Origin: Dehalococcoidia bacterium
Lineage (GTDB): Bacteria > Chloroflexota > Dehalococcoidia > SM23-28-2 > RBG-16-64-32
Assembly: GCA_030690405.1 (NCBI GenBank)
Contig: JAUYGU010000050.1
Location: 1-53,300, forward strand
Direction of reading: 5' to 3'
Length of the DNA: 53,300 nucleotides
Shown: in pieces, positions 1 to 53,300 of the stretch
Layout of the letters: the number at the start of each line of letters is the position of its first letter
Numbering within the stretch: position 1 is the stretch's first letter
Notes under the pieces: generated by a model
What the model saw: only the letters and a program-made list of their open reading frames with translations
Told to the model about the DNA's origin: nothing
The model's database searches: none
Position numbers and translations under genes: made by a program

Positions 1-509
1 ACGGCCAGCAGCCGGTCGTTGGGGATGACGATGAGGGTATCGACCTCCTGCTGGAGGTTGGCGACGCCCTGGTCGGCGTTGCCCTTGCGCTTGGCCCCTT
101 CGAACGAGAAGGGCCTGGTGACGACGGCGACGGTGAGGGCGCCCAGGTCTTTGGCGACCTGCGCCACGACCGGCGCGGCGCCGGTGCCGGTGCCGCCGCC
201 CATGCCGGCCGTGATGAACACCATGTCGGCGCCCTTAATCGCCTCCTTCAGCTCATCGCGGGACTCCTCGGCGGCCTGGCGCCCGCGCTCCGGGTCGCCG
301 CCCACGCCGAGGCCCCGCGTGATCCGGTCGCCGATGCGAACGCGGCTCTCGGCGTCGCAGCGCATCAGCGCCTGCGTGTCCGTATTTATCCCCACGAACT
401 CGACGCCCTGGATGCGCGCCTCCACCATGCGGTTGACGGCGTTGCAGCCGCCGCCGCCGACGCCTACCACCTTAATGGGGGGGAGTCCGTCTAGGTCTAA
501 GCCTGCCAC
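1..509 (-). CDS. ftsZ: Cell division protein FtsZ (N-terminal part, cut by window edge)
   Basis: FtsZ is the tubulin-like GTPase that polymerises into the cytoplasmic Z-ring. About 169 N-terminal residues are present; the 3' end lies outside the window. The translated complement shows the nucleotide-binding start ([16 protein letters not shown] near residues 13-28) and the tubulin signature GGGTGTGA at about residues 104-111, preceded by [10 protein letters not shown]. The chosen start is the GTG at 507-509, because AGGAGG lies seven bases upstream and the protein then begins just before the first beta strand as in other FtsZ proteins. It is the last gene of the dcw operon seen here, 63 bases after ftsA. 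Identification is secure; only the C-terminal FtsA/ZipA-binding tail cannot be judged. Confidence 0.96.
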
Positions 510-572
510 TGCGCCCTCCTTTTCCTGCCGGGTGCTGGTGTTGGTGGTCTTCGCTTTCTGTCTGCCATCTGT

Positions 573-1826
573 CTACTGTGGGATAAGGGCCCTGAGCCAC
601 CGGCGGGCGGTCTCAAGCACCCCCTTGAACTCGAACGGCGCCTTAAGGTTGAAGCTCGGCTTGTTGTGGCCGTTGTGGTGGCCGTTCTCCATGATCGACC
701 AGTGGAGCAGCCCCACGCTGGCGGCGTAGGCCGGGCTGTTCAGCGAATCGGCCAGGCCGTGGATGCCGTGGGGCAGGCCGATGCGCACGGGCATGCGCAG
801 CACCTGCTCCGCCAGCTCATCGATCCCCGGCAGGCTGGCCGAGCCGCCGGTCAGGACCAGGCCGGCGGCCACCATCTCGTCGAAGCCGGCCCGCTTGGCG
901 TCGATGTAGATCATCTCCAGGATCTCCTCCACGCGGGCCTGGAGGATCTCAGCGACACGACGGCGGGAGACCTCCTTGTGCCGCTGTCCCCCGAACGCCT
1001 CCAGCTCCACCATCTCCTCCGGGTTCACCTGGGAGGGCATGGCGGAGCCGTACTCCGTCTTCAGGTCCTCCACGGAGGTGAAGGGGGCGCGCAGGCCCGC
1101 CACCAGGTCGTGCGTCAGGTGGTAGCCGCCCACGGGCAGTACGGAGGTGTGGAAGACGGCGCCGTCTACGAACACGGCGATCCCCGTCGTGCCGCCGCCG
1201 ATGTCGGCGACGATGATCCCCTGGCGCTTCTCCTCCTCCTCCAGCACCGCCTGCGCCGACGCCAGCGGCGAAAGGACCAGCGCTTCCACCTGGACGCCCG
1301 CGCTCTCCACGCACTGGGTCAGGTTCTGCACGGCCGTGAGCGAGCCGCTGACCACGTGTGTCTCCATGTCCAGCCGCTGCCCGTACATCCCCACCGGGTC
1401 GCTCACGTGCTCCTGCCCGTCCACGACGAAGAAGCGCGGGAGGACGTGCAGAACCTCGCGGTTGGTGGGCAGGTTGAGCGCCTGCGCCTCCTCGACGGCG
1501 CGGTCGATGTCCTGCTTGGTGATCGGCCGCTCGCGGCCCGGAATGGTGGCGATGCCGCGGTTGTTCAGGGAGTTCACGTGGTTACCGCTTATGCTCACGT
1601 GGGCGGCCAGCACGCGGCTGCCGCTGGAGCGTTCCGCCTTCTCCACCGAGCTCGCTATCGCTTCCGTGGCCTCCTGGATGTTGTCCACCATCCCCTTCTT
1701 GACGCCCTGGGAGGGCGTGACGCCCACGCCCAGGATGCGCAGGTCGGACTCCGGCGTAACTTCGCCGACGAGGGTGCATATCTTGCTGCTGCCCACGTCT
1801 ATGGAGGCCAGGATGTTATCTCTCAC
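573..1826 (-). CDS. ftsA: Cell division protein FtsA
   Basis: FtsA is an actin-fold ATPase that tethers FtsZ filaments to the inner membrane and recruits later division proteins. The 417-residue length is normal. Visible actin-family motifs are the phosphate-1 loop DVGSSK (residues 10-15), phosphate-2 DIGGGTT (208-214) and the adenosine loop LTGGSASLPG (325-334). The last 18 residues (FKGVLETARRWLRALIPQ) form the amphipathic membrane-targeting helix typical of FtsA. The 1C subdomain lies between the first and second phosphate loops. It follows ftsQ by 21 bases and precedes ftsZ by 63 bases, the classic order. Nothing unusual is seen. Confidence 0.97.
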   Translation of the reverse strand: MRDNILASIDVGSSKICTLVGEVTPESDLRILGVGVTPSQGVKKGMVDNIQEATEAIASSVEKAERSSGSRVLAAHVSISGNHVNSLNNRGIATIPGRERPITKQDIDRAVEEAQALNLPTNREVLHVLPRFFVVDGQEHVSDPVGMYGQRLDMETHVVSGSLTAVQNLTQCVESAGVQVEALVLSPLASAQAVLEEEEKRQGIIVADIGGGTTGIAVFVDGAVFHTSVLPVGGYHLTHDLVAGLRAPFTSVEDLKTEYGSAMPSQVNPEEMVELEAFGGQRHKEVSRRRVAEILQARVEEILEMIYIDAKRAGFDEMVAAGLVLTGGSASLPGIDELAEQVLRMPVRIGLPHGIHGLADSLNSPAYAASVGLLHWSIMENGHHNGHNKPSFNLKAPFEFKGVLETARRWLRALIPQ

Positions 1827-1847
1827 CTTGTCATCGCCTCCTCTTGC

Positions 1848-2630
1848 TCACTGAAATGACGGGTGGTCGCGGAACCGGAGGTCCAGCACATGGCCCGCCA
1901 TGGACCCGCGTCCAATGTCCTCTTCGACCGCTTTCCAGGCGGCCATCTTGTAGTCCAAGTCCTGGCTGTCTCCCATGACGATCCGGTAGTTGGCGTCCGT
2001 GGTTAGCGAAAGTCCGTGCTCCGGCGTGTACTCGAAGCGGGCCACGCCAAGTGAGAGCTGCTTCGGCACGGAGCTGAGCAGCGCCGCCGCCAGCCGCACG
2101 GCGTCCGTGTCCACGCGGTCGCCGACGGAGAGCAGGGCGGGGGCGCCGGCGTCGTGGATGACGGGCGCGCCTTTTGCGGGCTTGACGTCGGCAAGGACGT
2201 CGCCGTCGGCGTCGATGACGTAGGAAGTGCCGGCGAGGTCCCAGTAGCCCCAGGGGGTGCGCTCCACCACTTCGATCCGGACCTTGTTGGGCCAGGCCAG
2301 CCGTGCCTTCACCCCTTCGACCAGGGGCAGCGCCACTATCCGGGCCTCGGCTTCGGCCAGCGGCGCGTTGAAGATGCTCGCGCCCTCCAGGCCGGTCAGC
2401 TCCGTGATCTGCTGCGGCGTCAGGTTCTTCGCCCCTACCACCTCCACCTCCCCCACCCGCAGCAGGGGCGAGCGGTAGAGCGCCAGCGCGCCGGCGAGGG
2501 CGGCCAGCAGGCATGCGGCGAAGAACAGCCGCCGCCAGCGGAGACGCCGCCGCCTCCGCTCCGTCTTCTCGTCCGGCAGGACGTGTCCCTTGAGGGCGCG
2601 CCGCCGCTTGTGCGGGTTGTACTTATACAC
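1848..2630 (-). CDS. ftsQ: Cell division protein FtsQ/DivIB
   Basis: FtsQ is a bitopic membrane protein linking the Z-ring to the periplasmic FtsL/FtsB and FtsI/FtsW complexes. It has a strongly basic cytoplasmic N-terminus, one membrane segment (about residues 35-52) and then a POTRA domain opening with LRVGEVEVVGAKNLT, followed by the beta domain ending near FRDHPSFQ. I chose the GTG at 2628-2630: GAGGAG lies ten bases upstream, and the codon overlaps the ddl stop by only 8 bases (GTGTATAA). A TTG at 2657 would add nine residues but overlaps ddl by 35 bases without a good ribosome binding site. Family membership rests on architecture and position between ddl and ftsA; sequence conservation in this family is low. 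Confidence 0.92.
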   Translation of the reverse strand: MYKYNPHKRRRALKGHVLPDEKTERRRRRLRWRRLFFAACLLAALAGALALYRSPLLRVGEVEVVGAKNLTPQQITELTGLEGASIFNAPLAEAEARIVALPLVEGVKARLAWPNKVRIEVVERTPWGYWDLAGTSYVIDADGDVLADVKPAKGAPVIHDAGAPALLSVGDRVDTDAVRLAAALLSSVPKQLSLGVARFEYTPEHGLSLTTDANYRIVMGDSQDLDYKMAAWKAVEEDIGRGSMAGHVLDLRFRDHPSFQ

Positions 2631-3696
2631 AACGCCGCTTCTCCTCGTGGCGCTCAAGCGCCAGCTCTATCAGGCGGGTGATGAGATCGCTGTAGGAGAG
2701 GCCGGTGTGCTCCCAGAGCTTGGGGTACATGCTCATCGGCGTGAAGCCGGGGATCGTGTTGACCTCGTTGAGCCACAGGCGGCCGTCCGGGGCGAGGAAG
2801 AAGTCCACGCGGGCCAGCCCGGCGCAGTCGATCGCTGTGTAGGCGGCGACGGCCATGGCGCGCGCCGCTTCCGCCGTCTCCGGCGGGATGTCGGCCGGGA
2901 TGTGGAGCTTCGTTTTCGGGTCCTCGTACTTCGCGTGGTAGTCGTAGAACTCACCCGCGAAGGTGATCTCGCCCACCCCAGAGGCCGCCGGCTCGTCGTT
3001 GCCCAGCACCGCCACCTCCACCTGGCGCCCCTCCACCGCCGCCTCCACCAGCGCCTTGCGGTCGTAGCGGAACGCCTCCTCCAGGGCGGAGTCCAGGTCC
3101 TCCCGGGAATGGGCCCTGGAGGTGCCGATGCTGGAGCCGCTGTTCGCGGGCTTGACGAACGAGGGGTAGGAGATCGCGCTCTCGACCTCGCGGGCGACGC
3201 CGCTGGGATCGGAGCGCCAGCGCGAGGCGAGGACGACGACGTCGTCGGGCACGGGGAAGCCGTGCTGGCGGAAGATCGCCTTCTGGAGGACCTTGTCCAT
3301 CCCCACGGCGCTGGCGGCGACGCCGGCGCCCACGTAGGGCACGCCGGCCAGTTCCAGGAACCCCTGGAGGGTGCCGTCTTCGCCGTTGGTGCCGTGGATC
3401 AGCGGGAAGACGACGTCCAGCCGGCGCAGGGCGCCCAGCGCCTGAGTGCGGTGGAGTATCCCCTCGCCCAGCGGCTCCTCCAGGGCGCGGAACCGCTCCG
3501 AGTGTATAGCGGTCAGGGCGCGCTCCGTGTCTGGCGGCGTGAGCCATGTCCCCTGTTTCGTCACGCCGATCGGCACCGCCTGGAAGCGTTGCGCGTCCAG
3601 CGCCGCCATCACCGCCTGGGCGGAGACCACGGACACCTCGTGCTCCGCGGAGCGGCCGCCGAACAGGATGCCGACCTTGAGACGCTTGCGTGCCAT
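2623..3696 (-). CDS. ddl: D-alanine--D-alanine ligase
   Basis: Ddl is a cytoplasmic ATP-grasp enzyme that joins two D-alanines for the MurF substrate. The 357 residues show the N-terminal GGRSAEHEVS (13-22), the IHGTNGEDGTLQG stretch in the first domain, the ATP-grasp loop KPANSGSSIGTSR and the Mg-binding end LNEVNTIPGFTPMSMYPKLW. These are complete and typical of the longer (about 350-residue) Ddl subgroup rather than the short DdlB type. The ATG start overlaps the murB stop by one base (TGATG), indicating translational coupling. The position between murB and ftsQ is the usual dcw order. Confidence 0.97.
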   Translation of the reverse strand: MARKRLKVGILFGGRSAEHEVSVVSAQAVMAALDAQRFQAVPIGVTKQGTWLTPPDTERALTAIHSERFRALEEPLGEGILHRTQALGALRRLDVVFPLIHGTNGEDGTLQGFLELAGVPYVGAGVAASAVGMDKVLQKAIFRQHGFPVPDDVVVLASRWRSDPSGVAREVESAISYPSFVKPANSGSSIGTSRAHSREDLDSALEEAFRYDRKALVEAAVEGRQVEVAVLGNDEPAASGVGEITFAGEFYDYHAKYEDPKTKLHIPADIPPETAEAARAMAVAAYTAIDCAGLARVDFFLAPDGRLWLNEVNTIPGFTPMSMYPKLWEHTGLSYSDLITRLIELALERHEEKRRCV

Positions 3697-4613
3697 CAGG
3701 GCTCTCCCACCAGCGCCACTTCGTTCGCGAGCTCGATGCCGAAGCGCTCGCGGACGCGGTCGCGGGCCAGGTCCATGAGGGCGAGGACATCCGCGGCTTT
3801 GGCGCCGCCCAGGTTGAGGAAGAAGTTGGTGTGCTGCTCAGATATCTGCGCGTTGCCGATGCGGTGGCCGCGCAGCCCCACCTGGTCGATGAGCCACCAG
3901 GCAGGGTGCTCCGGCGGGTTCTTGAACATGGAGCCGGCGTTGCGGCCGCGGGGCTGGGCGGCCAGGCGCTGCGCGTCGTACTCGCGCACCCGCGCCCGCA
4001 GCTCCGCCGCGTCGCCCTTCTGCACCGACAGGTCCACGGTCAGGACGACGTGGTCGCGCAGGCCGCCGCGCGTGAACGCGCTGTTGCGGTACTCCAGGGC
4101 CAGATCCTCCGGCCGCATCTCCACGATGCCGTTCTCCGGATCGGCGATGCGGACGCCCCGGAGGACGTCCGCCAGCGACTTGCCGTAGGCGCCGGCGTTG
4201 TAGACGGCGGCGCCGCCCAGCGTGCCGGGGATGCCGCAGGCCCACTCCAGTCCGCCGTAGCCCGCGAAGGCGAGCCGGCGGGCCACAGCGGCGAAGCTGA
4301 CGCCGCTGGCCACCCGCACCTTGAACCCGGCGCCGTTGGGCATCGGCCCCTCGACCTGGTCCGTCGCGTTCTCGATCACCAGCCCTCGCATGCCGCCGTC
4401 CAGGAACAGGACGTTGGAGCCGGCGCCGAGGATGAACGCGGGAACGCCGTGCCTGTGCGCGGCCCGCAGGGCGCCCCGCAGCTGCTCCTCGTTGCGGGCG
4501 GCGAAGTAGACGTCCGCCGGCCCACCGATCCCAAACGTCGTGTGCCGGGCCAGCGGCTCATCGGTGAGGACCGGCCCCAGCGACCGTAGTTCGTCCAGGA
4601 AGGCTTCGTTCAT
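3696..4613 (-). CDS. murB: UDP-N-acetylenolpyruvoylglucosamine reductase MurB
   Basis: MurB is a FAD-dependent reductase that turns enolpyruvyl-UDP-GlcNAc into UDP-MurNAc with NADPH. The 305-residue length fits the type II enzymes. FAD-binding motifs are HTTFGIGGPADV near the start, GAGSNVLFLDGG, and CGIPGTLGGAAVYNAGAYG. The catalytic serine is in NAGSMFKNPP. The ATG overlaps the murC stop by four bases (ATGA) and its stop overlaps the ddl start by one base, so it is tightly coupled on both sides. Confidence 0.97.
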   Translation of the reverse strand: MNEAFLDELRSLGPVLTDEPLARHTTFGIGGPADVYFAARNEEQLRGALRAAHRHGVPAFILGAGSNVLFLDGGMRGLVIENATDQVEGPMPNGAGFKVRVASGVSFAAVARRLAFAGYGGLEWACGIPGTLGGAAVYNAGAYGKSLADVLRGVRIADPENGIVEMRPEDLALEYRNSAFTRGGLRDHVVLTVDLSVQKGDAAELRARVREYDAQRLAAQPRGRNAGSMFKNPPEHPAWWLIDQVGLRGHRIGNAQISEQHTNFFLNLGGAKAADVLALMDLARDRVRERFGIELANEVALVGEP

Positions 4614-6013
4614 CGGCTCTCGAGCGCCTCCAGCACCATCGGGCCGACCTTCTCGACGTCGCCGGCGCCGACGGTGAAGAACACGTCGCCGGGCTCCAGA
4701 AGCTCTGCGGCGGCCGCCGCCGACTGCGACAGGTCTCCGCTGTAGCGCGCCCGCGGCTGACTGACCTCTGCCGCCAGATCCTCCGCGCTCATGCCGGCGG
4801 AAGGCTGCTCGCGGGCGGCGTACGTCTCGGCGATGAGCAGGACGTCGCAGTCCGCGAAGCAGGTGCGGAAGCCGTCCAGCAGGTAGCGCGTGCGGCTGTA
4901 GGTGTGCGGCTGGAAGAGGCAGACCAGTCGACGGCCGGGGAAGCGGTCGCGGGCGGCGGCCAGGGTGGCGCGCACCTCCGTCGGGTGGTGGGCGTAGTCG
5001 TCCATCACGGTGACGCCGACGGCCTCGCCGACCGGCTGGAAGCGGCGTTTGACCCCCCGGAACTCCGCTACCGACCGGCGCATGGCCTCCAGCGGCAGTC
5101 CGAGGATGTTCCCCACTGCTATCGCCCCAAGGGCGTTGCTCACGTTATGGATTCCCGGCAGTCGCGTCTCAAACGTCGCGTAGACTTGCTTGCCGCATCT
5201 TACCACAAAAGTATACCCGTCTACACCCTTGCTCGAAATACCCTCCGCCAGCCATTCCGACGAGGGGTCGAGACCGTAGGAGACGACGTGGACGGGGAGG
5301 TTCACGTCGTCTCCCGCGGTCTCTGGAAGCAGGGCCTGCAGTGCAGGGTCATCTCTGCAGGCCACGATGTAACCGGCTGGCTTGACCTGGGAGAGGAACT
5401 GGCGGAACGTGTCCTTCAGACTCTCGAACGAGCCGTAGATATCTAGGTGGTCCGGCTCAACGTTGGTGACGAGGGCGATGTCCGGATGGTAGTTGAGAAA
5501 AGCGGCGTCGAACTCGTCCGCCTCCACGACGAAGTCGGGCCCCTCGCCCGGCATCGCGTTGGTCTCGAGGTCCACCATCTCGCCGCCCACCATGAAGGTG
5601 GGGGAGCGGCCGGCCTGCCAGAGCATGAAGGCGACCAGCGAGCTGGTGGACGTCTTGCCGTGGCTGCCCGCGATTGCGATGCTTCGCTTGCCCTCCATCA
5701 GGCGGGCCACCATCTGCGCCCGCTTGATCGCCGGCAGCCCGCGCCGGCGCGCCTCGATTATCTCCGGGTTGTCCTCGTGGGCGGCCGAGGTGTAGACGAC
5801 GAGCTCCGCCTCACCCACGTTCGCGGCATCGTGGCCGCGGCTTACCGTGACCCCCATCGCCTCCAGCTTCTCTGTGAGCGGTGTCAGGTAGAGATCGGAG
5901 CCGGACACGCTGTGGCCGCGGGCGCGCAGGACCTGGGCGATCCCCGACATGTGTATACCGCCGACGCCGACCAGGTGCACCCGCTGGGGTATAGCTTCCA
6001 CCGCCGTCCTCAT
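4610..6013 (-). CDS. murC: UDP-N-acetylmuramate--L-alanine ligase MurC
   Basis: MurC is a cytoplasmic Mur ligase adding L-alanine to UDP-MurNAc using ATP. From the ATG at 6011-6013 the protein has 467 residues, normal for the family. It shows the Rossmann motif GVGGIHMSG (16-24), the P-loop GSHGKTST (116-123), NVEPDHLD in the central domain and DDYAHHPTEV in the C-terminal domain. The frame stays open to 6418, but that upstream part lies inside murG and is not conserved. The chosen ATG overlaps the murG stop as ATGA, which decides the start. Confidence 0.97.
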   Translation of the reverse strand: MRTAVEAIPQRVHLVGVGGIHMSGIAQVLRARGHSVSGSDLYLTPLTEKLEAMGVTVSRGHDAANVGEAELVVYTSAAHEDNPEIIEARRRGLPAIKRAQMVARLMEGKRSIAIAGSHGKTSTSSLVAFMLWQAGRSPTFMVGGEMVDLETNAMPGEGPDFVVEADEFDAAFLNYHPDIALVTNVEPDHLDIYGSFESLKDTFRQFLSQVKPAGYIVACRDDPALQALLPETAGDDVNLPVHVVSYGLDPSSEWLAEGISSKGVDGYTFVVRCGKQVYATFETRLPGIHNVSNALGAIAVGNILGLPLEAMRRSVAEFRGVKRRFQPVGEAVGVTVMDDYAHHPTEVRATLAAARDRFPGRRLVCLFQPHTYSRTRYLLDGFRTCFADCDVLLIAETYAAREQPSAGMSAEDLAAEVSQPRARYSGDLSQSAAAAAELLEPGDVFFTVGAGDVEKVGPMVLEALESR

Positions 6014-7110
6014 GTCCCCGCCAGCTCCAGGACGAGCGTGGCGATCTTCTTCGCTGCGTCCGGCCGCGCCAGCCGCCGCGCTGCCTGGCTCATCGCGTCC
6101 AGCCGGGACGCATCGTGGAGGAGCGAGCCGACGACGACAAGCATCGAGCCCAGGTCGCGGTCGTCCAGGATGACGGCGGCGCCGTTGTCGGCCAGGTGAC
6201 GCGCGTTCAGCCGCTGGTGGGCGCCCGCGTAGGGGTAGGGGACGAGGACGGCGGGCAGGCCGACGGCGGGGAGTTCGCCCAGCACGGAGGCGCCGGCACG
6301 GCAGAAGGCCAGATCCGCCGCGGCCATCGCCCAGGGGAACTCGCCGTGGAGGTAGCCGAACAGGTGGTAGCGGGAGCGGAGCTCCGTCGGCAGGCTCTTC
6401 GCCGCTCCGGTGAGCCACTCTTCGTCGGCGCGGCCGCTGACGTGAACGACTTCACATAACTCTAGAAGCGATCGCAGGTTGTCGGCGACCGCGCGGTTGA
6501 TGCTGTGCGCCCCCTGCGAGGCGCCGGCGACGAACAGCACCTTCTCTTCGGGATCCAGCCCCAGCCTTCGGCGCCCCTCCGGGCGGCTCACCTCCCAGAA
6601 CTCATCGCGCACCGGGTAGCCCGTGACCTCGGCCTTGCCGCCCGGCAGCTTGCGGAGCGTCTCCGGGGCGGTGACGGCGATGCGCCGGGCCAGGCGGGCG
6701 ATCGCCTGGACGGCCCAGCCCGGGTAGACGTCCGGCAGGTACACGGCGATGGGGATCCTGCGGGCGCGGGCCGCCAGCGCCACCGGGAAGCTGGTGTAGC
6801 CGCCGGTGGAGAGGACAACCTGCGCCCCGAACTCCGACAGCGCCTTGGCGGCCTGCCTGACGCCGGCCGCCATCCGGGCGGCGTTACGGGCGAGCTCCAG
6901 CGGGTTGCGGCCCCGGACCGGCCCCGATGAGACGTCGCGCAGCGGGATGTTTGCCTGCTCCGCCAGCGTCCCTTCGGCGCCCTCGCGGGAGCCCAGGTAG
7001 ATCGAATCCAGCTTCTCGCCGGTGGGAAGCTCACGCTGAATTGCGGCGGCGATGCTCAGGGCCGGGTAGACATGGCCGCCGGTGCCGCCTCCGCAGAGGG
7101 CCAGCTTCAT
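6010..7110 (-). CDS. murG: UDP-GlcNAc:lipid I N-acetylglucosaminyltransferase MurG
   Basis: MurG makes lipid II from lipid I at the cytoplasmic membrane face. The 366 residues contain the first glycine-rich loop GGGTGGHVYPA (7-17), STGGYTSFP (101-109), the loop GASQGAHSIN (196-205) and the donor-binding FCRAGASVLGEL region. The usual HEQN acceptor-side motif is replaced by YLPDVYPG (124-131), a clear departure from the E. coli form although the surrounding alignment is good. It overlaps ftsW upstream and murC downstream by four bases each. Function is assigned with confidence from motifs and context. Confidence 0.95.
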   Translation of the reverse strand: MKLALCGGGTGGHVYPALSIAAAIQRELPTGEKLDSIYLGSREGAEGTLAEQANIPLRDVSSGPVRGRNPLELARNAARMAAGVRQAAKALSEFGAQVVLSTGGYTSFPVALAARARRIPIAVYLPDVYPGWAVQAIARLARRIAVTAPETLRKLPGGKAEVTGYPVRDEFWEVSRPEGRRRLGLDPEEKVLFVAGASQGAHSINRAVADNLRSLLELCEVVHVSGRADEEWLTGAAKSLPTELRSRYHLFGYLHGEFPWAMAAADLAFCRAGASVLGELPAVGLPAVLVPYPYAGAHQRLNARHLADNGAAVILDDRDLGSMLVVVGSLLHDASRLDAMSQAARRLARPDAAKKIATLVLELAGT

Positions 7111-8294
7111 GCCGTCTCCCTCCCCGCCGCGGGCCGGCGCCGGGCGTAGCGCTGCGCCCGCGGCTTGGGCCGGTCGCCGCGTCCGTGGTTGTAGCGGGAG
7201 AGGCTCAGGAGCACCCCCGCCCCCGCCATCACCGAGATGAGGGCGGAGCCGCCGTAGCTGAGGAACGGCAGCGGCACCCCCGTCAGGGGGATCGAGCGCG
7301 TGATGCCGCCCACGTTGATCAGTGTCTGATAGGCGATCCAGCTCACGATGCCTACGCCTAGCAGGGTGCCGAACTGGTCCTTCGACGCGAACGTCGCCTT
7401 CAGCCCCCGGAACACGAAGAAGGCGAACAGGGCCAGAATGCCCAGCAGGCCGATGAGCCCGAGCTCCTCGCCGATTATCGCGAACACTCCGTCCGTGTGG
7501 GAGCCGGGCACATAGAAGAACTTCTGGCGGCTGACCCCCCAGCCCAGGCCGGTGACGCCTCCGCTCCCAAGGGCGATGAGCAGCTGCAGGATGTGGAACC
7601 CGCTCCCCTGCGGGTCGGATTCCGGCGAGACGAAGGAGGTGATCCGGGTCAGCCGGTAGTCCTGTGCCAGGATCATGAAGTAGCTGACGGCGCCGCCGCT
7701 GGCCATGAGAAGCGCCAGGTGGCTCAGCGGCGCCCCGGCGACGAAGAACAGCGTGCTTGTCGTGAGAACGATGATGATCGCCGTGCCCATATCCGGCTCC
7801 ACGATCACCAGGCCGCCGACCACGCTCACCATCATCACGAACGGCACCAGGCCCAGGCTGAACTTGCTGATGTTCTCGCGGCGTCCGGCCAGCCAGGCGG
7901 AGATGTAGATGATGATGGCCAGCTTGGCGAACTCGCTGGGCTGGAAGGAGATCGGGCCGAACTCCAGCCAGCGCCGGGCGCCGTTGCGCTCGACGCCGAT
8001 CCCCGGGACGAGGACGGCCAGCAGCCCCAGCAGCGCCACCACCATCATCGGCACGGCAAGGTAGCGGAGCTGGCGGTAGTCCAGGCGCATAAAGTAGACG
8101 AGCGCCACCATGCCCACGATCGCGTAGGCGGCCTGTCGCACCACGAAGTAGTTCGTGCTGCCGTACTCCAGGTAGCCCACGGCGAAGCTGGCGGTGTAGA
8201 CGGTCAGCAGCCCCGCCAGCAGCAGCATCGCCGTGGCGACGAGCAGCAGGTAGTCCGGCTGTCCCGGTCGCAGGCGCGTCTCTACGGAAGCGAT
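7107..8294 (-). CDS. ftsW: Septal peptidoglycan polymerase FtsW (SEDS family); start codon non-standard
   Basis: FtsW is the multi-spanning SEDS glycosyltransferase that polymerises lipid II at the septum together with FtsI. Motifs include NGARRWLEFGPISFQPSE, EPDMGTA, GSGGVTGLGWG and LTGVPLPFLSYGGSA; about ten membrane segments are seen. The first ATG (8226-8228) cuts the first membrane helix short. The frame upstream encodes the SEDS-like RPGQPDYLLLVATA, and no ATG, GTG or TTG occurs before an in-frame stop. An ATC at 8292-8294 sits seven bases after AAGGAGG, so I place the start there (395 residues); CTG at 8271-8273 or a sequence error are alternatives. The 3' end overlaps murG by four bases. 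Confidence 0.9.
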   Translation of the reverse strand: MASVETRLRPGQPDYLLLVATAMLLLAGLLTVYTASFAVGYLEYGSTNYFVVRQAAYAIVGMVALVYFMRLDYRQLRYLAVPMMVVALLGLLAVLVPGIGVERNGARRWLEFGPISFQPSEFAKLAIIIYISAWLAGRRENISKFSLGLVPFVMMVSVVGGLVIVEPDMGTAIIIVLTTSTLFFVAGAPLSHLALLMASGGAVSYFMILAQDYRLTRITSFVSPESDPQGSGFHILQLLIALGSGGVTGLGWGVSRQKFFYVPGSHTDGVFAIIGEELGLIGLLGILALFAFFVFRGLKATFASKDQFGTLLGVGIVSWIAYQTLINVGGITRSIPLTGVPLPFLSYGGSALISVMAGAGVLLSLSRYNHGRGDRPKPRAQRYARRRPAAGRETA

Positions 8295-9700
8295 GGCTGC
8301 TCCTCCTTCACGAACTGCCGGACCAGGGACCGGAAGTGCTCACCCCGGCGCTCGAAGTTGTCGTAGGCGTCGAAGCTCGCGCAGGCCGGCGAAAGGAGGA
8401 CGACGTCGCCGGCACGGGCGGCGGCGCGGGCGGCGGCCACCGCCTCCGCCAGCGTCTCCACTCGCTGGATACGAGGCGCTCGGCCGCGCTGCCCGGCGCC
8501 GGCTCCGCGCAGCGCCTCCGCCAGCTTCGGGGCGGCCTCCCCGAAGAGCACCACCGCCCGGCAGCGCCCGGCCGCCTCGGCGGCAAGCTCTTCCAGCGGC
8601 AGGTTCTTGTCGCGGCCGCCCAGCAGCAGCACCAGCGGCTCCTGGAACGACCGCATCCCCGCCAGCGTGCGTTCCGGCGTGGTGGCGATGCTGTCGTTGT
8701 AGTAGTCGGCGCCGTCCAGCGTGGCCACGCGCTCCAGCCGGTGCGGCACGCCGGCGAACGATTCGACGGCGGAGGCGATGGCACCCGGCGTGACGCCGCA
8801 GGCGCTGGCCACCGCCGCCGCGGCGACGGCGTTCTCGCGGTTGTGCGCCCCGCGCAGCCGGAGGGCCCCCAGCGAGAAGAGCGGCTTATCGTAGCGGCCG
8901 CGGCGGAAGCGGGCCTCGCCGTTGCGGACGTAGACGCCGTCGCCGGGAATCTCGGCGCCCAGGCTGAACCAGACGCGCGTCCCGGGGGCCTGGGCGGCCA
9001 TCGCCCGCGCCTCCGGGTCGTCGTATCCGAAGACGGCCACGTCGTCGGGCGCCTGGAAGCGGTAGATGTTGCGCTTCAGGTCCGCGTACCGCTCCCAGCT
9101 GAAGCGGTCCAGGTGGTTAGGCGTCACGTTCAGCAGACAGGCGACGTGGGGACTTCGCGAAGCCATCTGGAGCTGCGTGTGGCTCACCTCCAGCACCACC
9201 CAGGTGTAGGCCCGGATCTCCGGCAGGTGGTCCAGCAGCCCGATGCCGATGTTGCCGCCCACGAAGACCGGCTTCTCGTCCGCGCGGAACATCTCGCCCA
9301 GGAGAGCGGTGGTGGTTGTCTTGCCGCTGGAGCCCGTGACGCCGACGATCGGGCCGGGGCAGAGCTCCATGAACAGGGTGAGCATGGACCAGACGGGCAC
9401 GCCGCCGCGGCGGGCGTCCTCCAGCCCCGGCAGGTCCAGTGGCACCCCCTGCGAGACGAACACCGCGTCCGCGTCGCTCATCGTCCGCGGGTCGTTGCCG
9501 CCCAGGGAGAGGCGCACCGGCAGGTCCGCCACCTGCCGTACGCGCTCCGCCAGCCGCTTCCGCGGCCGGGCGTCGCTGACGGTCACCTCGGCGCCGCGAG
9601 AGGCCAGGTAGCGGACGGTGTCAACGCCCTCCACACCCAGCCCCACGACGGTGACCCGCTTATCGGCGAAATCCAGGTCGGACAGGCGGTCAAGGTTCAT
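8282..9700 (-). CDS. murD: UDP-N-acetylmuramoylalanine--D-glutamate ligase MurD
   Basis: MurD adds D-glutamate to UDP-MurNAc-L-alanine in the cytoplasm. The 472 residues show a Rossmann start (VTVVGLGVEGVDTV), the P-loop GVTGSSGKTTT (120-130), GGNIG, EVSHTQLQ in the place of the more common SSFQL, NVTPNHLDRF (191-200) and HRLE in the C-terminal domain followed by NDSIATTPE. Start ATG is one base after the mraY stop. The 3' end overlaps the proposed ftsW start by 13 bases and carries the AAGGAGG that would serve ftsW. Confidence 0.96.
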   Translation of the reverse strand: MNLDRLSDLDFADKRVTVVGLGVEGVDTVRYLASRGAEVTVSDARPRKRLAERVRQVADLPVRLSLGGNDPRTMSDADAVFVSQGVPLDLPGLEDARRGGVPVWSMLTLFMELCPGPIVGVTGSSGKTTTTALLGEMFRADEKPVFVGGNIGIGLLDHLPEIRAYTWVVLEVSHTQLQMASRSPHVACLLNVTPNHLDRFSWERYADLKRNIYRFQAPDDVAVFGYDDPEARAMAAQAPGTRVWFSLGAEIPGDGVYVRNGEARFRRGRYDKPLFSLGALRLRGAHNRENAVAAAAVASACGVTPGAIASAVESFAGVPHRLERVATLDGADYYNDSIATTPERTLAGMRSFQEPLVLLLGGRDKNLPLEELAAEAAGRCRAVVLFGEAAPKLAEALRGAGAGQRGRAPRIQRVETLAEAVAAARAAARAGDVVLLSPACASFDAYDNFERRGEHFRSLVRQFVKEEQPSLP

Positions 9701-9701
9701 G

Positions 9702-10667
9702 CTAGACCTCCAACGCCAGGATCGTGCCCACGGTCGCTCCCAGGATGCCGATTATCCAGAACCGCTGGACTACCTGCGGCTCGCTCCAGCCCAGCTTCTC
9801 GAAGTGGTGATGCAGCGGCGCCATGCGGAAGATCCGCTTGCCGCCGGTCAGCCGGTAGTACGCCACCTGTATGACGTCGGAGGCGCCCTCCAGGACGAAG
9901 ACAGCGCCGATGACCGGCAGGACGAGCCACTGGCCGGTCATGAAGGCGGCGGTCGCCAGCCCCCCACCCAGCGCCAGGGCGCCCGTATCGCCCATGAACA
10001 TCTGGGCAGGGTGGCTGTTGTACCAGAGGAACCCCAGCACGGCCCCGGCCACCGTGAAGCAGAACGTCGCCAGGTACGTCTGGTCCTGGACCAGCGCGAT
10101 GGCGCCGTAGGCGCCGAAGGCGATGGCGGACGTACCCGCCGCCAGGCCGTCCAGGCCGTCCGTGACGGCGACGCCGCCGGCGGTAAGGACGATTACCCCC
10201 ACCGCGATCGGGATGTACCAGGCGGCCAGGTCGTAGCGGCCGGCGTAGGGCACGTTGGCCGCGCTCAGATCCAGCCGGTCGTGGAGGCCGAAGGCGGCGG
10301 CGGCGCCGATGCCGACGAAGGCGACGAACTTCACCCGCTTGTTGAGCGCCTGAATGAGGCCGTTGCGGCCCTGCAGGGAGCCCAGGTCGTCCAGGAAGCC
10401 GAGCGCGCCCAGCGAGGCCATCACGGCCAGCGGCAGGCCTATGGAATGCCGGCCCACCAGGTTCGCGGCGGCGCTGAATACGATGACCGTGGCGAGGATG
10501 AGCAGCCCGCCCATCGTCGGCGTGCCCGCCTTCGTCTGGTGGCTCTCGGGCCCCCACTCGCTGATCTGCTTGCCCACCTTCAGGCGGCGCAGCAGCCCCA
10601 GGAAGGGCGTCCCCGCTATCGCAGTCGCTGCCAGCGTCATCGCTCCCACGCTCAGGGCATAGATCAT
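9702..10667 (-). CDS. mraY: Phospho-N-acetylmuramoyl-pentapeptide transferase MraY
   Basis: MraY is the integral membrane enzyme transferring phospho-MurNAc-pentapeptide to undecaprenyl phosphate, giving lipid I. The 321-residue protein has about ten hydrophobic segments and all signature stretches: KAGTPTMGG (47-54 region), FLDD (91-94), TDGLDGLA (169-176), MGDTGAL (225-231) and PLHHHFE (284-290). The catalytic aspartates in FLDD and the histidine triplet are present. Its ATG overlaps the murF stop as ATGA, and one base separates it from murD. Confidence 0.97.
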   Translation of the reverse strand: MIYALSVGAMTLAATAIAGTPFLGLLRRLKVGKQISEWGPESHQTKAGTPTMGGLLILATVIVFSAAANLVGRHSIGLPLAVMASLGALGFLDDLGSLQGRNGLIQALNKRVKFVAFVGIGAAAAFGLHDRLDLSAANVPYAGRYDLAAWYIPIAVGVIVLTAGGVAVTDGLDGLAAGTSAIAFGAYGAIALVQDQTYLATFCFTVAGAVLGFLWYNSHPAQMFMGDTGALALGGGLATAAFMTGQWLVLPVIGAVFVLEGASDVIQVAYYRLTGGKRIFRMAPLHHHFEKLGWSEPQVVQRFWIIGILGATVGTILALEV

Positions 10668-12025
10668 GGCGCCACCAGGGCGTCGACTACTGTCTCCAGG
10701 GCTACCGCCCGCGAGGCCTTCACCAGGACGTAATCGCCCGCCTTCAGCTCGTCGCGGAGGACCGGCACGGCGTCGGCGGGCGAGTTGAAGAAGCGCGTCT
10801 CAGCCGCGCCCGCCGCGACGGCCACCTCGAACAGCGGCCGCGCTCGCTCGCCGACGACGAGGATGAGGTCGGCGCAGGCGGCGGCGCGCTCGCCTACCTG
10901 GCGGTGGCCTTCCTCCTCGGCGGCGCCCAGCTCACGCATCTCGCCCAGGACGGCGATGCGCCGTCCTGGCAGCGCCGCCAGCAGGTCGAGCGTGGCGAGC
11001 ATGGACTGGGGGCTGGCGTTGTAGCTGTCGTCCAGGATGGTGGCGCCGCTGGACGCCTGCCGCACGCGCAGGCGCAGGTCGGGCCGGGCCTGTCGCAGGG
11101 CGCCGGCGATCTCGGCCAGGGAGAGCCCTTCGCTCAGAGCGACGGCGGCGGCCGCCAGCGCAGGGTAGACGTGGTGCAGGCCGGGCAGCGGTGTCTCCAC
11201 CGCCACCGACTCTCCGCCGTAGGACAGGCGGAACGAGATCCCCTCCAGGCCGCGGCCCCGCAGGTCGGCGGCGCGCACATCGCACTGGGAGGACTGTCCG
11301 TAGAGGAGAACGCGCGCCTTCGTGCGTGTGGCCATGGCGGCGACCTGCGGGTCGTCGCCGTTGAGGACGGCCAGGCCGCCGGACGGCAGCGCCTCCACGA
11401 GCTCCGCCTTGGCGGCGGCGATGGCGCCCATGGAGCCGAGCCGCTCAAGGTGCACCGGGCCGACGTTGGTGACGACCCCGGTCTGCGGCGCGGCGATCCG
11501 GCATAGCAGATTGATCTCCCCGGGCCCGTACATCGCCATCTCCAGCACGGCGCGCTCGTGCTCCTCGCTGAGATAGAGCAGCGTGAGGGGCAGGCCGATC
11601 TCCGTGTTCAGGTTGTCGGGGCTCTTCAGCACCCGGTAGCGGGCAGCCAGGACGGCGGCGATCAGCTCCTTGCAGGTCGTCTTGCCGACGCTGCCCGTGA
11701 CGCCGATGACGCGGACGTCATGGCAGGCGCGCCAGTAGGCGGCCAGCCGTTGAAGGGCGGAGAGCGCGTCGCTGACGTGGAACACGGCGACGTCGTTCGG
11801 GGCCTCCCACGGTCGCTCCACCACCAGCCCCGCCGCCCCCCTCTCCAGCGCCTCGGCGATGAAGTCGTGGCCGTCGCGGCGCTCGCCGTGGAGGGCGAAG
11901 AAGAGGTCACCCTTCTCCACCCGGCGGGAGTCGATGACGGCGCGACTGAAGCTGCGGTCGGCCGGGCCGCGCCCGTCGACCAGGAGTTCAGCCGTCCCCT
12001 GAACTACGCTGTCCACCGCGAGCAT
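10664..12025 (-). CDS. murF: UDP-N-acetylmuramoyl-tripeptide--D-alanyl-D-alanine ligase MurF
   Basis: MurF adds the D-Ala-D-Ala dipeptide to the UDP-MurNAc tripeptide. The 453-residue protein has the MurE/F N-terminal pattern SRAVIDSRRVEKGDLFFAL, the P-loop GVTGSVGKTTCKE (108-120), EMAMYGPGEI, NVGPVHLERLG and DDSYNASPQSM typical of MurF rather than MurE. The start ATG lies 22 bases after ftsI. In most dcw clusters murE stands in that gap; here it is absent, so this Mur ligase directly follows ftsI. Confidence 0.96.
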   Translation of the reverse strand: MLAVDSVVQGTAELLVDGRGPADRSFSRAVIDSRRVEKGDLFFALHGERRDGHDFIAEALERGAAGLVVERPWEAPNDVAVFHVSDALSALQRLAAYWRACHDVRVIGVTGSVGKTTCKELIAAVLAARYRVLKSPDNLNTEIGLPLTLLYLSEEHERAVLEMAMYGPGEINLLCRIAAPQTGVVTNVGPVHLERLGSMGAIAAAKAELVEALPSGGLAVLNGDDPQVAAMATRTKARVLLYGQSSQCDVRAADLRGRGLEGISFRLSYGGESVAVETPLPGLHHVYPALAAAAVALSEGLSLAEIAGALRQARPDLRLRVRQASSGATILDDSYNASPQSMLATLDLLAALPGRRIAVLGEMRELGAAEEEGHRQVGERAAACADLILVVGERARPLFEVAVAAGAAETRFFNSPADAVPVLRDELKAGDYVLVKASRAVALETVVDALVAP

Positions 12026-12047
12026 CGTCTATATCTTGCCGATCGTC

Positions 12048-13790
12048 CTATCTCCGCACGAGGTCCGCTTCCAGGGGCGGGATCTTGAAGTAGGCCAGCG
12101 CCGCCTGAGCGATACGGTTGAACGCCGGCGCCGCCACCACGGTGCCCCATGGTACGTCCTTCGGTTCGTCGATCTTCACCAGTATCACCAGTTGAGGGTC
12201 CTCCAGCGGCGCGACGCCTATGAAGGACGAGATGTACGTCCCCTTGTAGGTGCCGGTGCCGGAGGCGATGTTGGCTGTGCCCGTCTTGCCTCCGACCTTG
12301 TAGCCCTGGATGTCCAGGTAGCTCCGTGGGATCCCCTGCACTACAACGCCCATCATGTCCAGCAGGGTGCGGGCGGTGTCCGCGCTGACTACCTGGCGGG
12401 CGACCTCCGGCTCGGACACCTGCTTGTCGTGGGGCCCGATTATCTCCCTGACCAGCATCGGCTTCATGAGCTTGCCTTCGTTGGCCAGGGCGGCGACGGC
12501 CATCACCATCTGCAGCGGGGTGATGCTGATCCCCTGGCCGAAGCTGTTGGTCGCCATGTCCACCGACCGCCAGTTCTCGGGGTCGTTATCAGGCGTGCGG
12601 ACGCGCCCGCCGACCTCGCCGCCGAGGCCGGAGCCGGTGGGCTCTCCAAAGCCGAACTTGAAGACGTAATCGTAGAACCGCTCTGGGCCCGCCTGCTGGG
12701 CCAGCCAGGCGGCGCCCGTGTTGAGGCTCTTGGCCAGGATCTGCATCACGGTCTGGGAGCCGTTGGCGCTGAGGTCCCAGTTGCGGATGGTCCAGCCGTC
12801 GGCTTTGACTACGCCGGAGTCGAACCACCAGGTGTTCGGGTTCACCAGCCCCAGGTCCACGGCGGCCGCGGTGGTGATCAGCTTGAACACGGAGCCCGGC
12901 TCGTATTGGTCCGTGATCGCCCGGTTGCGGAAGAGGGCTAGCTTCGACTCATCGCTCAGGTCGGGCTTCGTGAGGTCAAACGTCGGGCGGCTCGCCATCG
13001 CCAGGATCTCGCCGGTCTTCGGCTGCACAGCGATGATCGTGCCGCCGCTCGCCTCGTGCTCCTTGATCGCCCGGTCCAGCTCCTGCTCCGCTATCCTCTG
13101 GACGAACCGGTCGATCGAGAGGACGGCCTGCGACCCGGGCTGCGGGTCGCGCTCACTGTGATTGCCGAGGGCGAGCTGATTACCGAGTCCGTCGCGCTCG
13201 AAGATGACGGTGCCCCGGGCGCCACCGACCAGAGACTCGATGTCAGCCTCCAGGCCGGTGAGGCCGGTGTTGTCCTGCCCCACGAACCCGAGGAGTTGCG
13301 CTGCCAGGTTCCCCTCCGGGTGGACGCGGGTGCTGCCGCGCAGGAGCCGCACTCCCCGCAGGCCCAGTTCGCGGATCTTGGCCGCCGCTTCGAAGTCGAG
13401 GCTGCGCGCCACCGCGATCTCATATATCTCCGCCGCCTCAACCTCACTCACCATCTCCTGGGGGTCGCCTTTTGTCACCGCCGCGATCGCGGCGGCGGCC
13501 TCGGCGGCCGCCTTGCTGTCCTTCCAGGACTTCACCTCCACCATCACGTCATAGGTGTCCTTGCTGGCGGCCAGCGGGTAGCCGTTGCGGTCCAGGAGGG
13601 CGCCGCGGCGCCCGGTCACCGTTTCCTTGGCCACGTGGATGTCCCGGGCCTCCGCCGCGTAGTGGCTGTGGTCGAGCACCTGGAGCTGAACGAGCCGGGC
13701 GACGAGCCCGACGGCGGCGAACGTGATGACCATCACCACGGCCCCTAGCCGCCAGCTCGCTCCCCGCTTGCGCGATTTTTTGGAGGCCAT
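12048..13790 (-). CDS. ftsI: Septal transpeptidase FtsI / penicillin-binding protein 2-type
   Basis: This is a class B penicillin-binding protein that cross-links septal peptidoglycan. The 580 residues comprise a short basic cytoplasmic tail, one membrane helix (about 14-38), a dimerisation domain beginning with TGRRGALLDRNG (59-70), and a transpeptidase domain. The transpeptidase domain has the active-site EPGSVFK (serine 300), SLN (355-357) and KTGT (502-505). No C-terminal PASTA repeat is present; the protein ends soon after the transpeptidase domain. Start ATG is preceded by AGGGG. Location after ftsL and before murF supports FtsI/PBP3 identity over an elongation PBP2. Confidence 0.95.
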   Translation of the reverse strand: MASKKSRKRGASWRLGAVVMVITFAAVGLVARLVQLQVLDHSHYAAEARDIHVAKETVTGRRGALLDRNGYPLAASKDTYDVMVEVKSWKDSKAAAEAAAAIAAVTKGDPQEMVSEVEAAEIYEIAVARSLDFEAAAKIRELGLRGVRLLRGSTRVHPEGNLAAQLLGFVGQDNTGLTGLEADIESLVGGARGTVIFERDGLGNQLALGNHSERDPQPGSQAVLSIDRFVQRIAEQELDRAIKEHEASGGTIIAVQPKTGEILAMASRPTFDLTKPDLSDESKLALFRNRAITDQYEPGSVFKLITTAAAVDLGLVNPNTWWFDSGVVKADGWTIRNWDLSANGSQTVMQILAKSLNTGAAWLAQQAGPERFYDYVFKFGFGEPTGSGLGGEVGGRVRTPDNDPENWRSVDMATNSFGQGISITPLQMVMAVAALANEGKLMKPMLVREIIGPHDKQVSEPEVARQVVSADTARTLLDMMGVVVQGIPRSYLDIQGYKVGGKTGTANIASGTGTYKGTYISSFIGVAPLEDPQLVILVKIDEPKDVPWGTVVAAPAFNRIAQAALAYFKIPPLEADLVRR

Positions 13791-13801
13791 TGTTGATACC
13801 C

Positions 13802-14233
13802 CTACGGCAAGGGTAGCCAGTCCAATAGCTGCTCCCAGATGCTGGGTCCGGCCTGCTTCTCATCCGTTTTCGGCGGCAGGTAGCGGCTGGGAAGCGTTCG
13901 CGGCTCGGGCGCCGCCGCCTCCACAGCGATGTAGCGGGTCTCCTTCGGCTCCGCCATCTTAAGCTCGGTCCGGGCCTTCTTCTCTATGCGGTCCAGGCTG
14001 GCCATCGTGGCAACTTCCAGCTCCAGCTCCTGGGTCCTCGCCTGCCAGTCGGCTCGCTCCTGCTCCAGGCGGTGGACGTTGCCGTTGGTGCTGGTGGCGA
14101 CGGCCGATTGGACCAGCGGGATCAGGGCGGCGGCGCCTATCACCAGCGCCGCGATGATCAGCAGCGTCGGCATGCTGGGAGAGCGCAGGAGCTCCGGGAG
14201 GAGGTGTCTGCCGGTCCTCGGTACGGATGCCAA
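13802..14233 (-). CDS. ftsL: FtsL-like cell division protein
   Basis: A 143-residue bitopic protein with a basic N-terminus, one membrane helix (about residues 22-42) and a coiled-coil stretch (about 50-95, HRLEQERADWQARTQELE), ending in a proline-rich tail. This is the layout of FtsL/DivIC proteins, which bridge FtsQ and FtsW/FtsI. Primary sequence of this family is poorly conserved, so the call depends on architecture plus its place between rsmH and ftsI. The start is TTG (14231-14233) with GGAGG five bases upstream. The gap to rsmH is ten bases. Confidence 0.85.
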   Translation of the reverse strand: MASVPRTGRHLLPELLRSPSMPTLLIIAALVIGAAALIPLVQSAVATSTNGNVHRLEQERADWQARTQELELEVATMASLDRIEKKARTELKMAEPKETRYIAVEAAAPEPRTLPSRYLPPKTDEKQAGPSIWEQLLDWLPLP

Positions 14234-14243
14234 TTCGTCCTCC

Positions 14244-15191
14244 CTACAGCTTCTCGGCCGCCCGCAGGCGGGCGCTTCGGCTTCGCCGGTTGGCCGCGAC
14301 CTCCGCCGGCGACGGACGCACGGCCCCCCGCGTCACGTCGCGCAGGGAGGCGCTGTGCCCGCAGGCGCAGGACGGCGCCTCCGGCGGGCAGACGCAGTCT
14401 CTGGATTCACGGCGGATGAACTGCTTGACGATTCGGTCCTCTAAGGAGTGGAAGGCAAGTGCTACCAGACGGCCACCGTGGCCCAGCACCTCCACCGCCT
14501 GCCCCAGGGCGGTGGTGAGGGCGCCCAGCTCGTCGTTCACGGCGATGCGGAGGCCCTGGAAGGTGCGCGTCGCGGGGTGGATGCGGCGGCGGGGCCCGCC
14601 GGCGGCCGCGGCGACCACCGAGGCCAGCTCCAGCGTCGTGCCCAGCGGCCGGGCGCGGACGATGGCGCGGGCGATGCGCCTGCTGGCCGGCTCCTCCCCG
14701 TAGCGCCAGATGATGTCGGCCAGTTCGCGTTCGTCGTAGGAATTCACTATGTCGTGGGCGGTCACGGCCTGGCTCGCCCCGAAGCGCATGTCCAGCGGGG
14801 CATCCGTCTGAAAGCTGAAGCCGCGCTCGTCGTCGCCGAGTTGGTACGAGGAGACGCCCAGGTCGAACAGCACCCCGTGCACCGGGACGAACTCCGCTCT
14901 GCCGCAGACGGCGGCCAGGTCGCGGAAGTTGGCGTGCACCAGGAGCGTGGAGCCGGCGAACGGCTGGAGGCGCACCCGCGCGATCTCCAGCGCGCTTTCG
15001 TCGGCGTCAATGCCAAGAAGTAGGCCGCCGGGGGCGGCGGCCTCCAGAATGGCCAGGGAGTGGCCACCGCCGCCCACCGTGCAGTCTACGTATCGGCCGC
15101 CGGGCTGGACAGACAGGTAACGCACGACCTCCTCCACCTTGACCGGAGCGTGGATCTGGGTCTCGTTAGGGGGCAAGATTTTTGCAACCAC
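14244..15191 (-). CDS. rsmH: 16S rRNA (cytosine-1402-N4)-methyltransferase RsmH (MraW)
   Basis: RsmH is a cytoplasmic SAM-dependent enzyme that methylates N4 of C1402 in the ribosomal P site. Motifs are HAPVKVEEVVRYL at the start, the SAM-binding VDCTVGGGGHS (about residues 35-45), LFDLGVSSYQL, RGFSFQTDAPLDMR, RTFQGLRIAVN and AFHSLEDRIVKQF. I use the GTG at 15189-15191 (315 residues, the family's normal length). The frame is open to 15290, but the extra 33 residues overlap mraZ and are not family-like, while AAGGGG lies just before this GTG. The gene starts eight bases after the mraZ stop. Confidence 0.95.
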   Translation of the reverse strand: MVAKILPPNETQIHAPVKVEEVVRYLSVQPGGRYVDCTVGGGGHSLAILEAAAPGGLLLGIDADESALEIARVRLQPFAGSTLLVHANFRDLAAVCGRAEFVPVHGVLFDLGVSSYQLGDDERGFSFQTDAPLDMRFGASQAVTAHDIVNSYDERELADIIWRYGEEPASRRIARAIVRARPLGTTLELASVVAAAAGGPRRRIHPATRTFQGLRIAVNDELGALTTALGQAVEVLGHGGRLVALAFHSLEDRIVKQFIRRESRDCVCPPEAPSCACGHSASLRDVTRGAVRPSPAEVAANRRSRSARLRAAEKL

Positions 15192-15199
15192 CTTTCCCC

Positions 15200-15622
15200 T
15201 TATTCCAGCGACTCCAGTTCGGTGGCGTAGGTCGCTTCTACCTGTTCTAGCTCCTTCTCCCACCGGTCGCGGTTCCAAACCTCCAGGCATTCACCGCGGC
15301 CGTAGACGACGACCGCCCCGTTAAGGTGGGTGGCCTCTCGGAGCTGTGCCGGAATCAGGATGCGACCCTGAGCGTCCAGCTCGGCGTCCCAGGAACGGCC
15401 GAATAACCTGCGTCGCAGCCGTCGACCTTTCAGATGCGACGCTGGCTCGGCCTTCACCAGATTGGATATCTCCTCGAAGCCGTCCTCGTTGTACACCTCC
15501 ACGCAGCCTTCGGGGCTGAGCGTGAGCACGACCCCCGCCACGAACTCGTGGCGGTAGCGCGCCGGGATTGCTACCCGGCCGCGGTCGTCCACCGTATGCT
15601 CGTAAGTACCCCTAAAGGCCAT
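15200..15622 (-). CDS. mraZ: Transcriptional regulator MraZ
   Basis: MraZ is an AbrB/SpoVT-fold DNA-binding protein that represses its own dcw operon in E. coli. From the ATG at 15620-15622 it has 140 residues with the two expected half-repeats, DDRGRVAIPARYR (12-24) and DAQGRILIPAQLR (83-95), each containing the conserved D-x-x-GR-[IV]-x-[IL]-P core. The frame is open upstream to 15745, but that part is the 5' untranslated region carrying the operator repeats and is unlike MraZ. It is first in the operon; a promoter and three operator boxes lie 100-150 bases upstream. Confidence 0.96.
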   Translation of the reverse strand: MAFRGTYEHTVDDRGRVAIPARYRHEFVAGVVLTLSPEGCVEVYNEDGFEEISNLVKAEPASHLKGRRLRRRLFGRSWDAELDAQGRILIPAQLREATHLNGAVVVYGRGECLEVWNRDRWEKELEQVEATYATELESLE

Positions 15623-15719
15623 ATCGTCCGTTCGCCCTTCAAACTGGAGGGACGGCTGTGCTAATATGGGCCTGCTCGCTGCCGGCAGGCGTGAGCTGAA
15701 TAGCGGAACTGGGAGAAAG

Positions 15720-15745
15720 CCCCACTCCTCCCCACTTCGCCCCAC
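15720..15745 (-). promoter_or_regulatory. Predicted MraZ operator: three GTGGGG boxes at 10-bp spacing
   Basis: On the minus strand the hexamer GTGGGG occurs three times, at 15740-15745, 15730-15735 and 15720-15725, with four-base spacers CGAA and AGGA. The known E. coli MraZ site is three TGGGN repeats separated by five bases, which gives the same 10-bp period. The array covers the predicted transcription start, where a repressor would block initiation. Confidence 0.85.
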
Positions 15746-15773
15746 AGCATACCATCCGCGTGGGTATTGTCAA
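15746..15773 (-). promoter_or_regulatory. Sigma-70-type promoter of the dcw operon
   Basis: On the minus strand a perfect -35 box TTGACA (15768-15773) and a -10 box TATGCT (15746-15751) are separated by 16 bases. Transcription would start near 15739, giving a 5' untranslated region of about 115 bases before the mraZ ATG. The box quality and the adjoining MraZ repeats make this the likely main promoter for the downstream 15-gene cluster. Confidence 0.8.
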
Positions 15774-15826
15774 GTGCTTATGCAATATTTCCCCCGCCAA
15801 TTTGGGAACTCTCTCCTCCCCTAGAT

Positions 15827-17368
15827 ATGCCATTCCTCGCCGGCATCCTCACCATCTCCGATAAAGGCGCTGCGGGCGAGCGCGAGGACACCTCCGGCGC
15901 GGAGATCCGGCGCCTTGTCTCCGCCCTCGACGTCTCCGTGGAGCGCTACGAGATAGTGCCCGACGAACGCGCTACCATCAGCGAACGGCTCATCGACTGG
16001 GCGGACGGGGCGGCGCTGGACCTGATCGTCACCACCGGCGGCACCGGGCTCGGCCCCCGCGACGTCACGCCCCAGGCGACACGCGACGCCATCGACTACG
16101 AGACGCCCGGCCTGGCGGAGGCGATGCGCATCGAGGGGCTGAAGCACACGCCGATGGCGATGCTCAGCCGCGCCGTCGCCGGCGTGCGCGGGCGGACGCT
16201 CATCGTGAACCTGCCGGGCAGCCCGAAGGGCGTCCGCGAGAGCCTGTCCGTGCTGGTGCCGGTGTTGCCGCACGCGCTGGAGCTGCTGCGCGGCGAGTCA
16301 TCAGAGCACCGTGAACACCGGAGAACCACCCTTAAGGAGGGACAAGGTGAAGTGGCGCAAGTGACAACTGCGAAGCGGAGAATGAGGTGGGGGAAGAAGA
16401 GCCGTATGGTCGAGAAGGAGCTGCTCGCACAGGCTCTGAAAGACCGGAAGACGGGAACACTCTATCTGCGGTCGTTCGCGCCGGTCGCCGAACGATGTGG
16501 CGTCACCAGGGAGTTCGTTCGTCAGGTCGCTGAGGACTTGAACATCAAGAGTTACTACAGGCACTTGACGACTAGAGGTTCAAGGAGCATGACGGATGGA
16601 CAGCGGACCGGTGGTGGCAAGGCGCCCGATATCGGCACGATCAACTCCTATATTCAGAAGCGGCTCACGGTGGAGGGAGTAGATTGCGTCTCCGCCGTCG
16701 AAGCGGGTCACTGGCTGGATGAGGCTGGACTGTTGAAGGACAGCGACGACAGACCTGGTAAACCCTTGCGCGACTTGCTTCGCGGCGGTTTGATCAGGGG
16801 CGCTCGGCAGGATCCCCCCAAGTCCCACGGCCGCTGGAGTATCTGCAGGTATCCGATCCCAGCCGATCCCATCCCATCCAAGAGAGTCGCTCAGCCTTCG
16901 AAGCCACCGGCTACTCCAGGCCGTCTACCGCCGAGTCTGAAACTTGGCGTTGATCTCGTGATCGTGGGCGAGGGTCCGGTCCCCGGAGGGCTGTCGCTGC
17001 AGCGAGGATGCTATTACGCGAACCCGACCAACTCGTTCTGGCGGGACCTCCACCAGGCCGGATTCACCCCGTCTCTGTTCGATCCTTGCGACTATCCCAA
17101 GCTCCTACAACTGTCGCCGAGTATCGGGCTCGATGACGTGTACGATGATCCGCAGCGTCTCTTCGACCGGCTCAGTGGCTGCAACCCGCGTCACGTTGCG
17201 TTCAACAGCAACAGAGCCTTCGATCGAGTTCGCCGCGATCGCGCTGGGCGGCTGATCTTGGAGGCATTCGAGACGACAGTCCTTTACGACAGCTCTGCCA
17301 CCGCCAAGGCGTACCACCCGAAGCGGATGGCTCTGCTCCGGGCGCTGCGCAAGCAGCTCACTCGCTAG
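15827..17368 (+). CDS. Fusion: MogA/MoaB-type molybdopterin domain + HTH-like region + Mug/TDG-like DNA glycosylase domain
   Basis: A single 513-residue frame. Residues 1-157 are a MogA/MoaB domain ([49 protein letters not shown]), which in free form adenylates molybdopterin. Residues 158-195 are a basic linker. Residues 196-342 look like two DNA-binding helical segments ([20 protein letters not shown]; then 285-342). Residues 372-513 resemble Mug/TDG-type uracil-DNA glycosylases: [30 protein letters not shown] (397-414), FNSN, and [13 protein letters not shown] (488-500). The catalytic Asn of the Mug GINPG motif appears replaced by Gly. Base composition changes near 16300. A second start (GTG 16352-16354, AAGGAGG 11 bases upstream) could make the C-terminal part separately. 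The chosen ATG has no clear ribosome binding site; an in-frame ATG at 15767 adds 20 unlike residues. Confidence 0.75.
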
Positions 17369-17373
17369 TCACC

Positions 17374-18108
17374 ATGCGTATCGACATCCTGACCATCTTC
17401 CCGGAGATGTTCCGCGGCCCCTTCGACGAGTCGATCGTCAAGCGGGCCGTGGACTCCGGCCTCGTCTCCATCCACCTCCACGACATCCGCCGCTGGGCGA
17501 AGGACCGCCACAAGACCGTGGACGATTACCCCTACGGCGGCGGGCCGGGCATGGTGATGAAGCCGGATGTCGTCTTCGCGGCCGCGGAGGCCGTGCTGGA
17601 GCTGGCGCCGCAGCGGCAGCCCGTCGTGTTGCTGACGCCCGGCGGCAGGCGCTTGACGCACGAGGTCGTCCTCGAGATGGCCGCGCATGAGCGGCTCGTC
17701 CTCATCTGCGGTCACTACGAGGGGTTCGACGCCCGCGTCCACGAGCGGCTGGTGACGGATGAGATCAGCATCGGCGATTTCGTGCTGTCCGGCGGCGAGC
17801 TGGCGGCGATGGTGCTGGTGGACGCGGTGGTACGCCACATACCAGGCGCCCTCGGCTCGCCGGAGTCGGCGGCGCAGGAATCGTTCTCGGGTGGCCTGCT
17901 GGAGGCGCCGCACTACACGCGGCCGCCGGAGTTCCGTGGCTGGCCGGTGCCGGAGGTGCTGCTTTCCGGGAACCACCAGGAGGTGGCGAAGTGGCGGCGG
18001 CGGCAGAATCTGCTGCTCACGGCGCGGCGGCGCCCTGACCTCCTGGCAGAGGCGGAGCTGACCGCGGAGGAGCGGGAGTGGCTTGCCCTTCAGGAGGGCG
18101 AACAGTAA
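17374..18108 (+). CDS. trmD: tRNA (guanine-37-N1)-methyltransferase TrmD
   Basis: TrmD is a SPOUT (trefoil-knot) methyltransferase that makes m1G37 in tRNAs reading CNN/CGG codons and prevents frameshifting. The 244-residue protein starts with the family hallmark [13 protein letters not shown] and contains [26 protein letters not shown], the knot region [20 protein letters not shown], and [26 protein letters not shown]. All expected motifs are intact. It follows the MogA-Mug fusion by five bases and precedes rplS, its usual partner; rpsP and rimM, common neighbours, are not here. Confidence 0.97.
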
Positions 18109-18124
18109 ACTGGGCAAGGTTGCC

Positions 18125-18613
18125 ATGGACCTGAAATCGATCGTTCCACTCAATCAGAACCCGAAGGTTCCCGACTTCCGCCCCGGCGATACGGTGCGCG
18201 TCATGGCCCGCGTCGTGGAGGGAGAGCGGGAGCGCGTCCAGGCGTTCGAGGGCGTGGTCATCCGCAAGCGGCGAGGCGCAGTCAACTCCAACTTCACGGT
18301 ACGCCGCGTCGCCCACGGCATCGGCGTGGAGCGGACGTTCCTGCTGTACTCGCCACGGCTGGAGAGCGTCCAGGTCGTGCGGGTGGGGCGCGTCCGCCGC
18401 GCGAAGCTCTACTACCTTCGGGGGCGGGTGGGCAAGAAGGCCCGCATCCGCGCCGGCTCCCGCGACCGGTTCGAGGAGCTGACACGCCAGGTTCCCGGCG
18501 CCGGGGAGGAGCTGCCGGAGGAGAAAGAGGAGGAGACGGACGAGGCTGAAGCCGTCGAGGAGTCCGTCGCGGAGGCGGAAGCCGAGCCGGAGGAGGAAAA
18601 GGCCGCGGAGTAG
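18125..18613 (+). CDS. rplS: 50S ribosomal protein L19 with acidic C-terminal extension
   Basis: L19 binds at the 30S-50S interface. The core (about residues 1-117) matches the family: [78 protein letters not shown]. About 45 further residues form a highly acidic low-complexity tail (repeated EE, EA and AE), unlike the usual 115-residue bacterial L19. I use the ATG at 18125, 16 bases after trmD; the frame opens 42 bases earlier inside trmD. An intrinsic terminator follows directly. Confidence 0.95.
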
Positions 18614-18636
18614 CGCCCCGCCGCTCCGTCGTTCGT

Positions 18637-18660
18637 GCCGCCCCACGGGGCGGCCTTTTT
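18637..18660 (+). terminator. Rho-independent terminator after rplS
   Basis: GCCGCCCC (18637-18644) pairs with GGGGCGGC (18647-18654); closing the loop leaves a seven-pair GC stem with a CACG-type tetraloop, followed by CTTTTT. It lies 24 bases after the rplS stop and ends the mogA-mug/trmD/rplS unit. Confidence 0.85.
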
Positions 18661-18701
18661 CATGCGCCGCCCGCCCTTTCCACTACCAGAAGGCGCGATG
18701 G

Positions 18702-18707
18702 TATAGT
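18702..18707 (+). promoter_or_regulatory. Possible -10 box for priA
   Basis: TATAGT at 18702-18707, with a partial -35 TTTCCA at 18677-18682 (19-base spacer), lies 16 bases before the priA start and downstream of the rplS terminator. The -10 is good; the -35 is weak and its spacing long. Confidence 0.45.
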
Positions 18708-18723
18708 CGGCGCGGAGGTGCCG

Positions 18724-21183
18724 ATGGCCTACGCAGAGGTCGCCGTCAACGCCGCGGCGCCCATTCGCCAGACGTTCACTTATCGCATCCCGGAGGGGCT
18801 GTCCGTGCGCGTGGGGCACGCGGTCTACGTCCCGTTCGGGTCGCGCCGGCTCCAGGGAGTCGTTCTCGAGGTGACTGGAGAGCCCGCCTTCGCCGAGGCG
18901 CGTGACATCGAGGCGATCATCGACCCCGAGCCGGTGCTCTCGCCGGAGCGGGCGCAGCTCGCCCGCTGGCTCAGCGACCACTACCTGGCGCCCCTGTTCG
19001 ATTGTGTCGCCCTCATGCTGCCGCCTGGTTTCAAGCGGCGGCCGCTCACCATACTTCGGGCGCTCGTGTCGCCGGGCGAGCTGGCGGACCTGGGGCTCAC
19101 GGAGCGACAGCGGGCCGCTCTGGTTCTCCTGCTGTCCGAAGGCCCTACCGAGCAGGAGCAGCTGCGGCGGGCGCTCCACCTGCGCAGCGCCGGCGCCCTG
19201 GTGAGCGCGCTCCTCCTCAAGGGGCTCGTCGAGCGCACGTACGAGCTGGCGCGGCCGCAGGTACGGCCGAAGGTCGTCACCCACCTCCGTCTGCTCGTCT
19301 CCGCCGATGAGGCGCTGCGGCAGGCAGGCGCCCTGCGCCGCGAGGACCGGCCGCAGCCGCTCCGGCGGGCGATGGTGCTGGAAGCGCTGGCGGAGGACGG
19401 GCCCCTGCCGCTCTCCGAGCTGAGGTCCCGGGGGCTGACGGCGGCGGTGATGCGCGATCTGGAGGCGGCCGCGCTCGCCGGGGTGGAAGACGTGACGGTC
19501 GTGCGCGATCCGTTGGCGGGCCGGGCCTACGCCCCGCGGCCGGCGCCGGACCTGACCGGAGAGCAGGGCGAGGCGTACCGGCGGATCGCGGAGGCGCTGG
19601 AGTCGGGAGGGCACGCGCAGACGTTCCTCCTCCACGGCGTGACCGGTTCCGGCAAGACGGAGGTCTACCTCCAGGCGCTGGACAAGGCGGTCTCCCTGGG
19701 CAAGCGGGCGATCGTGCTGGTGCCGGAGATATCGCTCACGCCGCAGACCGTGCGCCGCTTCGGAGAGCGCTTCCCCGGTCAGGTCGCGGTGATGCACAGC
19801 GGCCTCTCCCTGGGTGAGCACTTCGACATGTGGCGCGAGGTGCGGGCCGGACGTTACGCCGTCGTCGTTGGGCCGCGGGGCGCGCTGTTCGCGCCGCAGC
19901 CGGACCTCGGTCTCGTTGTGCTCGACGAGGAGCACGAGTGGACGTACAAGCAGCAGGAGGGCTCCCCGCGCTATCACGCCCGCCTCGCCGCCGAGCAGCT
20001 TTGCCGGCTCACCGGCGCCGCCCTCGTCCTCGGCTCCGCCACTCCGGACGTGGAGAGCCACTTCCGAGCCCAGGAAGGCTCCTACCGGCTGCTGGAGTTG
20101 ACGCAGCGCCTCCAGAGGACGGAGGCGGGCGGCGTCGCCCCCAGCCCGCTGCCGGAGGTCGAGGTCGTGGACCTCCGCGAGGAGTTGAAGGCGGGCAACC
20201 GCAGCATCTTCAGCCGGTCGCTGGCCGCGGGCATGCTGGGCGCGCTTTCGTCGCGGGAGCAGGTGATCCTGTTCCTGAACCGGCGGGGGACGGCGTCCTT
20301 CGTGCAGTGCCGCGATTGCGGCAACGTGCCCGCCTGCTCCTCCTGTGCGGTCTCTCTGACCCTGCACTCTGTCGGCGGCGGAGAGGAGCGCCTCATCTGT
20401 CACTACTGCCGTCGGTCGCGCGCCGTCCCGCGGGAGTGCCCCCAGTGCGGCGGCAGCCGTATCCGCCCGCTGGGGCTGGGCACGGAGCGCGTGGAGGAGG
20501 AGGCGCAGAGAGCCTTCCCCGGCGCCCGCACCCTCCGCTGGGACCGCGACGTCACCCGCGGCCGCGACGCCCATGAGCGCATCCTGGCCCGCTTCTTGGC
20601 CCACGAGGCGGATATCCTCATCGGCACACAGATGGTGGCGAAGGGGCTCGATATGCCGCTGGTCACCCTCGTCGGTGTCATCTCCGCCGATACCGCCCTC
20701 CGTTTCCCCGACTTCCGCTCCGGCGAGCGCACGTTCCAGCTGCTGGAGCAGGTGGCCGGCCGGGCGGGACGCGGGCCCCGTGGCGGCCGTGTCGTCATCC
20801 AGACGTACTCCCCGGAGCACTACGCCGTCCAGGCCGCCGCCGGTCACGACTACCAGGCGCTGTACCAGCGCGAGATTGAGTTCCGGCGGCGGCTGGGCTA
20901 CCCCCCGTTCGGGCGGCTGGCGCGCCTGGTCTTCGCTCACACGAACGAGCGGTACGCCCAGGAGCAGGCGGCGGCGATGGTGCGCCACCTCCGCGGCGAG
21001 CGGGACCGTCGCGGGCTGCCCAACCTCGATGTGCTTGGGCCGGGGCCGGCCTTCGTGCCCAGGCTGCGCGGCCGCTGGCGCTGGCAGGTCGTCGTCCGTG
21101 GCGGAGACCCGGCGGAGCTGCTGGCGGACGTGCCCTTCCCCCGCGGCTGGACGCTGGATATAGACCCCGTCTCGCTGCTGTAG
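18724..21183 (+). CDS. priA: Primosomal protein N' (replication restart helicase PriA)
   Basis: PriA is a superfamily 2 3'-5' DNA helicase that reloads the replisome at stalled forks. The 819 residues run from the 3'-end-binding N-terminal domain (TFTYRIPEGL, VPFGSRRLQGVV) through the helicase core. The core shows Walker A GVTGSGKTEVY (about 305-315), DEEHEWTYKQQ (about 401-411), LGSATPD and GTQMVAKGLDMP. Between the helicase lobes lie the zinc clusters C-x2-C, C-x2-C (CRDCGNVPACSSC) and CHYC...CPQC. I start at ATG 18724 because GGAGG is five bases upstream; a GTG two codons earlier overlaps that site. Nothing is missing. Confidence 0.97.
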   Translation: MAYAEVAVNAAAPIRQTFTYRIPEGLSVRVGHAVYVPFGSRRLQGVVLEVTGEPAFAEARDIEAIIDPEPVLSPERAQLARWLSDHYLAPLFDCVALMLPPGFKRRPLTILRALVSPGELADLGLTERQRAALVLLLSEGPTEQEQLRRALHLRSAGALVSALLLKGLVERTYELARPQVRPKVVTHLRLLVSADEALRQAGALRREDRPQPLRRAMVLEALAEDGPLPLSELRSRGLTAAVMRDLEAAALAGVEDVTVVRDPLAGRAYAPRPAPDLTGEQGEAYRRIAEALESGGHAQTFLLHGVTGSGKTEVYLQALDKAVSLGKRAIVLVPEISLTPQTVRRFGERFPGQVAVMHSGLSLGEHFDMWREVRAGRYAVVVGPRGALFAPQPDLGLVVLDEEHEWTYKQQEGSPRYHARLAAEQLCRLTGAALVLGSATPDVESHFRAQEGSYRLLELTQRLQRTEAGGVAPSPLPEVEVVDLREELKAGNRSIFSRSLAAGMLGALSSREQVILFLNRRGTASFVQCRDCGNVPACSSCAVSLTLHSVGGGEERLICHYCRRSRAVPRECPQCGGSRIRPLGLGTERVEEEAQRAFPGARTLRWDRDVTRGRDAHERILARFLAHEADILIGTQMVAKGLDMPLVTLVGVISADTALRFPDFRSGERTFQLLEQVAGRAGRGPRGGRVVIQTYSPEHYAVQAAAGHDYQALYQREIEFRRRLGYPPFGRLARLVFAHTNERYAQEQAAAMVRHLRGERDRRGLPNLDVLGPGPAFVPRLRGRWRWQVVVRGGDPAELLADVPFPRGWTLDIDPVSLL

Positions 21184-21263
21184 GGCGCTACCTATCGGCG
21201 GTCTGGCAAATTCGCTAGAATTGGGGCAACCGCTGCCGAACCGCCGCTCTCTAGAGGTGACCA

Positions 21264-21788
21264 GTGACCGTTCACGACATTCGATTCCTGGGCGACCCGG
21301 TGCTACGCGAGAAGGCGAAGCGCGTGCCCACGATCGATGCGTCCATCCACCGGCTGATCGATGACATGATCGATAGCATGCGCGCCGCCAACGGCGTAGG
21401 CCTTGCCGCGCCCCAGATCGGGGTGTCGCTGCGGCTGATCGTCATCGGCCTCCCCGACGAGGAGCCGTTCGCGCTCATCAACCCTGAGATCGTGAAGCGC
21501 TCCGGTCAGCGGTCCGTGGAGGAGGGCTGCCTCTCGGTGCCGGGCTACCGGACGGAGAACCTGACGCGCTCCGTCACCGTCATCGCCAAGGGGCTGGACG
21601 CCGCGGGGAAGCCCCTAAGGGTGAAGGGCAAGGACGACCTGCTGGCGCAGGCGCTGGAGCACGAGATCGACCACATCAACGGCACCCTCTACGTCGACCA
21701 CCTGGAGAGCAAGGACGACCTGATCAAGATCGAGCCGCAGCCGGGCCCGGAGGAGGAACCGGTGAGGCCGTCCCGCAGCGGCGGCTGA
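21264..21788 (+). CDS. def: Peptide deformylase
   Basis: Def is a metalloprotease that removes the formyl group from nascent protein N-termini. All three motifs are present: GVGLAAPQ (44-51), EGCLSVPG (87-94, metal cysteine 89) and HEIDH (133-137, metal histidines). At 174 residues it is of normal length, with a polar C-terminal tail. The GTG start follows GAGGTGACCA. It begins 80 bases after priA; TAGAAT at 21216-21221 might be a -10 box, but no good -35 is visible. The cca-like gene follows 11 bases later, so the two are probably co-transcribed. Confidence 0.97.
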   Translation: MTVHDIRFLGDPVLREKAKRVPTIDASIHRLIDDMIDSMRAANGVGLAAPQIGVSLRLIVIGLPDEEPFALINPEIVKRSGQRSVEEGCLSVPGYRTENLTRSVTVIAKGLDAAGKPLRVKGKDDLLAQALEHEIDHINGTLYVDHLESKDDLIKIEPQPGPEEEPVRPSRSGG

Positions 21789-21799
21789 TACGGGCTGCC

Positions 21800-23320
21800 A
21801 TGGCCGGGGCCGCTCTCAAGCTGAGCGCTGAAGCGCGCCGTCTGCTCGCTGACCTCGCCGCTTTTTTCCGCGGGCGCGGCGTCCAGGCGTATGTCGTCGG
21901 CGGCTTCGTCCGGGACACTCTGCTGGGCCGTGATGGCCACGACATTGACGTTTCCATCGAGGGCGACCCGCTGGTGCTGGGGCGGCAGCTCGCCGACGGC
22001 CTCGGCGGGAGCTACTTCCCGCTGGCGGAGGAGCAGCACGTCGCGCGCGTGCTGCTACCGGAGCGGCGCTTCCACATCGACCTCATGCCGCTCTCGGCCG
22101 AGATCGAGGCTGACCTTGCGGGGCGCGACTACACCATCGACGCCATGGCCGTCCCGCTCGCGGACGCCGGCTCCGGCCGCGCCGCGGTCATCGACCCTAC
22201 CGGCGGCCTGGACGACCTGCGAGAGCGGCGGCTGCGGGTGATCCGCGAGGACGCCTTCCGCCACGACGCCCTGCGGCCGCTGCGGGGGGTCCGGTTGGCG
22301 GTGGAGATGGACTTCACTATCGAGCCCGGGACCGCCCGGCTCATCAGCAAGCACGCTCACCGGCTGCCGCAGGTCTCCGTCGAGCGCCAGCGCGACGAGC
22401 TGATGCGCATCATGGCGACGCCCCGCGCCGGCCCGGCGCTGCGCCTGCTCGACGACCTGGGGCTGCTGGAGCAGCTCCTGCCGGAGGTCACCGAGACGCG
22501 AGGCGTGGAGCAGCCCAAGGAGCACTACTGGGACGTCTTCAGCCATTCCCTTGAGGCCGTCCGCAATCTGGACATCCTGCTGGGCGAAGATGAGCCGGGC
22601 GACCGGCACTGGCGCACGCTCTGGCGGGAGCTGTGGGGCCAGCTCGCCTGGTGGCAAGACGCCCGGCCCTACTTCCGCGAAGAGCTGCTGCCGGAGCGGC
22701 CGCGCGCGGCGGTGCTGAAGCTGGCCGGCCTGCTGCACGACATCGCGAAGCCGGAGACCAAGACCTTCGACGATACGGGCCGGATGCGGTTCTTCGGCCA
22801 CGCGGACGTGGGTGCCCGGAAGTGCGGCCGCATCCTCCGCCGGCTGCGCTTCTCAGCGCGAGAGGTCGCGCTGGTGCAGGCGATGGTGCAGGCCCACCTG
22901 CGGCCGGTGCAGATGGGGCAGCAGGGCCCGCCCACGCGCCGCGCCCTCTATCGCTACTTCCGCGACTGCGGCGACGCCGCGATCGCGACCCTCTTCCTCT
23001 CCCTGGCCGATCACCTGGGCACGGTCGGCCCCCGCGTCAGCCCTTCGGGCTGGCGCCAGCACGTAGCGCTGGTAAACTATATACTCACAAAGCGGTTTCA
23101 AGAGGAGGAGACCATCTCCCCGCCGAAGCTGCTCGCTGGAGATGAGCTGATGGCAGAACTAGAGCTATCGCCGGGACCGATGATCGGCCGCCTGATTGAG
23201 ACGCTGCGGGAGGCGCAGGCCGCCGGCGAGATATCGACGCGCGAAGAGGCGCTGGCCCTGGCCCGTACTTGCCTGGCCGGGCAGCCTTCCGGCTCGCCGG
23301 CCGGGGGCCAAGGCGGTTGA
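21800..23320 (+). CDS. CCA tRNA nucleotidyltransferase / poly(A) polymerase family protein with HD domain
   Basis: A class II nucleotidyltransferase that adds CCA to tRNA 3' ends, or A residues in a split system. The head domain shows GGFVRD (34-39), the metal-binding DIDVS (48-52), RDYTIDAMA and the ERxxxE-type region (VSVERQRDEL). A C-terminal HD phosphohydrolase domain follows, with LLHDIAKPETK near residues 311-321. At 506 residues it is of the HD-containing bacterial type. Sequence alone does not tell CCA-adding from A-adding or poly(A) activity, so no symbol is given. It is 11 bases after def, and its stop overlaps the TTG proposed for yajC. Confidence 0.9.
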   Translation: MAGAALKLSAEARRLLADLAAFFRGRGVQAYVVGGFVRDTLLGRDGHDIDVSIEGDPLVLGRQLADGLGGSYFPLAEEQHVARVLLPERRFHIDLMPLSAEIEADLAGRDYTIDAMAVPLADAGSGRAAVIDPTGGLDDLRERRLRVIREDAFRHDALRPLRGVRLAVEMDFTIEPGTARLISKHAHRLPQVSVERQRDELMRIMATPRAGPALRLLDDLGLLEQLLPEVTETRGVEQPKEHYWDVFSHSLEAVRNLDILLGEDEPGDRHWRTLWRELWGQLAWWQDARPYFREELLPERPRAAVLKLAGLLHDIAKPETKTFDDTGRMRFFGHADVGARKCGRILRRLRFSAREVALVQAMVQAHLRPVQMGQQGPPTRRALYRYFRDCGDAAIATLFLSLADHLGTVGPRVSPSGWRQHVALVNYILTKRFQEEETISPPKLLAGDELMAELELSPGPMIGRLIETLREAQAAGEISTREEALALARTCLAGQPSGSPAGGQGG

Positions 23321-23640
23321 TCTGGGTCCTGGCGCTGAGCTACCCGGCGGTCATCGCGGTGTTGTTCTACTTCGCCTTTCTGCGCCCCGTTCAGCAGGAC
23401 CGGGCCAGACAGCGACGGGAGCTGGCCGATCTCCAGATCGGCGACGAGGTGCTGACCCAGGCCGGGTTCATAGCCGTGATCAAGGAGATTCGTGTGCCCG
23501 AACAGCGGGGACCGACGGAGCTGGTCCTCGACCTCGGCGGGCTCGACGTCCGCGCCTACACGTCGGCGATAGCCCACAGGCTGCCGCAGGCTGAGCGGGC
23601 GGAAACGGAGGAGACAGCAGTGGAGCAAGGGCAGAGGTAG
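23317..23640 (+). CDS. yajC: Preprotein translocase subunit YajC
   Basis: YajC is a small inner-membrane protein associated with SecDF. The 107-residue frame has one membrane helix (LALSYPAVIAVLFYFAFLRP) followed directly by the conserved cytoplasmic pattern RPVQQDRARQRRELADLQIGDEVLTQAGF and a short charged tail. I use TTG 23317-23319, which overlaps the upstream stop as TTGA. The frame remains open to a GTG at 23269, but those 16 residues lie inside the preceding gene. It ends three bases before secDF, consistent with an operon. Confidence 0.9.
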   Translation: MIWVLALSYPAVIAVLFYFAFLRPVQQDRARQRRELADLQIGDEVLTQAGFIAVIKEIRVPEQRGPTELVLDLGGLDVRAYTSAIAHRLPQAERAETEETAVEQGQR

Positions 23641-23643
23641 CCG

Positions 23644-26181
23644 ATGCGCAACAGGTCTAACCGGATAATCTTCGCGCTCGTCATTGCGCTCACCGTGTTC
23701 TCGGTCATCGTCGTCTGGCCCAACGCGCCCGATCGCTACCTGCCCAACTTCGTGCCGTGGCCGGAGGGCCACGGCCTCAAGATCGGCGGCCTGGAGCGAC
23801 GGGCCATGCGCCTGGGGCTTGACCTCAAGGGCGGCACCTACGTCCTGCTGGAGGCGGACACCAGCCGCCTGCCGCCGGGGACCGACATCGGCGGTGCCCT
23901 GGACGGCGTGAAGGACGTGCTGGAGCGGCGCGTCAACGCCTTCGGCGTCTCCGAGACAGAGATCACCCGTGAGGGGCCTAACCGGCTCGCCGTGCAGATG
24001 CCCGGCATCGACCCAACGCGGGCCAGAGAGCTGCTGGGCAAGACCGCCCAACTGGAGTTCCGGGCGCCGGTCAGGGACGAGGCGGGCCTGATCGTCTGCG
24101 TGAACCCGGACGGCAGCACCTATGCGGTGGCGTTCCAGACGGGCGCCTTCGCCCAGGTGTCCTCAACGGACGTGGGGTGCCCGCCGCCGGAACAGGGGGG
24201 GGCGCCGGGGGTCGTGAAATGGAAGCCCGCCACAGCCACCGACAGCCAGGGCGTGCAGAGGGTGCTCACCGGCAGCTACCTCAGGCCTAACGCCAGTGTC
24301 GTCGGCCCTCCTACCGCGGTCGCCATCGAATTCACAGGCGAGGGCAGCCTGCTGTTCGAGCAGATCACGGGCGACCTGGCAGTCGGCAATCTGCCCCTGG
24401 CCATCTTCCTTGACGAGGAGATGATAGGCGCGCCGGCGGTGCAGCAGCAGATCACCGGCGGCCAGTCGACCATTACCGGCCTCACCCTGGACGAATCTAA
24501 GACGCTTGCCATCCAGCTCAACGCCGGCGCCCTTCCCGTTCCCATGCGGGCGATCCAGGAGACGGAGGTGGACGCGACCCTGGGAGAGCACGAAGTGATC
24601 CGGACGGTGCAGGCGGGTCTCATCGGCATCCTGGCGGTGATGGCGTTCATGGTGCTCTACTACCGGCTGCCGGGCCTCCTGGCCGCCGGCGCACTCGGCG
24701 TCTACATCTCATTCGTCCTGATGCTGTTCAAGATCGGGCCCATCATCGGCCCCGTCACCATCACCCTGGCCGGTATCGCCGGCTTCGTCCTCTCTGTGGG
24801 AATGGCGGTCGACGCCAACGTCCTTGTGTTCGAGCGGCTCAAGGAGGAGCTGCGCTCTGGCCGCAACCTCATGGCCGCAGTCGAGCACGGCTTCGACCGC
24901 GCCTGGTCGTCAATTCGAGACTCCAACGTGTCCACCCTGATCACCTGCGTTATCCTCTTCTGGTTCGGCGACCAGTTCGGCGCCTCGCTGGTGAAGGGGT
25001 TCGCGCTCACCCGGGGGATCGGCGTGCTGGTCAGTATGTTCACCGCCCTCACCGTCACCCGCACCTTCCTGCGGTTGCTGGTGGGGACGCCAATGGCGCG
25101 AAACCTGGCGCTGTTCGGGGCCGCGCCCGAAGAGGTCGGCATCGGCCCGGCGGCCGCCGCGGCCGTTCCCGACGGCGTCCCCACCAGGGCCGGCCGGAGC
25201 ACGACCCGTGGCTGGAGCCTGGACTTCGTGCACCGGCGCGGCTTCTACTACGTTCTCTCCATCGCGGTTCTCGTGCCGGGTATCATCTCGCTGCTGGTGC
25301 CGCCGTCTTTGAAGCCGGGGATTGAGTTCAGCAGCGGCGCCACGTTCACCGTTGAGTTCAAGGACAAGTCGGTCAGCCCGGCACGGGTGAGAGACGTCAT
25401 GGCGGAGGTCGGCCATGCGGAGGCCCGTGTCCAGAGTACAAGCGGCGGCGGCTTCATCATCCGCACGGCGGAGCTTCAGGGACTGGCGGGACCGCCTGTG
25501 GGTCCCAGGCCGCCCTCCGAGCGGGACAAGGTCGAAGCCGGCTTCGCCGGACTGGGCGAGTACAACGTGACGAACTTCAACCAGGTGTCGGAGATCGTAT
25601 CCAAGTCCATCGGGCGGAACGCCGCCATCGCCGTGGGCGTGGCCGCGATGGCTATCCTCCTCTATATCTCCTGGTCGTTCCGCAACGTGCCCAAGGCGTA
25701 CCGCTACGGCATCGCCGCCGTCATCGCCGCCGGGCACGATGGGCTCGTTGTCCTGGGGGTGTTCTCCATCCTGGGCAAGGTGTTCGATACCGAGATCAAC
25801 ACGATGTTCATCACCGGTCTCCTCACTATCATCGGCTTCAGCGTCCACGATACTATCGTCGTCTTCGACCGGATCAGGGAGAACTCGGGGACCTACCCGG
25901 GCGCTTCCCTCCACGAGGTTGTGAACGTGAGCCTTACCGAAACGATGGCGCGTTCACTGAACACCTCAATCACTGTGCTGTTCGCCGTGGTCGCTCTGCT
26001 GCTCCTCGGCGGCTCCACCATCCAGAGCTTCCTGCTGGTGCTGCTGGTAGGCGTGACCGCGGGCACCTACAGCTCAATATTCGTCGCCAGCCAGATACTG
26101 GTGTCCTGGGAGGAGGGCGACCTTTCAAGCCTGTGGCGCCGGTTGCTTCCCCGGAGGCCGCTGCCGGCGCCGGAGGCGTAG
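23644..26181 (+). CDS. secDF: Fused protein translocase subunits SecD-SecF
   Basis: SecDF uses the proton gradient to help pull secreted proteins through SecYEG. Both halves lie in one 845-residue polypeptide. The SecD half (about 1-480) has the first membrane helix, GLDLKGGTYVLLEAD, the large periplasmic P1 domain and the membrane block with GMAVDANVLVFERLKEE (about 382-398). The SecF half (about 520-845) begins with DFVHRRGFYYVLSIAV, contains GIEFSSGATFTVEF and the matching GFSVHDTIVVFDRIREN, and ends soon after the last helix. Twelve membrane segments are expected and the hydrophobic pattern fits. Many bacteria keep secD and secF separate; fusions are known in other lineages. It is convergent with selB, 16 bases away. 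Confidence 0.96.
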   Translation: MRNRSNRIIFALVIALTVFSVIVVWPNAPDRYLPNFVPWPEGHGLKIGGLERRAMRLGLDLKGGTYVLLEADTSRLPPGTDIGGALDGVKDVLERRVNAFGVSETEITREGPNRLAVQMPGIDPTRARELLGKTAQLEFRAPVRDEAGLIVCVNPDGSTYAVAFQTGAFAQVSSTDVGCPPPEQGGAPGVVKWKPATATDSQGVQRVLTGSYLRPNASVVGPPTAVAIEFTGEGSLLFEQITGDLAVGNLPLAIFLDEEMIGAPAVQQQITGGQSTITGLTLDESKTLAIQLNAGALPVPMRAIQETEVDATLGEHEVIRTVQAGLIGILAVMAFMVLYYRLPGLLAAGALGVYISFVLMLFKIGPIIGPVTITLAGIAGFVLSVGMAVDANVLVFERLKEELRSGRNLMAAVEHGFDRAWSSIRDSNVSTLITCVILFWFGDQFGASLVKGFALTRGIGVLVSMFTALTVTRTFLRLLVGTPMARNLALFGAAPEEVGIGPAAAAAVPDGVPTRAGRSTTRGWSLDFVHRRGFYYVLSIAVLVPGIISLLVPPSLKPGIEFSSGATFTVEFKDKSVSPARVRDVMAEVGHAEARVQSTSGGGFIIRTAELQGLAGPPVGPRPPSERDKVEAGFAGLGEYNVTNFNQVSEIVSKSIGRNAAIAVGVAAMAILLYISWSFRNVPKAYRYGIAAVIAAGHDGLVVLGVFSILGKVFDTEINTMFITGLLTIIGFSVHDTIVVFDRIRENSGTYPGASLHEVVNVSLTETMARSLNTSITVLFAVVALLLLGGSTIQSFLLVLLVGVTAGTYSSIFVASQILVSWEEGDLSSLWRRLLPRRPLPAPEA

Positions 26182-26197
26182 CGCCGCCGGAGCGCCC

Positions 26198-28069
26198 CTA
26201 GCGGGCGGGGCTCCGCAGCACCCGCTCATCGCCCACGCGGCGGGTCAGGCGCTGCTCGTCCATGTGCTCCAGCAGCGCCTGGGCGTACTTGCGGCTGGTG
26301 CCCAGCAGGTCACGCACCTGGGCCAGCGTCACCGTCCGGCGCTCCCCGAGGTGCGCCACCACCCGCTCCACCATCTCCCGGTAGGCCTCCGCCGCGAACA
26401 CGATCCCCTCCCCAACCCAGACGATATCGCCGCGGTCCTCCAGGTACGATAGGAGGTCGTCGTCGCTGTCCAGCGCCGGCGGCGAAAACGGTTGCGAACG
26501 CAGCGCCGCCAGCAGCTGGCGCGCCCGCTCCTCCTGGGAGGCGTCCGGTCGCGGCTCGTGGCCGGGCAGGGAGACGCTGCCCGCCGCTTCCCTCACTTCG
26601 CTTCGCGCGGCCAGGAGCGCAACCGCCTGATCGAAGGCGCGGCTCTCCAGCCCCAGCCGGCTGCGCAGCTCCTCTTTGGAGATGCCGCGACGCAGGGGAA
26701 ACTGCCGGTGGTACTCCGAGAGCACGTCCTTCAGCCGCTCCGCGAGGGAGGCGAACCCCACGGTGGTGTAGAGCAGAGTGCCGTCAGCCGGCGGGCCACC
26801 GTCGAGCGCTAGCAGTTCTCCCCCGGCGATCGCCTCCTCCACGGCGGCCCGCACCTCCTCAGCCGACAGGTCGAGTCCACTCGATAGGTCGCGCAGGCTC
26901 ACCGGCTCCGAGGCCGCCGCGGCCATCAGTACCGCCTCCCGCGGTGAGCCCCGGTCCATCGCCTCCAGCCTCTCGATCGTCGGCGGGTGGAAGCGCCTGT
27001 GCCGCCGCGCCTGCGTATCGACGATGCGGCCGCCGCCGAGCGTGTCGTTCGGGTCGCGGACGACGAAGCGGTCGCCCTTGACGGCCGCGACGGGTCGCGA
27101 GAGGCGGAGCTGCACCCAGGCCTCTTCACCCGGCGGAACCTGGTCGCTGTCGAGCAGGAGCAGACGGCCCTCGACCTCCGCCGAGCCCGTGTGAAGCGTG
27201 ACGGTCGTGTTGTGCCGCAGGGGCCGGCTGAGGTGGCGCACGGCCCGCAGCCGCACGTCCAGCGACGTCGCCGCCCGCAGCCAGCCGGGTGAGGCCACGA
27301 CCATCCCCCGCTCCAGCTCCTCCACGGCCACGCCGGCCAGGTTCACGGCCGTGCGCCGCCCCGGCGGCGCGACCTCCACCTTCTGGCCGTGCGCCTGGAG
27401 CCCGCGGACGCGCGCGCGCAGCCCCGCCGGCGCCACCTCCACCTCCTGGCCCACCCGCAGAGAGCCCGCGATCAGCGTTCCCGTTACGACCGTGCCGAAG
27501 CCGGCGATCGTGAACGCGCGGTCGATCGGCAGGCGGGGCCGGCCGATATCGCGCTTGGCGGGCGTCCTCACCAGCTCCGTCTGCAGCGCCGCCACCAGCT
27601 CGTCCAGCCCCTGACGGCTGACGGCGGAACAGACCACGGTGGGCGCACCCTCCAGGGTCGTGCCCCGCAGCGCCTCCTCCACGTCCGCCGCTACGAGCTC
27701 GGCGAAATCCGCGTCCACCAGGTCCGTCTTCGTCACCGCGACGACGCCATGCTCGATGCCCAGCAGATCGATGATCGCCAGGTGCTCTCGCGTCTGCGGC
27801 ATCACGCCCTCGTCGGCGGCGACGACCAGCAGCGCCAGGTCGATGCCGCCCACGCCGGCGAGCATGTTCTTGATGAACCGCTCGTGGCCGGGCACGTCCA
27901 CGATGCTCACCTCCTCGCCGTTGGGCAGGGTGAGCCAGGCGAAGCCCAGGTCGATGGTGAGCCCGCGCTCCTTCTCCTCGCGCAGCCGGTCGGGGTCGAT
28001 GCCGGTCAGGGCCTGGACGAGGGCGGACTTGCCGTGGTCTACGTGGCCGGCGGTGCCGATGACGTACAT
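26198..28069 (-). CDS. selB: Selenocysteine-specific translation elongation factor SelB
   Basis: SelB is an EF-Tu-like GTPase that delivers selenocysteyl-tRNA to UGA codons marked by a SECIS hairpin. The 623 residues show G1 GHVDHGKS (8-15), the effector [12 protein letters not shown]3 DVPGH (58-62), G4 TKTD (113-116), and beta-barrel domains with [19 protein letters not shown]-terminal series of winged-helix repeats (about 375-623) ends in [40 protein letters not shown], the mRNA-binding part. This implies the organism makes selenoproteins; no selA, selC or selD is in the window. The first 47 coding bases belong to a tandem duplication that continues upstream. Confidence 0.95.
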
Positions 28070-28296
28070 GGCTAAGGCGCTGCCCTACCGCGGGCTGAAG
28101 CCCGTGGCTTCGCCTCGAACTCCCATGCCGCGCACTTCAGTGTGCGGTGCAGAGCCACCAGCGCGGACTTGCCGTGGTCTACGTGGCCAGCGGTGCCGAC
28201 GACGTACATGGCTTAGGCGCTACCCTACCGCGGGCTGAAGCCCGTGGCTTCGCCTCGAACTCCCATGCCGCGCACTTCAGTGTGCGGTGCAGAGCC
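28023..28296. repeat. Tandem direct duplication (2 x 134 bp, 140-bp period) of the selB start region
   Basis: 28023-28156 and 28163-28296 match with four mismatches by eye. Each copy contains the first 47 bases of selB, including the GHVDHGKS coding sequence, plus about 87 bases of upstream sequence. Each copy also holds two imperfect hairpins, around GGGCTGAAGCCC and around CGCACTTCAGTGTGCG, which resemble dispersed REP-type elements. Copy 1 contains the true selB start; copy 2 lies further upstream. Confidence 0.93.
28072..28209 (-). pseudogene. Duplicated selB N-terminal fragment forming a 45-codon upstream ORF
   Basis: Reading copy 2 on the minus strand gives ATG at 28207-28209 and [18 protein letters not shown], nearly identical to SelB residues 1-18, then diverging through the repeat's non-coding part ([16 protein letters not shown]...) to a TAG at 28072-28074. 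That stop is two bases before the real selB ATG. It has no complete GTPase domain and is best seen as a broken copy, although it could be translated and coupled to selB. Confidence 0.7.
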
Positions 28297-28358
28297 TTCC
28301 ATCATGGCGAGTCGATTCTAGCACCGTCGGCTCACCCTCTGATAACATACGTCCCGCC

Positions 28359-29399
28359 ATGCCGCCCGCCGGCTACGTCTACGACCCGCTCTACCTGGAG
28401 CACGAGATGCCCGGCCACCCGGAGAGCCCGGCCCGCCTCCGGGCTATCGTCGCGCACCTCGAGGAGTCGGGTGTCCTGGCCCGCCTCACGAAGATCGGGC
28501 CGCGGGACGCCACGCCGGCTGACATCGAGCTGCTGCACTCGCGCGAGCTTGTCGCGCGGGTGCGGGGCGCGGCGGAGAAGGGCGGCGCCTGGCTCGACCC
28601 GGACACCTACGTCGCGCCGCGCTCCTACGAGGCGGCGCTGCGGGCGGCCGGCGGCCTGCTCGCCGCCACCGACGCCGTGCTGGACGGGGAAGTGGGCTCC
28701 GTGTTCTGCCTGGTGCGGCCGCCCGGCCACCACGCCACCCCCAGGCAGGCGATGGGGTTCTGCCTGTTCAATAACGTCGCCCTCGCTGCCGCCCACGCGC
28801 TGGAGCGCCGTGGGCTGGAGCGCGTCGCCATCGTGGACTTCGACGTGCACCATGGGAACGGCACCCAGGATTGCTTCTACGCCGACCCGCGCGTGCTCTA
28901 CGTCTCCACCCATCAGTACCCGTTCTACCCTGGCAGCGGCCACTGGGCGGAGACGGGCGAAGGCTCCGCCGAGGGGACGACGGTGAACCTGCCGCTCCCC
29001 CGTGACTGCGGCCGCGAAGAGTACCTGCGTGCCTACCGCGAGGTGGCCGCGCCGCTACTGCGGAGGTTCGACCCGCAGCTGCTTCTCGTCTCGGCGGGGT
29101 TCGACGCCCACTTCGCCGACCCGCTGGCGCAGATGCTGCTCGACACGCGCGGCTACTACGAGATCGCCTCGCTCATCCGGGGGCTTGCCGATGAGCTGTG
29201 CGAGGGCCGCATCGTCTACGGGCTGGAGGGCGGCTACGACCACACCGCGCTGGCCTGGTCCGTGCACGCCTGCATCGACACGCTGCTGGGCGACGCGTTC
29301 GCCGAGGACCCGCTGGGGCCCGGCCCCGCCGTGCCCGGCCCGAACATCGATACGGTGCTGGCGGCGGTCAAGCAAGCGCACGGGCTGGACGGTGGGTGA
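28359..29399 (+). CDS. Histone deacetylase-like / acetylpolyamine amidohydrolase family protein
   Basis: A zinc-dependent deacetylase of the HDAC/AcuC/acetylpolyamine amidohydrolase superfamily; the bacterial substrate cannot be told from sequence. The 346 residues contain PPGHHA (121-126, catalytic histidine pair), DFDVHHGNGTQ (160-170, zinc Asp and His), SAGFDAH (245-251, third zinc ligand) and the active-site tyrosine in GLEGGYD. It starts with YDPLYLEHEMPGHPESPARLRAI, the usual N-terminal pattern. I use ATG 28359; the frame extends 72 bases upstream into repeat sequence. No ribosome binding site is visible. Confidence 0.9.
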   Translation: MPPAGYVYDPLYLEHEMPGHPESPARLRAIVAHLEESGVLARLTKIGPRDATPADIELLHSRELVARVRGAAEKGGAWLDPDTYVAPRSYEAALRAAGGLLAATDAVLDGEVGSVFCLVRPPGHHATPRQAMGFCLFNNVALAAAHALERRGLERVAIVDFDVHHGNGTQDCFYADPRVLYVSTHQYPFYPGSGHWAETGEGSAEGTTVNLPLPRDCGREEYLRAYREVAAPLLRRFDPQLLLVSAGFDAHFADPLAQMLLDTRGYYEIASLIRGLADELCEGRIVYGLEGGYDHTALAWSVHACIDTLLGDAFAEDPLGPGPAVPGPNIDTVLAAVKQAHGLDGG

Positions 29400-29529
29400 C
29401 GGGTGGGCGGACGCTCTGACTCACCCCGCCGCCGCCCCCCCCCCAGATTCCTTCGCGGGCGGTCGTTATCGCACTCAAGATTGCATTTGCCGCTCAGAAT
29501 GACAGGGACTTTACGTTCCAGCGCCGGCG
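29400..29529. other. HDAC-hemW convergent spacer with C10 tract and dispersed-repeat remnant
   Basis: The 130 bases between the convergent stops hold a run of ten C (29435-29444) followed by AGATTCCTTCGCGGGCGG and, further on, CGCTCAGAATGACAGGG. The two ends look like parts of a common dispersed intergenic repeat (GATTCCT...CAGAATGACA). No open reading frame or clear terminator hairpin was seen. Confidence 0.5.
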
Positions 29530-30723
29530 TCACTCCGGCAGCAGGCGGACGAACACCTCGTTCGCCAGGAGGCGGCCGCGGGGGGTGAGGCGGAGCCGGC
29601 CGTTAGCGCGCTCCAGAAGCCCCAGCGACACGAACTCCTCGAACGTTGCGGCGTAGGCGGCGTCCGCGCCGTCGCCGAAGCGCCGTTGGAACTCCGCCAG
29701 CGAGACGCCTTCGTTCAGCCGCAGCCCCATGATCAGCGTGTCGGCGCGGGCCAACTCCGGCCGCGGCTCCTCGGCGAACGTCACCTGGCGCATCGACTTG
29801 AGCAGCGCGCCCGCGTCCGCGTCCTCCGGCGGCGCCTGCGCCGTCTCGCCGACGAGCTGGACGTAGCGCCGGGGCGAGTAGACGTCCGCGAACCGGCAGC
29901 CGGCCAGGTGCGAGTGCGCGCCCGCGCCAAGCCCCAGCCAGTCGCCGTTGCGCCAGTAGACCAGGTTGTGGCGGCACTCCTGGCCGGGCAGCGACCAGTT
30001 GGAGATCTCGTACTGCCGGTAGCCCGCCTGGGCCATCCGCCCCTGCGACCACTCGTACATCTCCGCCTGGGCGTCGCCGTCCGGCTCCGGGACGCTCCCG
30101 TGCTCGATGTCGTAGGCTAGCTTCGTCCCGTCCTCCACCGTGAGGGCGTAGAGCGACATGTGGTCCGGACGCAGGGTAATTGCTCGCTCCAGGGACGCCT
30201 GCCAGCGCTCGAGCGGCTGCTCCGGCAGGCCGTAGATCAGGTCGAGGTTGACGCGCTGGAAGCCCGCCTCGCGCGCCCAGCGGTACGCCTCCTCCGCTTC
30301 CGCCGCGGAGTGGATGCGGTCCAGCGCCGCCAGCTCATCGTCGTGAAACGACTGGACGCCGAAGCTGATGCGGTTCACGCCCGCATCGAGCAGCGCCCCC
30401 AGGTACGCCGCGTCGACGGTACCCGGATTCGCCTCCAGCGTCACCTCCGCGTCGGGCGCCAGCGCGAACCGCTCCCGCAGGCCGGTCATGACGCGCTCCA
30501 CCTGCTCGATGGGCAGGAGGCTGGGCGTGCCGCCGCCGAAGAAGACCGTCGGCACCGGCCGCCCCCGCGCGAACCCCGCCCATAGCCCCATCTCCGCGAT
30601 CAGCGCGTCGACGTACGGCTCCACCAGCTCCTCCAGCCCCGCGTAGGAGTTGAAGTCGCAGTAGCGGCACTTCAGGGAGCAGAACGGTATGTGGAGGTAG
30701 AGGGAGAGCGGTTCGCGGTTCAT
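29530..30723 (-). CDS. hemW: HemW-like radical SAM protein (heme chaperone; formerly called coproporphyrinogen III oxidase-like)
   Basis: A radical SAM protein of the HemN/HemW family. The cluster motif C-x3-C-x2-C is CSLKCRYCDF near residues 15-24, followed by FFGGGTPSLL, NPGTV, RISFGVQSF and DLIYGLPEQ. The C-terminal HNLVYW (in CRHNLVYWRNGDWLGLGAGAHS) and the overall 397-residue size fit HemW, a heme-trafficking protein, rather than true HemN. I start at ATG 30721-30723; a TTG one codon earlier is possible. TATCAT ends seven bases before this ATG, suggesting a leaderless mRNA. It is divergent from aspS with 56 bases between. Confidence 0.9.
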   Translation of the reverse strand: MNREPLSLYLHIPFCSLKCRYCDFNSYAGLEELVEPYVDALIAEMGLWAGFARGRPVPTVFFGGGTPSLLPIEQVERVMTGLRERFALAPDAEVTLEANPGTVDAAYLGALLDAGVNRISFGVQSFHDDELAALDRIHSAAEAEEAYRWAREAGFQRVNLDLIYGLPEQPLERWQASLERAITLRPDHMSLYALTVEDGTKLAYDIEHGSVPEPDGDAQAEMYEWSQGRMAQAGYRQYEISNWSLPGQECRHNLVYWRNGDWLGLGAGAHSHLAGCRFADVYSPRRYVQLVGETAQAPPEDADAGALLKSMRQVTFAEEPRPELARADTLIMGLRLNEGVSLAEFQRRFGDGADAAYAATFEEFVSLGLLERANGRLRLTPRGRLLANEVFVRLLPE

Positions 30724-30730
30724 CAAGGAG

Positions 30731-30770
30731 ATGATATCAGGATGCTCCAGCCTGCCGCCTGCGATATAGT
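30731..30770. promoter_or_regulatory. Divergent -10 boxes of hemW and aspS
   Basis: On the minus strand TATCAT (complement of 30731-30736) lies seven bases before the hemW ATG. On the plus strand TATAGT (30765-30770) lies nine bases before the aspS ATG. Both place the transcription start at or within three bases of the start codon. No strong -35 is visible for either, so the call rests on the -10 boxes and spacing. Confidence 0.55.
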
Positions 30771-30779
30771 AGTGCCACC

Positions 30780-32591
30780 ATGCTCAAGAGCCACAACTGC
30801 GGTGAGCTGCGCGCCCCCCACGAAGGGGAGGCCGTCACGCTGGCCGGCTGGGTCCACCGCCGGCGCGACCACGGCGGCCTCATCTTCATCGACCTGCGCG
30901 ACCACGACGGCCTCACCCAGGTCGTGTTCAACCCGAAGGAGGGCGGCGAGGCCTACGCCGTCGCCGATACGGTCCGCGGCGAGTACGTCCTCCAGGTGGA
31001 GGGCACGGTCGCGCGCCGTCCGAAGGGCACGGAGAACGCGCACCTCCCGACGGGCGAGATCGAGGTCAAGGCGCACGCCGCCACCGTCCTCAACGAGGCC
31101 AAGACGCCGCCCTTCTATATCGTCGAGGAGACGGACGTCGACGAGCTGCTGCGGCTCAAGTACCGCTACCTGGACCTCCGCCGCGAGACGATCCACCGGA
31201 ACATCGTCCTCCGCGCCCGCGTCACCAAGTTCATCCGCGATTTCCTGACCGAGCGCGGCTTCACGGAGATCGAGACACCGATCCTGACCGCGCCCACGCC
31301 GGAGGGCGCCCGCGACTACCTCGTCCCCAGCCGCGTCCACCCGGGCCACTTCTACGCGCTCCCGCAGTCGCCGCAGCAGATGAAGCAGCTCCTCATGGTC
31401 GCCGGATTCGAGCGCTACTTCCAGATCGCCCACTGCCTGCGCGACGAGGACCTGCGGGCGGACCGCCAGCCGGAGCACACCCAGCTTGACCTGGAGATGA
31501 GCTTTATCTCCGACGAGGAGGACATCCTGCGGCTGTTGGAGGGGCTGTACTACCAGCTCGTGCAGACCGTCACGCCGCACTTCAAGGTGCAGGCGCACCC
31601 CTTCCCCCGCATGACCTACGAGGAGTCCGTGCGGCGCTTCGGGGTGGACAAGCCGGACCTGCGCTACGGCCTGGAGCTTGTCGATCTCACCGACGCGCTG
31701 CGGGAGAGCGAGTTCGCCATCTTCCGCCAGACCGTGGCGGCAGGCGGGGTCGTGCGGGCCGTCTGCGTGCCCGGCGGCGCCGAGTTCAGCCGCAAGCAGA
31801 CGGACGACCTCACCACCTTCGTTCAGCAGTACGGAGCGAAGGGGCTCGTCTCCCTCGCCTTCACCGGCGACGGCCCTATCGACGCCCTGTCCCAGGACGA
31901 TATCCGATCCCCCGTCGCCAAGTACTTCACAGTCGAGCAGGCGCGCGAGATGGCCCGCCTGGCCGGCGCCGCCCGCGGCGACATGCTGCTGATCGTCGCC
32001 GACCAGCCCGGCGTCGCCAACAAGGCGCTCGACGGCCTCCGCCGCGAGGTCGCTGGGCGGCTGGAGCTGGCCGACCCCGGCACCCTCGCCTTCGCCTTCG
32101 TCACCCACTACCCGATGTTCGAGTGGAGCGAGACGGCGGAGCGCTGGGTCTCCTCCCACCACCCGTTCACCTCGCCGCGGGAGGAGGACATCCCGCTCAT
32201 GGACAGCGACCCCGGCCGCGTGCGCTCCCACGCCTACGACCTGGTGTGCAACGGCTGGGAGCTGTTCAGCGGGTCGATACGTATACACCGGCGGGAGCTC
32301 CAGGAGAAGGTGTTCGCCATGCTGGGCATCGGGCCGGAGGAGGCGCAGCGGCGCTTCGGCCACATGCTGGAGGCGTTCGAGTACGGCGCTCCGCCCCACG
32401 CCGGCATCGGCGCCGGCATAGACCGGCTGATGGCCGTACTCACCGGCCAGCCGGACATCCGCGAAGTGATCGCCTTTCCCAAGACGAAGAGCGCCACGGA
32501 CCCGCTCACCGGTGCACCGGGGGAGGTGACGCCGGAGCAGCTGCGTGACCTGCACATAGCCGTAACGGAGACGGAAGAGGGCAAGTCTTAG
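30780..32591 (+). CDS. aspS: Aspartate--tRNA ligase (possibly non-discriminating)
   Basis: AspRS is a class IIb synthetase. The 603 residues contain the anticodon-binding OB domain (GWVHRRRDHGGLIFIDLRD, 23-41), motif 2 FRDED-like LRDEDLRADRQPEHTQLDLEMSF, the bacterial GAD insertion, and motif 3 GAGIDRLMAVLTG. Residue 31 is His (RRDHGG), where discriminating E. coli-type enzymes have Leu. His at this site is linked in other bacteria to non-discriminating enzymes that also charge tRNA-Asn for GatCAB. That is inference here because gat genes are not in view. His also replaces the common Phe in RQPEFTQ. The start ATG directly follows a -10 box. Confidence 0.96.
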   Translation: MLKSHNCGELRAPHEGEAVTLAGWVHRRRDHGGLIFIDLRDHDGLTQVVFNPKEGGEAYAVADTVRGEYVLQVEGTVARRPKGTENAHLPTGEIEVKAHAATVLNEAKTPPFYIVEETDVDELLRLKYRYLDLRRETIHRNIVLRARVTKFIRDFLTERGFTEIETPILTAPTPEGARDYLVPSRVHPGHFYALPQSPQQMKQLLMVAGFERYFQIAHCLRDEDLRADRQPEHTQLDLEMSFISDEEDILRLLEGLYYQLVQTVTPHFKVQAHPFPRMTYEESVRRFGVDKPDLRYGLELVDLTDALRESEFAIFRQTVAAGGVVRAVCVPGGAEFSRKQTDDLTTFVQQYGAKGLVSLAFTGDGPIDALSQDDIRSPVAKYFTVEQAREMARLAGAARGDMLLIVADQPGVANKALDGLRREVAGRLELADPGTLAFAFVTHYPMFEWSETAERWVSSHHPFTSPREEDIPLMDSDPGRVRSHAYDLVCNGWELFSGSIRIHRRELQEKVFAMLGIGPEEAQRRFGHMLEAFEYGAPPHAGIGAGIDRLMAVLTGQPDIREVIAFPKTKSATDPLTGAPGEVTPEQLRDLHIAVTETEEGKS

Positions 32592-32607
32592 GATCCGGGC
32601 TGTCCCG

Positions 32608-32636
32608 TTGAATGTGCGGGGGTTAACCGGTAGTAT
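32608..32636 (+). promoter_or_regulatory. Promoter of the ABC importer operon
   Basis: TTGAAT (32608-32613) and TAGTAT (32631-32636) are exactly 17 bases apart, 63 bases before the binding-protein ATG. The spacer contains the palindrome GGTTAACC (32621-32628), which could be part of an operator. Confidence 0.65.
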
Positions 32637-32698
32637 GGGTGGTCAGTTTAATAGATAGCGGCAGGCAGGTAGAACGCACCCGGCAAGGCAGGCAGCAT

Positions 32699-34363
32699 AT
32701 GGAAACCCGCAGGCTCATCCTGGTTCTCGGCGGCATCGCCGTTGTCCTCGTCATCGTTCTCGGTGTTCTCTCCCTGGCAGTGATCGGCGGCGGCAGCAGC
32801 AGCGGCGGCGGCAACAGCGGCAGCCCCACGCCGGAGACCTCCCCCCTGCCCGCGCGTGTGGCAGGCGAACTCCGGCTCGCCGGGCCCAACCCCCTCACCC
32901 TCGATCCCGCCTGCACATCGGACGTCAGTTCCGCCGAGTACATCATGGAGATATTCTCCGGCCTCGTCACGTTCGACCGGGACCTCAATCTGGTCCCCGA
33001 CATCGCCGAGAAGTGGGACGTCAGCGACGACGGCGCGGTCTACACGTTCCACATCCGGCGGGGAGTCAAGTTCCACGACGGCTCGAGGCAGGTCACCGCG
33101 GACGACTTCAAGTTCTCCATGGAGCGTTCGCTTGACCCGGACACGCTCTCCACGGTCGGCAAGGTCTACCTGGGCGACATCGTTGGCGCGAGTGAGTTCG
33201 CCGCTGGTGACGCCGACAGCGTCAGCGGCATCGAGGTCGTGGACGACTACACCCTCCGCATGACGATCGACGCCGCCAAGAGCTACTTCCTCGCCAAGCT
33301 CACCTACCCGACGGCGTTCGTCGTCGACCGGCGGGAGGTGGGCGACTCCACCTGCTTCTCCAACACCGAGTGGACGCGGAATCCCAACGGCACCGGCCCC
33401 TTCATGCTGGCGGAGTGGCAGCTCGCGCAGCGCATAGTCCTCACTCCCAACGCTGACTACTACCTGGAGCCGAAGCCCTCTCTGGCCAGGGTCACCTACG
33501 TCCTGGCCGGCGGCTCGCCCCTCGTGATGTACGAGAACGACGAGATCGATATCACCGGCGTCGGCATCAACGACATCGAGCGCATCCGCGACTCCAGCGA
33601 TCCGTTGAACGCCGAGTTTACGGAGTCCTCCAGCCTCGATACGTACTACATCGGCTTCAACACACAGGAGCCCCCGTTCGACGACCCGAACGTGCGGCGC
33701 GCCTTCGCCATGGCGATCGACAAGCAGGTGCTGTCGGAGGTCGTGCTCAAGGACCTCGTGGTGCCCGCCAAGGGAGTCCTGCCGCCCGGCATGCCCGCCT
33801 TCAACGATAAACTGGAGGGCATCCCCTTTGACCCGGATGGCGCCAAGGCGCTCCTCAAGGACGCGGGCGGCGCCGGCAGCCTGGGCAAGATCAGCTTCCT
33901 CTCCTCCGGCCGTGGCGCCAGCGTGGGCCCCATCATCGAAGCGATCCAGGCCATGTGGGAGGAGAACCTCGGCGTCACCGTCGAGGTCGACCAGGAGGAG
34001 TTCGGCCTGTTCCTGCGGGACCTGGATGACGGCAACTTCAAAATGTTCGACCTGGGTTGGGTGGCCGACTACGTGGACCCGCAGAACTTCCTCGATATCA
34101 AGTTCCATTCCGGAAGCGCGAACAACGAGACGAAGTACTCCAACTCCGACGTGGACAGCCTGCTGGAGGAGGCGCGTACGGAGCAGGTCGAGGCCACCCG
34201 ACTGGACCTGTACCGGCAGGCGGAGGAGAAGATCGTGGAGGACGCGCCCTGGATACCGCTCTACCACGGCAAGAGCAACGCCCTCATCAAGACGGACGTG
34301 AAGGGTTACTTCATCCCTCCGTTCGTCATTCCGAACCTCCGCTACGTCAGCGTGACCCGCTAG
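32699..34363 (+). CDS. ABC transporter substrate-binding protein, peptide/dipeptide family (SBP family 5)
   Basis: A secreted or membrane-anchored binding protein for oligopeptides or similar solutes. From ATG 32699 it has 554 residues: a short basic start, a long hydrophobic segment (about 6-29) and a Gly/Ser-rich linker with no lipobox cysteine, so it is probably held by an uncleaved anchor or cleaved by signal peptidase I. The family-5 fold is marked by SGLVTFDRDLNLVPDIAEKWDVSDDGAVYTFHIRRGVKFHDG, AFAMAIDKQ and WIPLYHGKS near the end. Two permease genes follow, but no ATPase. The ligand cannot be deduced. Confidence 0.92.
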   Translation: METRRLILVLGGIAVVLVIVLGVLSLAVIGGGSSSGGGNSGSPTPETSPLPARVAGELRLAGPNPLTLDPACTSDVSSAEYIMEIFSGLVTFDRDLNLVPDIAEKWDVSDDGAVYTFHIRRGVKFHDGSRQVTADDFKFSMERSLDPDTLSTVGKVYLGDIVGASEFAAGDADSVSGIEVVDDYTLRMTIDAAKSYFLAKLTYPTAFVVDRREVGDSTCFSNTEWTRNPNGTGPFMLAEWQLAQRIVLTPNADYYLEPKPSLARVTYVLAGGSPLVMYENDEIDITGVGINDIERIRDSSDPLNAEFTESSSLDTYYIGFNTQEPPFDDPNVRRAFAMAIDKQVLSEVVLKDLVVPAKGVLPPGMPAFNDKLEGIPFDPDGAKALLKDAGGAGSLGKISFLSSGRGASVGPIIEAIQAMWEENLGVTVEVDQEEFGLFLRDLDDGNFKMFDLGWVADYVDPQNFLDIKFHSGSANNETKYSNSDVDSLLEEARTEQVEATRLDLYRQAEEKIVEDAPWIPLYHGKSNALIKTDVKGYFIPPFVIPNLRYVSVTR

Positions 34364-34375
34364 GCGGGGCCGCCC

Positions 34376-35356
34376 ATGGAGGGGCTCGCTTCCTATATCG
34401 TCCGGCGGCTGCTTTGGGCGCCCGTAATTCTCCTGGCGGTCTCGCTCGCCACCTTCGCCCTCGGCCGTTTCGGCCCGGGCGACCCGATTCAGATCCTCCA
34501 GGGCCAGTACCGCGACCCGGTGCAGAGGGAGCGCATCGCCGAGGAGCTGGGCTACCACGATAGCTTCTTCACGCAGTACTGGCGCTACATGAAGGGCGCC
34601 GTCCAGGGCGACTTCGGGGAGGGGCTGAGCCCGCGCGGGTTCGCCGTGAAGGACGTGCTCTTTCCCCGCCTCTGGGTGACGTTCCAGTACAACCTGCTGG
34701 CGCTGATCATCATCTTCGCGGTGGGCATACCGGCGGGGATCTGGGCGGCGCTGCGCCAGGGCACCTGGATGGACCCGTTCACCATCGGCGTCATGCTGTT
34801 CTTCACGTCAGTACCCGTCCTCGTCACCATCCCCGTGCTGCAGTGGCTGTTCGCCCTCAAGCTGGACCTGCTGCCTTCCAGCGGCTGGGAGGTGCGCGAG
34901 TTCTACGGCGTCGAGATCGGCGTGCTGAGCCAGCGCATCATCCTGCCGCTGCTGGTGCTCACCCTGCCGGGGTTCGCCGGCGTGGCCCGCTACATGCGGG
35001 CCCAGGTGCTGGAGGTGCTGGACCAGGACTACGTTCGCACCGCGCGGGCGAAGGGGCTGGAGGAGTTCACCGTCGTTAGCCGCCACATCACCCGCAACGC
35101 CCTGCTCCCCCTGGCGACCATGATGGGGTTCGCGCTCGTCGGCCTCCTCGGCGGGTCGATCTTCCTGGAGACGCTACTGGGGATACCCGGCGTGGGTGAG
35201 TACGCCTTCAGCGCGGTCTTCGCGCGCGACTACAACGCAATCATGGCGATCGTGCTCATCACCTCGACGGCGTTCATCGTCGCGAACCTGTTAGTCGACA
35301 TAATGTATGCGTTCATCGACCCGCGCATCCGCCTGGGGGCGGGGATGGAGGGCTGA
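34376..35356 (+). CDS. ABC transporter permease, DppB/OppB type
   Basis: A 326-residue inner-membrane permease with six predicted helices. It begins IVRRLLWAPVILLAVSLATF like other DppB proteins and carries PGDPIQ, and the cytoplasmic EAA-type loop DYVRTARAKGLEEFTVVSRHITRNALLPL, which docks on the ATPase. It starts 12 bases after the binding-protein gene and overlaps the next permease by one base (TGATG). Confidence 0.93.
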   Translation: MEGLASYIVRRLLWAPVILLAVSLATFALGRFGPGDPIQILQGQYRDPVQRERIAEELGYHDSFFTQYWRYMKGAVQGDFGEGLSPRGFAVKDVLFPRLWVTFQYNLLALIIIFAVGIPAGIWAALRQGTWMDPFTIGVMLFFTSVPVLVTIPVLQWLFALKLDLLPSSGWEVREFYGVEIGVLSQRIILPLLVLTLPGFAGVARYMRAQVLEVLDQDYVRTARAKGLEEFTVVSRHITRNALLPLATMMGFALVGLLGGSIFLETLLGIPGVGEYAFSAVFARDYNAIMAIVLITSTAFIVANLLVDIMYAFIDPRIRLGAGMEG

Positions 35357-36324
35357 TGGCGCTCTACGAGGCCTCCGAGCGTATCCTGGAGGCGGAGCCC
35401 GTCCGGCCGCTGCCATCGTTCTACTTCCTGCGCCGGCTGGCCCGCAAGCGGCTGGCGGTCGTGGCGCTGGTGATCATCGGCGTCATCTACCTCGCCGGCA
35501 TCCTGGCGCCCATCGCCGCGCCCCACAGCTTCGCGGAGGTCGACTTCCGCAACACCTTCGCCGGGCCCAGCCTGGACCACCCCTTCGGCACCGACCGCCT
35601 GGGCCGCGATATGCTCTCGCGGGTGATGTGGGCCTCCCAGACCACGGTGATCATCTCCGCCGCCGCCATCCTGACCGGTGGCCTGGCCCTGGGCGTCACC
35701 CTGGGCCTGCTCGCCGGTTACGCCGGTGGCCGTACGGACAACCTGATCATGCGCGTCGCCGACGCCTTCTTCGCTCTGCCCGATATCTTGCTGCTTCTCC
35801 TCATCACCGCCACCGTACGGCCGCGTGTCGAGGACTTCTTCGTCAGGTTTGATGGCTGGCCGGTGCTGGGGGGTCTCATCGACCAGGGGTTGCCGGACTA
35901 CTTCCTCATCTTCGGCGCGCTATCGCTTTTCGGCTGGGTCGGGATGGCGCGCATCGTCCGCTCCCAGGTGCTATCGCTGCGCGAGACGGACTACGTGCTG
36001 GCGGCGCGGGCGGCCGGCGCGCGCACGCCGCGCATCCTCTTCCGCCACCTGCTGCCCAACGTCTCGAACCTGGTCGTGGTTGCCGTCACGTTCTCGCTGG
36101 GCTCCATCGCCGGGGCGGAGATCGCCCTCACCTGGCTGGGGATCGGCATCCAGCCGCCGCACCCGAGCTTCGGCGTCATGATCTTCGACGCCTCCGGTCT
36201 GACCAACCTGCGGGCTCACCCGGAGCTGATGCTGGTGCCGGCGGTGGTCGTGGCGGCGCTGCTGTTCGCCTTCAACCTGCTGGGCGACGCCCTGAACGAC
36301 GTGCTCAGCCCGCGACGGAGGTAG
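35356..36324 (+). CDS. ABC transporter permease, DppC/OppC type
   Basis: The second permease of the importer, 322 residues. It has the DppC N-terminal pattern (RRLARKRLAVVALVIIGVIYLAGILAP), HPFGTDRLGRDMLSRVMW, and the EAA loop ETDYVLAARAAGARTPRILFRHLLPN. Helix number and length are normal. No DppD/DppF ATPase follows; after a repeat-bearing spacer the tig operon begins. The ATPases must be encoded elsewhere or shared with another system. Confidence 0.93.
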   Translation: MALYEASERILEAEPVRPLPSFYFLRRLARKRLAVVALVIIGVIYLAGILAPIAAPHSFAEVDFRNTFAGPSLDHPFGTDRLGRDMLSRVMWASQTTVIISAAAILTGGLALGVTLGLLAGYAGGRTDNLIMRVADAFFALPDILLLLLITATVRPRVEDFFVRFDGWPVLGGLIDQGLPDYFLIFGALSLFGWVGMARIVRSQVLSLRETDYVLAARAAGARTPRILFRHLLPNVSNLVVVAVTFSLGSIAGAEIALTWLGIGIQPPHPSFGVMIFDASGLTNLRAHPELMLVPAVVVAALLFAFNLLGDALNDVLSPRRR

Positions 36325-36376
36325 CGCCCGTGGGTGCCTACGCGCAGACTGATGGCGATGAACACCGTTCAGCCTT

Positions 36377-36436
36377 GTAGGTCGGGGTCTAAAGACCCCG
36401 ACAAGACTCCGCGAGGGTCTAAAGACCCTCACCTAC
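36377..36436. repeat. Composite inverted-repeat element: two near-identical hairpins inside an outer stem
   Basis: Hairpin 1 pairs GTCGGGGTCT (36381-36390) with AGACCCCGAC (36393-36402). Hairpin 2 pairs GAGGGTCT (36413-36420) with AGACCCTC (36423-36430). Both share the core GGGTCTAAAGACCC. Outer arms GTAGGT (36377-36382) and ACCTAC (36431-36436) can close a branched structure. It lies between an ABC operon and the tig promoter and resembles dispersed REP-like elements. There is no T tract, so it is not a standard terminator. Confidence 0.8.
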
Positions 36437-36480
36437 GAGCTGGCGCCGCCCGTTCCTTCCGCCGCCCCGAACGCGGGTGC

Positions 36481-36486
36481 TATAAT
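36481..36486 (+). promoter_or_regulatory. -10 box of the tig-clpP-clpX operon, leaderless spacing
   Basis: A perfect TATAAT at 36481-36486 ends seven bases before the tig GTG start codon, so transcription should begin at the start codon itself. No Shine-Dalgarno sequence is present between them. The -35 region is weak. Confidence 0.65.
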
Positions 36487-36493
36487 CGAAGCC

Positions 36494-37855
36494 GTGAGGG
36501 TCTCCGCCGAACGCATCCCGCAGAGTCAGGTGGTCCTGGAGATAGAGATAGAGCCTGACCAGATGGAACGTGCTCTGGACAAGGCCTACCGCCGCCTCGT
36601 TCAGCGTGCCGAGATCCCCGGCTTCCGCAAGGGCAAGGCCCCCCGCGATATGGTGGAGCGCCACCTCGGCCGCGAGCGGTTGGTCCACGAGGCGCTCGAT
36701 TCCCTCATCCCGGAGGCCTACAACAAGGCGCTCGACGAACAGGAGATCGAGGCGATAGACCAGCCTCGCCTGGACATCGTCCAGGAGGAGCCGCTCGTCT
36801 TCAAGGCGACCGTACCCGTCCGTCCCACGATCCGTCTCGGCGACTACAAGAGCCTGCGCGTCAAGCGGCCAACCGTCGAAGTGGCGGCTGAGGACGTCGA
36901 CCAGGCGGTCGAGGAGCTGCGCCACCGCTACGCCCTCCACGAGCCCGTCGAGCGGCCCGTCCAAATGGGCGACCTGGTGCGCGCGGACGTCCGCGGCCAC
37001 ATTGACGGCCGCGAGGTGTTCGCGGACGACGACTTCGAGTTCACGCCTCGCGACGGCATCACGATCCTGCTTCCCGGCTTCGCGGAGGGGGTCATCGGCG
37101 CCGAGAAGGGCGCGCCCAAAGAAGTCGAGGTCACCACGCCGCCGGGCTCGCAGCCGCTCTCCGGCAAGACCGGCGCCTTCACCGTGGTCGTGAAGGAGGT
37201 CAAAGAGGAGAAGCTGCCGGCGCTGGACGATGAGTTCGCGCGCCAGGTGGGCGAGGGCTTCGCCAGCCTGCAGGCGCTACGCCAGCAACTGGAGGGCCGC
37301 ATCCGCGAGCGGCTGGACGCGGAGGCCGAGGAGATGTACCGAGGCGAGGCCCTCACCGCCCTCGTCGCCCAGACGGAGGAGCTGGAGTACCCGCCCGTCC
37401 TCGCGGAGCGCGAGATCGATCGCCTCCTGCGGGACGAGGCGCGCGCCGTCGGCCATGACGTTGACCACTACCTTGAGCAGTTGAACAAGCCGGTGCAGGA
37501 GATCAGGGACGCGCTGCGACCGGCGGCGGAGGAGAGGGTGCGCCGCTCCCTGACGCTCACCGCGCTGGCGGAGGCGGAGCAGATCATGGTGGAGCCGGCC
37601 GAGGTGGAGGGCGAGATCGAGCGGATCGTCAACTCATCCGGCGCGCAGGCGGCGCAGATGCGCCAGCTCTTCCAGAGCCCCGGCGGCCACGAGGCGATAG
37701 AGCGCTCAATCCTTACCCGTAAGACCTCAGACCGACTGGTCGAGATCGTGTCCGGCCCCAAACGGACCGCGAAGCAGGCCACGAAGCGGGTCACGAAGCC
37801 GGCTACCACCAGAAAACGCAAACCGAAGGCAGTTCAGGCAGCAGAGGAGGAATGA
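36494..37855 (+). CDS. tig: Trigger factor (ribosome-associated chaperone and peptidyl-prolyl isomerase)
   Basis: Trigger factor binds ribosomal protein L23 at the exit tunnel and shields nascent chains. The 453 residues have the N-terminal ribosome-binding domain with the signature [13 protein letters not shown] (about 43-55), a FKBP-type isomerase domain (about 155-240, [16 protein letters not shown]...[15 protein letters not shown]) and a long helical C-terminal chaperone domain ending in a Lys/Thr-rich tail. The GTG start has a TATAAT box seven bases before it and no ribosome binding site. The stop overlaps the clpP start by four bases (ATGA), and tig-clpP-clpX is a common order. Confidence 0.95.
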
Positions 37856-38487
37856 ACTTGAAACCGGAGATGATAGTCCCATACGTCGTGGAGCAGAGCC
37901 CGCGTGGCGAGCGTGCCTACGATATATTCTCCCTCCTGCTCAAGGAGCGGATCGTCTTCCTGGGCTCGCCGATCGACGACCAGATCGCGAACCTGATCAT
38001 CGCCCAGCTCCTCTACCTGGACCGCGAGGACCCGGACAAGGACGTCAACATGTACATCCACTCGCCGGGCGGCGTGATCAGCGCCGGGCTGGCGGTATAC
38101 GACACGATGCAGCTGCTGACCTGCAACGTGGCGACGATCTGCGTCGGCGAGTGCGCGAGCATGGCGACGGTCCTTCTTTCGGCCGGGACCAAGGGGAAAC
38201 GGTACGCCCTCCCCCACGCCACCATCCACATCCACCAGGCGCGCGGTGGCGCCACCGGCCAGGCCTCCGACATCGAGATCCACGCCAGGGAGGTCCTCCG
38301 GCGCAACCAGATCGTCAAGGAGATACTGGCCCGCCACACCGGCCGCACGCTGGAGGACATTACCCGCGACACGGACCGTGACTTCTTCATGGACGCCAAC
38401 GCCGCCAAAGAGTACGGCATCATCGATGAGATCCTGACCGCCAGCAGGGTGCCTGTGCCCGCCGGCGCAGACTCTTCTAAGGAGTAA
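37852..38487 (+). CDS. clpP: ATP-dependent Clp protease proteolytic subunit ClpP
   Basis: ClpP is the tetradecameric serine peptidase that degrades proteins unfolded by ClpX. The 211 residues carry the catalytic triad Ser103 (in [10 protein letters not shown]), His128 (IHIHQARGG) and Asp177 (DTDRDFF). The oxyanion and strand motifs [15 protein letters not shown] and the C-terminal [11 protein letters not shown] are also present. The start overlaps tig by four bases. The usual GQAASMGA context of the active serine is changed to GECASMAT, but the Ser-Met-Ala core remains. Confidence 0.97.
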
Positions 38488-38491
38488 GGGA

Positions 38492-39793
38492 ATGCCGAGC
38501 GCCAAGGGGGGTAGCCGCGCAACCTATACCTGTTCGTTCTGCGGGAAGAACCAGGACCAGGTCCGCCGCCTGATCGCCGGACCCGGCGCCGTCTATATCT
38601 GCGACGAGTGCGTAGAGCTCTGCCAAGAGATCATCCAGGAGGACAAGTCCACCCCGACGCGCCCGAAAGTGCCGCTCCAGCGGATACCGCCTCCAAAGGT
38701 CATCTACCAGCAGCTCGGCGAATACGTCGTCGGCCAGGAGCAGGCCAAGAAGGTCCTCTCCGTCGCCGTCTACAACCACTACAAGCGCATCGCCGGCAAC
38801 TCCAGCGGCGACGTAGAGCTGGAGAAGAGCAACATCCTCCTCCTTGGCCCTACCGGCTGCGGCAAGACCCTCCTCGCCCGGACGCTGGCCAAGGTCCTCG
38901 ATGTCCCCTTCACCATCGCCGATGCCACCGCCCTCACGGAGGCCGGCTACGTCGGCGAGGACGTGGAGAACATCCTCCTTCGCCTGATCCAGGCCGCCGA
39001 CTTCGACGTGGCCAAGGCGGAGCGCGGGATCATCTACATCGACGAGATCGACAAGATCACCCGCAAGAGCGGCGACAACCCCTCCATCACCCGCGACGTC
39101 TCCGGCGAGGGCGTCCAGCAGGCGCTGCTGAAGATCGTCGAGGGGTGTGTCGCCAACGTGCCCCCGCAGGGCGGCCGCAAGCACCCGCACCAGGACTTCA
39201 TCCAGATAAACACGGCTAACGTGCTGTTCATCTGCGGCGGCGCCTTCCAGGGGCTGGACGCCATCGTCGATGCCCGCGTCGGCAAGGGCCGCCGCACCAT
39301 CGGCTTCCGGTCCGCCATCACGGAGACGGAGGGATCGAAGACGGCGGACGAGCTTCTCAAGCACGTCATCCACGATGACCTGCTCCGCTACGGCCTCATC
39401 CCGGAGTTCGTCGGCCGCATCCCTGTCGTCGTCTCCCTTCAGTCGCTCGACGAGCAGGCGCTGGTGCGCATCCTCACCGAGCCGAAGAACGCGCTCGTCC
39501 GCCAGTTCCAGGAGTTCTTCTCGCTGGACGGGGTGGAGCTCGTCCTCACGGAGGACGCCCTGAAGGCGACGGCGGAGGGGGCGCTGCAACACAAGACCGG
39601 CGCCCGCGGCCTCCGCACCGTCCTTGAGGACTGCCTGCTGGACGTCATGTACGAGATACCGTCCCGCGGCGACGTCAAGAAGTGCGTGGTTGACGCCGAC
39701 TCCATCCGTGGCCTGCGGCGGCCGCTGCTGCTCGCGCGCTCCGGACAGGCGGTCGATCTCTGGGGCGACGAGCCCAAGGGTGAGACGGCCTGA
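38492..39793 (+). CDS. clpX: ATP-dependent Clp protease ATPase subunit ClpX
   Basis: ClpX is the hexameric AAA+ unfoldase partner of ClpP. The 433 residues show the N-terminal zinc-binding domain (Cys14, 17, 37, 40; CSFCGKN...CDEC), Walker A GPTGCGKT (about 119-126), pore loop GYVG, Walker [10 protein letters not shown], the RKH-type loop [10 protein letters not shown], the [10 protein letters not shown] sensor region and the GARGLR arginine motif. It begins four bases after clpP, and GTAAGGGA precedes the ATG. A strong hairpin follows the stop. Confidence 0.98.
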
Positions 39794-39821
39794 GCTAGGG
39801 GGGCGCCCCCGTTCCGGCCGC

Positions 39822-39849
39822 AATGCCCGGGCCCCCGCGCCCGGGCATT
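39822..39849 (+). terminator. Strong GC hairpin after clpX (probable terminator)
   Basis: AATGCCCGGGC (39822-39832) pairs perfectly with GCCCGGGCATT (39839-39849) around a six-base loop, an 11-pair stem 28 bases after the clpX stop. A T tract is lacking, so termination may be partial or need Rho. The next gene's -10 box (TATCCT, 39855-39860) follows at once. Confidence 0.6.
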
Positions 39850-39869
39850 CGTGGTATCCTGAGGTTACT

Positions 39870-40625
39870 ATGGCCAAGCGCAGACTGGCCGCGCTTCTCC
39901 TGGAGCGTGGCCTGGTGGAGAGCTACGAGAAGGCGCAGGTCGCAGTGATGGCCGGCGACGTCCTCGTCGACGACCGGCCGGCGGTCAAGGCGGCCAGCCT
40001 GGTCGACGAGGCTGCGAGCCTCCGCCTCGTCGAGCGGCAGCGCTACGTCGGCCGCGGCGGCGACAAGCTGGAGCACGCGCTGGACGCCTTCGCCGTGGAC
40101 GTGCAGGGCGTCGTCGCGGCGGATATCGGCGCCTCCACCGGCGGCTTCACCGATTGTCTTCTCCAGCGCGGCGCCGCCCGCGTCTACGCCGTCGATGTCG
40201 GCCGCGGCCAGCTGGACCTGAAGCTGCGCTCGGACCCGCGTGTTGTCGTGATGGAGGGCGTGAACGCCCGCTACCTGGAAGCGCTTCCGGAGCCGGTGGA
40301 CATGGCGACCGTGGACGTGGCGTTCATCTCCCTGCGACAGGTGCTGCCGGCGGTCCGCCGCCTGCTGCGGCCGGGCGGCCGCATCGTGGCCCTGTTCAAG
40401 CCCCAGTTCGAGGCCGAGAAGCGCGAGGTGGGCAGGGGCGGCGTCGTCCGCGACCCGCAGCTGCACGCCAGGCTGATGGGCCGCTTCGCCGCCTGGTGCG
40501 TGAAGAACGGCCTCCGCATTCGCGGCCTGACGGCCTCGCCGCTCCTCGGCCCGGCGGGGAACCGCGAGTTCTTCTTCGATCTGCGGCCCGTTCCGCAGGC
40601 CCAGGACGGGGAGGCGACGCCGTGA
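39870..40625 (+). CDS. tlyA: TlyA-family rRNA 2'-O-methyltransferase (S4 plus FtsJ-like domain)
   Basis: TlyA proteins methylate ribose 2'-OH groups in 16S and/or 23S rRNA. From ATG 39870 the protein has 251 residues. Residues 1-60 form an S4 RNA-binding domain (MAKRRLAALLLERGLVESYE...AGDVLVDDRP). An FtsJ-like methyltransferase domain follows, with RGGDKLEHALD, the SAM loop ADIGASTGGFTDCLL, VYAVDVGRGQL, VDVAFISLRQVLP and ALFKPQFE. The frame opens far upstream inside clpX, but only this ATG matches the family start. TATCCT ends nine bases before it and GAGG lies just upstream. Its stop overlaps the nadK GTG. Confidence 0.93.
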   Translation: MAKRRLAALLLERGLVESYEKAQVAVMAGDVLVDDRPAVKAASLVDEAASLRLVERQRYVGRGGDKLEHALDAFAVDVQGVVAADIGASTGGFTDCLLQRGAARVYAVDVGRGQLDLKLRSDPRVVVMEGVNARYLEALPEPVDMATVDVAFISLRQVLPAVRRLLRPGGRIVALFKPQFEAEKREVGRGGVVRDPQLHARLMGRFAAWCVKNGLRIRGLTASPLLGPAGNREFFFDLRPVPQAQDGEATP

Positions 40626-41497
40626 ACAAGGTCGGCGTCTTCGTGGCCGCCCGCTGGCGGGGCGCCACGGAGCTGGTCGATGGCCTGCGTGCGGCCCTCA
40701 CCGCGGAGGTGGCGGAGGTCTGGCAGACGTCCACCTGGGACGATCCCGCGGCCCAGGAGCGGATCGAAGGGACCGATCTCATCGTCTGCCTGGGCGGCGA
40801 TGGCTCCATGCTGTGGGCGGCGCGGGCGGTGGTGCCGCACCCGGTGCCCATCCTGGGCGTCAACATGGGCCGCCTCGGCTTCCTGGCGGAGATCGGCCCC
40901 CAGGAGCTGATGGAGAAGCTGCCGCGCGTGCTGGCCGGCGCGGGGCGGGTGGAGCAGCGGGCGATGCTCCAGGCCCAGGTCCCGGCCTGGGGCCAGACCT
41001 TCCAGGCCCTGAACGATGTCGTGATCGGCCGCGCCCTGGCGGGCCGGCCCGTCTACATGGATGTTACCGTGGACGGCCAGCGGCTGGCGGTCTACCGCTG
41101 CGATGCGGTGATCGTGGCCACGGCGACCGGTAGCACCGGCTACTCTCTCTCCGCCGGCGGGCCCATCCTCCACCCGGACTCGCGGGACCTGTTGCTGACG
41201 CCGGTGGCGCCACACCTGGCGCCCGCCGGGCCCCTCGTGCTGCCGGGGGATGCCGTCATCGATCTGATCGTGAGCGCGGAAGACGGCGCCGCCGTCAGCA
41301 TCGATGGACAGGTGAACCGCGAACTGGGCAGCGGCGATGGCGTCTCCGTGTGTCGTAGCCCCCACGTGGCCCGCTTCCTGCGGCTGTCCAAGCCGCAGGA
41401 ATACTACCGCATACTCGCGGAGAGGCTGCAGCTGCTGAAGGGCATAAACGCCTCCGAGTACCCGCCGACCTTCGAGGAGAAGGCGGGGCCGAAGTAG
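40622..41497 (+). CDS. nadK: NAD kinase
   Basis: NAD kinase phosphorylates NAD to NADP in the cytoplasm. From the GTG at 40622-40624 (GTGA overlap with tlyA) it has 291 residues. These include GGDGS (58-62), the NMGRLGFLAEI stretch, NDVVIG, and the glycine-rich ATATGSTGYSLSAGGPI (about 165-180). The C-terminal VSIDGQVNREL region is also typical. An open frame extends into tlyA but has no relation to the family. Pairing with tlyA is common in bacteria. Confidence 0.96.
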   Translation: MNKVGVFVAARWRGATELVDGLRAALTAEVAEVWQTSTWDDPAAQERIEGTDLIVCLGGDGSMLWAARAVVPHPVPILGVNMGRLGFLAEIGPQELMEKLPRVLAGAGRVEQRAMLQAQVPAWGQTFQALNDVVIGRALAGRPVYMDVTVDGQRLAVYRCDAVIVATATGSTGYSLSAGGPILHPDSRDLLLTPVAPHLAPAGPLVLPGDAVIDLIVSAEDGAAVSIDGQVNRELGSGDGVSVCRSPHVARFLRLSKPQEYYRILAERLQLLKGINASEYPPTFEEKAGPK

Positions 41498-41512
41498 CCC
41501 GGGTCCCGCCCG

Positions 41513-42085
41513 TTGACCGAACCGACCCCGGAGCGAGTCTTGGAAAGCCACCGTCTCTACGAGGGACAGGTGGTGAACCTGCGCATCGACACCGTAGAGC
41601 TGGCGGGCGGCGCGCGCGCCACGCGCGAGGTGGTGGAGCACGGAGACGTCGTCGCAATTGTGCCGCTTCTGGAGAACGGCGATCTCCTCCTCGTCCGCCA
41701 GTACCGCTTGCCCACCGAGCAGGTGATGCTGGAGGTGCCGGCGGGCGGCGTCGACGGGGGCGAGACCCCGGAGGACGCGGCCCAGCGGGAGCTGCGCGAG
41801 GAATGCGGCCACCGGGCCGGGCGGCTGGAGCGCCTCGGCGGCTTCTACGTCTCGCCGGGCTTCTGTAGCGAGTTCGTGCACGTGTTCCTGGCGACGGAGC
41901 TTGAGCCGTCGCCGCTGCGCCCGGACCCGGACGAGCAGCTCGCCGTCGTATGTGTCCCCCTGGTGGAGGCGCTGCGGCTGGTGAGCGCGGGCGAGATACG
42001 GGACGCCAAGAGCATCATCGGATTAACGTGGGCTGCCGCAAAAGTGCATGGTTTCACGATTGAATGGGAGCAGTCCGCTTGCTAG
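41513..42085 (+). CDS. NUDIX hydrolase, ADP-ribose pyrophosphatase-like
   Basis: A 190-residue NUDIX enzyme that probably splits ADP-ribose or a related nucleoside diphosphate. The full NUDIX box G-x5-E-x7-REUxEExGU spans residues 78-100 (GGVDGGE...RELREECGH). The VVAIVPLLENGDLLLVRQYR strand before it and the GGFYVSPGFCSEFVHVFLA segment after it are typical of the ADP-ribose pyrophosphatase group. The annotated TTG lacks a ribosome binding site. A TTG at 41540 preceded by GGAG is an equally possible start. The 3' end carries the -35 box of the sdh promoter. Confidence 0.88.
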   Translation: MTEPTPERVLESHRLYEGQVVNLRIDTVELAGGARATREVVEHGDVVAIVPLLENGDLLLVRQYRLPTEQVMLEVPAGGVDGGETPEDAAQRELREECGHRAGRLERLGGFYVSPGFCSEFVHVFLATELEPSPLRPDPDEQLAVVCVPLVEALRLVSAGEIRDAKSIIGLTWAAAKVHGFTIEWEQSAC

Positions 42086-42088
42086 AAT
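42060..42088 (+). promoter_or_regulatory. Promoter of the sdh operon
   Basis: TTGAAT (42060-42065) and TAGAAT (42083-42088) are separated by exactly 17 bases. They lie at the 3' end of the NUDIX gene and would start transcription about 33 bases before the sdhC ATG. Confidence 0.7.
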
Positions 42089-42127
42089 GGGTTGCGGCTG
42101 CGGGCCGCATCTAACCGGGAGGACTTG

Positions 42128-42901
42128 ATGGCGCGAGCGCAGGCTGTCCCACCGCCGCACAGGCTAGGCTTCCTGGCTACCCTCCGCACCGACGCCTGGT
42201 GGATAGAGCCGGTGGTGACGGCAGTCAGCCTGCTCATCTTCTTCGGCTGGCTCGGCGTCAGCGTCTTCCTGGACAGGTGGGGCTTCGAGGCCGGGCCCTA
42301 CATCTCGCCCGTCTTCGAACCCAAGCTCTTCGAAGCAAACAACAGCATCTTCATCAGCCCCGCGCTCGTCGTCCTCCTGGGCCCAATCCCCTTCCGCGCC
42401 ACCTGCTACTACTACCGCCGCGCGTACTACCGGTCGTGGTTCATGTCCCCGCCGGCCTGCGCCGTCGGTGACGCCGGCCGCACGTACAAGGGCGAGACGG
42501 CTATCCCTTTCTGGTTCAACAACCTGCACCGCTTCGCTATGTATGGCGCGCTGGTCTTCGTGCCCATTCTCTGGTGGGGCGCCATCCGCAGCTTCTACCA
42601 CGATGGAGAGATCGGCATCGGCCTCGGCTCTCTCATCCTGGTCGTCAACGCCTACCTGCTGATGATGTACACGTTCTCCTGCCACTCGCTGCGCCACTGG
42701 GTCGGCGGAGGGCTGAACTGCTTCAGCTGCTCCGCCGTGACGCGCGCCCGCAAGCGGGTGTGGGACTACGTCTCGCTGTGGAACGTGAACCACCGCCTGT
42801 TTGCCTGGTCCAGTCTGATCTGGATCGTCTTCACGGATGTCTACATCCGGCTGGTGGCGAACGGCCATATCACGGACCCGAACACCTGGAGCGGCTTCTA
42901 G
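42128..42901 (+). CDS. sdhC: Succinate dehydrogenase membrane anchor (large actinobacterial-type SdhC)
   Basis: A 257-residue membrane protein with about five hydrophobic segments, encoded directly before sdhA. It carries CYYYRRAYYRSWFMSPPACAV, followed by Y-K-G-E-T and NNLHRFAMYGALVFVPILWW, a pattern I recognise from the large single membrane subunit of actinobacterial succinate dehydrogenases. It should anchor SdhAB and bind quinone and heme; candidate heme ligands are His in NLHRF and CHSLRHW. ATG 42128 follows GGAGG. The stop TAG begins a heptad-repeat array that runs to the sdhA start. Confidence 0.8.
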   Translation: MARAQAVPPPHRLGFLATLRTDAWWIEPVVTAVSLLIFFGWLGVSVFLDRWGFEAGPYISPVFEPKLFEANNSIFISPALVVLLGPIPFRATCYYYRRAYYRSWFMSPPACAVGDAGRTYKGETAIPFWFNNLHRFAMYGALVFVPILWWGAIRSFYHDGEIGIGLGSLILVVNAYLLMMYTFSCHSLRHWVGGGLNCFSCSAVTRARKRVWDYVSLWNVNHRLFAWSSLIWIVFTDVYIRLVANGHITDPNTWSGF

Positions 42902-42936
42902 TGAACAGTGGACGGTGGGCGGTGAGCAGTGCCTGA
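42902..42936 (+). repeat. Array of GTGRACA-like heptads supplying the sdhA start codon
   Basis: Five 7-bp units follow in register: GTGAACA, GTGGACG, GTGGGCG, GTGAGCA, GTGCCTG. The last unit contains the sdhA GTG start. The same heptad family borders the four-helix-bundle gene 1.8 kb downstream. Confidence 0.75.
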
Positions 42937-44725
42937 GTACGAGACACACGAGTTCGACGTAGTCGTCATCGGGGCGGGAGGCGCCGGGCTGCGTGCTGCC
43001 ATCGAGGCCTCCGCCCAGGGGGCGCGCACCGCCCTCGTCTGCAAGTCGCTGCTCGGCAAGGCGCACACGGTGATGGCGGAGGGGGGCATCGCCGCCGCCC
43101 TGGGCCACATCTACGCGGAGGACAACTGGCAGGTCCACTTCCGCGACACGATGCGCGGCGGCAAGATGCTCAACAACTGGCGGATGGCCGAACTCCACGC
43201 CCAGGAGGCGCCCGAAAGGGTCTTCGAGCTGGAGACCTGGGGCGCCCTCTTCGACCGCACGAAGGACGGCCGCATCTCCCAGCGCCCCTTCGGCGGCCAC
43301 CGCTACGACCGCCTCGCCCACGTCGGCGACCGCACCGGCCTGGAGATGATCCGCACGCTCCAGCAGCACGCCGTGCACAAGGGGATCGAAGTGTTCATGG
43401 AGTGCACCATCTCCCGCCTCCTGAAGGACGGAGATCGTATCGCCGGCGCCCTCGGCTACTGGCGGGAGACGGGCAACCTGATCCTGTTCAAGGCGAAGGC
43501 GGTGGTGCTGGCCACCGGCGGCGTCGGCAAGGCCTTCAAGATCACCTCCAACTCTTGGGAGTACACCGGCGATGGCCACTCCCTGGCCTACTGGGCCGGC
43601 GCTGACCTCATCGACATGGAGTTCTTCCAGTTCCACCCCACGGGGATGGTCTGGCCGCCCAGCGTGCGCGGCATCCTGGTCACCGAAGGCGTGCGCGGAG
43701 ACGGCGGCACGCTCAAGAACTCCGAGGGCGAGCGGTTCATGTTCAAGTACATACCGGAGTTCTTCAAGGCAGAGACCGCGGACACGGAGGAAGAGGCGGA
43801 TCGCTGGTTCCAGGACAAGCTGAACAACCGCCGCACGCCCGACCTCCTGCCCCGCGACGAGGTGGCGCGGGCGATCAACACCGAGACCAAGGCCGGACGC
43901 GGTAGCCCGCACGGCGGCGTCTACCTCGACATCGCTTCGCGGCAGCCGGCAGACTACATCAAGCGGCGGCTGCCGAGCATGTACCACCAGTTCAAGAAGC
44001 TGGCCGATGTTGACATAACGACGACACCCATGGAGGTCGGCCCGACGGCGCACTACATGATGGGGGGCGTCAGGGTCGATGCTGACACGGCTGCCTCCAC
44101 CGTCCGCGGCCTGTTCGCCGCCGGCGAGTGCGCGGGCGGTATGCACGGCGCCAACCGCCTGGGCGGCAACTCGCTGTCCGACCTCGTGGTGTTCGGCCGC
44201 AGGGCCGGCCTGGGGGCGGCGGAGTACGTGAAGGGGCTCTCGGCCGCGCCCGCCGTGAACCCGGCCGAGGCAGACGGGTACGCGGCGGAGATGATGGCGC
44301 ACTTCGAGCGTAGCGGTGGGGAGAACCCGTACCAGGTGCAGCAGGAGCTCCAGGATACGATGCAGAGCCTCGTGGGCATCATCCGCACGCAGTCGGAGCT
44401 GGAGGAGGCGGTGGAGAAGGTCCAGGCGTACAAGGAGCGGGCGAAGCGGACGGGGGTGGAGGGGAATCGCCAGTATAACCCGGGCTGGCACCTGGCGATG
44501 GACCTGCGCTCACTGCTCACCGTGTCCGAAGCGATGGCCCGGGCGGCGCTGGAGCGCAAGGAGAGCCGCGGCGCCCACACCAGGGACGACTACCCGACCA
44601 CGAGCGCCGACTTCGGCGGCGTGAACGTCGTCATCCGCCGGGGCCCGGACGGCGCGCCGCAGGTCTCCCAGGAGCCGCTGCCCCAGATGCCGGCGGAGCT
44701 GAAGTCGCTGTTCGAGGAGAAGTGA
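42929..44725 (+). CDS. sdhA: Succinate dehydrogenase flavoprotein subunit
   Basis: SdhA oxidises succinate to fumarate at a covalently bound FAD on the cytoplasmic side. The 598 residues show the dinucleotide fold GAGGAG (15-20), the FAD-attachment histidine in KAHTVMAEGG (His46), HRYDRLAHVGDRTG, FFQFHPTGM, the active-site GILVTEGVRGDGG, HYMMGGVRVD, and GANRLGGNSLSDLVVFGRRAG. The only start that keeps the N-terminus is the GTG at 42929, since a stop precedes it in frame; this codon lies within the heptad array. The stop overlaps the GTG of the inserted four-helix-bundle gene. Confidence 0.97.
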   Translation: MPEYETHEFDVVVIGAGGAGLRAAIEASAQGARTALVCKSLLGKAHTVMAEGGIAAALGHIYAEDNWQVHFRDTMRGGKMLNNWRMAELHAQEAPERVFELETWGALFDRTKDGRISQRPFGGHRYDRLAHVGDRTGLEMIRTLQQHAVHKGIEVFMECTISRLLKDGDRIAGALGYWRETGNLILFKAKAVVLATGGVGKAFKITSNSWEYTGDGHSLAYWAGADLIDMEFFQFHPTGMVWPPSVRGILVTEGVRGDGGTLKNSEGERFMFKYIPEFFKAETADTEEEADRWFQDKLNNRRTPDLLPRDEVARAINTETKAGRGSPHGGVYLDIASRQPADYIKRRLPSMYHQFKKLADVDITTTPMEVGPTAHYMMGGVRVDADTAASTVRGLFAAGECAGGMHGANRLGGNSLSDLVVFGRRAGLGAAEYVKGLSAAPAVNPAEADGYAAEMMAHFERSGGENPYQVQQELQDTMQSLVGIIRTQSELEEAVEKVQAYKERAKRTGVEGNRQYNPGWHLAMDLRSLLTVSEAMARAALERKESRGAHTRDDYPTTSADFGGVNVVIRRGPDGAPQVSQEPLPQMPAELKSLFEEK

Positions 44726-45150
44726 CTGGAATAGTGGACAGTGAACAGTTGACAGTGGATAGAGCTGTCGGAGTCACCAAGGTTCGGTCTCATCGCGATC
44801 TACTCGTGTGGCAGAAGGCGATGGACCTGGTTGATATGGTCTACGACCTGGCTGAACATTTCCCGGCTAGGGAGGGCTTTGGGCTGACCAGTCAGATAAC
44901 GCGGGCCGCGGTGTCCGTACCCGCGAACATCGCGGAAGGGCAAGCGCGGTCCACGGCGAAGGACTTCGCGAACTTCCTCGCGATAGCCAGGGGCTCTTTG
45001 ATGGAGACGGAAACTCTGCTTACGGTGGCGGTTCGAAGGGGGTACGTTCCGGAGACCGCCGCCGGTTCGACGTACTCGCTCATCACTGAGGTCAGCAAAA
45101 TGCTGACTTCGCTCAGGCGCCAGATCGCAGCGAAAGGGCGGAGAGCGTGA
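44722..45150 (+). CDS. Four-helix-bundle protein (23S rRNA intervening-sequence / S23 family)
   Basis: A 142-residue protein of the four-helix-bundle family first seen inside 23S rRNA intervening sequences. The core SHRDLLVWQKAMDLVDMVYDLAEHFP, FGLTSQITRAAVSVPANIAEGQAR, FANFLAIARGSLMETETLL and SKMLTSLRRQI matches the family from about residue 24 onward. The first 14-20 residues are encoded by the left heptad array, so a later start (TTG 44749 or GTG 44755) is also possible. The GTG at 44722 overlaps the sdhA stop. It separates sdhA from sdhB and is bounded by inverted heptad arrays, the mark of an inserted element. Its biochemical role is unknown. Confidence 0.85.
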   Translation: MTGIVDSEQLTVDRAVGVTKVRSHRDLLVWQKAMDLVDMVYDLAEHFPAREGFGLTSQITRAAVSVPANIAEGQARSTAKDFANFLAIARGSLMETETLLTVAVRRGYVPETAAGSTYSLITEVSKMLTSLRRQIAAKGRRA

Positions 45151-45184
45151 CGCCGCTGTTCACTGTCCACTATCAACTGTCCAC
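44731..45184. mobile_element. Candidate element: four-helix-bundle gene between inverted heptad arrays
   Basis: Left array 44734-44761 reads GTGGACA, GTGAACA, GTTGACA, GTGGATA. Right array, read on the minus strand from 45184 to 45157, reads GTGGACA, GTTGATA, GTGGACA, GTGAACA. Within these, 44731-44748 and 45156-45173 form a perfect 18-bp inverted repeat. The segment encloses only the four-helix-bundle gene and interrupts sdhA-sdhB. No transposase is encoded, so any movement would need outside help; 'mobile' is an inference. Confidence 0.6.
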
Positions 45185-45202
45185 TAGGGGGGAGGTGCCC
45201 TG

Positions 45203-45943
45203 GTGGCGGAGGTAACGATGCGCGTGTTCCGCGGCGACGCCTCCGGCGGCTCCTTCGTCGATTACGTGGTCGACGTGGAGGAGGGCCAGGTCGTTCTCGA
45301 CGTGATCCACCGCATCCAGGCCACCCAGGCGAACGACCTCGCTGTCCGCTGGAACTGCAAGGCGGGCAAGTGCGGCTCCTGCAGCGCCGAGGTCGATGGC
45401 AAGCCCTGCCTCATGTGCATGACCCGCATGAACGCCTTCGAGCCCGGAAAGCCCATCAGCGTCGCCCCCATCAAGGCGTTCCCCCTCATCAAGGACCTGG
45501 TGACGGACGTCTCTTTCAACTTCGAGGTCGCCAAGAAGATCCCGGCCTTCCAGGGGCCGCCGCAGCCGGAGGGCGGCCACCGCATCCAGCAGATGGACGT
45601 CGACCGCGGGCAGGAGTTCCGCAAGTGCATCGAGTGCTTCCTCTGCCAGAACGTCTGCCACGTGATCCGCGATCACCCGGAGAACAAGGCGGACTTCTTC
45701 GGCCCGCGCTGCCTGGTGCGGCTGGCGGTGCTGGAGATGCACCCGCTGGACTCCGTCGACCGCACGGAGCTGATCCGAAAGGCGGCGGGCATCGGCTACT
45801 GCAACATCACGAAGTGTTGCACGGAGGTCTGTCCGGAGGACATCCACATCACGGACAACGCCATCATCCCGCTGAAGGAGCGCGTCGCCGACCGCTACTA
45901 CGACCCGGTCCGCTGGGTCCTGCGCAAGATCAGCGGTAAGTAG
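45203..45943 (+). CDS. sdhB: Succinate dehydrogenase iron-sulfur subunit
   Basis: SdhB passes electrons from FAD to quinone through three clusters. The 246 residues have the [2Fe-2S] cysteines 52, 57, 60 and 72 (CKAGKCGSC...C), the [4Fe-4S] set C142-x2-C145-x2-C148-x3-C152, and the third set around C200, C205/206 and C210-P. FFGPRCLVRLAVLEMHPLDSVDR resembles actinobacterial SdhB, in line with the SdhC type. GTG 45203 follows GGGGAGG. It lies 18 bases after the right heptad array, so transcription from the sdh promoter must pass through the inserted gene. It converges with fumB eight bases away. Confidence 0.95.
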   Translation: MAEVTMRVFRGDASGGSFVDYVVDVEEGQVVLDVIHRIQATQANDLAVRWNCKAGKCGSCSAEVDGKPCLMCMTRMNAFEPGKPISVAPIKAFPLIKDLVTDVSFNFEVAKKIPAFQGPPQPEGGHRIQQMDVDRGQEFRKCIECFLCQNVCHVIRDHPENKADFFGPRCLVRLAVLEMHPLDSVDRTELIRKAAGIGYCNITKCCTEVCPEDIHITDNAIIPLKERVADRYYDPVRWVLRKISGK

Positions 45944-45951
45944 CCGCGGTC

Positions 45952-46521
45952 CTAGCCCCCCAGCACGTCAGCGCGCCGCCAGCGCGCCTTCCCCTGCTCC
46001 AGCAGGTCGCCGCCGTGGATGTCGTTGCAGACGACGACCGGGAACTCCACCACCTCCAGCCGGCGCATCGCCTCCGTGCCCAGGTCCTCGTAGGCGACGA
46101 CCTCCACGCGCTTGATGCGCTTCGAGAGGAGGGCGCCGGCGCCGCCCACGGCCAGGAAGTAGACCGCGCGGTGCTTCTGCAGCGCCTCTCGCACCTGCGG
46201 CCCGCGACCGCCCTTGCCGATGATCCCGCGCAGTCCGGCTTCAAGCAGCGGCACGGTGTACGGGTCCATCCGGATCGCCGTCGTCGGCCCGGCGGAGCCG
46301 ATCACCTCGCCCGGCTTGGCCGGCGTCGGGCCGACGTAGTAGATGACCTGGCCGCGGATGTCGACGGGGAGCGGCTCACCCTTGGATAGCGCCTCCACCA
46401 TGCGGCGGTGGGCGGCGTCGCGGGCCGTGTAGAGGCCGCCGGTCAGCAGCACGCTGTCGCCGGCGCGAAGCCGCTCCGCGTCGGCGTCGGAGAGCGGCAG
46501 CTGCAGGCGGTGCTCGGCCAC
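45952..46521 (-). CDS. fumB: Fumarate hydratase class I, beta (C-terminal) subunit
   Basis: The smaller subunit of a two-part iron-sulfur hydro-lyase that interconverts fumarate and malate (TtdB/FumB-like). The 189 residues include GDSVLLTGGLYTARDAAHRRM, YYVGPTPAKPGEVIGSAGPTTAIRMDPY, GKGGRGPQVREAL, FLAVGGAGALL and the closing VEFPVVVCNDIHGGDLL, all typical. GTG 46521 follows GGGGGAG. The alpha subunit gene is upstream, separated by two small ORFs. Specificity for fumarate over tartrate is inferred from the TCA-cycle neighbours; the symbol names the two-subunit enzyme, not E. coli FumB. Confidence 0.9.
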   Translation of the reverse strand: MAEHRLQLPLSDADAERLRAGDSVLLTGGLYTARDAAHRRMVEALSKGEPLPVDIRGQVIYYVGPTPAKPGEVIGSAGPTTAIRMDPYTVPLLEAGLRGIIGKGGRGPQVREALQKHRAVYFLAVGGAGALLSKRIKRVEVVAYEDLGTEAMRRLEVVEFPVVVCNDIHGGDLLEQGKARWRRADVLGG

Positions 46522-46522
46522 G

Positions 46523-46828
46523 CTATGCTCCCCCCGCGCCGCCGCGGCTGACCCGAAGGAGGACGCCGTCCGCCTGCTGTACCTGCTCGAAGGTGAAGAA
46601 TGGGCAGCAGCGCGACTCCTCGTCCACGAAGGCCGATACCTCGCGCCAAAGCGTCACCGGGTCGCCGCGGAACACGAACTCGTTGCCGCCGGGAGTTTGT
46701 CGCTGCTCGGCCAGCGCCGCGAACAGCCGGTCCGTGTCAGTCTGCCGGCGCTGACCTTCTTCGCGCTCCAGCCGGCAGGCCGGGTCGGCGGCGGGCTCGC
46801 TGGCGGGGACGAGGCGATGGCGGTTCAT
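46523..46828 (-). CDS. Small uncharacterised protein with CCPFF motif
   Basis: A 101-residue protein I do not assign to a function. From the ATG at 46826-46828, preceded by AAGGAGG, it is charged and helical (residues 18-46), then FRGDPVTLWREVSAFVDEESRCCPFFTFEQVQ with vicinal cysteines 74-75. Short proteins with a similar E-x-x-CCPFF-x-F stretch occur in other high-GC bacteria, from memory; the cysteines could bind metal. It ends one base before fumB starts, so it is co-translated with the fumarase genes. The ribosome binding site and start lie in one copy of a 34-bp duplicated segment. Confidence 0.6.
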   Translation of the reverse strand: MNRHRLVPASEPAADPACRLEREEGQRRQTDTDRLFAALAEQRQTPGGNEFVFRGDPVTLWREVSAFVDEESRCCPFFTFEQVQQADGVLLRVSRGGAGGA

Positions 46829-46938
46829 AGCACCGCCTCCTTGAGCCGCGCCGAGTGGGTGAAGCTGCACCGCCGAATGAATTCGGCGGCATGTGGGTTT
46901 GGCGGGCCCCATGTAGCGGGTTCGCGTTCCGGCCTCAT
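46825..46938 (-). CDS. Possible 37-codon coupled ORF created by duplication
   Basis: From the ATG at 46936-46938, which overlaps the fumA stop as ATGA and has AAGGAGG upstream, a 37-codon frame runs MRPEREPATWGPPNPHAAEF... and ends with HSARLKEAVL, the same ten residues that end FumA. Its stop overlaps the next gene's ATG. It includes the REP-like hairpin as coding sequence. Translation is plausible by coupling, but a function is doubtful; it may only keep ribosomes moving across the insertion. Confidence 0.4.
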   Translation of the reverse strand: MRPEREPATWGPPNPHAAEFIRRCSFTHSARLKEAVL

Positions 46939-46968
46939 AGCACCGCCTCCTTGAGCCGCGCCGAGTGG
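46825..46968. repeat. 34-bp direct repeat flanking a 76-bp spacer with a REP-like hairpin
   Basis: 46825-46858 and 46935-46968 are identical over 34 bases. Each copy holds, on the minus strand, the end of a HSARLKEAVL-coding sequence, an AAGGAGG ribosome binding site and ATGA. The spacer contains CCGCCGAA (46870-46877) pairing with TTCGGCGG (46882-46889) around a TGAA loop. Confidence 0.9.
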
Positions 46969-47780
46969 CACTGCAGGTTCACGGCCACCGGCAGCGCGGT
47001 GATGTGCGTCGGGTACGTCTCGATCTGCACGGCGAGGGCGGTGACCCGCCCGCCGACGGCCTGCGGGCCAAGCCCCAGCGCGTTCACCTTCTCCAGCAGC
47101 TCCGCCTCGAACTCCGCCGTCTCGGCGTCCGCGCTCGGCTCGCCCACCCGGCGGGTGATCGCCCGCTTCGCCAGGTACATCGAGTGCTCCGCCGTGCCGC
47201 CAATGCCGACGCCGACGATTACCGGCGGGCAGGGGTTGCCGCCGGACTCTTCGACGGTCTTGAGCACGAAGTCGGTGATCGCGGGTTTGCCGGCCCCCGG
47301 CAGGAACATCGTGAAGCGCGACATGTTCTCGCCGCCGCCGCCCTTCGGCATCACCTTGATGCGGAGCGCGTCGCCGGGGACGATCTCCGTGTGCACCACC
47401 GGCGGCGTGTTGTTCTTCGTGTTCGTGCGGGCGGAGAACGGCCGCTCTACGATCGAAGCCCGCAGAAGGCCCTCGGTGTAGCCGGCGCCCACGCCCTCGG
47501 TCAGGGCGTCGATGAGCGACCCACCGGCGATGTGCACGTCCTGCCCGATTTCGAGGAAGATCACGGTGGTGCCGGTGTCCTGGCACAGGGGCAGCCGCTC
47601 TCGTGCGGCGAGGTCCGCGTTCTCGAGTATCTGGTCCAGGACGATGACGCCCAGCTCCGACTCCTCGGCCGCGCGGGCGCCCTTCAGCGCCTGAAGCACG
47701 TCATCCGGGAGGAGCGTGGCGGCGTCGATGCAGAGCTGCCGCACGGTGGCGCGTATCTGGTCTACGTGGACCTCACGCAT
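46935..47780 (-). CDS. fumA: Fumarate hydratase class I, alpha (N-terminal) subunit
   Basis: The larger subunit of the two-part [4Fe-4S] fumarase. The 281 residues show LPLCQDTGTT (Cys66), FSARTNTKNNTPPVVHTEIVPGD, KGGGGENMSR, GGNPCPPVIVGVGIGG (Cys184) and NLQCHSAR (Cys271), giving the three cluster cysteines. TATCAT (complement of 47790-47795) ends nine bases before the ATG and there is no ribosome binding site, so it probably has its own leaderless promoter. The last 34 bases are duplicated downstream. The symbol denotes the class I alpha subunit. Confidence 0.92.
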   Translation of the reverse strand: MREVHVDQIRATVRQLCIDAATLLPDDVLQALKGARAAEESELGVIVLDQILENADLAARERLPLCQDTGTTVIFLEIGQDVHIAGGSLIDALTEGVGAGYTEGLLRASIVERPFSARTNTKNNTPPVVHTEIVPGDALRIKVMPKGGGGENMSRFTMFLPGAGKPAITDFVLKTVEESGGNPCPPVIVGVGIGGTAEHSMYLAKRAITRRVGEPSADAETAEFEAELLEKVNALGLGPQAVGGRVTALAVQIETYPTHITALPVAVNLQCHSARLKEAVL

Positions 47781-47789
47781 GGCGGTTCA

Positions 47790-47795
47790 ATGATA
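47790..47795 (-). promoter_or_regulatory. -10 box of fumA, near-leaderless spacing
   Basis: TATCAT on the minus strand (complement of 47790-47795) ends nine bases upstream of the fumA ATG, with no Shine-Dalgarno sequence between. It lies in the 66-base gap after a small membrane-protein gene, so the fumarase genes may be transcribed both from here and from the upstream TCA operon. Confidence 0.5.
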
Positions 47796-47846
47796 GCAGA
47801 CGCGGCGGGCGGCGCCCTCCCAATCGCTGCGTCCCGGCGTCGTCGG

Positions 47847-48104
47847 TTAGTCCAGCACCTCGACCGCCGTGGCCGTGAGAAATGCGACGCCGGCCATGAT
47901 GGCTAGAGACCCCGTCACCACGGCGTAGGCACGGTCGAATCGCTGGGGCCACAGGCGCACCCTGCCGCCGAGCAAGCGGAAAAAGAGTGGCCAGCGCCTG
48001 GACCAAGCCAGGTGGTCTTGGAGGAGTGTGTCTCCCCACATGAACTGAAATAAGCCGCCGACAAGCCCGAGCAGACCCAGCAATAAGCCAACGGGAACGG
48101 ACAT
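47847..48104 (-). CDS. Small two-helix membrane protein, unknown function
   Basis: An 85-residue protein with two hydrophobic segments (about 3-23 and 60-82) separated by a basic, tryptophan-rich loop (HLAWSRRWPLFFRLLGGRVRLWPQRF). ATG 48102-48104 follows AGGACGGAG. The frame continues 66 bases upstream into a dispersed repeat, which I exclude. It lies between mdh and fumA in the TCA gene row. I recognise no family; a role as a membrane accessory protein is only a guess from position. Confidence 0.55.
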   Translation of the reverse strand: MSVPVGLLLGLLGLVGGLFQFMWGDTLLQDHLAWSRRWPLFFRLLGGRVRLWPQRFDRAYAVVTGSLAIMAGVAFLTATAVEVLD

Positions 48105-48116
48105 TTCGCGCTCCGT

Positions 48117-48183
48117 CCTTTGACAGGCTCGCCATGGCCCTTCGGCAGGCTCAGGACGACCCTTCGACAAGCTCAGAGTGACC
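48117..48183. repeat. Three degenerate copies of a CCCTTCGACAAGCTCAG-type dispersed repeat
   Basis: Units begin at 48117 (CCTTTGACAGGCTCGCC), 48138 (CCCTTCGGCAGGCTCAGGAC) and 48160 (CCCTTCGACAAGCTCAGAGT). This sequence type is a familiar dispersed intergenic repeat in many bacterial genomes. It fills the gap after mdh. Confidence 0.75.
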
Positions 48184-48190
48184 GGGGCGC

Positions 48191-49126
48191 CTACGCTTTC
48201 GTCTCGATCAGCCCCACCAGCTCCTTGACGGCGGCCGCCGCCTTGTGCAGCCCCTCGGCCTCGTCGTCCGAGAGCGGCGTCTCCAGCACCTGCTCGATGC
48301 CGCCGGCGCCCAGCTTGACCGGCACACCGACGAAGGCGTCCTCGATGCCGTACTCGCCCTGCAGGTAGGCGCAGCAGGGGAGGATGCGCTTCTTGTCGAG
48401 GAGGATGCTCTCCACCATCTCCACCGTCGCCGCGGCGGGGGCGTAGAACGCCGAGCCGGTCTTCAGGAGGGCGACGATCTCGGCGCCGCCGTTGCGCGCC
48501 CGCTGGACGACCGCCTCGACGCGCTCCTTCGGCAGGAGCGTGCTCAACGGTATGCCGCCCACCATCGCGTTGCTAACGATCGGCACCATCGTCGCCTCCG
48601 TGTGGCCGCCGTAGACGAAGGCGTGCACGTCCTGGATGGAGGCGCCGGTCTCCCAGGCGATGAACGTGCGGTAGCGCGAGGAGTCGAGCATACCGCCCTG
48701 GCCGACGACGCGGCTCTTCGGCAGCTTCGTCGCGTCCAGGGTGACGTGGCACATCGCGTCCATCGGGTTCGCGAAGATGATCAGCGTCGCGTCCGGCGAG
48801 TGCTTGACGGCGTTGCCCGCCACCTCGCGGACGATCCCCGCGTTGATGTTGAGCAGCTCCTCGCGGGTCATGCCGGGCTTGCGGGGGACACCGGAGGTGA
48901 TGACGACGACCTCCGAGCCGGCGGTGTCCTTCCAGTCGTTGCTGCCGGTGACGCGGCCGTTGAAGCCGGCGACGGCGGCGGACTGGGCGAGGTCGAGGGC
49001 CTTCCCCTGGGGGAGCCCTTCGATGATGTCCTGCAGGACGACGTCTATGTAGCCGGTTTCTGCCAGGCGCTGGGCCATGGTGCCGCCGGTCATGCCGGCG
49101 CCGACGACGGTGACTTTACGGCGCAT
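48191..49126 (-). CDS. mdh: Malate dehydrogenase (LDH-like type)
   Basis: NAD-dependent malate/oxaloacetate dehydrogenase of the LDH-like group. The 311 residues align from memory with the Chloroflexus enzyme: GAGMTG (9-14), GLPQGKALDLAQSAAVAGF, the specificity loop GVPRKPGMTREELL (79-92, arginine 82), VVGQGGMLDSSRYRTFIA and GAGGIEQVLE. The catalytic histidine (175) is kept, but its surroundings read GGHTEATMVP instead of the usual GGHGDxMVP, a one-residue change in loop length. AGGAGG precedes the ATG. It is 17 bases after icd. Confidence 0.93.
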   Translation of the reverse strand: MRRKVTVVGAGMTGGTMAQRLAETGYIDVVLQDIIEGLPQGKALDLAQSAAVAGFNGRVTGSNDWKDTAGSEVVVITSGVPRKPGMTREELLNINAGIVREVAGNAVKHSPDATLIIFANPMDAMCHVTLDATKLPKSRVVGQGGMLDSSRYRTFIAWETGASIQDVHAFVYGGHTEATMVPIVSNAMVGGIPLSTLLPKERVEAVVQRARNGGAEIVALLKTGSAFYAPAAATVEMVESILLDKKRILPCCAYLQGEYGIEDAFVGVPVKLGAGGIEQVLETPLSDDEAEGLHKAAAAVKELVGLIETKA

Positions 49127-49143
49127 TTCGGACCTCCTGGTTC

Positions 49144-50229
49144 TCAGCTGCTCTGCAGCTTCTCGATGACGGCGTCGGCGACCTGCGACGTGCCGACGGC
49201 GGTCGGGTCGTCCGGCGTCGGCTTCATGTCGTAGGTCACGTCCTTCCCCTCGCGGATGACGGCGGCCAGGGCGGCCTCCAGGCGGTCGCCCGCCTTCTCC
49301 TCGCCGATGTGGCGCAGCATCATCACGCCGGAGAACATCATCGCCATGGGGTTCACCTTGTTCATGCCGGTGTACTTGGGGGCGCTGCCGTGCACCGGCT
49401 CGAACACGGCGAGCTCGTCACCCAGGTTCGCGCCCGGCGCTACCCCGAGCCCGCCGACGAGCCCCGCGCAGAGGTCGGACAGGATGTCGCCGTAGAGGTT
49501 CGGCAGCACCAGCACGTCGTACAGCTCCGGCTTCTGCACCAGCTGCATCGTCATGTTGTCCACCAGCCGCTCCTCGTAGGGGATGTCGGGGTAGTCCTCC
49601 GCCACGCGGCGGGCGACGGAGAAGAAGAGGCCGTCCGTGAACTTCATGATGTTGTCCTTGGCCACCGCCGTCACCGTCTTGCGCCCGAACCGGCGCGCGT
49701 ATTCGAACGCGAAGCGGACGATGCGCTCGCTGCCGAACTCCGAGATGATCTTGAGCGAGAGACCGGCGTCCTCACGGATCGGGCCCAGGCCGGCGGCCTC
49801 CGTGATCTCCGAGACCTTGGCGATCGCCGGGTCGCCCTTCTCGAACTCGACGCCGGCGTACAGGTCCTCGGTGTTCTCCCGCACGATCACGAGATCGACG
49901 TTGTCGTAGCGGGAGCGGACGCCGGGGTAGTACTTGGCGGGGCGCAGGCAGGCGTAGAGGTCCAGCATCTTGCGCAGGGCGACGTTGACGGAGCGGAAAC
50001 CACCACCGCGAGGGGTCGTTATCGGCCCCTTGATGGCGACCTTGTTCCTGCGGATGGACTCCAGGACTTCGTCGGGGAGGACCGAGCCGTACTGCTCGGC
50101 GGCGCCGATGCCGGCCTCCTTGACGTCCCAATCGAACTGGACGCCGGTAGCTTCGAGGACGCGGACTGTGGCTTCGGTGATCTCGGGGCCGGTGCCGTCG
50201 CCGGGTATGAGGGTGATGCTGTGGGGCAT
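49144..50229 (-). CDS. icd: Isocitrate dehydrogenase (NAD-type, isopropylmalate dehydrogenase family)
   Basis: A beta-decarboxylating dehydrogenase of 361 residues. It has [19 protein letters not shown] at the start, [31 protein letters not shown] (the serine-containing substrate loop of isocitrate enzymes), [16 protein letters not shown], the [13 protein letters not shown] stretch, [17 protein letters not shown] and [12 protein letters not shown]. The substrate loop and TCA neighbours favour isocitrate over isopropylmalate or homoisocitrate. The length and lack of the large NADP-type insert suggest NAD. The 125-base gap to acn may hold its own promoter. Confidence 0.9.
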
Positions 50230-50264
50230 GCGGTGTTCTTTCGCTATCGACGGTGGCCGCGCCT

Positions 50265-50270
50265 ATGATA
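50265..50270 (-). promoter_or_regulatory. Possible internal -10 box upstream of icd
   Basis: TATCAT on the minus strand (complement of 50265-50270) lies 35 bases before the icd ATG, in the 125-base acn-icd gap, the longest gap of the minus-strand TCA row. No convincing -35 box is seen. The gap otherwise shows nothing recognisable. Confidence 0.35.
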
Positions 50271-50354
50271 GCAAACGCGCCCCGATATACGATAGCTCTA
50301 AGGTAATGGAGAAGGGTATACGAGGCGGGCGGCGCGCCGTCTGCTGCGGTCGCT

Positions 50355-52280
50355 CTAGCCCGCGTGGGCCTTCACGTGGTTCAGGAGGCCGCCCTCGCGC
50401 AGCACCTCTATCTGGCGCACGCTCAGGTTGTGGCGGGCCGTGAACTCGTAACCCTGGGTCGTGTTGCGGACCGTCACCTCGCCGCCGGCCAGCGCGTCGC
50501 GCACGTCCGGCAGCTCCAGCACGTCGCCGGCGTTGATGCGGTCGTAGTCCGCCTCGGCGGCGAAGACGAGCGGCAGGATGCCGAAGTTCACCAGGTTGGT
50601 GTGGTGCATGCGCGCGTAGGTCTTCGCCAACACGGCCTTCACGCCCAGGAACATCGGGGCCAGCGCCGCGTGCTCCCGGCTTGACCCCTGCCCGTAGTTT
50701 GACCCGCCGACGATGATGCTGGAGCCGGCCTTCTTCGCCTTCGCCGAGAACTCCGGGTCCACGTAGAAGAAGACGTACTCGGAGATGGCGGGGATGTTGG
50801 AGCGCAGGGGGAGGATCTTGGAGCCCGCGGGCAGGATGTGGTCAGTGCTCACGTTATCGCCCAGCTTGATGAGGACGGGCGCCTTGATCGTCTGCGCCAG
50901 CGGCTGCGCCAGGGGCAGCGGCTTGATGTTCGGCCCGCGGGCGATCTCCACGCCGGCGCCGTTTCCGGGCGGCGGGATGATCAGGTCGTCGTCGATGATG
51001 AACTCCGAGGGGACGTCCAGTGGGGGTGGCGGGCCCCAGGTGCGCGGGTCCGTGATCTCGCCGGTTAGGGCGGAGACGGCCGCGACCTCCGGGCTCGCCA
51101 GGTACACCTTGTCGTCCGGCGTGCCGGAGCGGCCGGGGAAGTTGCGGTTGAACGTGCGCAGGGAGGCGGCATCGGAAGGCGGCGACTGCCCCATGCCGAT
51201 GCAGGGGCCGCAGGCGGACTCCAGGATGCGGGCGCCGGACTCGATCAGGTCGGCGAGGGCGCCGCTGCGGGCGATCATCGCGAACACCTGACGGGAGCCG
51301 GGGGTGACGGTCATGCTCAGGGTGGGGTTGACCTTGCGCCCCTTCAGCACGGCGGCGCTCACCGCCAGGTCGTGGTAGGAGGAGTTCGTGCAAGAGCCGA
51401 CGCACACCTGCGCCAGCTTCGTACCCGCCACCTCCTCGATGGGCACGACGGCGTCCGGGCTCTGCGGCCGCGCGACCATCGGGCCGAGCTTGTCGAGATC
51501 GATCTCGACCACCTCGTCGTAGTCCGCGTCGGCGTCGGCCGCGGTGGGCCGCCACATCTCCTCGCGCTTCTGGGCGCGGAAGTACTCGCGGGTGCGCTCG
51601 TCGGAGGGGAAGAAGGAGGCGGTGGCGCCCAGCTCGGCGCCCATGTTGGTGATGGTGCTGCGCTCCGGGACGCTGAGCGAGGCGATGCCCTCTCCGCAGT
51701 ACTCGAAGATCTTGCCGACGCCGCCCTTCACGGTGAGGCGGCGCAGCAGCTCGAAGATGACGTCCTTGGCCGCCACCCAGGGCTGCAGCCGCCCCGTCAG
51801 GCGCACGCCGACGACCCTGGGCATGGTCAGGTAGTACGGGCCACCGCCCATGGCGACCGCCACGTCCAGGCCGCCGGAGCCGATCGCCAGCATGCCTGCG
51901 CCGCCGGACGTCGGCGTATGGCTGTCCGAGCCCAGGAGCACGTCGCCGGGGGAGCTGAATCGCTCCAGGTGTACCTGGTGGCAGATGCCGTTGCCCGGCC
52001 GCGAGAAGTAGATGCCGTACTTGGCGGCGATGGTCTGCAGGAAGCGGTGGTCGTCGGCGTTCTCGAAGCCGGTCTGGAGCATGTTGTGGTCTACGTAGGA
52101 GACGGAGAGCTTGGTGCGGACTTTGGGTATGCCCATCGCCTCGAACTGGAGATAGGCCATGGTGCCGGTGGCGTCCTGGGTGAGCGTCTGGTCCACCCGG
52201 ATCGCGATCTCCGTGCCGGGCGTCAGCTCGCCGGAGACGAGGTGGTCGGCAAGGATCTTACGGGTCAGGTTCTGGCCCAA
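50355..52280 (-). CDS. acn: Aconitate hydratase
   Basis: A [4Fe-4S] aconitase that isomerises citrate and isocitrate. The 641 residues are of the shorter, mitochondrial/isopropylmalate isomerase-like bacterial type. They include VDQTLTQDATGTMAYLQFEAMG, GSDSHTPTSGGAGMLAIGSGG, the cluster cysteines in VGSCTNSS and ESACGPCIGMGQ, and the C-terminal swivel domain with DNVSTDHILPAG and GSNYGQGSSREHAALAP. The start is TTG (52278-52280) with GAGGAGG upstream; it begins 31 bases after korB. All active-site stretches are present. Confidence 0.93.
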   Translation of the reverse strand: MGQNLTRKILADHLVSGELTPGTEIAIRVDQTLTQDATGTMAYLQFEAMGIPKVRTKLSVSYVDHNMLQTGFENADDHRFLQTIAAKYGIYFSRPGNGICHQVHLERFSSPGDVLLGSDSHTPTSGGAGMLAIGSGGLDVAVAMGGGPYYLTMPRVVGVRLTGRLQPWVAAKDVIFELLRRLTVKGGVGKIFEYCGEGIASLSVPERSTITNMGAELGATASFFPSDERTREYFRAQKREEMWRPTAADADADYDEVVEIDLDKLGPMVARPQSPDAVVPIEEVAGTKLAQVCVGSCTNSSYHDLAVSAAVLKGRKVNPTLSMTVTPGSRQVFAMIARSGALADLIESGARILESACGPCIGMGQSPPSDAASLRTFNRNFPGRSGTPDDKVYLASPEVAAVSALTGEITDPRTWGPPPPLDVPSEFIIDDDLIIPPPGNGAGVEIARGPNIKPLPLAQPLAQTIKAPVLIKLGDNVSTDHILPAGSKILPLRSNIPAISEYVFFYVDPEFSAKAKKAGSSIIVGGSNYGQGSSREHAALAPMFLGVKAVLAKTYARMHHTNLVNFGILPLVFAAEADYDRINAGDVLELPDVRDALAGGEVTVRNTTQGYEFTARHNLSVRQIEVLREGGLLNHVKAHAG

Positions 52281-52311
52281 CTCAACTCCTCCTCGGGGCG
52301 ACGTGCGGAGG

Positions 52312-53181
52312 CTAGGAGAAGCGCTCTAGGTACGTCGCCAGGTCGAACTGCTTGCGTTCTGGCTCGAACTCGCGGACCGCTTTGCTGAAGATGGGGCGCT
52401 CTTCCTCGTAGAAGACGCCGAGGTGCACCTTCTCCTCGCTCAAAGCCAGGGTGATCGCGGCCTTCAAGTCGTGTCTGTTCCAATCGGGCGCTAGCTCTTC
52501 GATGTGCTCGTCGTAGTAGTCGTACGTATTCAGGAACTCGGCGCAGGGGCTCTGCACGTGGATGAAGGAGAAGCCCGGGTGCTTCACCCCCTGCACGATC
52601 AGCTCCGTCAGGTCATTCGGCTTGGCGGAGTAGCCGCGGGCGACGAATGTGGCGCCGTTGGCTAGGGCGAACAGCACCGGCGCCATCGGCTTGGCGATGA
52701 CGCCGTAGGGGGTGGTCTTGGACTTGTGCCCCATGAACGACGTCGGTGAGGCCTGGGCCTTGGTCAGGCCGTAGGTCTGGTTGTCCATCATGACGCAGGT
52801 GATATCGATGTTGCGCGCGCAGGCGTGCGGGAAGTGGCCGGCGCCGATCGACATCAGGTCGCCATCGCCGCCCATCGCGAGGACCGTCAGCGCCGGGTTG
52901 GCGAGCTTTATGCCCGTGGCGATAGGCAGGGAGCGACCGTGGACGCCGTGGAAGCCGAAGGTGCTCATGAAGTACGGCGTCCGGCTGGAGCAGCCGATGC
53001 CGGAGACGACGACGACGTCCTTCCGCTGGAGCTGGAGGGCGGCCAGCGCCTTGTAAGTCGCGGACAGCACACCGAAGTCGCCGCAGCCGGGGCACCATAC
53101 AGGCTTGTCGCCGCTCTTGTACTCCTTAACGGTCAGGACTTCGGCTTCCGCCGTCCCTGCGACCTTGGCGCCGTCAGGCAT
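52312..53181 (-). CDS. korB: 2-oxoacid:ferredoxin oxidoreductase beta subunit, probably 2-oxoglutarate (KorB)
   Basis: The thiamine-diphosphate-binding subunit of a 2-oxoacid:ferredoxin oxidoreductase. The 289 residues show VWCPGCGDFGVL (Cys30, Cys33), SGIGCSSRTPYF, GRSLPIATGIKLANP, the TPP-binding GDGDLMSIGAGHF (105-117) with MMDNQTYGLTKAQASPTS, and the SPCAEFLN stretch. Its closeness to acn, icd and mdh supports 2-oxoglutarate as substrate rather than pyruvate. AAGGAGGT lies eight bases before the ATG. It overlaps the alpha subunit gene by eight bases. Confidence 0.92.
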   Translation of the reverse strand: MPDGAKVAGTAEAEVLTVKEYKSGDKPVWCPGCGDFGVLSATYKALAALQLQRKDVVVVSGIGCSSRTPYFMSTFGFHGVHGRSLPIATGIKLANPALTVLAMGGDGDLMSIGAGHFPHACARNIDITCVMMDNQTYGLTKAQASPTSFMGHKSKTTPYGVIAKPMAPVLFALANGATFVARGYSAKPNDLTELIVQGVKHPGFSFIHVQSPCAEFLNTYDYYDEHIEELAPDWNRHDLKAAITLALSEEKVHLGVFYEEERPIFSKAVREFEPERKQFDLATYLERFS

Positions 53182-53300
53182 GAGCCAGGACCTCCTTGAT
53201 CTTGCTGTGGATTTCGCCCGGCGTGAACGGCAGGCCGCTGATCTTGTTCAACCGGATCGGCCTGATGCCCAGGGTGGCTGCGAGGTGGTGGGCGAACTGG
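53174..53300 (-). CDS. korA: 2-oxoacid:ferredoxin oxidoreductase alpha subunit (C-terminal end only)
   Basis: The last 41 codons of a gene entering from beyond the window, ending at TGA 53174-53176. The visible protein (FAHHLAATLGIRP, then NKISGLPFTPGEI and a short helix ending VLAHA) matches the C-terminus of KorA-type alpha subunits, where a loop of the form NKxxGLPF is usual. The eight-base overlap with korB and the order alpha-beta are standard for this enzyme. Only the fragment is visible, so the call depends largely on its partner. Confidence 0.75.
   Translation of the reverse strand, partial: QFAHHLAATLGIRPIRLNKISGLPFTPGEIHSKIKEVLAHA

Follow-up and report, generated by a model that had tools for sequence, protein, structure and literature searches.

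A 454-bp element with inverted heptad arrays and an S23/IVP gene between sdhA and sdhB, probably one of a widespread family of very short mobile elements

In the Dehalococcoidia bacterium studied here, sdhA and sdhB are separated by a 454-bp element in which inverted tandem arrays of 7-bp units enclose a single gene for an S23/IVP (i.e. four-helix-bundle) protein. This element probably belongs to a widespread family of mobile elements of very small size, in which the intervening sequences (IVSs) of rRNA would be the members inserted into rRNA. The layout recurs with different 7-base units in many bacterial phyla and hence looks like a family of small mobile elements that has been overlooked. 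Judged from sequence comparisons, mobility of the family is very probable, the evidence being the architecture, the agreement between the arms of an element, the purifying selection to which the protein is subject, copies that lack the gene and differences in presence or absence between relatives.

The following features were located in the window (i.e. the whole 53.3-kb stretch of DNA that was analysed), with the evidence for each given in brackets.

44731..45184, plus strand: whole element, inverted heptad arrays and IVP gene, 454 bp (sequence, doublet count against shuffles, inverted-repeat search)
44734..44761, plus strand: left array, four 7-bp units of GTGRACA type (sequence; doublets against shuffles)
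45157..45184, minus strand: right array, four 7-bp units, inverted with respect to the left array (sequence; doublets against shuffles)
44731..44748, no strand: left arm of a perfect 18-bp inverted repeat (partner 45156-45173)
45156..45173, no strand: right arm of the perfect 18-bp inverted repeat (partner 44731-44748)
44722..45150, plus strand: IVP gene (S23/four-helix-bundle protein), 142 aa, GTG start (PF05635, TIGR02436, 2GSC fold)
42900..42931, plus strand: solo heptad array without a gene, at the putative sdhC/sdhA junction (array scan and the junctions of relatives)
42929..44725, plus strand: sdhA (succinate dehydrogenase flavoprotein), upstream host gene (PF00890 and PF02910)
45203..45943, plus strand: sdhB (iron-sulphur subunit), downstream host gene (PF13085 and PF13183)
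42092..42901, plus strand: putative sdhC (position and conservation only; no Pfam match)

Each array contains four heptads and the two arrays are in opposite orientations, as the earlier note had read them. The left units are GTGGACA, GTGAACA, GTTGACA and GTGGATA and the right units, on the minus strand, are GTGGACA, GTTGATA, GTGGACA and GTGAACA, with two of four and three of four, respectively, being exact fits to GTGRACA. The perfect 18-bp inverted repeat, also correctly described in that note, is accompanied by a 38-nt pairing with 76% complementarity (44732-44769/45149-45186). Doublets of GTGRACA with up to two mismatches were observed seven times in the window as compared to 0.74 expected, and none of 100 shuffles reached seven. 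When 464 nt were folded as RNA, the arrays formed the terminal stem and the energy was -212.6 kcal/mol as compared to -176.6 kcal/mol for shuffles (z = -5.8), none of 100 shuffled sequences being as low. A search of Rfam produced a single match, far under its gathering score, and a search with PADLOC produced none. A solo array of the GTGRACA type, absent from the earlier list of features, was detected between putative sdhC and sdhA. No further heptad array emerged from scans of the 53.3-kb window for lag-7 arrays scoring ≥10 and for triplets of GTGRACA. The lag-7 scores of the element's own arrays are just 8 and 8, so that arrays of other units could escape these scans if weak. The GTG start of the IVP gene at 44722 overlaps the sdhA stop through a GTGA motif, and a GGGAGG motif lies ahead of the sdhB start, such that the window copy looks settled in its operon. 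Putative sdhC has 63-64% identity to the ORFs found upstream of the IVP gene in locus L001 and upstream of sdhA in locus L003.

The gene between sdhA and sdhB, both assigned by Pfam, was confirmed as a four-helix-bundle gene by matches to PF05635 (i.e. 23S_rRNA_IVP; E 1.7e-38) and TIGR02436 (i.e. four helix bundle protein; E 1.3e-36). A predicted model of the protein had a mean pLDDT of 87.2; the array-encoded N-terminal residues 1-18 had a pLDDT of <50 and were predicted to be disordered, so that the actual start codon may be situated further inside the gene. Structurally, this model was matched best by 2GSC (TM (target) 0.94), a structure released in 2006, and 2RLD also matched. Weaker fold matches at ranks 11-18 were to Avd, the DGR accessory protein (4DWL), and a DGR RNP (8UBB), with TM (target) values of 0.80-0.86 and a Foldseek probability of 1.00 but E values of 0.01-0.08. 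The IVP protein is thus like Avd in having a four-helix fold and a weak profile similarity, and is unlike Avd in scoring under both curated cut-offs, with 25.4 bits (E 2.2e-5) against a cut-off of 40 for PF22296 and 26.1 bits against a cut-off of 80 for NF033474. Values of dN/dS were 0.03-0.17 in 13 of the 17 IVP pairs computed, several of them with high dS, and the other four pairs were saturated; from these ratios the protein is evidently under purifying selection. Sixteen columns were invariant in an alignment of 26 IVP proteins, and many of these residues are polar (e.g. Q58, R61, N69, E72, R76, S92, E95 and T98). To our knowledge, no catalytic activity is known for the IVP family and no function for the 'four helix bundle protein' family. 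A passage of PMC10053308 notes that PF05635 resembles Avd, and the Xanthomonas IVP structure is given as a pentamer in a passage of PMC4990558.

A genome search with the IVP protein yielded 62 loci with varied organism names. Scanning of these loci without a preset unit detected period-7 arrays beside over half of the IVP genes, with a unit that varied by locus. GTGRACA itself, which the earlier note had put forward as the signature of the family, was rejected in this role as its doublets (two mismatches) were present in 10 of the 62 loci and were not always next to the gene. The signature is a period of 7 combined with ends that match in inverted orientation, the unit itself differing from one element to another.

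The architecture was quantified for a larger, phylogenetically non-independent set of 144 non-redundant IVP genes with both flanks, using a lag-score threshold of 12. Lag 7 reached this threshold in 57 left and 58 right flanks, on both sides of 36 genes and on either side of 79, as compared to 0-6 of 144 for the other lags between 4 and 13; lag 14, a harmonic of 7, reached it in 42 and 45, and lag-7 control windows from the same loci did so in 3 of 576. The left flank matched the reverse-complemented right flank for 105 of 144 genes, as against 14 of 144 in direct orientation and 7 of 430 for mispaired loci. In a rerun with 145 similarly non-independent genes, 80 had a clear array of period 7 on one side or both, 106 had matching inverted ends and 119 had one or both features, with 26 having neither at threshold. 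Dinucleotide-shuffled flanks for these 145 genes gave none with arrays and one with matching inverted ends. The window element was counted via its inverted flanks (score 18), its lag-7 scores of 8 and 8 being under the threshold. A Chloroflexota subset, drawn by Pfam family with one locus per genome, exhibited a feature in 23 of 29 cases, and inverted heptads were present on both sides of seven of eight IVP genes on cyanobacterial plasmids (8 of 35 matched records), two of these seven being one region on two plasmids. The phage records searched gave no match. Element length had a median of 467 bp (range 300-672) among 55 relatives with both arrays readable, and gene-less elements were about 84-193 bp in length. 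The unit length of the arrays is not absolutely fixed at 7: lag 8 was observed in L051 and L263, and lags 5 and 6 in L040 and L029, replacing or adjoining 7.

Variation of the unit was examined in 84 elements with a clear array, both arms being readable in 51. The two arms had a unit in common in 39 of these 51 elements as compared to 115 of 2550 cross-element pairs, for which the mean unit similarity was 0.52. Identity of the unit at the two ends enables the transcript, or DNA in single-stranded form, to form a single long stem between its termini. Sharing of the unit was observed in 92% of 26 pairs with protein identities of ≥70%, at least one of which looks like one locus fetched twice, in 23% of 84 pairs with identities of 60-70% and in 2-5% of 3376 pairs with identities of <60%; the overall rank correlation between protein and unit was weak (rho 0.145, with 0.179 as the largest value in 1000 permutations). 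None of 36 within-genome pairs from two multi-copy genomes (i.e. G044 and G080) had the same unit as compared to 4 of 55 pairs between three genomes, and a TATTCGA subfamily was present in all three (L126, L148 and L154), indicating that the unit tracks the element lineage and not the genome. On these sequence comparisons, the unit goes with the protein subfamily.

Filled and empty sites were then compared for the sdh operon. An sdhB-like match was present in 132 of 151 Chloroflexota genomes and the 30 best loci were taken, one of which (L160), being from the genome of L002, was set apart. The earlier note had allowed that all relatives might carry the gene at this position, and this was not observed: all 29 other Chloroflexota loci (L161-L189; from the best 30 of 132) had sdhA upstream and no IVP gene before sdhB, and the gap between sdhA and sdhB in 20 printed empty junctions ranged from a 14-nt overlap to 76 nt. 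The filled sites were those of the window, L002 and L003. In comparison to the window, the IVP proteins of L002 and L003 are 67-69% identical and sdhA and sdhB are 75-76% identical, and the unit is AGGTGTT as opposed to GTGRACA. These filled sites would go back either to one old insertion whose two arms changed in concert or to more than one insertion at this position. The copy in the window, L002 and L003 may be a single old insertion that was vertically inherited and, with this being possible, the sdhA/sdhB copy gives no sign of recent movement. The putative sdhC/sdhA junction is empty in L003, contains the solo array in the window and contains an array plus an IVP gene in L001. From about position 2250 onwards, the L001 contig (binned as Acidobacteria) runs from Chloroflexota-like sdhC-IVP sequence into unrelated sequence inside the IVP gene. 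This contig is a probable assembly chimera at a repeated element, and L001 was left out as evidence on the right end because of this change to unrelated sequence within the gene.

Several copies at unrelated sites, together with empty sites, were found in relatives from Caulobacter and Verrucomicrobia. Two Caulobacter loci (L005 and L038) were 77% alike over 464 nt with the alignment ending near the arrays, and two copies in one Verrucomicrobia genome (L029 and L040) were 85% alike over 408 nt; flanks did not align in either comparison. An IVP gene was present in 2 of 41 Caulobacter-genus genomes. Matches to AGTAGGG arrays were obtained in at least 3 of these 41 (i.e. both IVP carriers and G194), a search in which eight candidate regions per genome were scored for one unit, so that arrays may also be present in other Caulobacter genomes. 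The sequence fetched for an array match in G194 (G194:C12; L223) contained no lag-7 array. A different G194 site carries an element (L237) and, despite this element, no IVP gene was found in G194.

In the gene-less elements of G005 and G191, inverted AGTAGGG arrays enclose a short core. One group of related cores comprises L210, L212, L213 and L215, the cores of L212 and L215 (63-67 nt) being nearly identical in opposite orientations with a score of 61 as compared to ≤12 in 100 shuffles, and L211, L214, L219, L220 and L221 form a looser second core group. An array-free orthologous site was present in congeners for 10 of 13 gene-less sites, L211 and two sites of L216 being ambiguous and left out of the 10. 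A relative aligned across eight sites (L210, L212, L213, L214, L215, L217, L218 and L220) with no more than about 45 nt of other sequence; at the L219 site the relative has different stem-loop DNA, and the left flank of the L221 site aligned poorly. The L218 site has the element in G191, an AGTAGGG element of its own in G005 and is empty in G177. In G194, the L215 site is occupied by the L237 element, which has the unit TAGGGRC in both arms as compared to AGTAGGG in L215. Homology between the cores of L237 and L215, first assumed by eye, received no support from alignment against shuffles. At the gene-bearing L222 site, the gene is absent in three relatives, which have other stem-loop DNA there (L377, L378 and L389); gene ends may act as hot spots that elements of several kinds have in common. 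Inspection by eye of the alignments of filled and empty sites revealed no target-site duplication, the flanks of these sites being 68-97% alike such that short duplications could be missed. Insertion into a pre-existing small hairpin loop, in the manner of rRNA tetraloops, was rejected by eye as a general rule, with L387 having a hairpin beside the site and others having none; the array-free sites L235, L230 and L243 could be drawn by eye as small hairpins. The view that the gene and its heptad ends constitute a defined unit, which had been advanced from the window alone, is supported by the architecture across phyla, by alignments restricted to the element, by the empty sdhA/sdhB sites and by the array-free counterparts of gene-less sites.

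Examples of insertion between other genes included ruvA/ruvB (L023), cas6/cas4 (L258) and cas10/cmr3 (L263). The last two are on cyanobacterial plasmids and lie inside cas operons, L258 (1998-2366) having an IVP gene with inverted heptads and L263 (1504-1860) an IVP gene with inverted repeats of about 8 bp. Two plasmids of Calothrix brevissima NIES-22 (L259 and L260) have the same integrase-IVP region, with inverted AGGGTGT heptads flanking IVP.

An alternative explanation, which we regard as unlikely, is that the element is an immobile cassette for mRNA processing or regulation. An RNase III-cut stem would separate the sdhA and sdhB mRNAs or control IVP, and the spread of the layout would be due to ordinary gene transfer; in one variant, for example, the IVP ring would bind the heptads as a TRAP-like autoregulator. 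The strong terminal stem in the RNA fold is consistent with such a cassette, as is the excision of the Coxiella IVS by RNase III that is described in a passage of PMC4990558. Elements are also co-directional with, and placed behind, same-strand ORFs, the left array being at the stop of the upstream ORF in 65 of 73 cases as compared to 250 of 1460 random positions, an imperfect control that favours the arrays as these themselves contain stop codons. Immobility is harder to reconcile with gene-less copies that have a common core in both orientations and with array-free sites and element-only homology, all of which are traces of a mobile unit. A cassette role is compatible with mobility, and both could hold.

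A second alternative, which appears distinctly unlikely, is that an unrelated host or phage recombinase acts on the hairpins and that IVP is a passenger benefiting the host. RAYT or IS200-type TnpA act on REP hairpins in this manner. Such an enzyme would account for the element of G194, in which no IVP gene was detected, and for the cores of the gene-less elements, which by eye do not resemble internal deletions of the gene-bearing element. The distribution in Caulobacter, where the genomes with array matches (at least 3 of 41) include both IVP carriers, argues against a passenger, and the low similarity of units between elements leaves a sequence-specific enzyme with no common sequence.

Gene-less arrays were common in some genomes. 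For G044, 400 kb were scanned in stretches chosen partly to include IVP genes (eight found), and 2 of 17 lag-7 arrays were within 150 bp of an IVP gene; at a stricter threshold, 14 arrays were retained for lag 7 and 0-1 for the other lags tested. Head-to-head heptad palindromes with almost no spacer, and without gene or core, were observed in L280 (7083-7127) and L334 (19389-19435). Lag-7 arrays in Chloroflexota numbered 11 per 400 kb in IVP-bearing genomes as compared to 1 per 400 kb in IVP-free genomes (20 stretches each), an association only, as lags 6 and 12 were commoner in the IVP-free set (10 and 9 versus 0 and 3) and the two sets thus differ in lineage and composition. The earlier note had asked whether heptads might occur genome-wide with no enrichment next to these genes: this holds in half, gene-less arrays being common in genomes that have IVP genes and just 2 of the 17 G044 arrays lying close to such a gene. 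That the arrays are host short tandem repeats grown by slippage, with functionally unlinked IVP genes merely captured, would fit the 15 of 17 G044 arrays lying >150 bp from an IVP gene and the heptad repeats of Xanthomonas, Nostoc and Beggiatoaceae, for which passages of PMC4692102 and PMC4679880 note no IVP link, but is improbable given that units differ between the IVP loci of one genome, agree at both ends of a locus and travel with the protein subfamily across genomes (i.e. TATTCGA), and that lag-7 arrays are more frequent in IVP-bearing Chloroflexota.

The window element resembles the 23S rRNA IVSs of Coxiella burnetii and Leptospira in having an S23p/PF05635 ORF within a long terminal inverted-repeat stem. 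Intervening sequences of rRNA have been known since about 1990. In Coxiella, the IVS is 428 nt (454 here) and contains an S23p ORF, a terminal stem of 28 bp and, upstream of S23p, tandem GACAGAT heptamers whose copy number varies by strain, according to a passage of PMC4990558. The tandem heptamers next to the ORF are a further likeness, although the unit there is GACAGAT and here GTGRACA. The same source places rRNA IVSs in 23S rRNA helices and describes them as parasites of 16S/23S rRNA genes, unlike the window element, which is between sdhA and sdhB and not in a 16S/23S rRNA helix. In layout, the Coxiella IVS has the anatomy of the window element, set in rRNA. BLAST of E. coli 23S rRNA against the fetched loci matched no IVP locus, the single match being L186, an sdhB locus.

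Similarities to other repeat systems were also apparent. MITEs and REP/REPIN elements are short and lack genes, have inverted ends, occur dispersed in intergenic DNA and are presumed to be moved in trans. The present elements share inverted terminal repeats and short gene-less copies with these, and differ in that their ends are variable tandem 7-mers and not a fixed terminal repeat and that no target duplication was seen. The STRR of cyanobacteria are heptanucleotide tandem repeats, and hence similar in having tandem 7-bp units; they are known as tandem repeats, and a link to an IVP gene is undescribed in the literature found. Heptanucleotide repeats of Calothrix are mentioned in a passage of PMC4692102. 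This source also describes GGGAATC heptads in two Xanthomonas species, with 70 and 75 convergent inverted pairs that are mostly intergenic and at a mean distance of 28 nt from the next 5' ORF, the prominent repeats being at different genes in each species. A heptad-bearing species also encodes an IVP protein, XCC0516 (i.e. 2GSC), in common with the present case; the passage of PMC4692102 on these heptads differs in mentioning no IVP link. A pattern search for the Xanthomonas heptads found the pattern in 0 of 229 genomes. For DGRs, a passage of PMC10053308 lists the parts as RT, template repeat, variable repeat and Avd, with heptad termini unmentioned. Among the matches listed in a search of open-licence literature, there was no published link of heptad arrays with the PF05635 family outside rRNA and no published test of IVP-dependent movement.

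Returning to the favoured explanation of a mobile element family, the ends would be the inverted tandem 7-bp arrays and the sole gene that of the S23/IVP protein with its Avd-related fold. A transcript or single strand would fold on the arrays, and the IVP ring (i.e. a pentamer) would hold the folded heptad stem. Acting in cis and in trans, IVP would help host enzymes to copy both the element that encodes it and gene-less elements to new sites, possibly through an RNA intermediate and a host reverse transcriptase, as Avd does with its RT. Binding of the stem by the pentamer and its promotion of copying, possibly via RNA, are put forward tentatively. The simplest explanation for ends that stay alike while the unit drifts would be that one arm templates the other in the folded stem. 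Elements often lie immediately after stop codons within operons, and the 23S rRNA IVSs would be those that landed in rRNA.

A wider interpretation is a real possibility, though one held short of conviction. The elements could be transposable elements of a new class, one that spans bacterial phyla and has ends with no fixed sequence. Each lineage would have its own 7-bp unit, tandemly repeated and mirrored at the two ends, with the arms kept identical while the unit drifts. The Avd-fold protein of each element would recognise the structure of the ends and would also mobilise gene-less copies; rRNA IVSs and many unexplained heptad repeats would be the members and debris of this class. The appearance of '23S rRNA IVP' in a list of CRISPR-associated proteins (a passage of PMC10910872) may partly reflect insertion into cas operons, as in L258 and L263. 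The family offers a testable protein-repeat pair, and would join three loose ends, namely the origin and function of rRNA IVSs, the role of the 'four helix bundle protein' and the excess of 7-bp repeats in bacteria.
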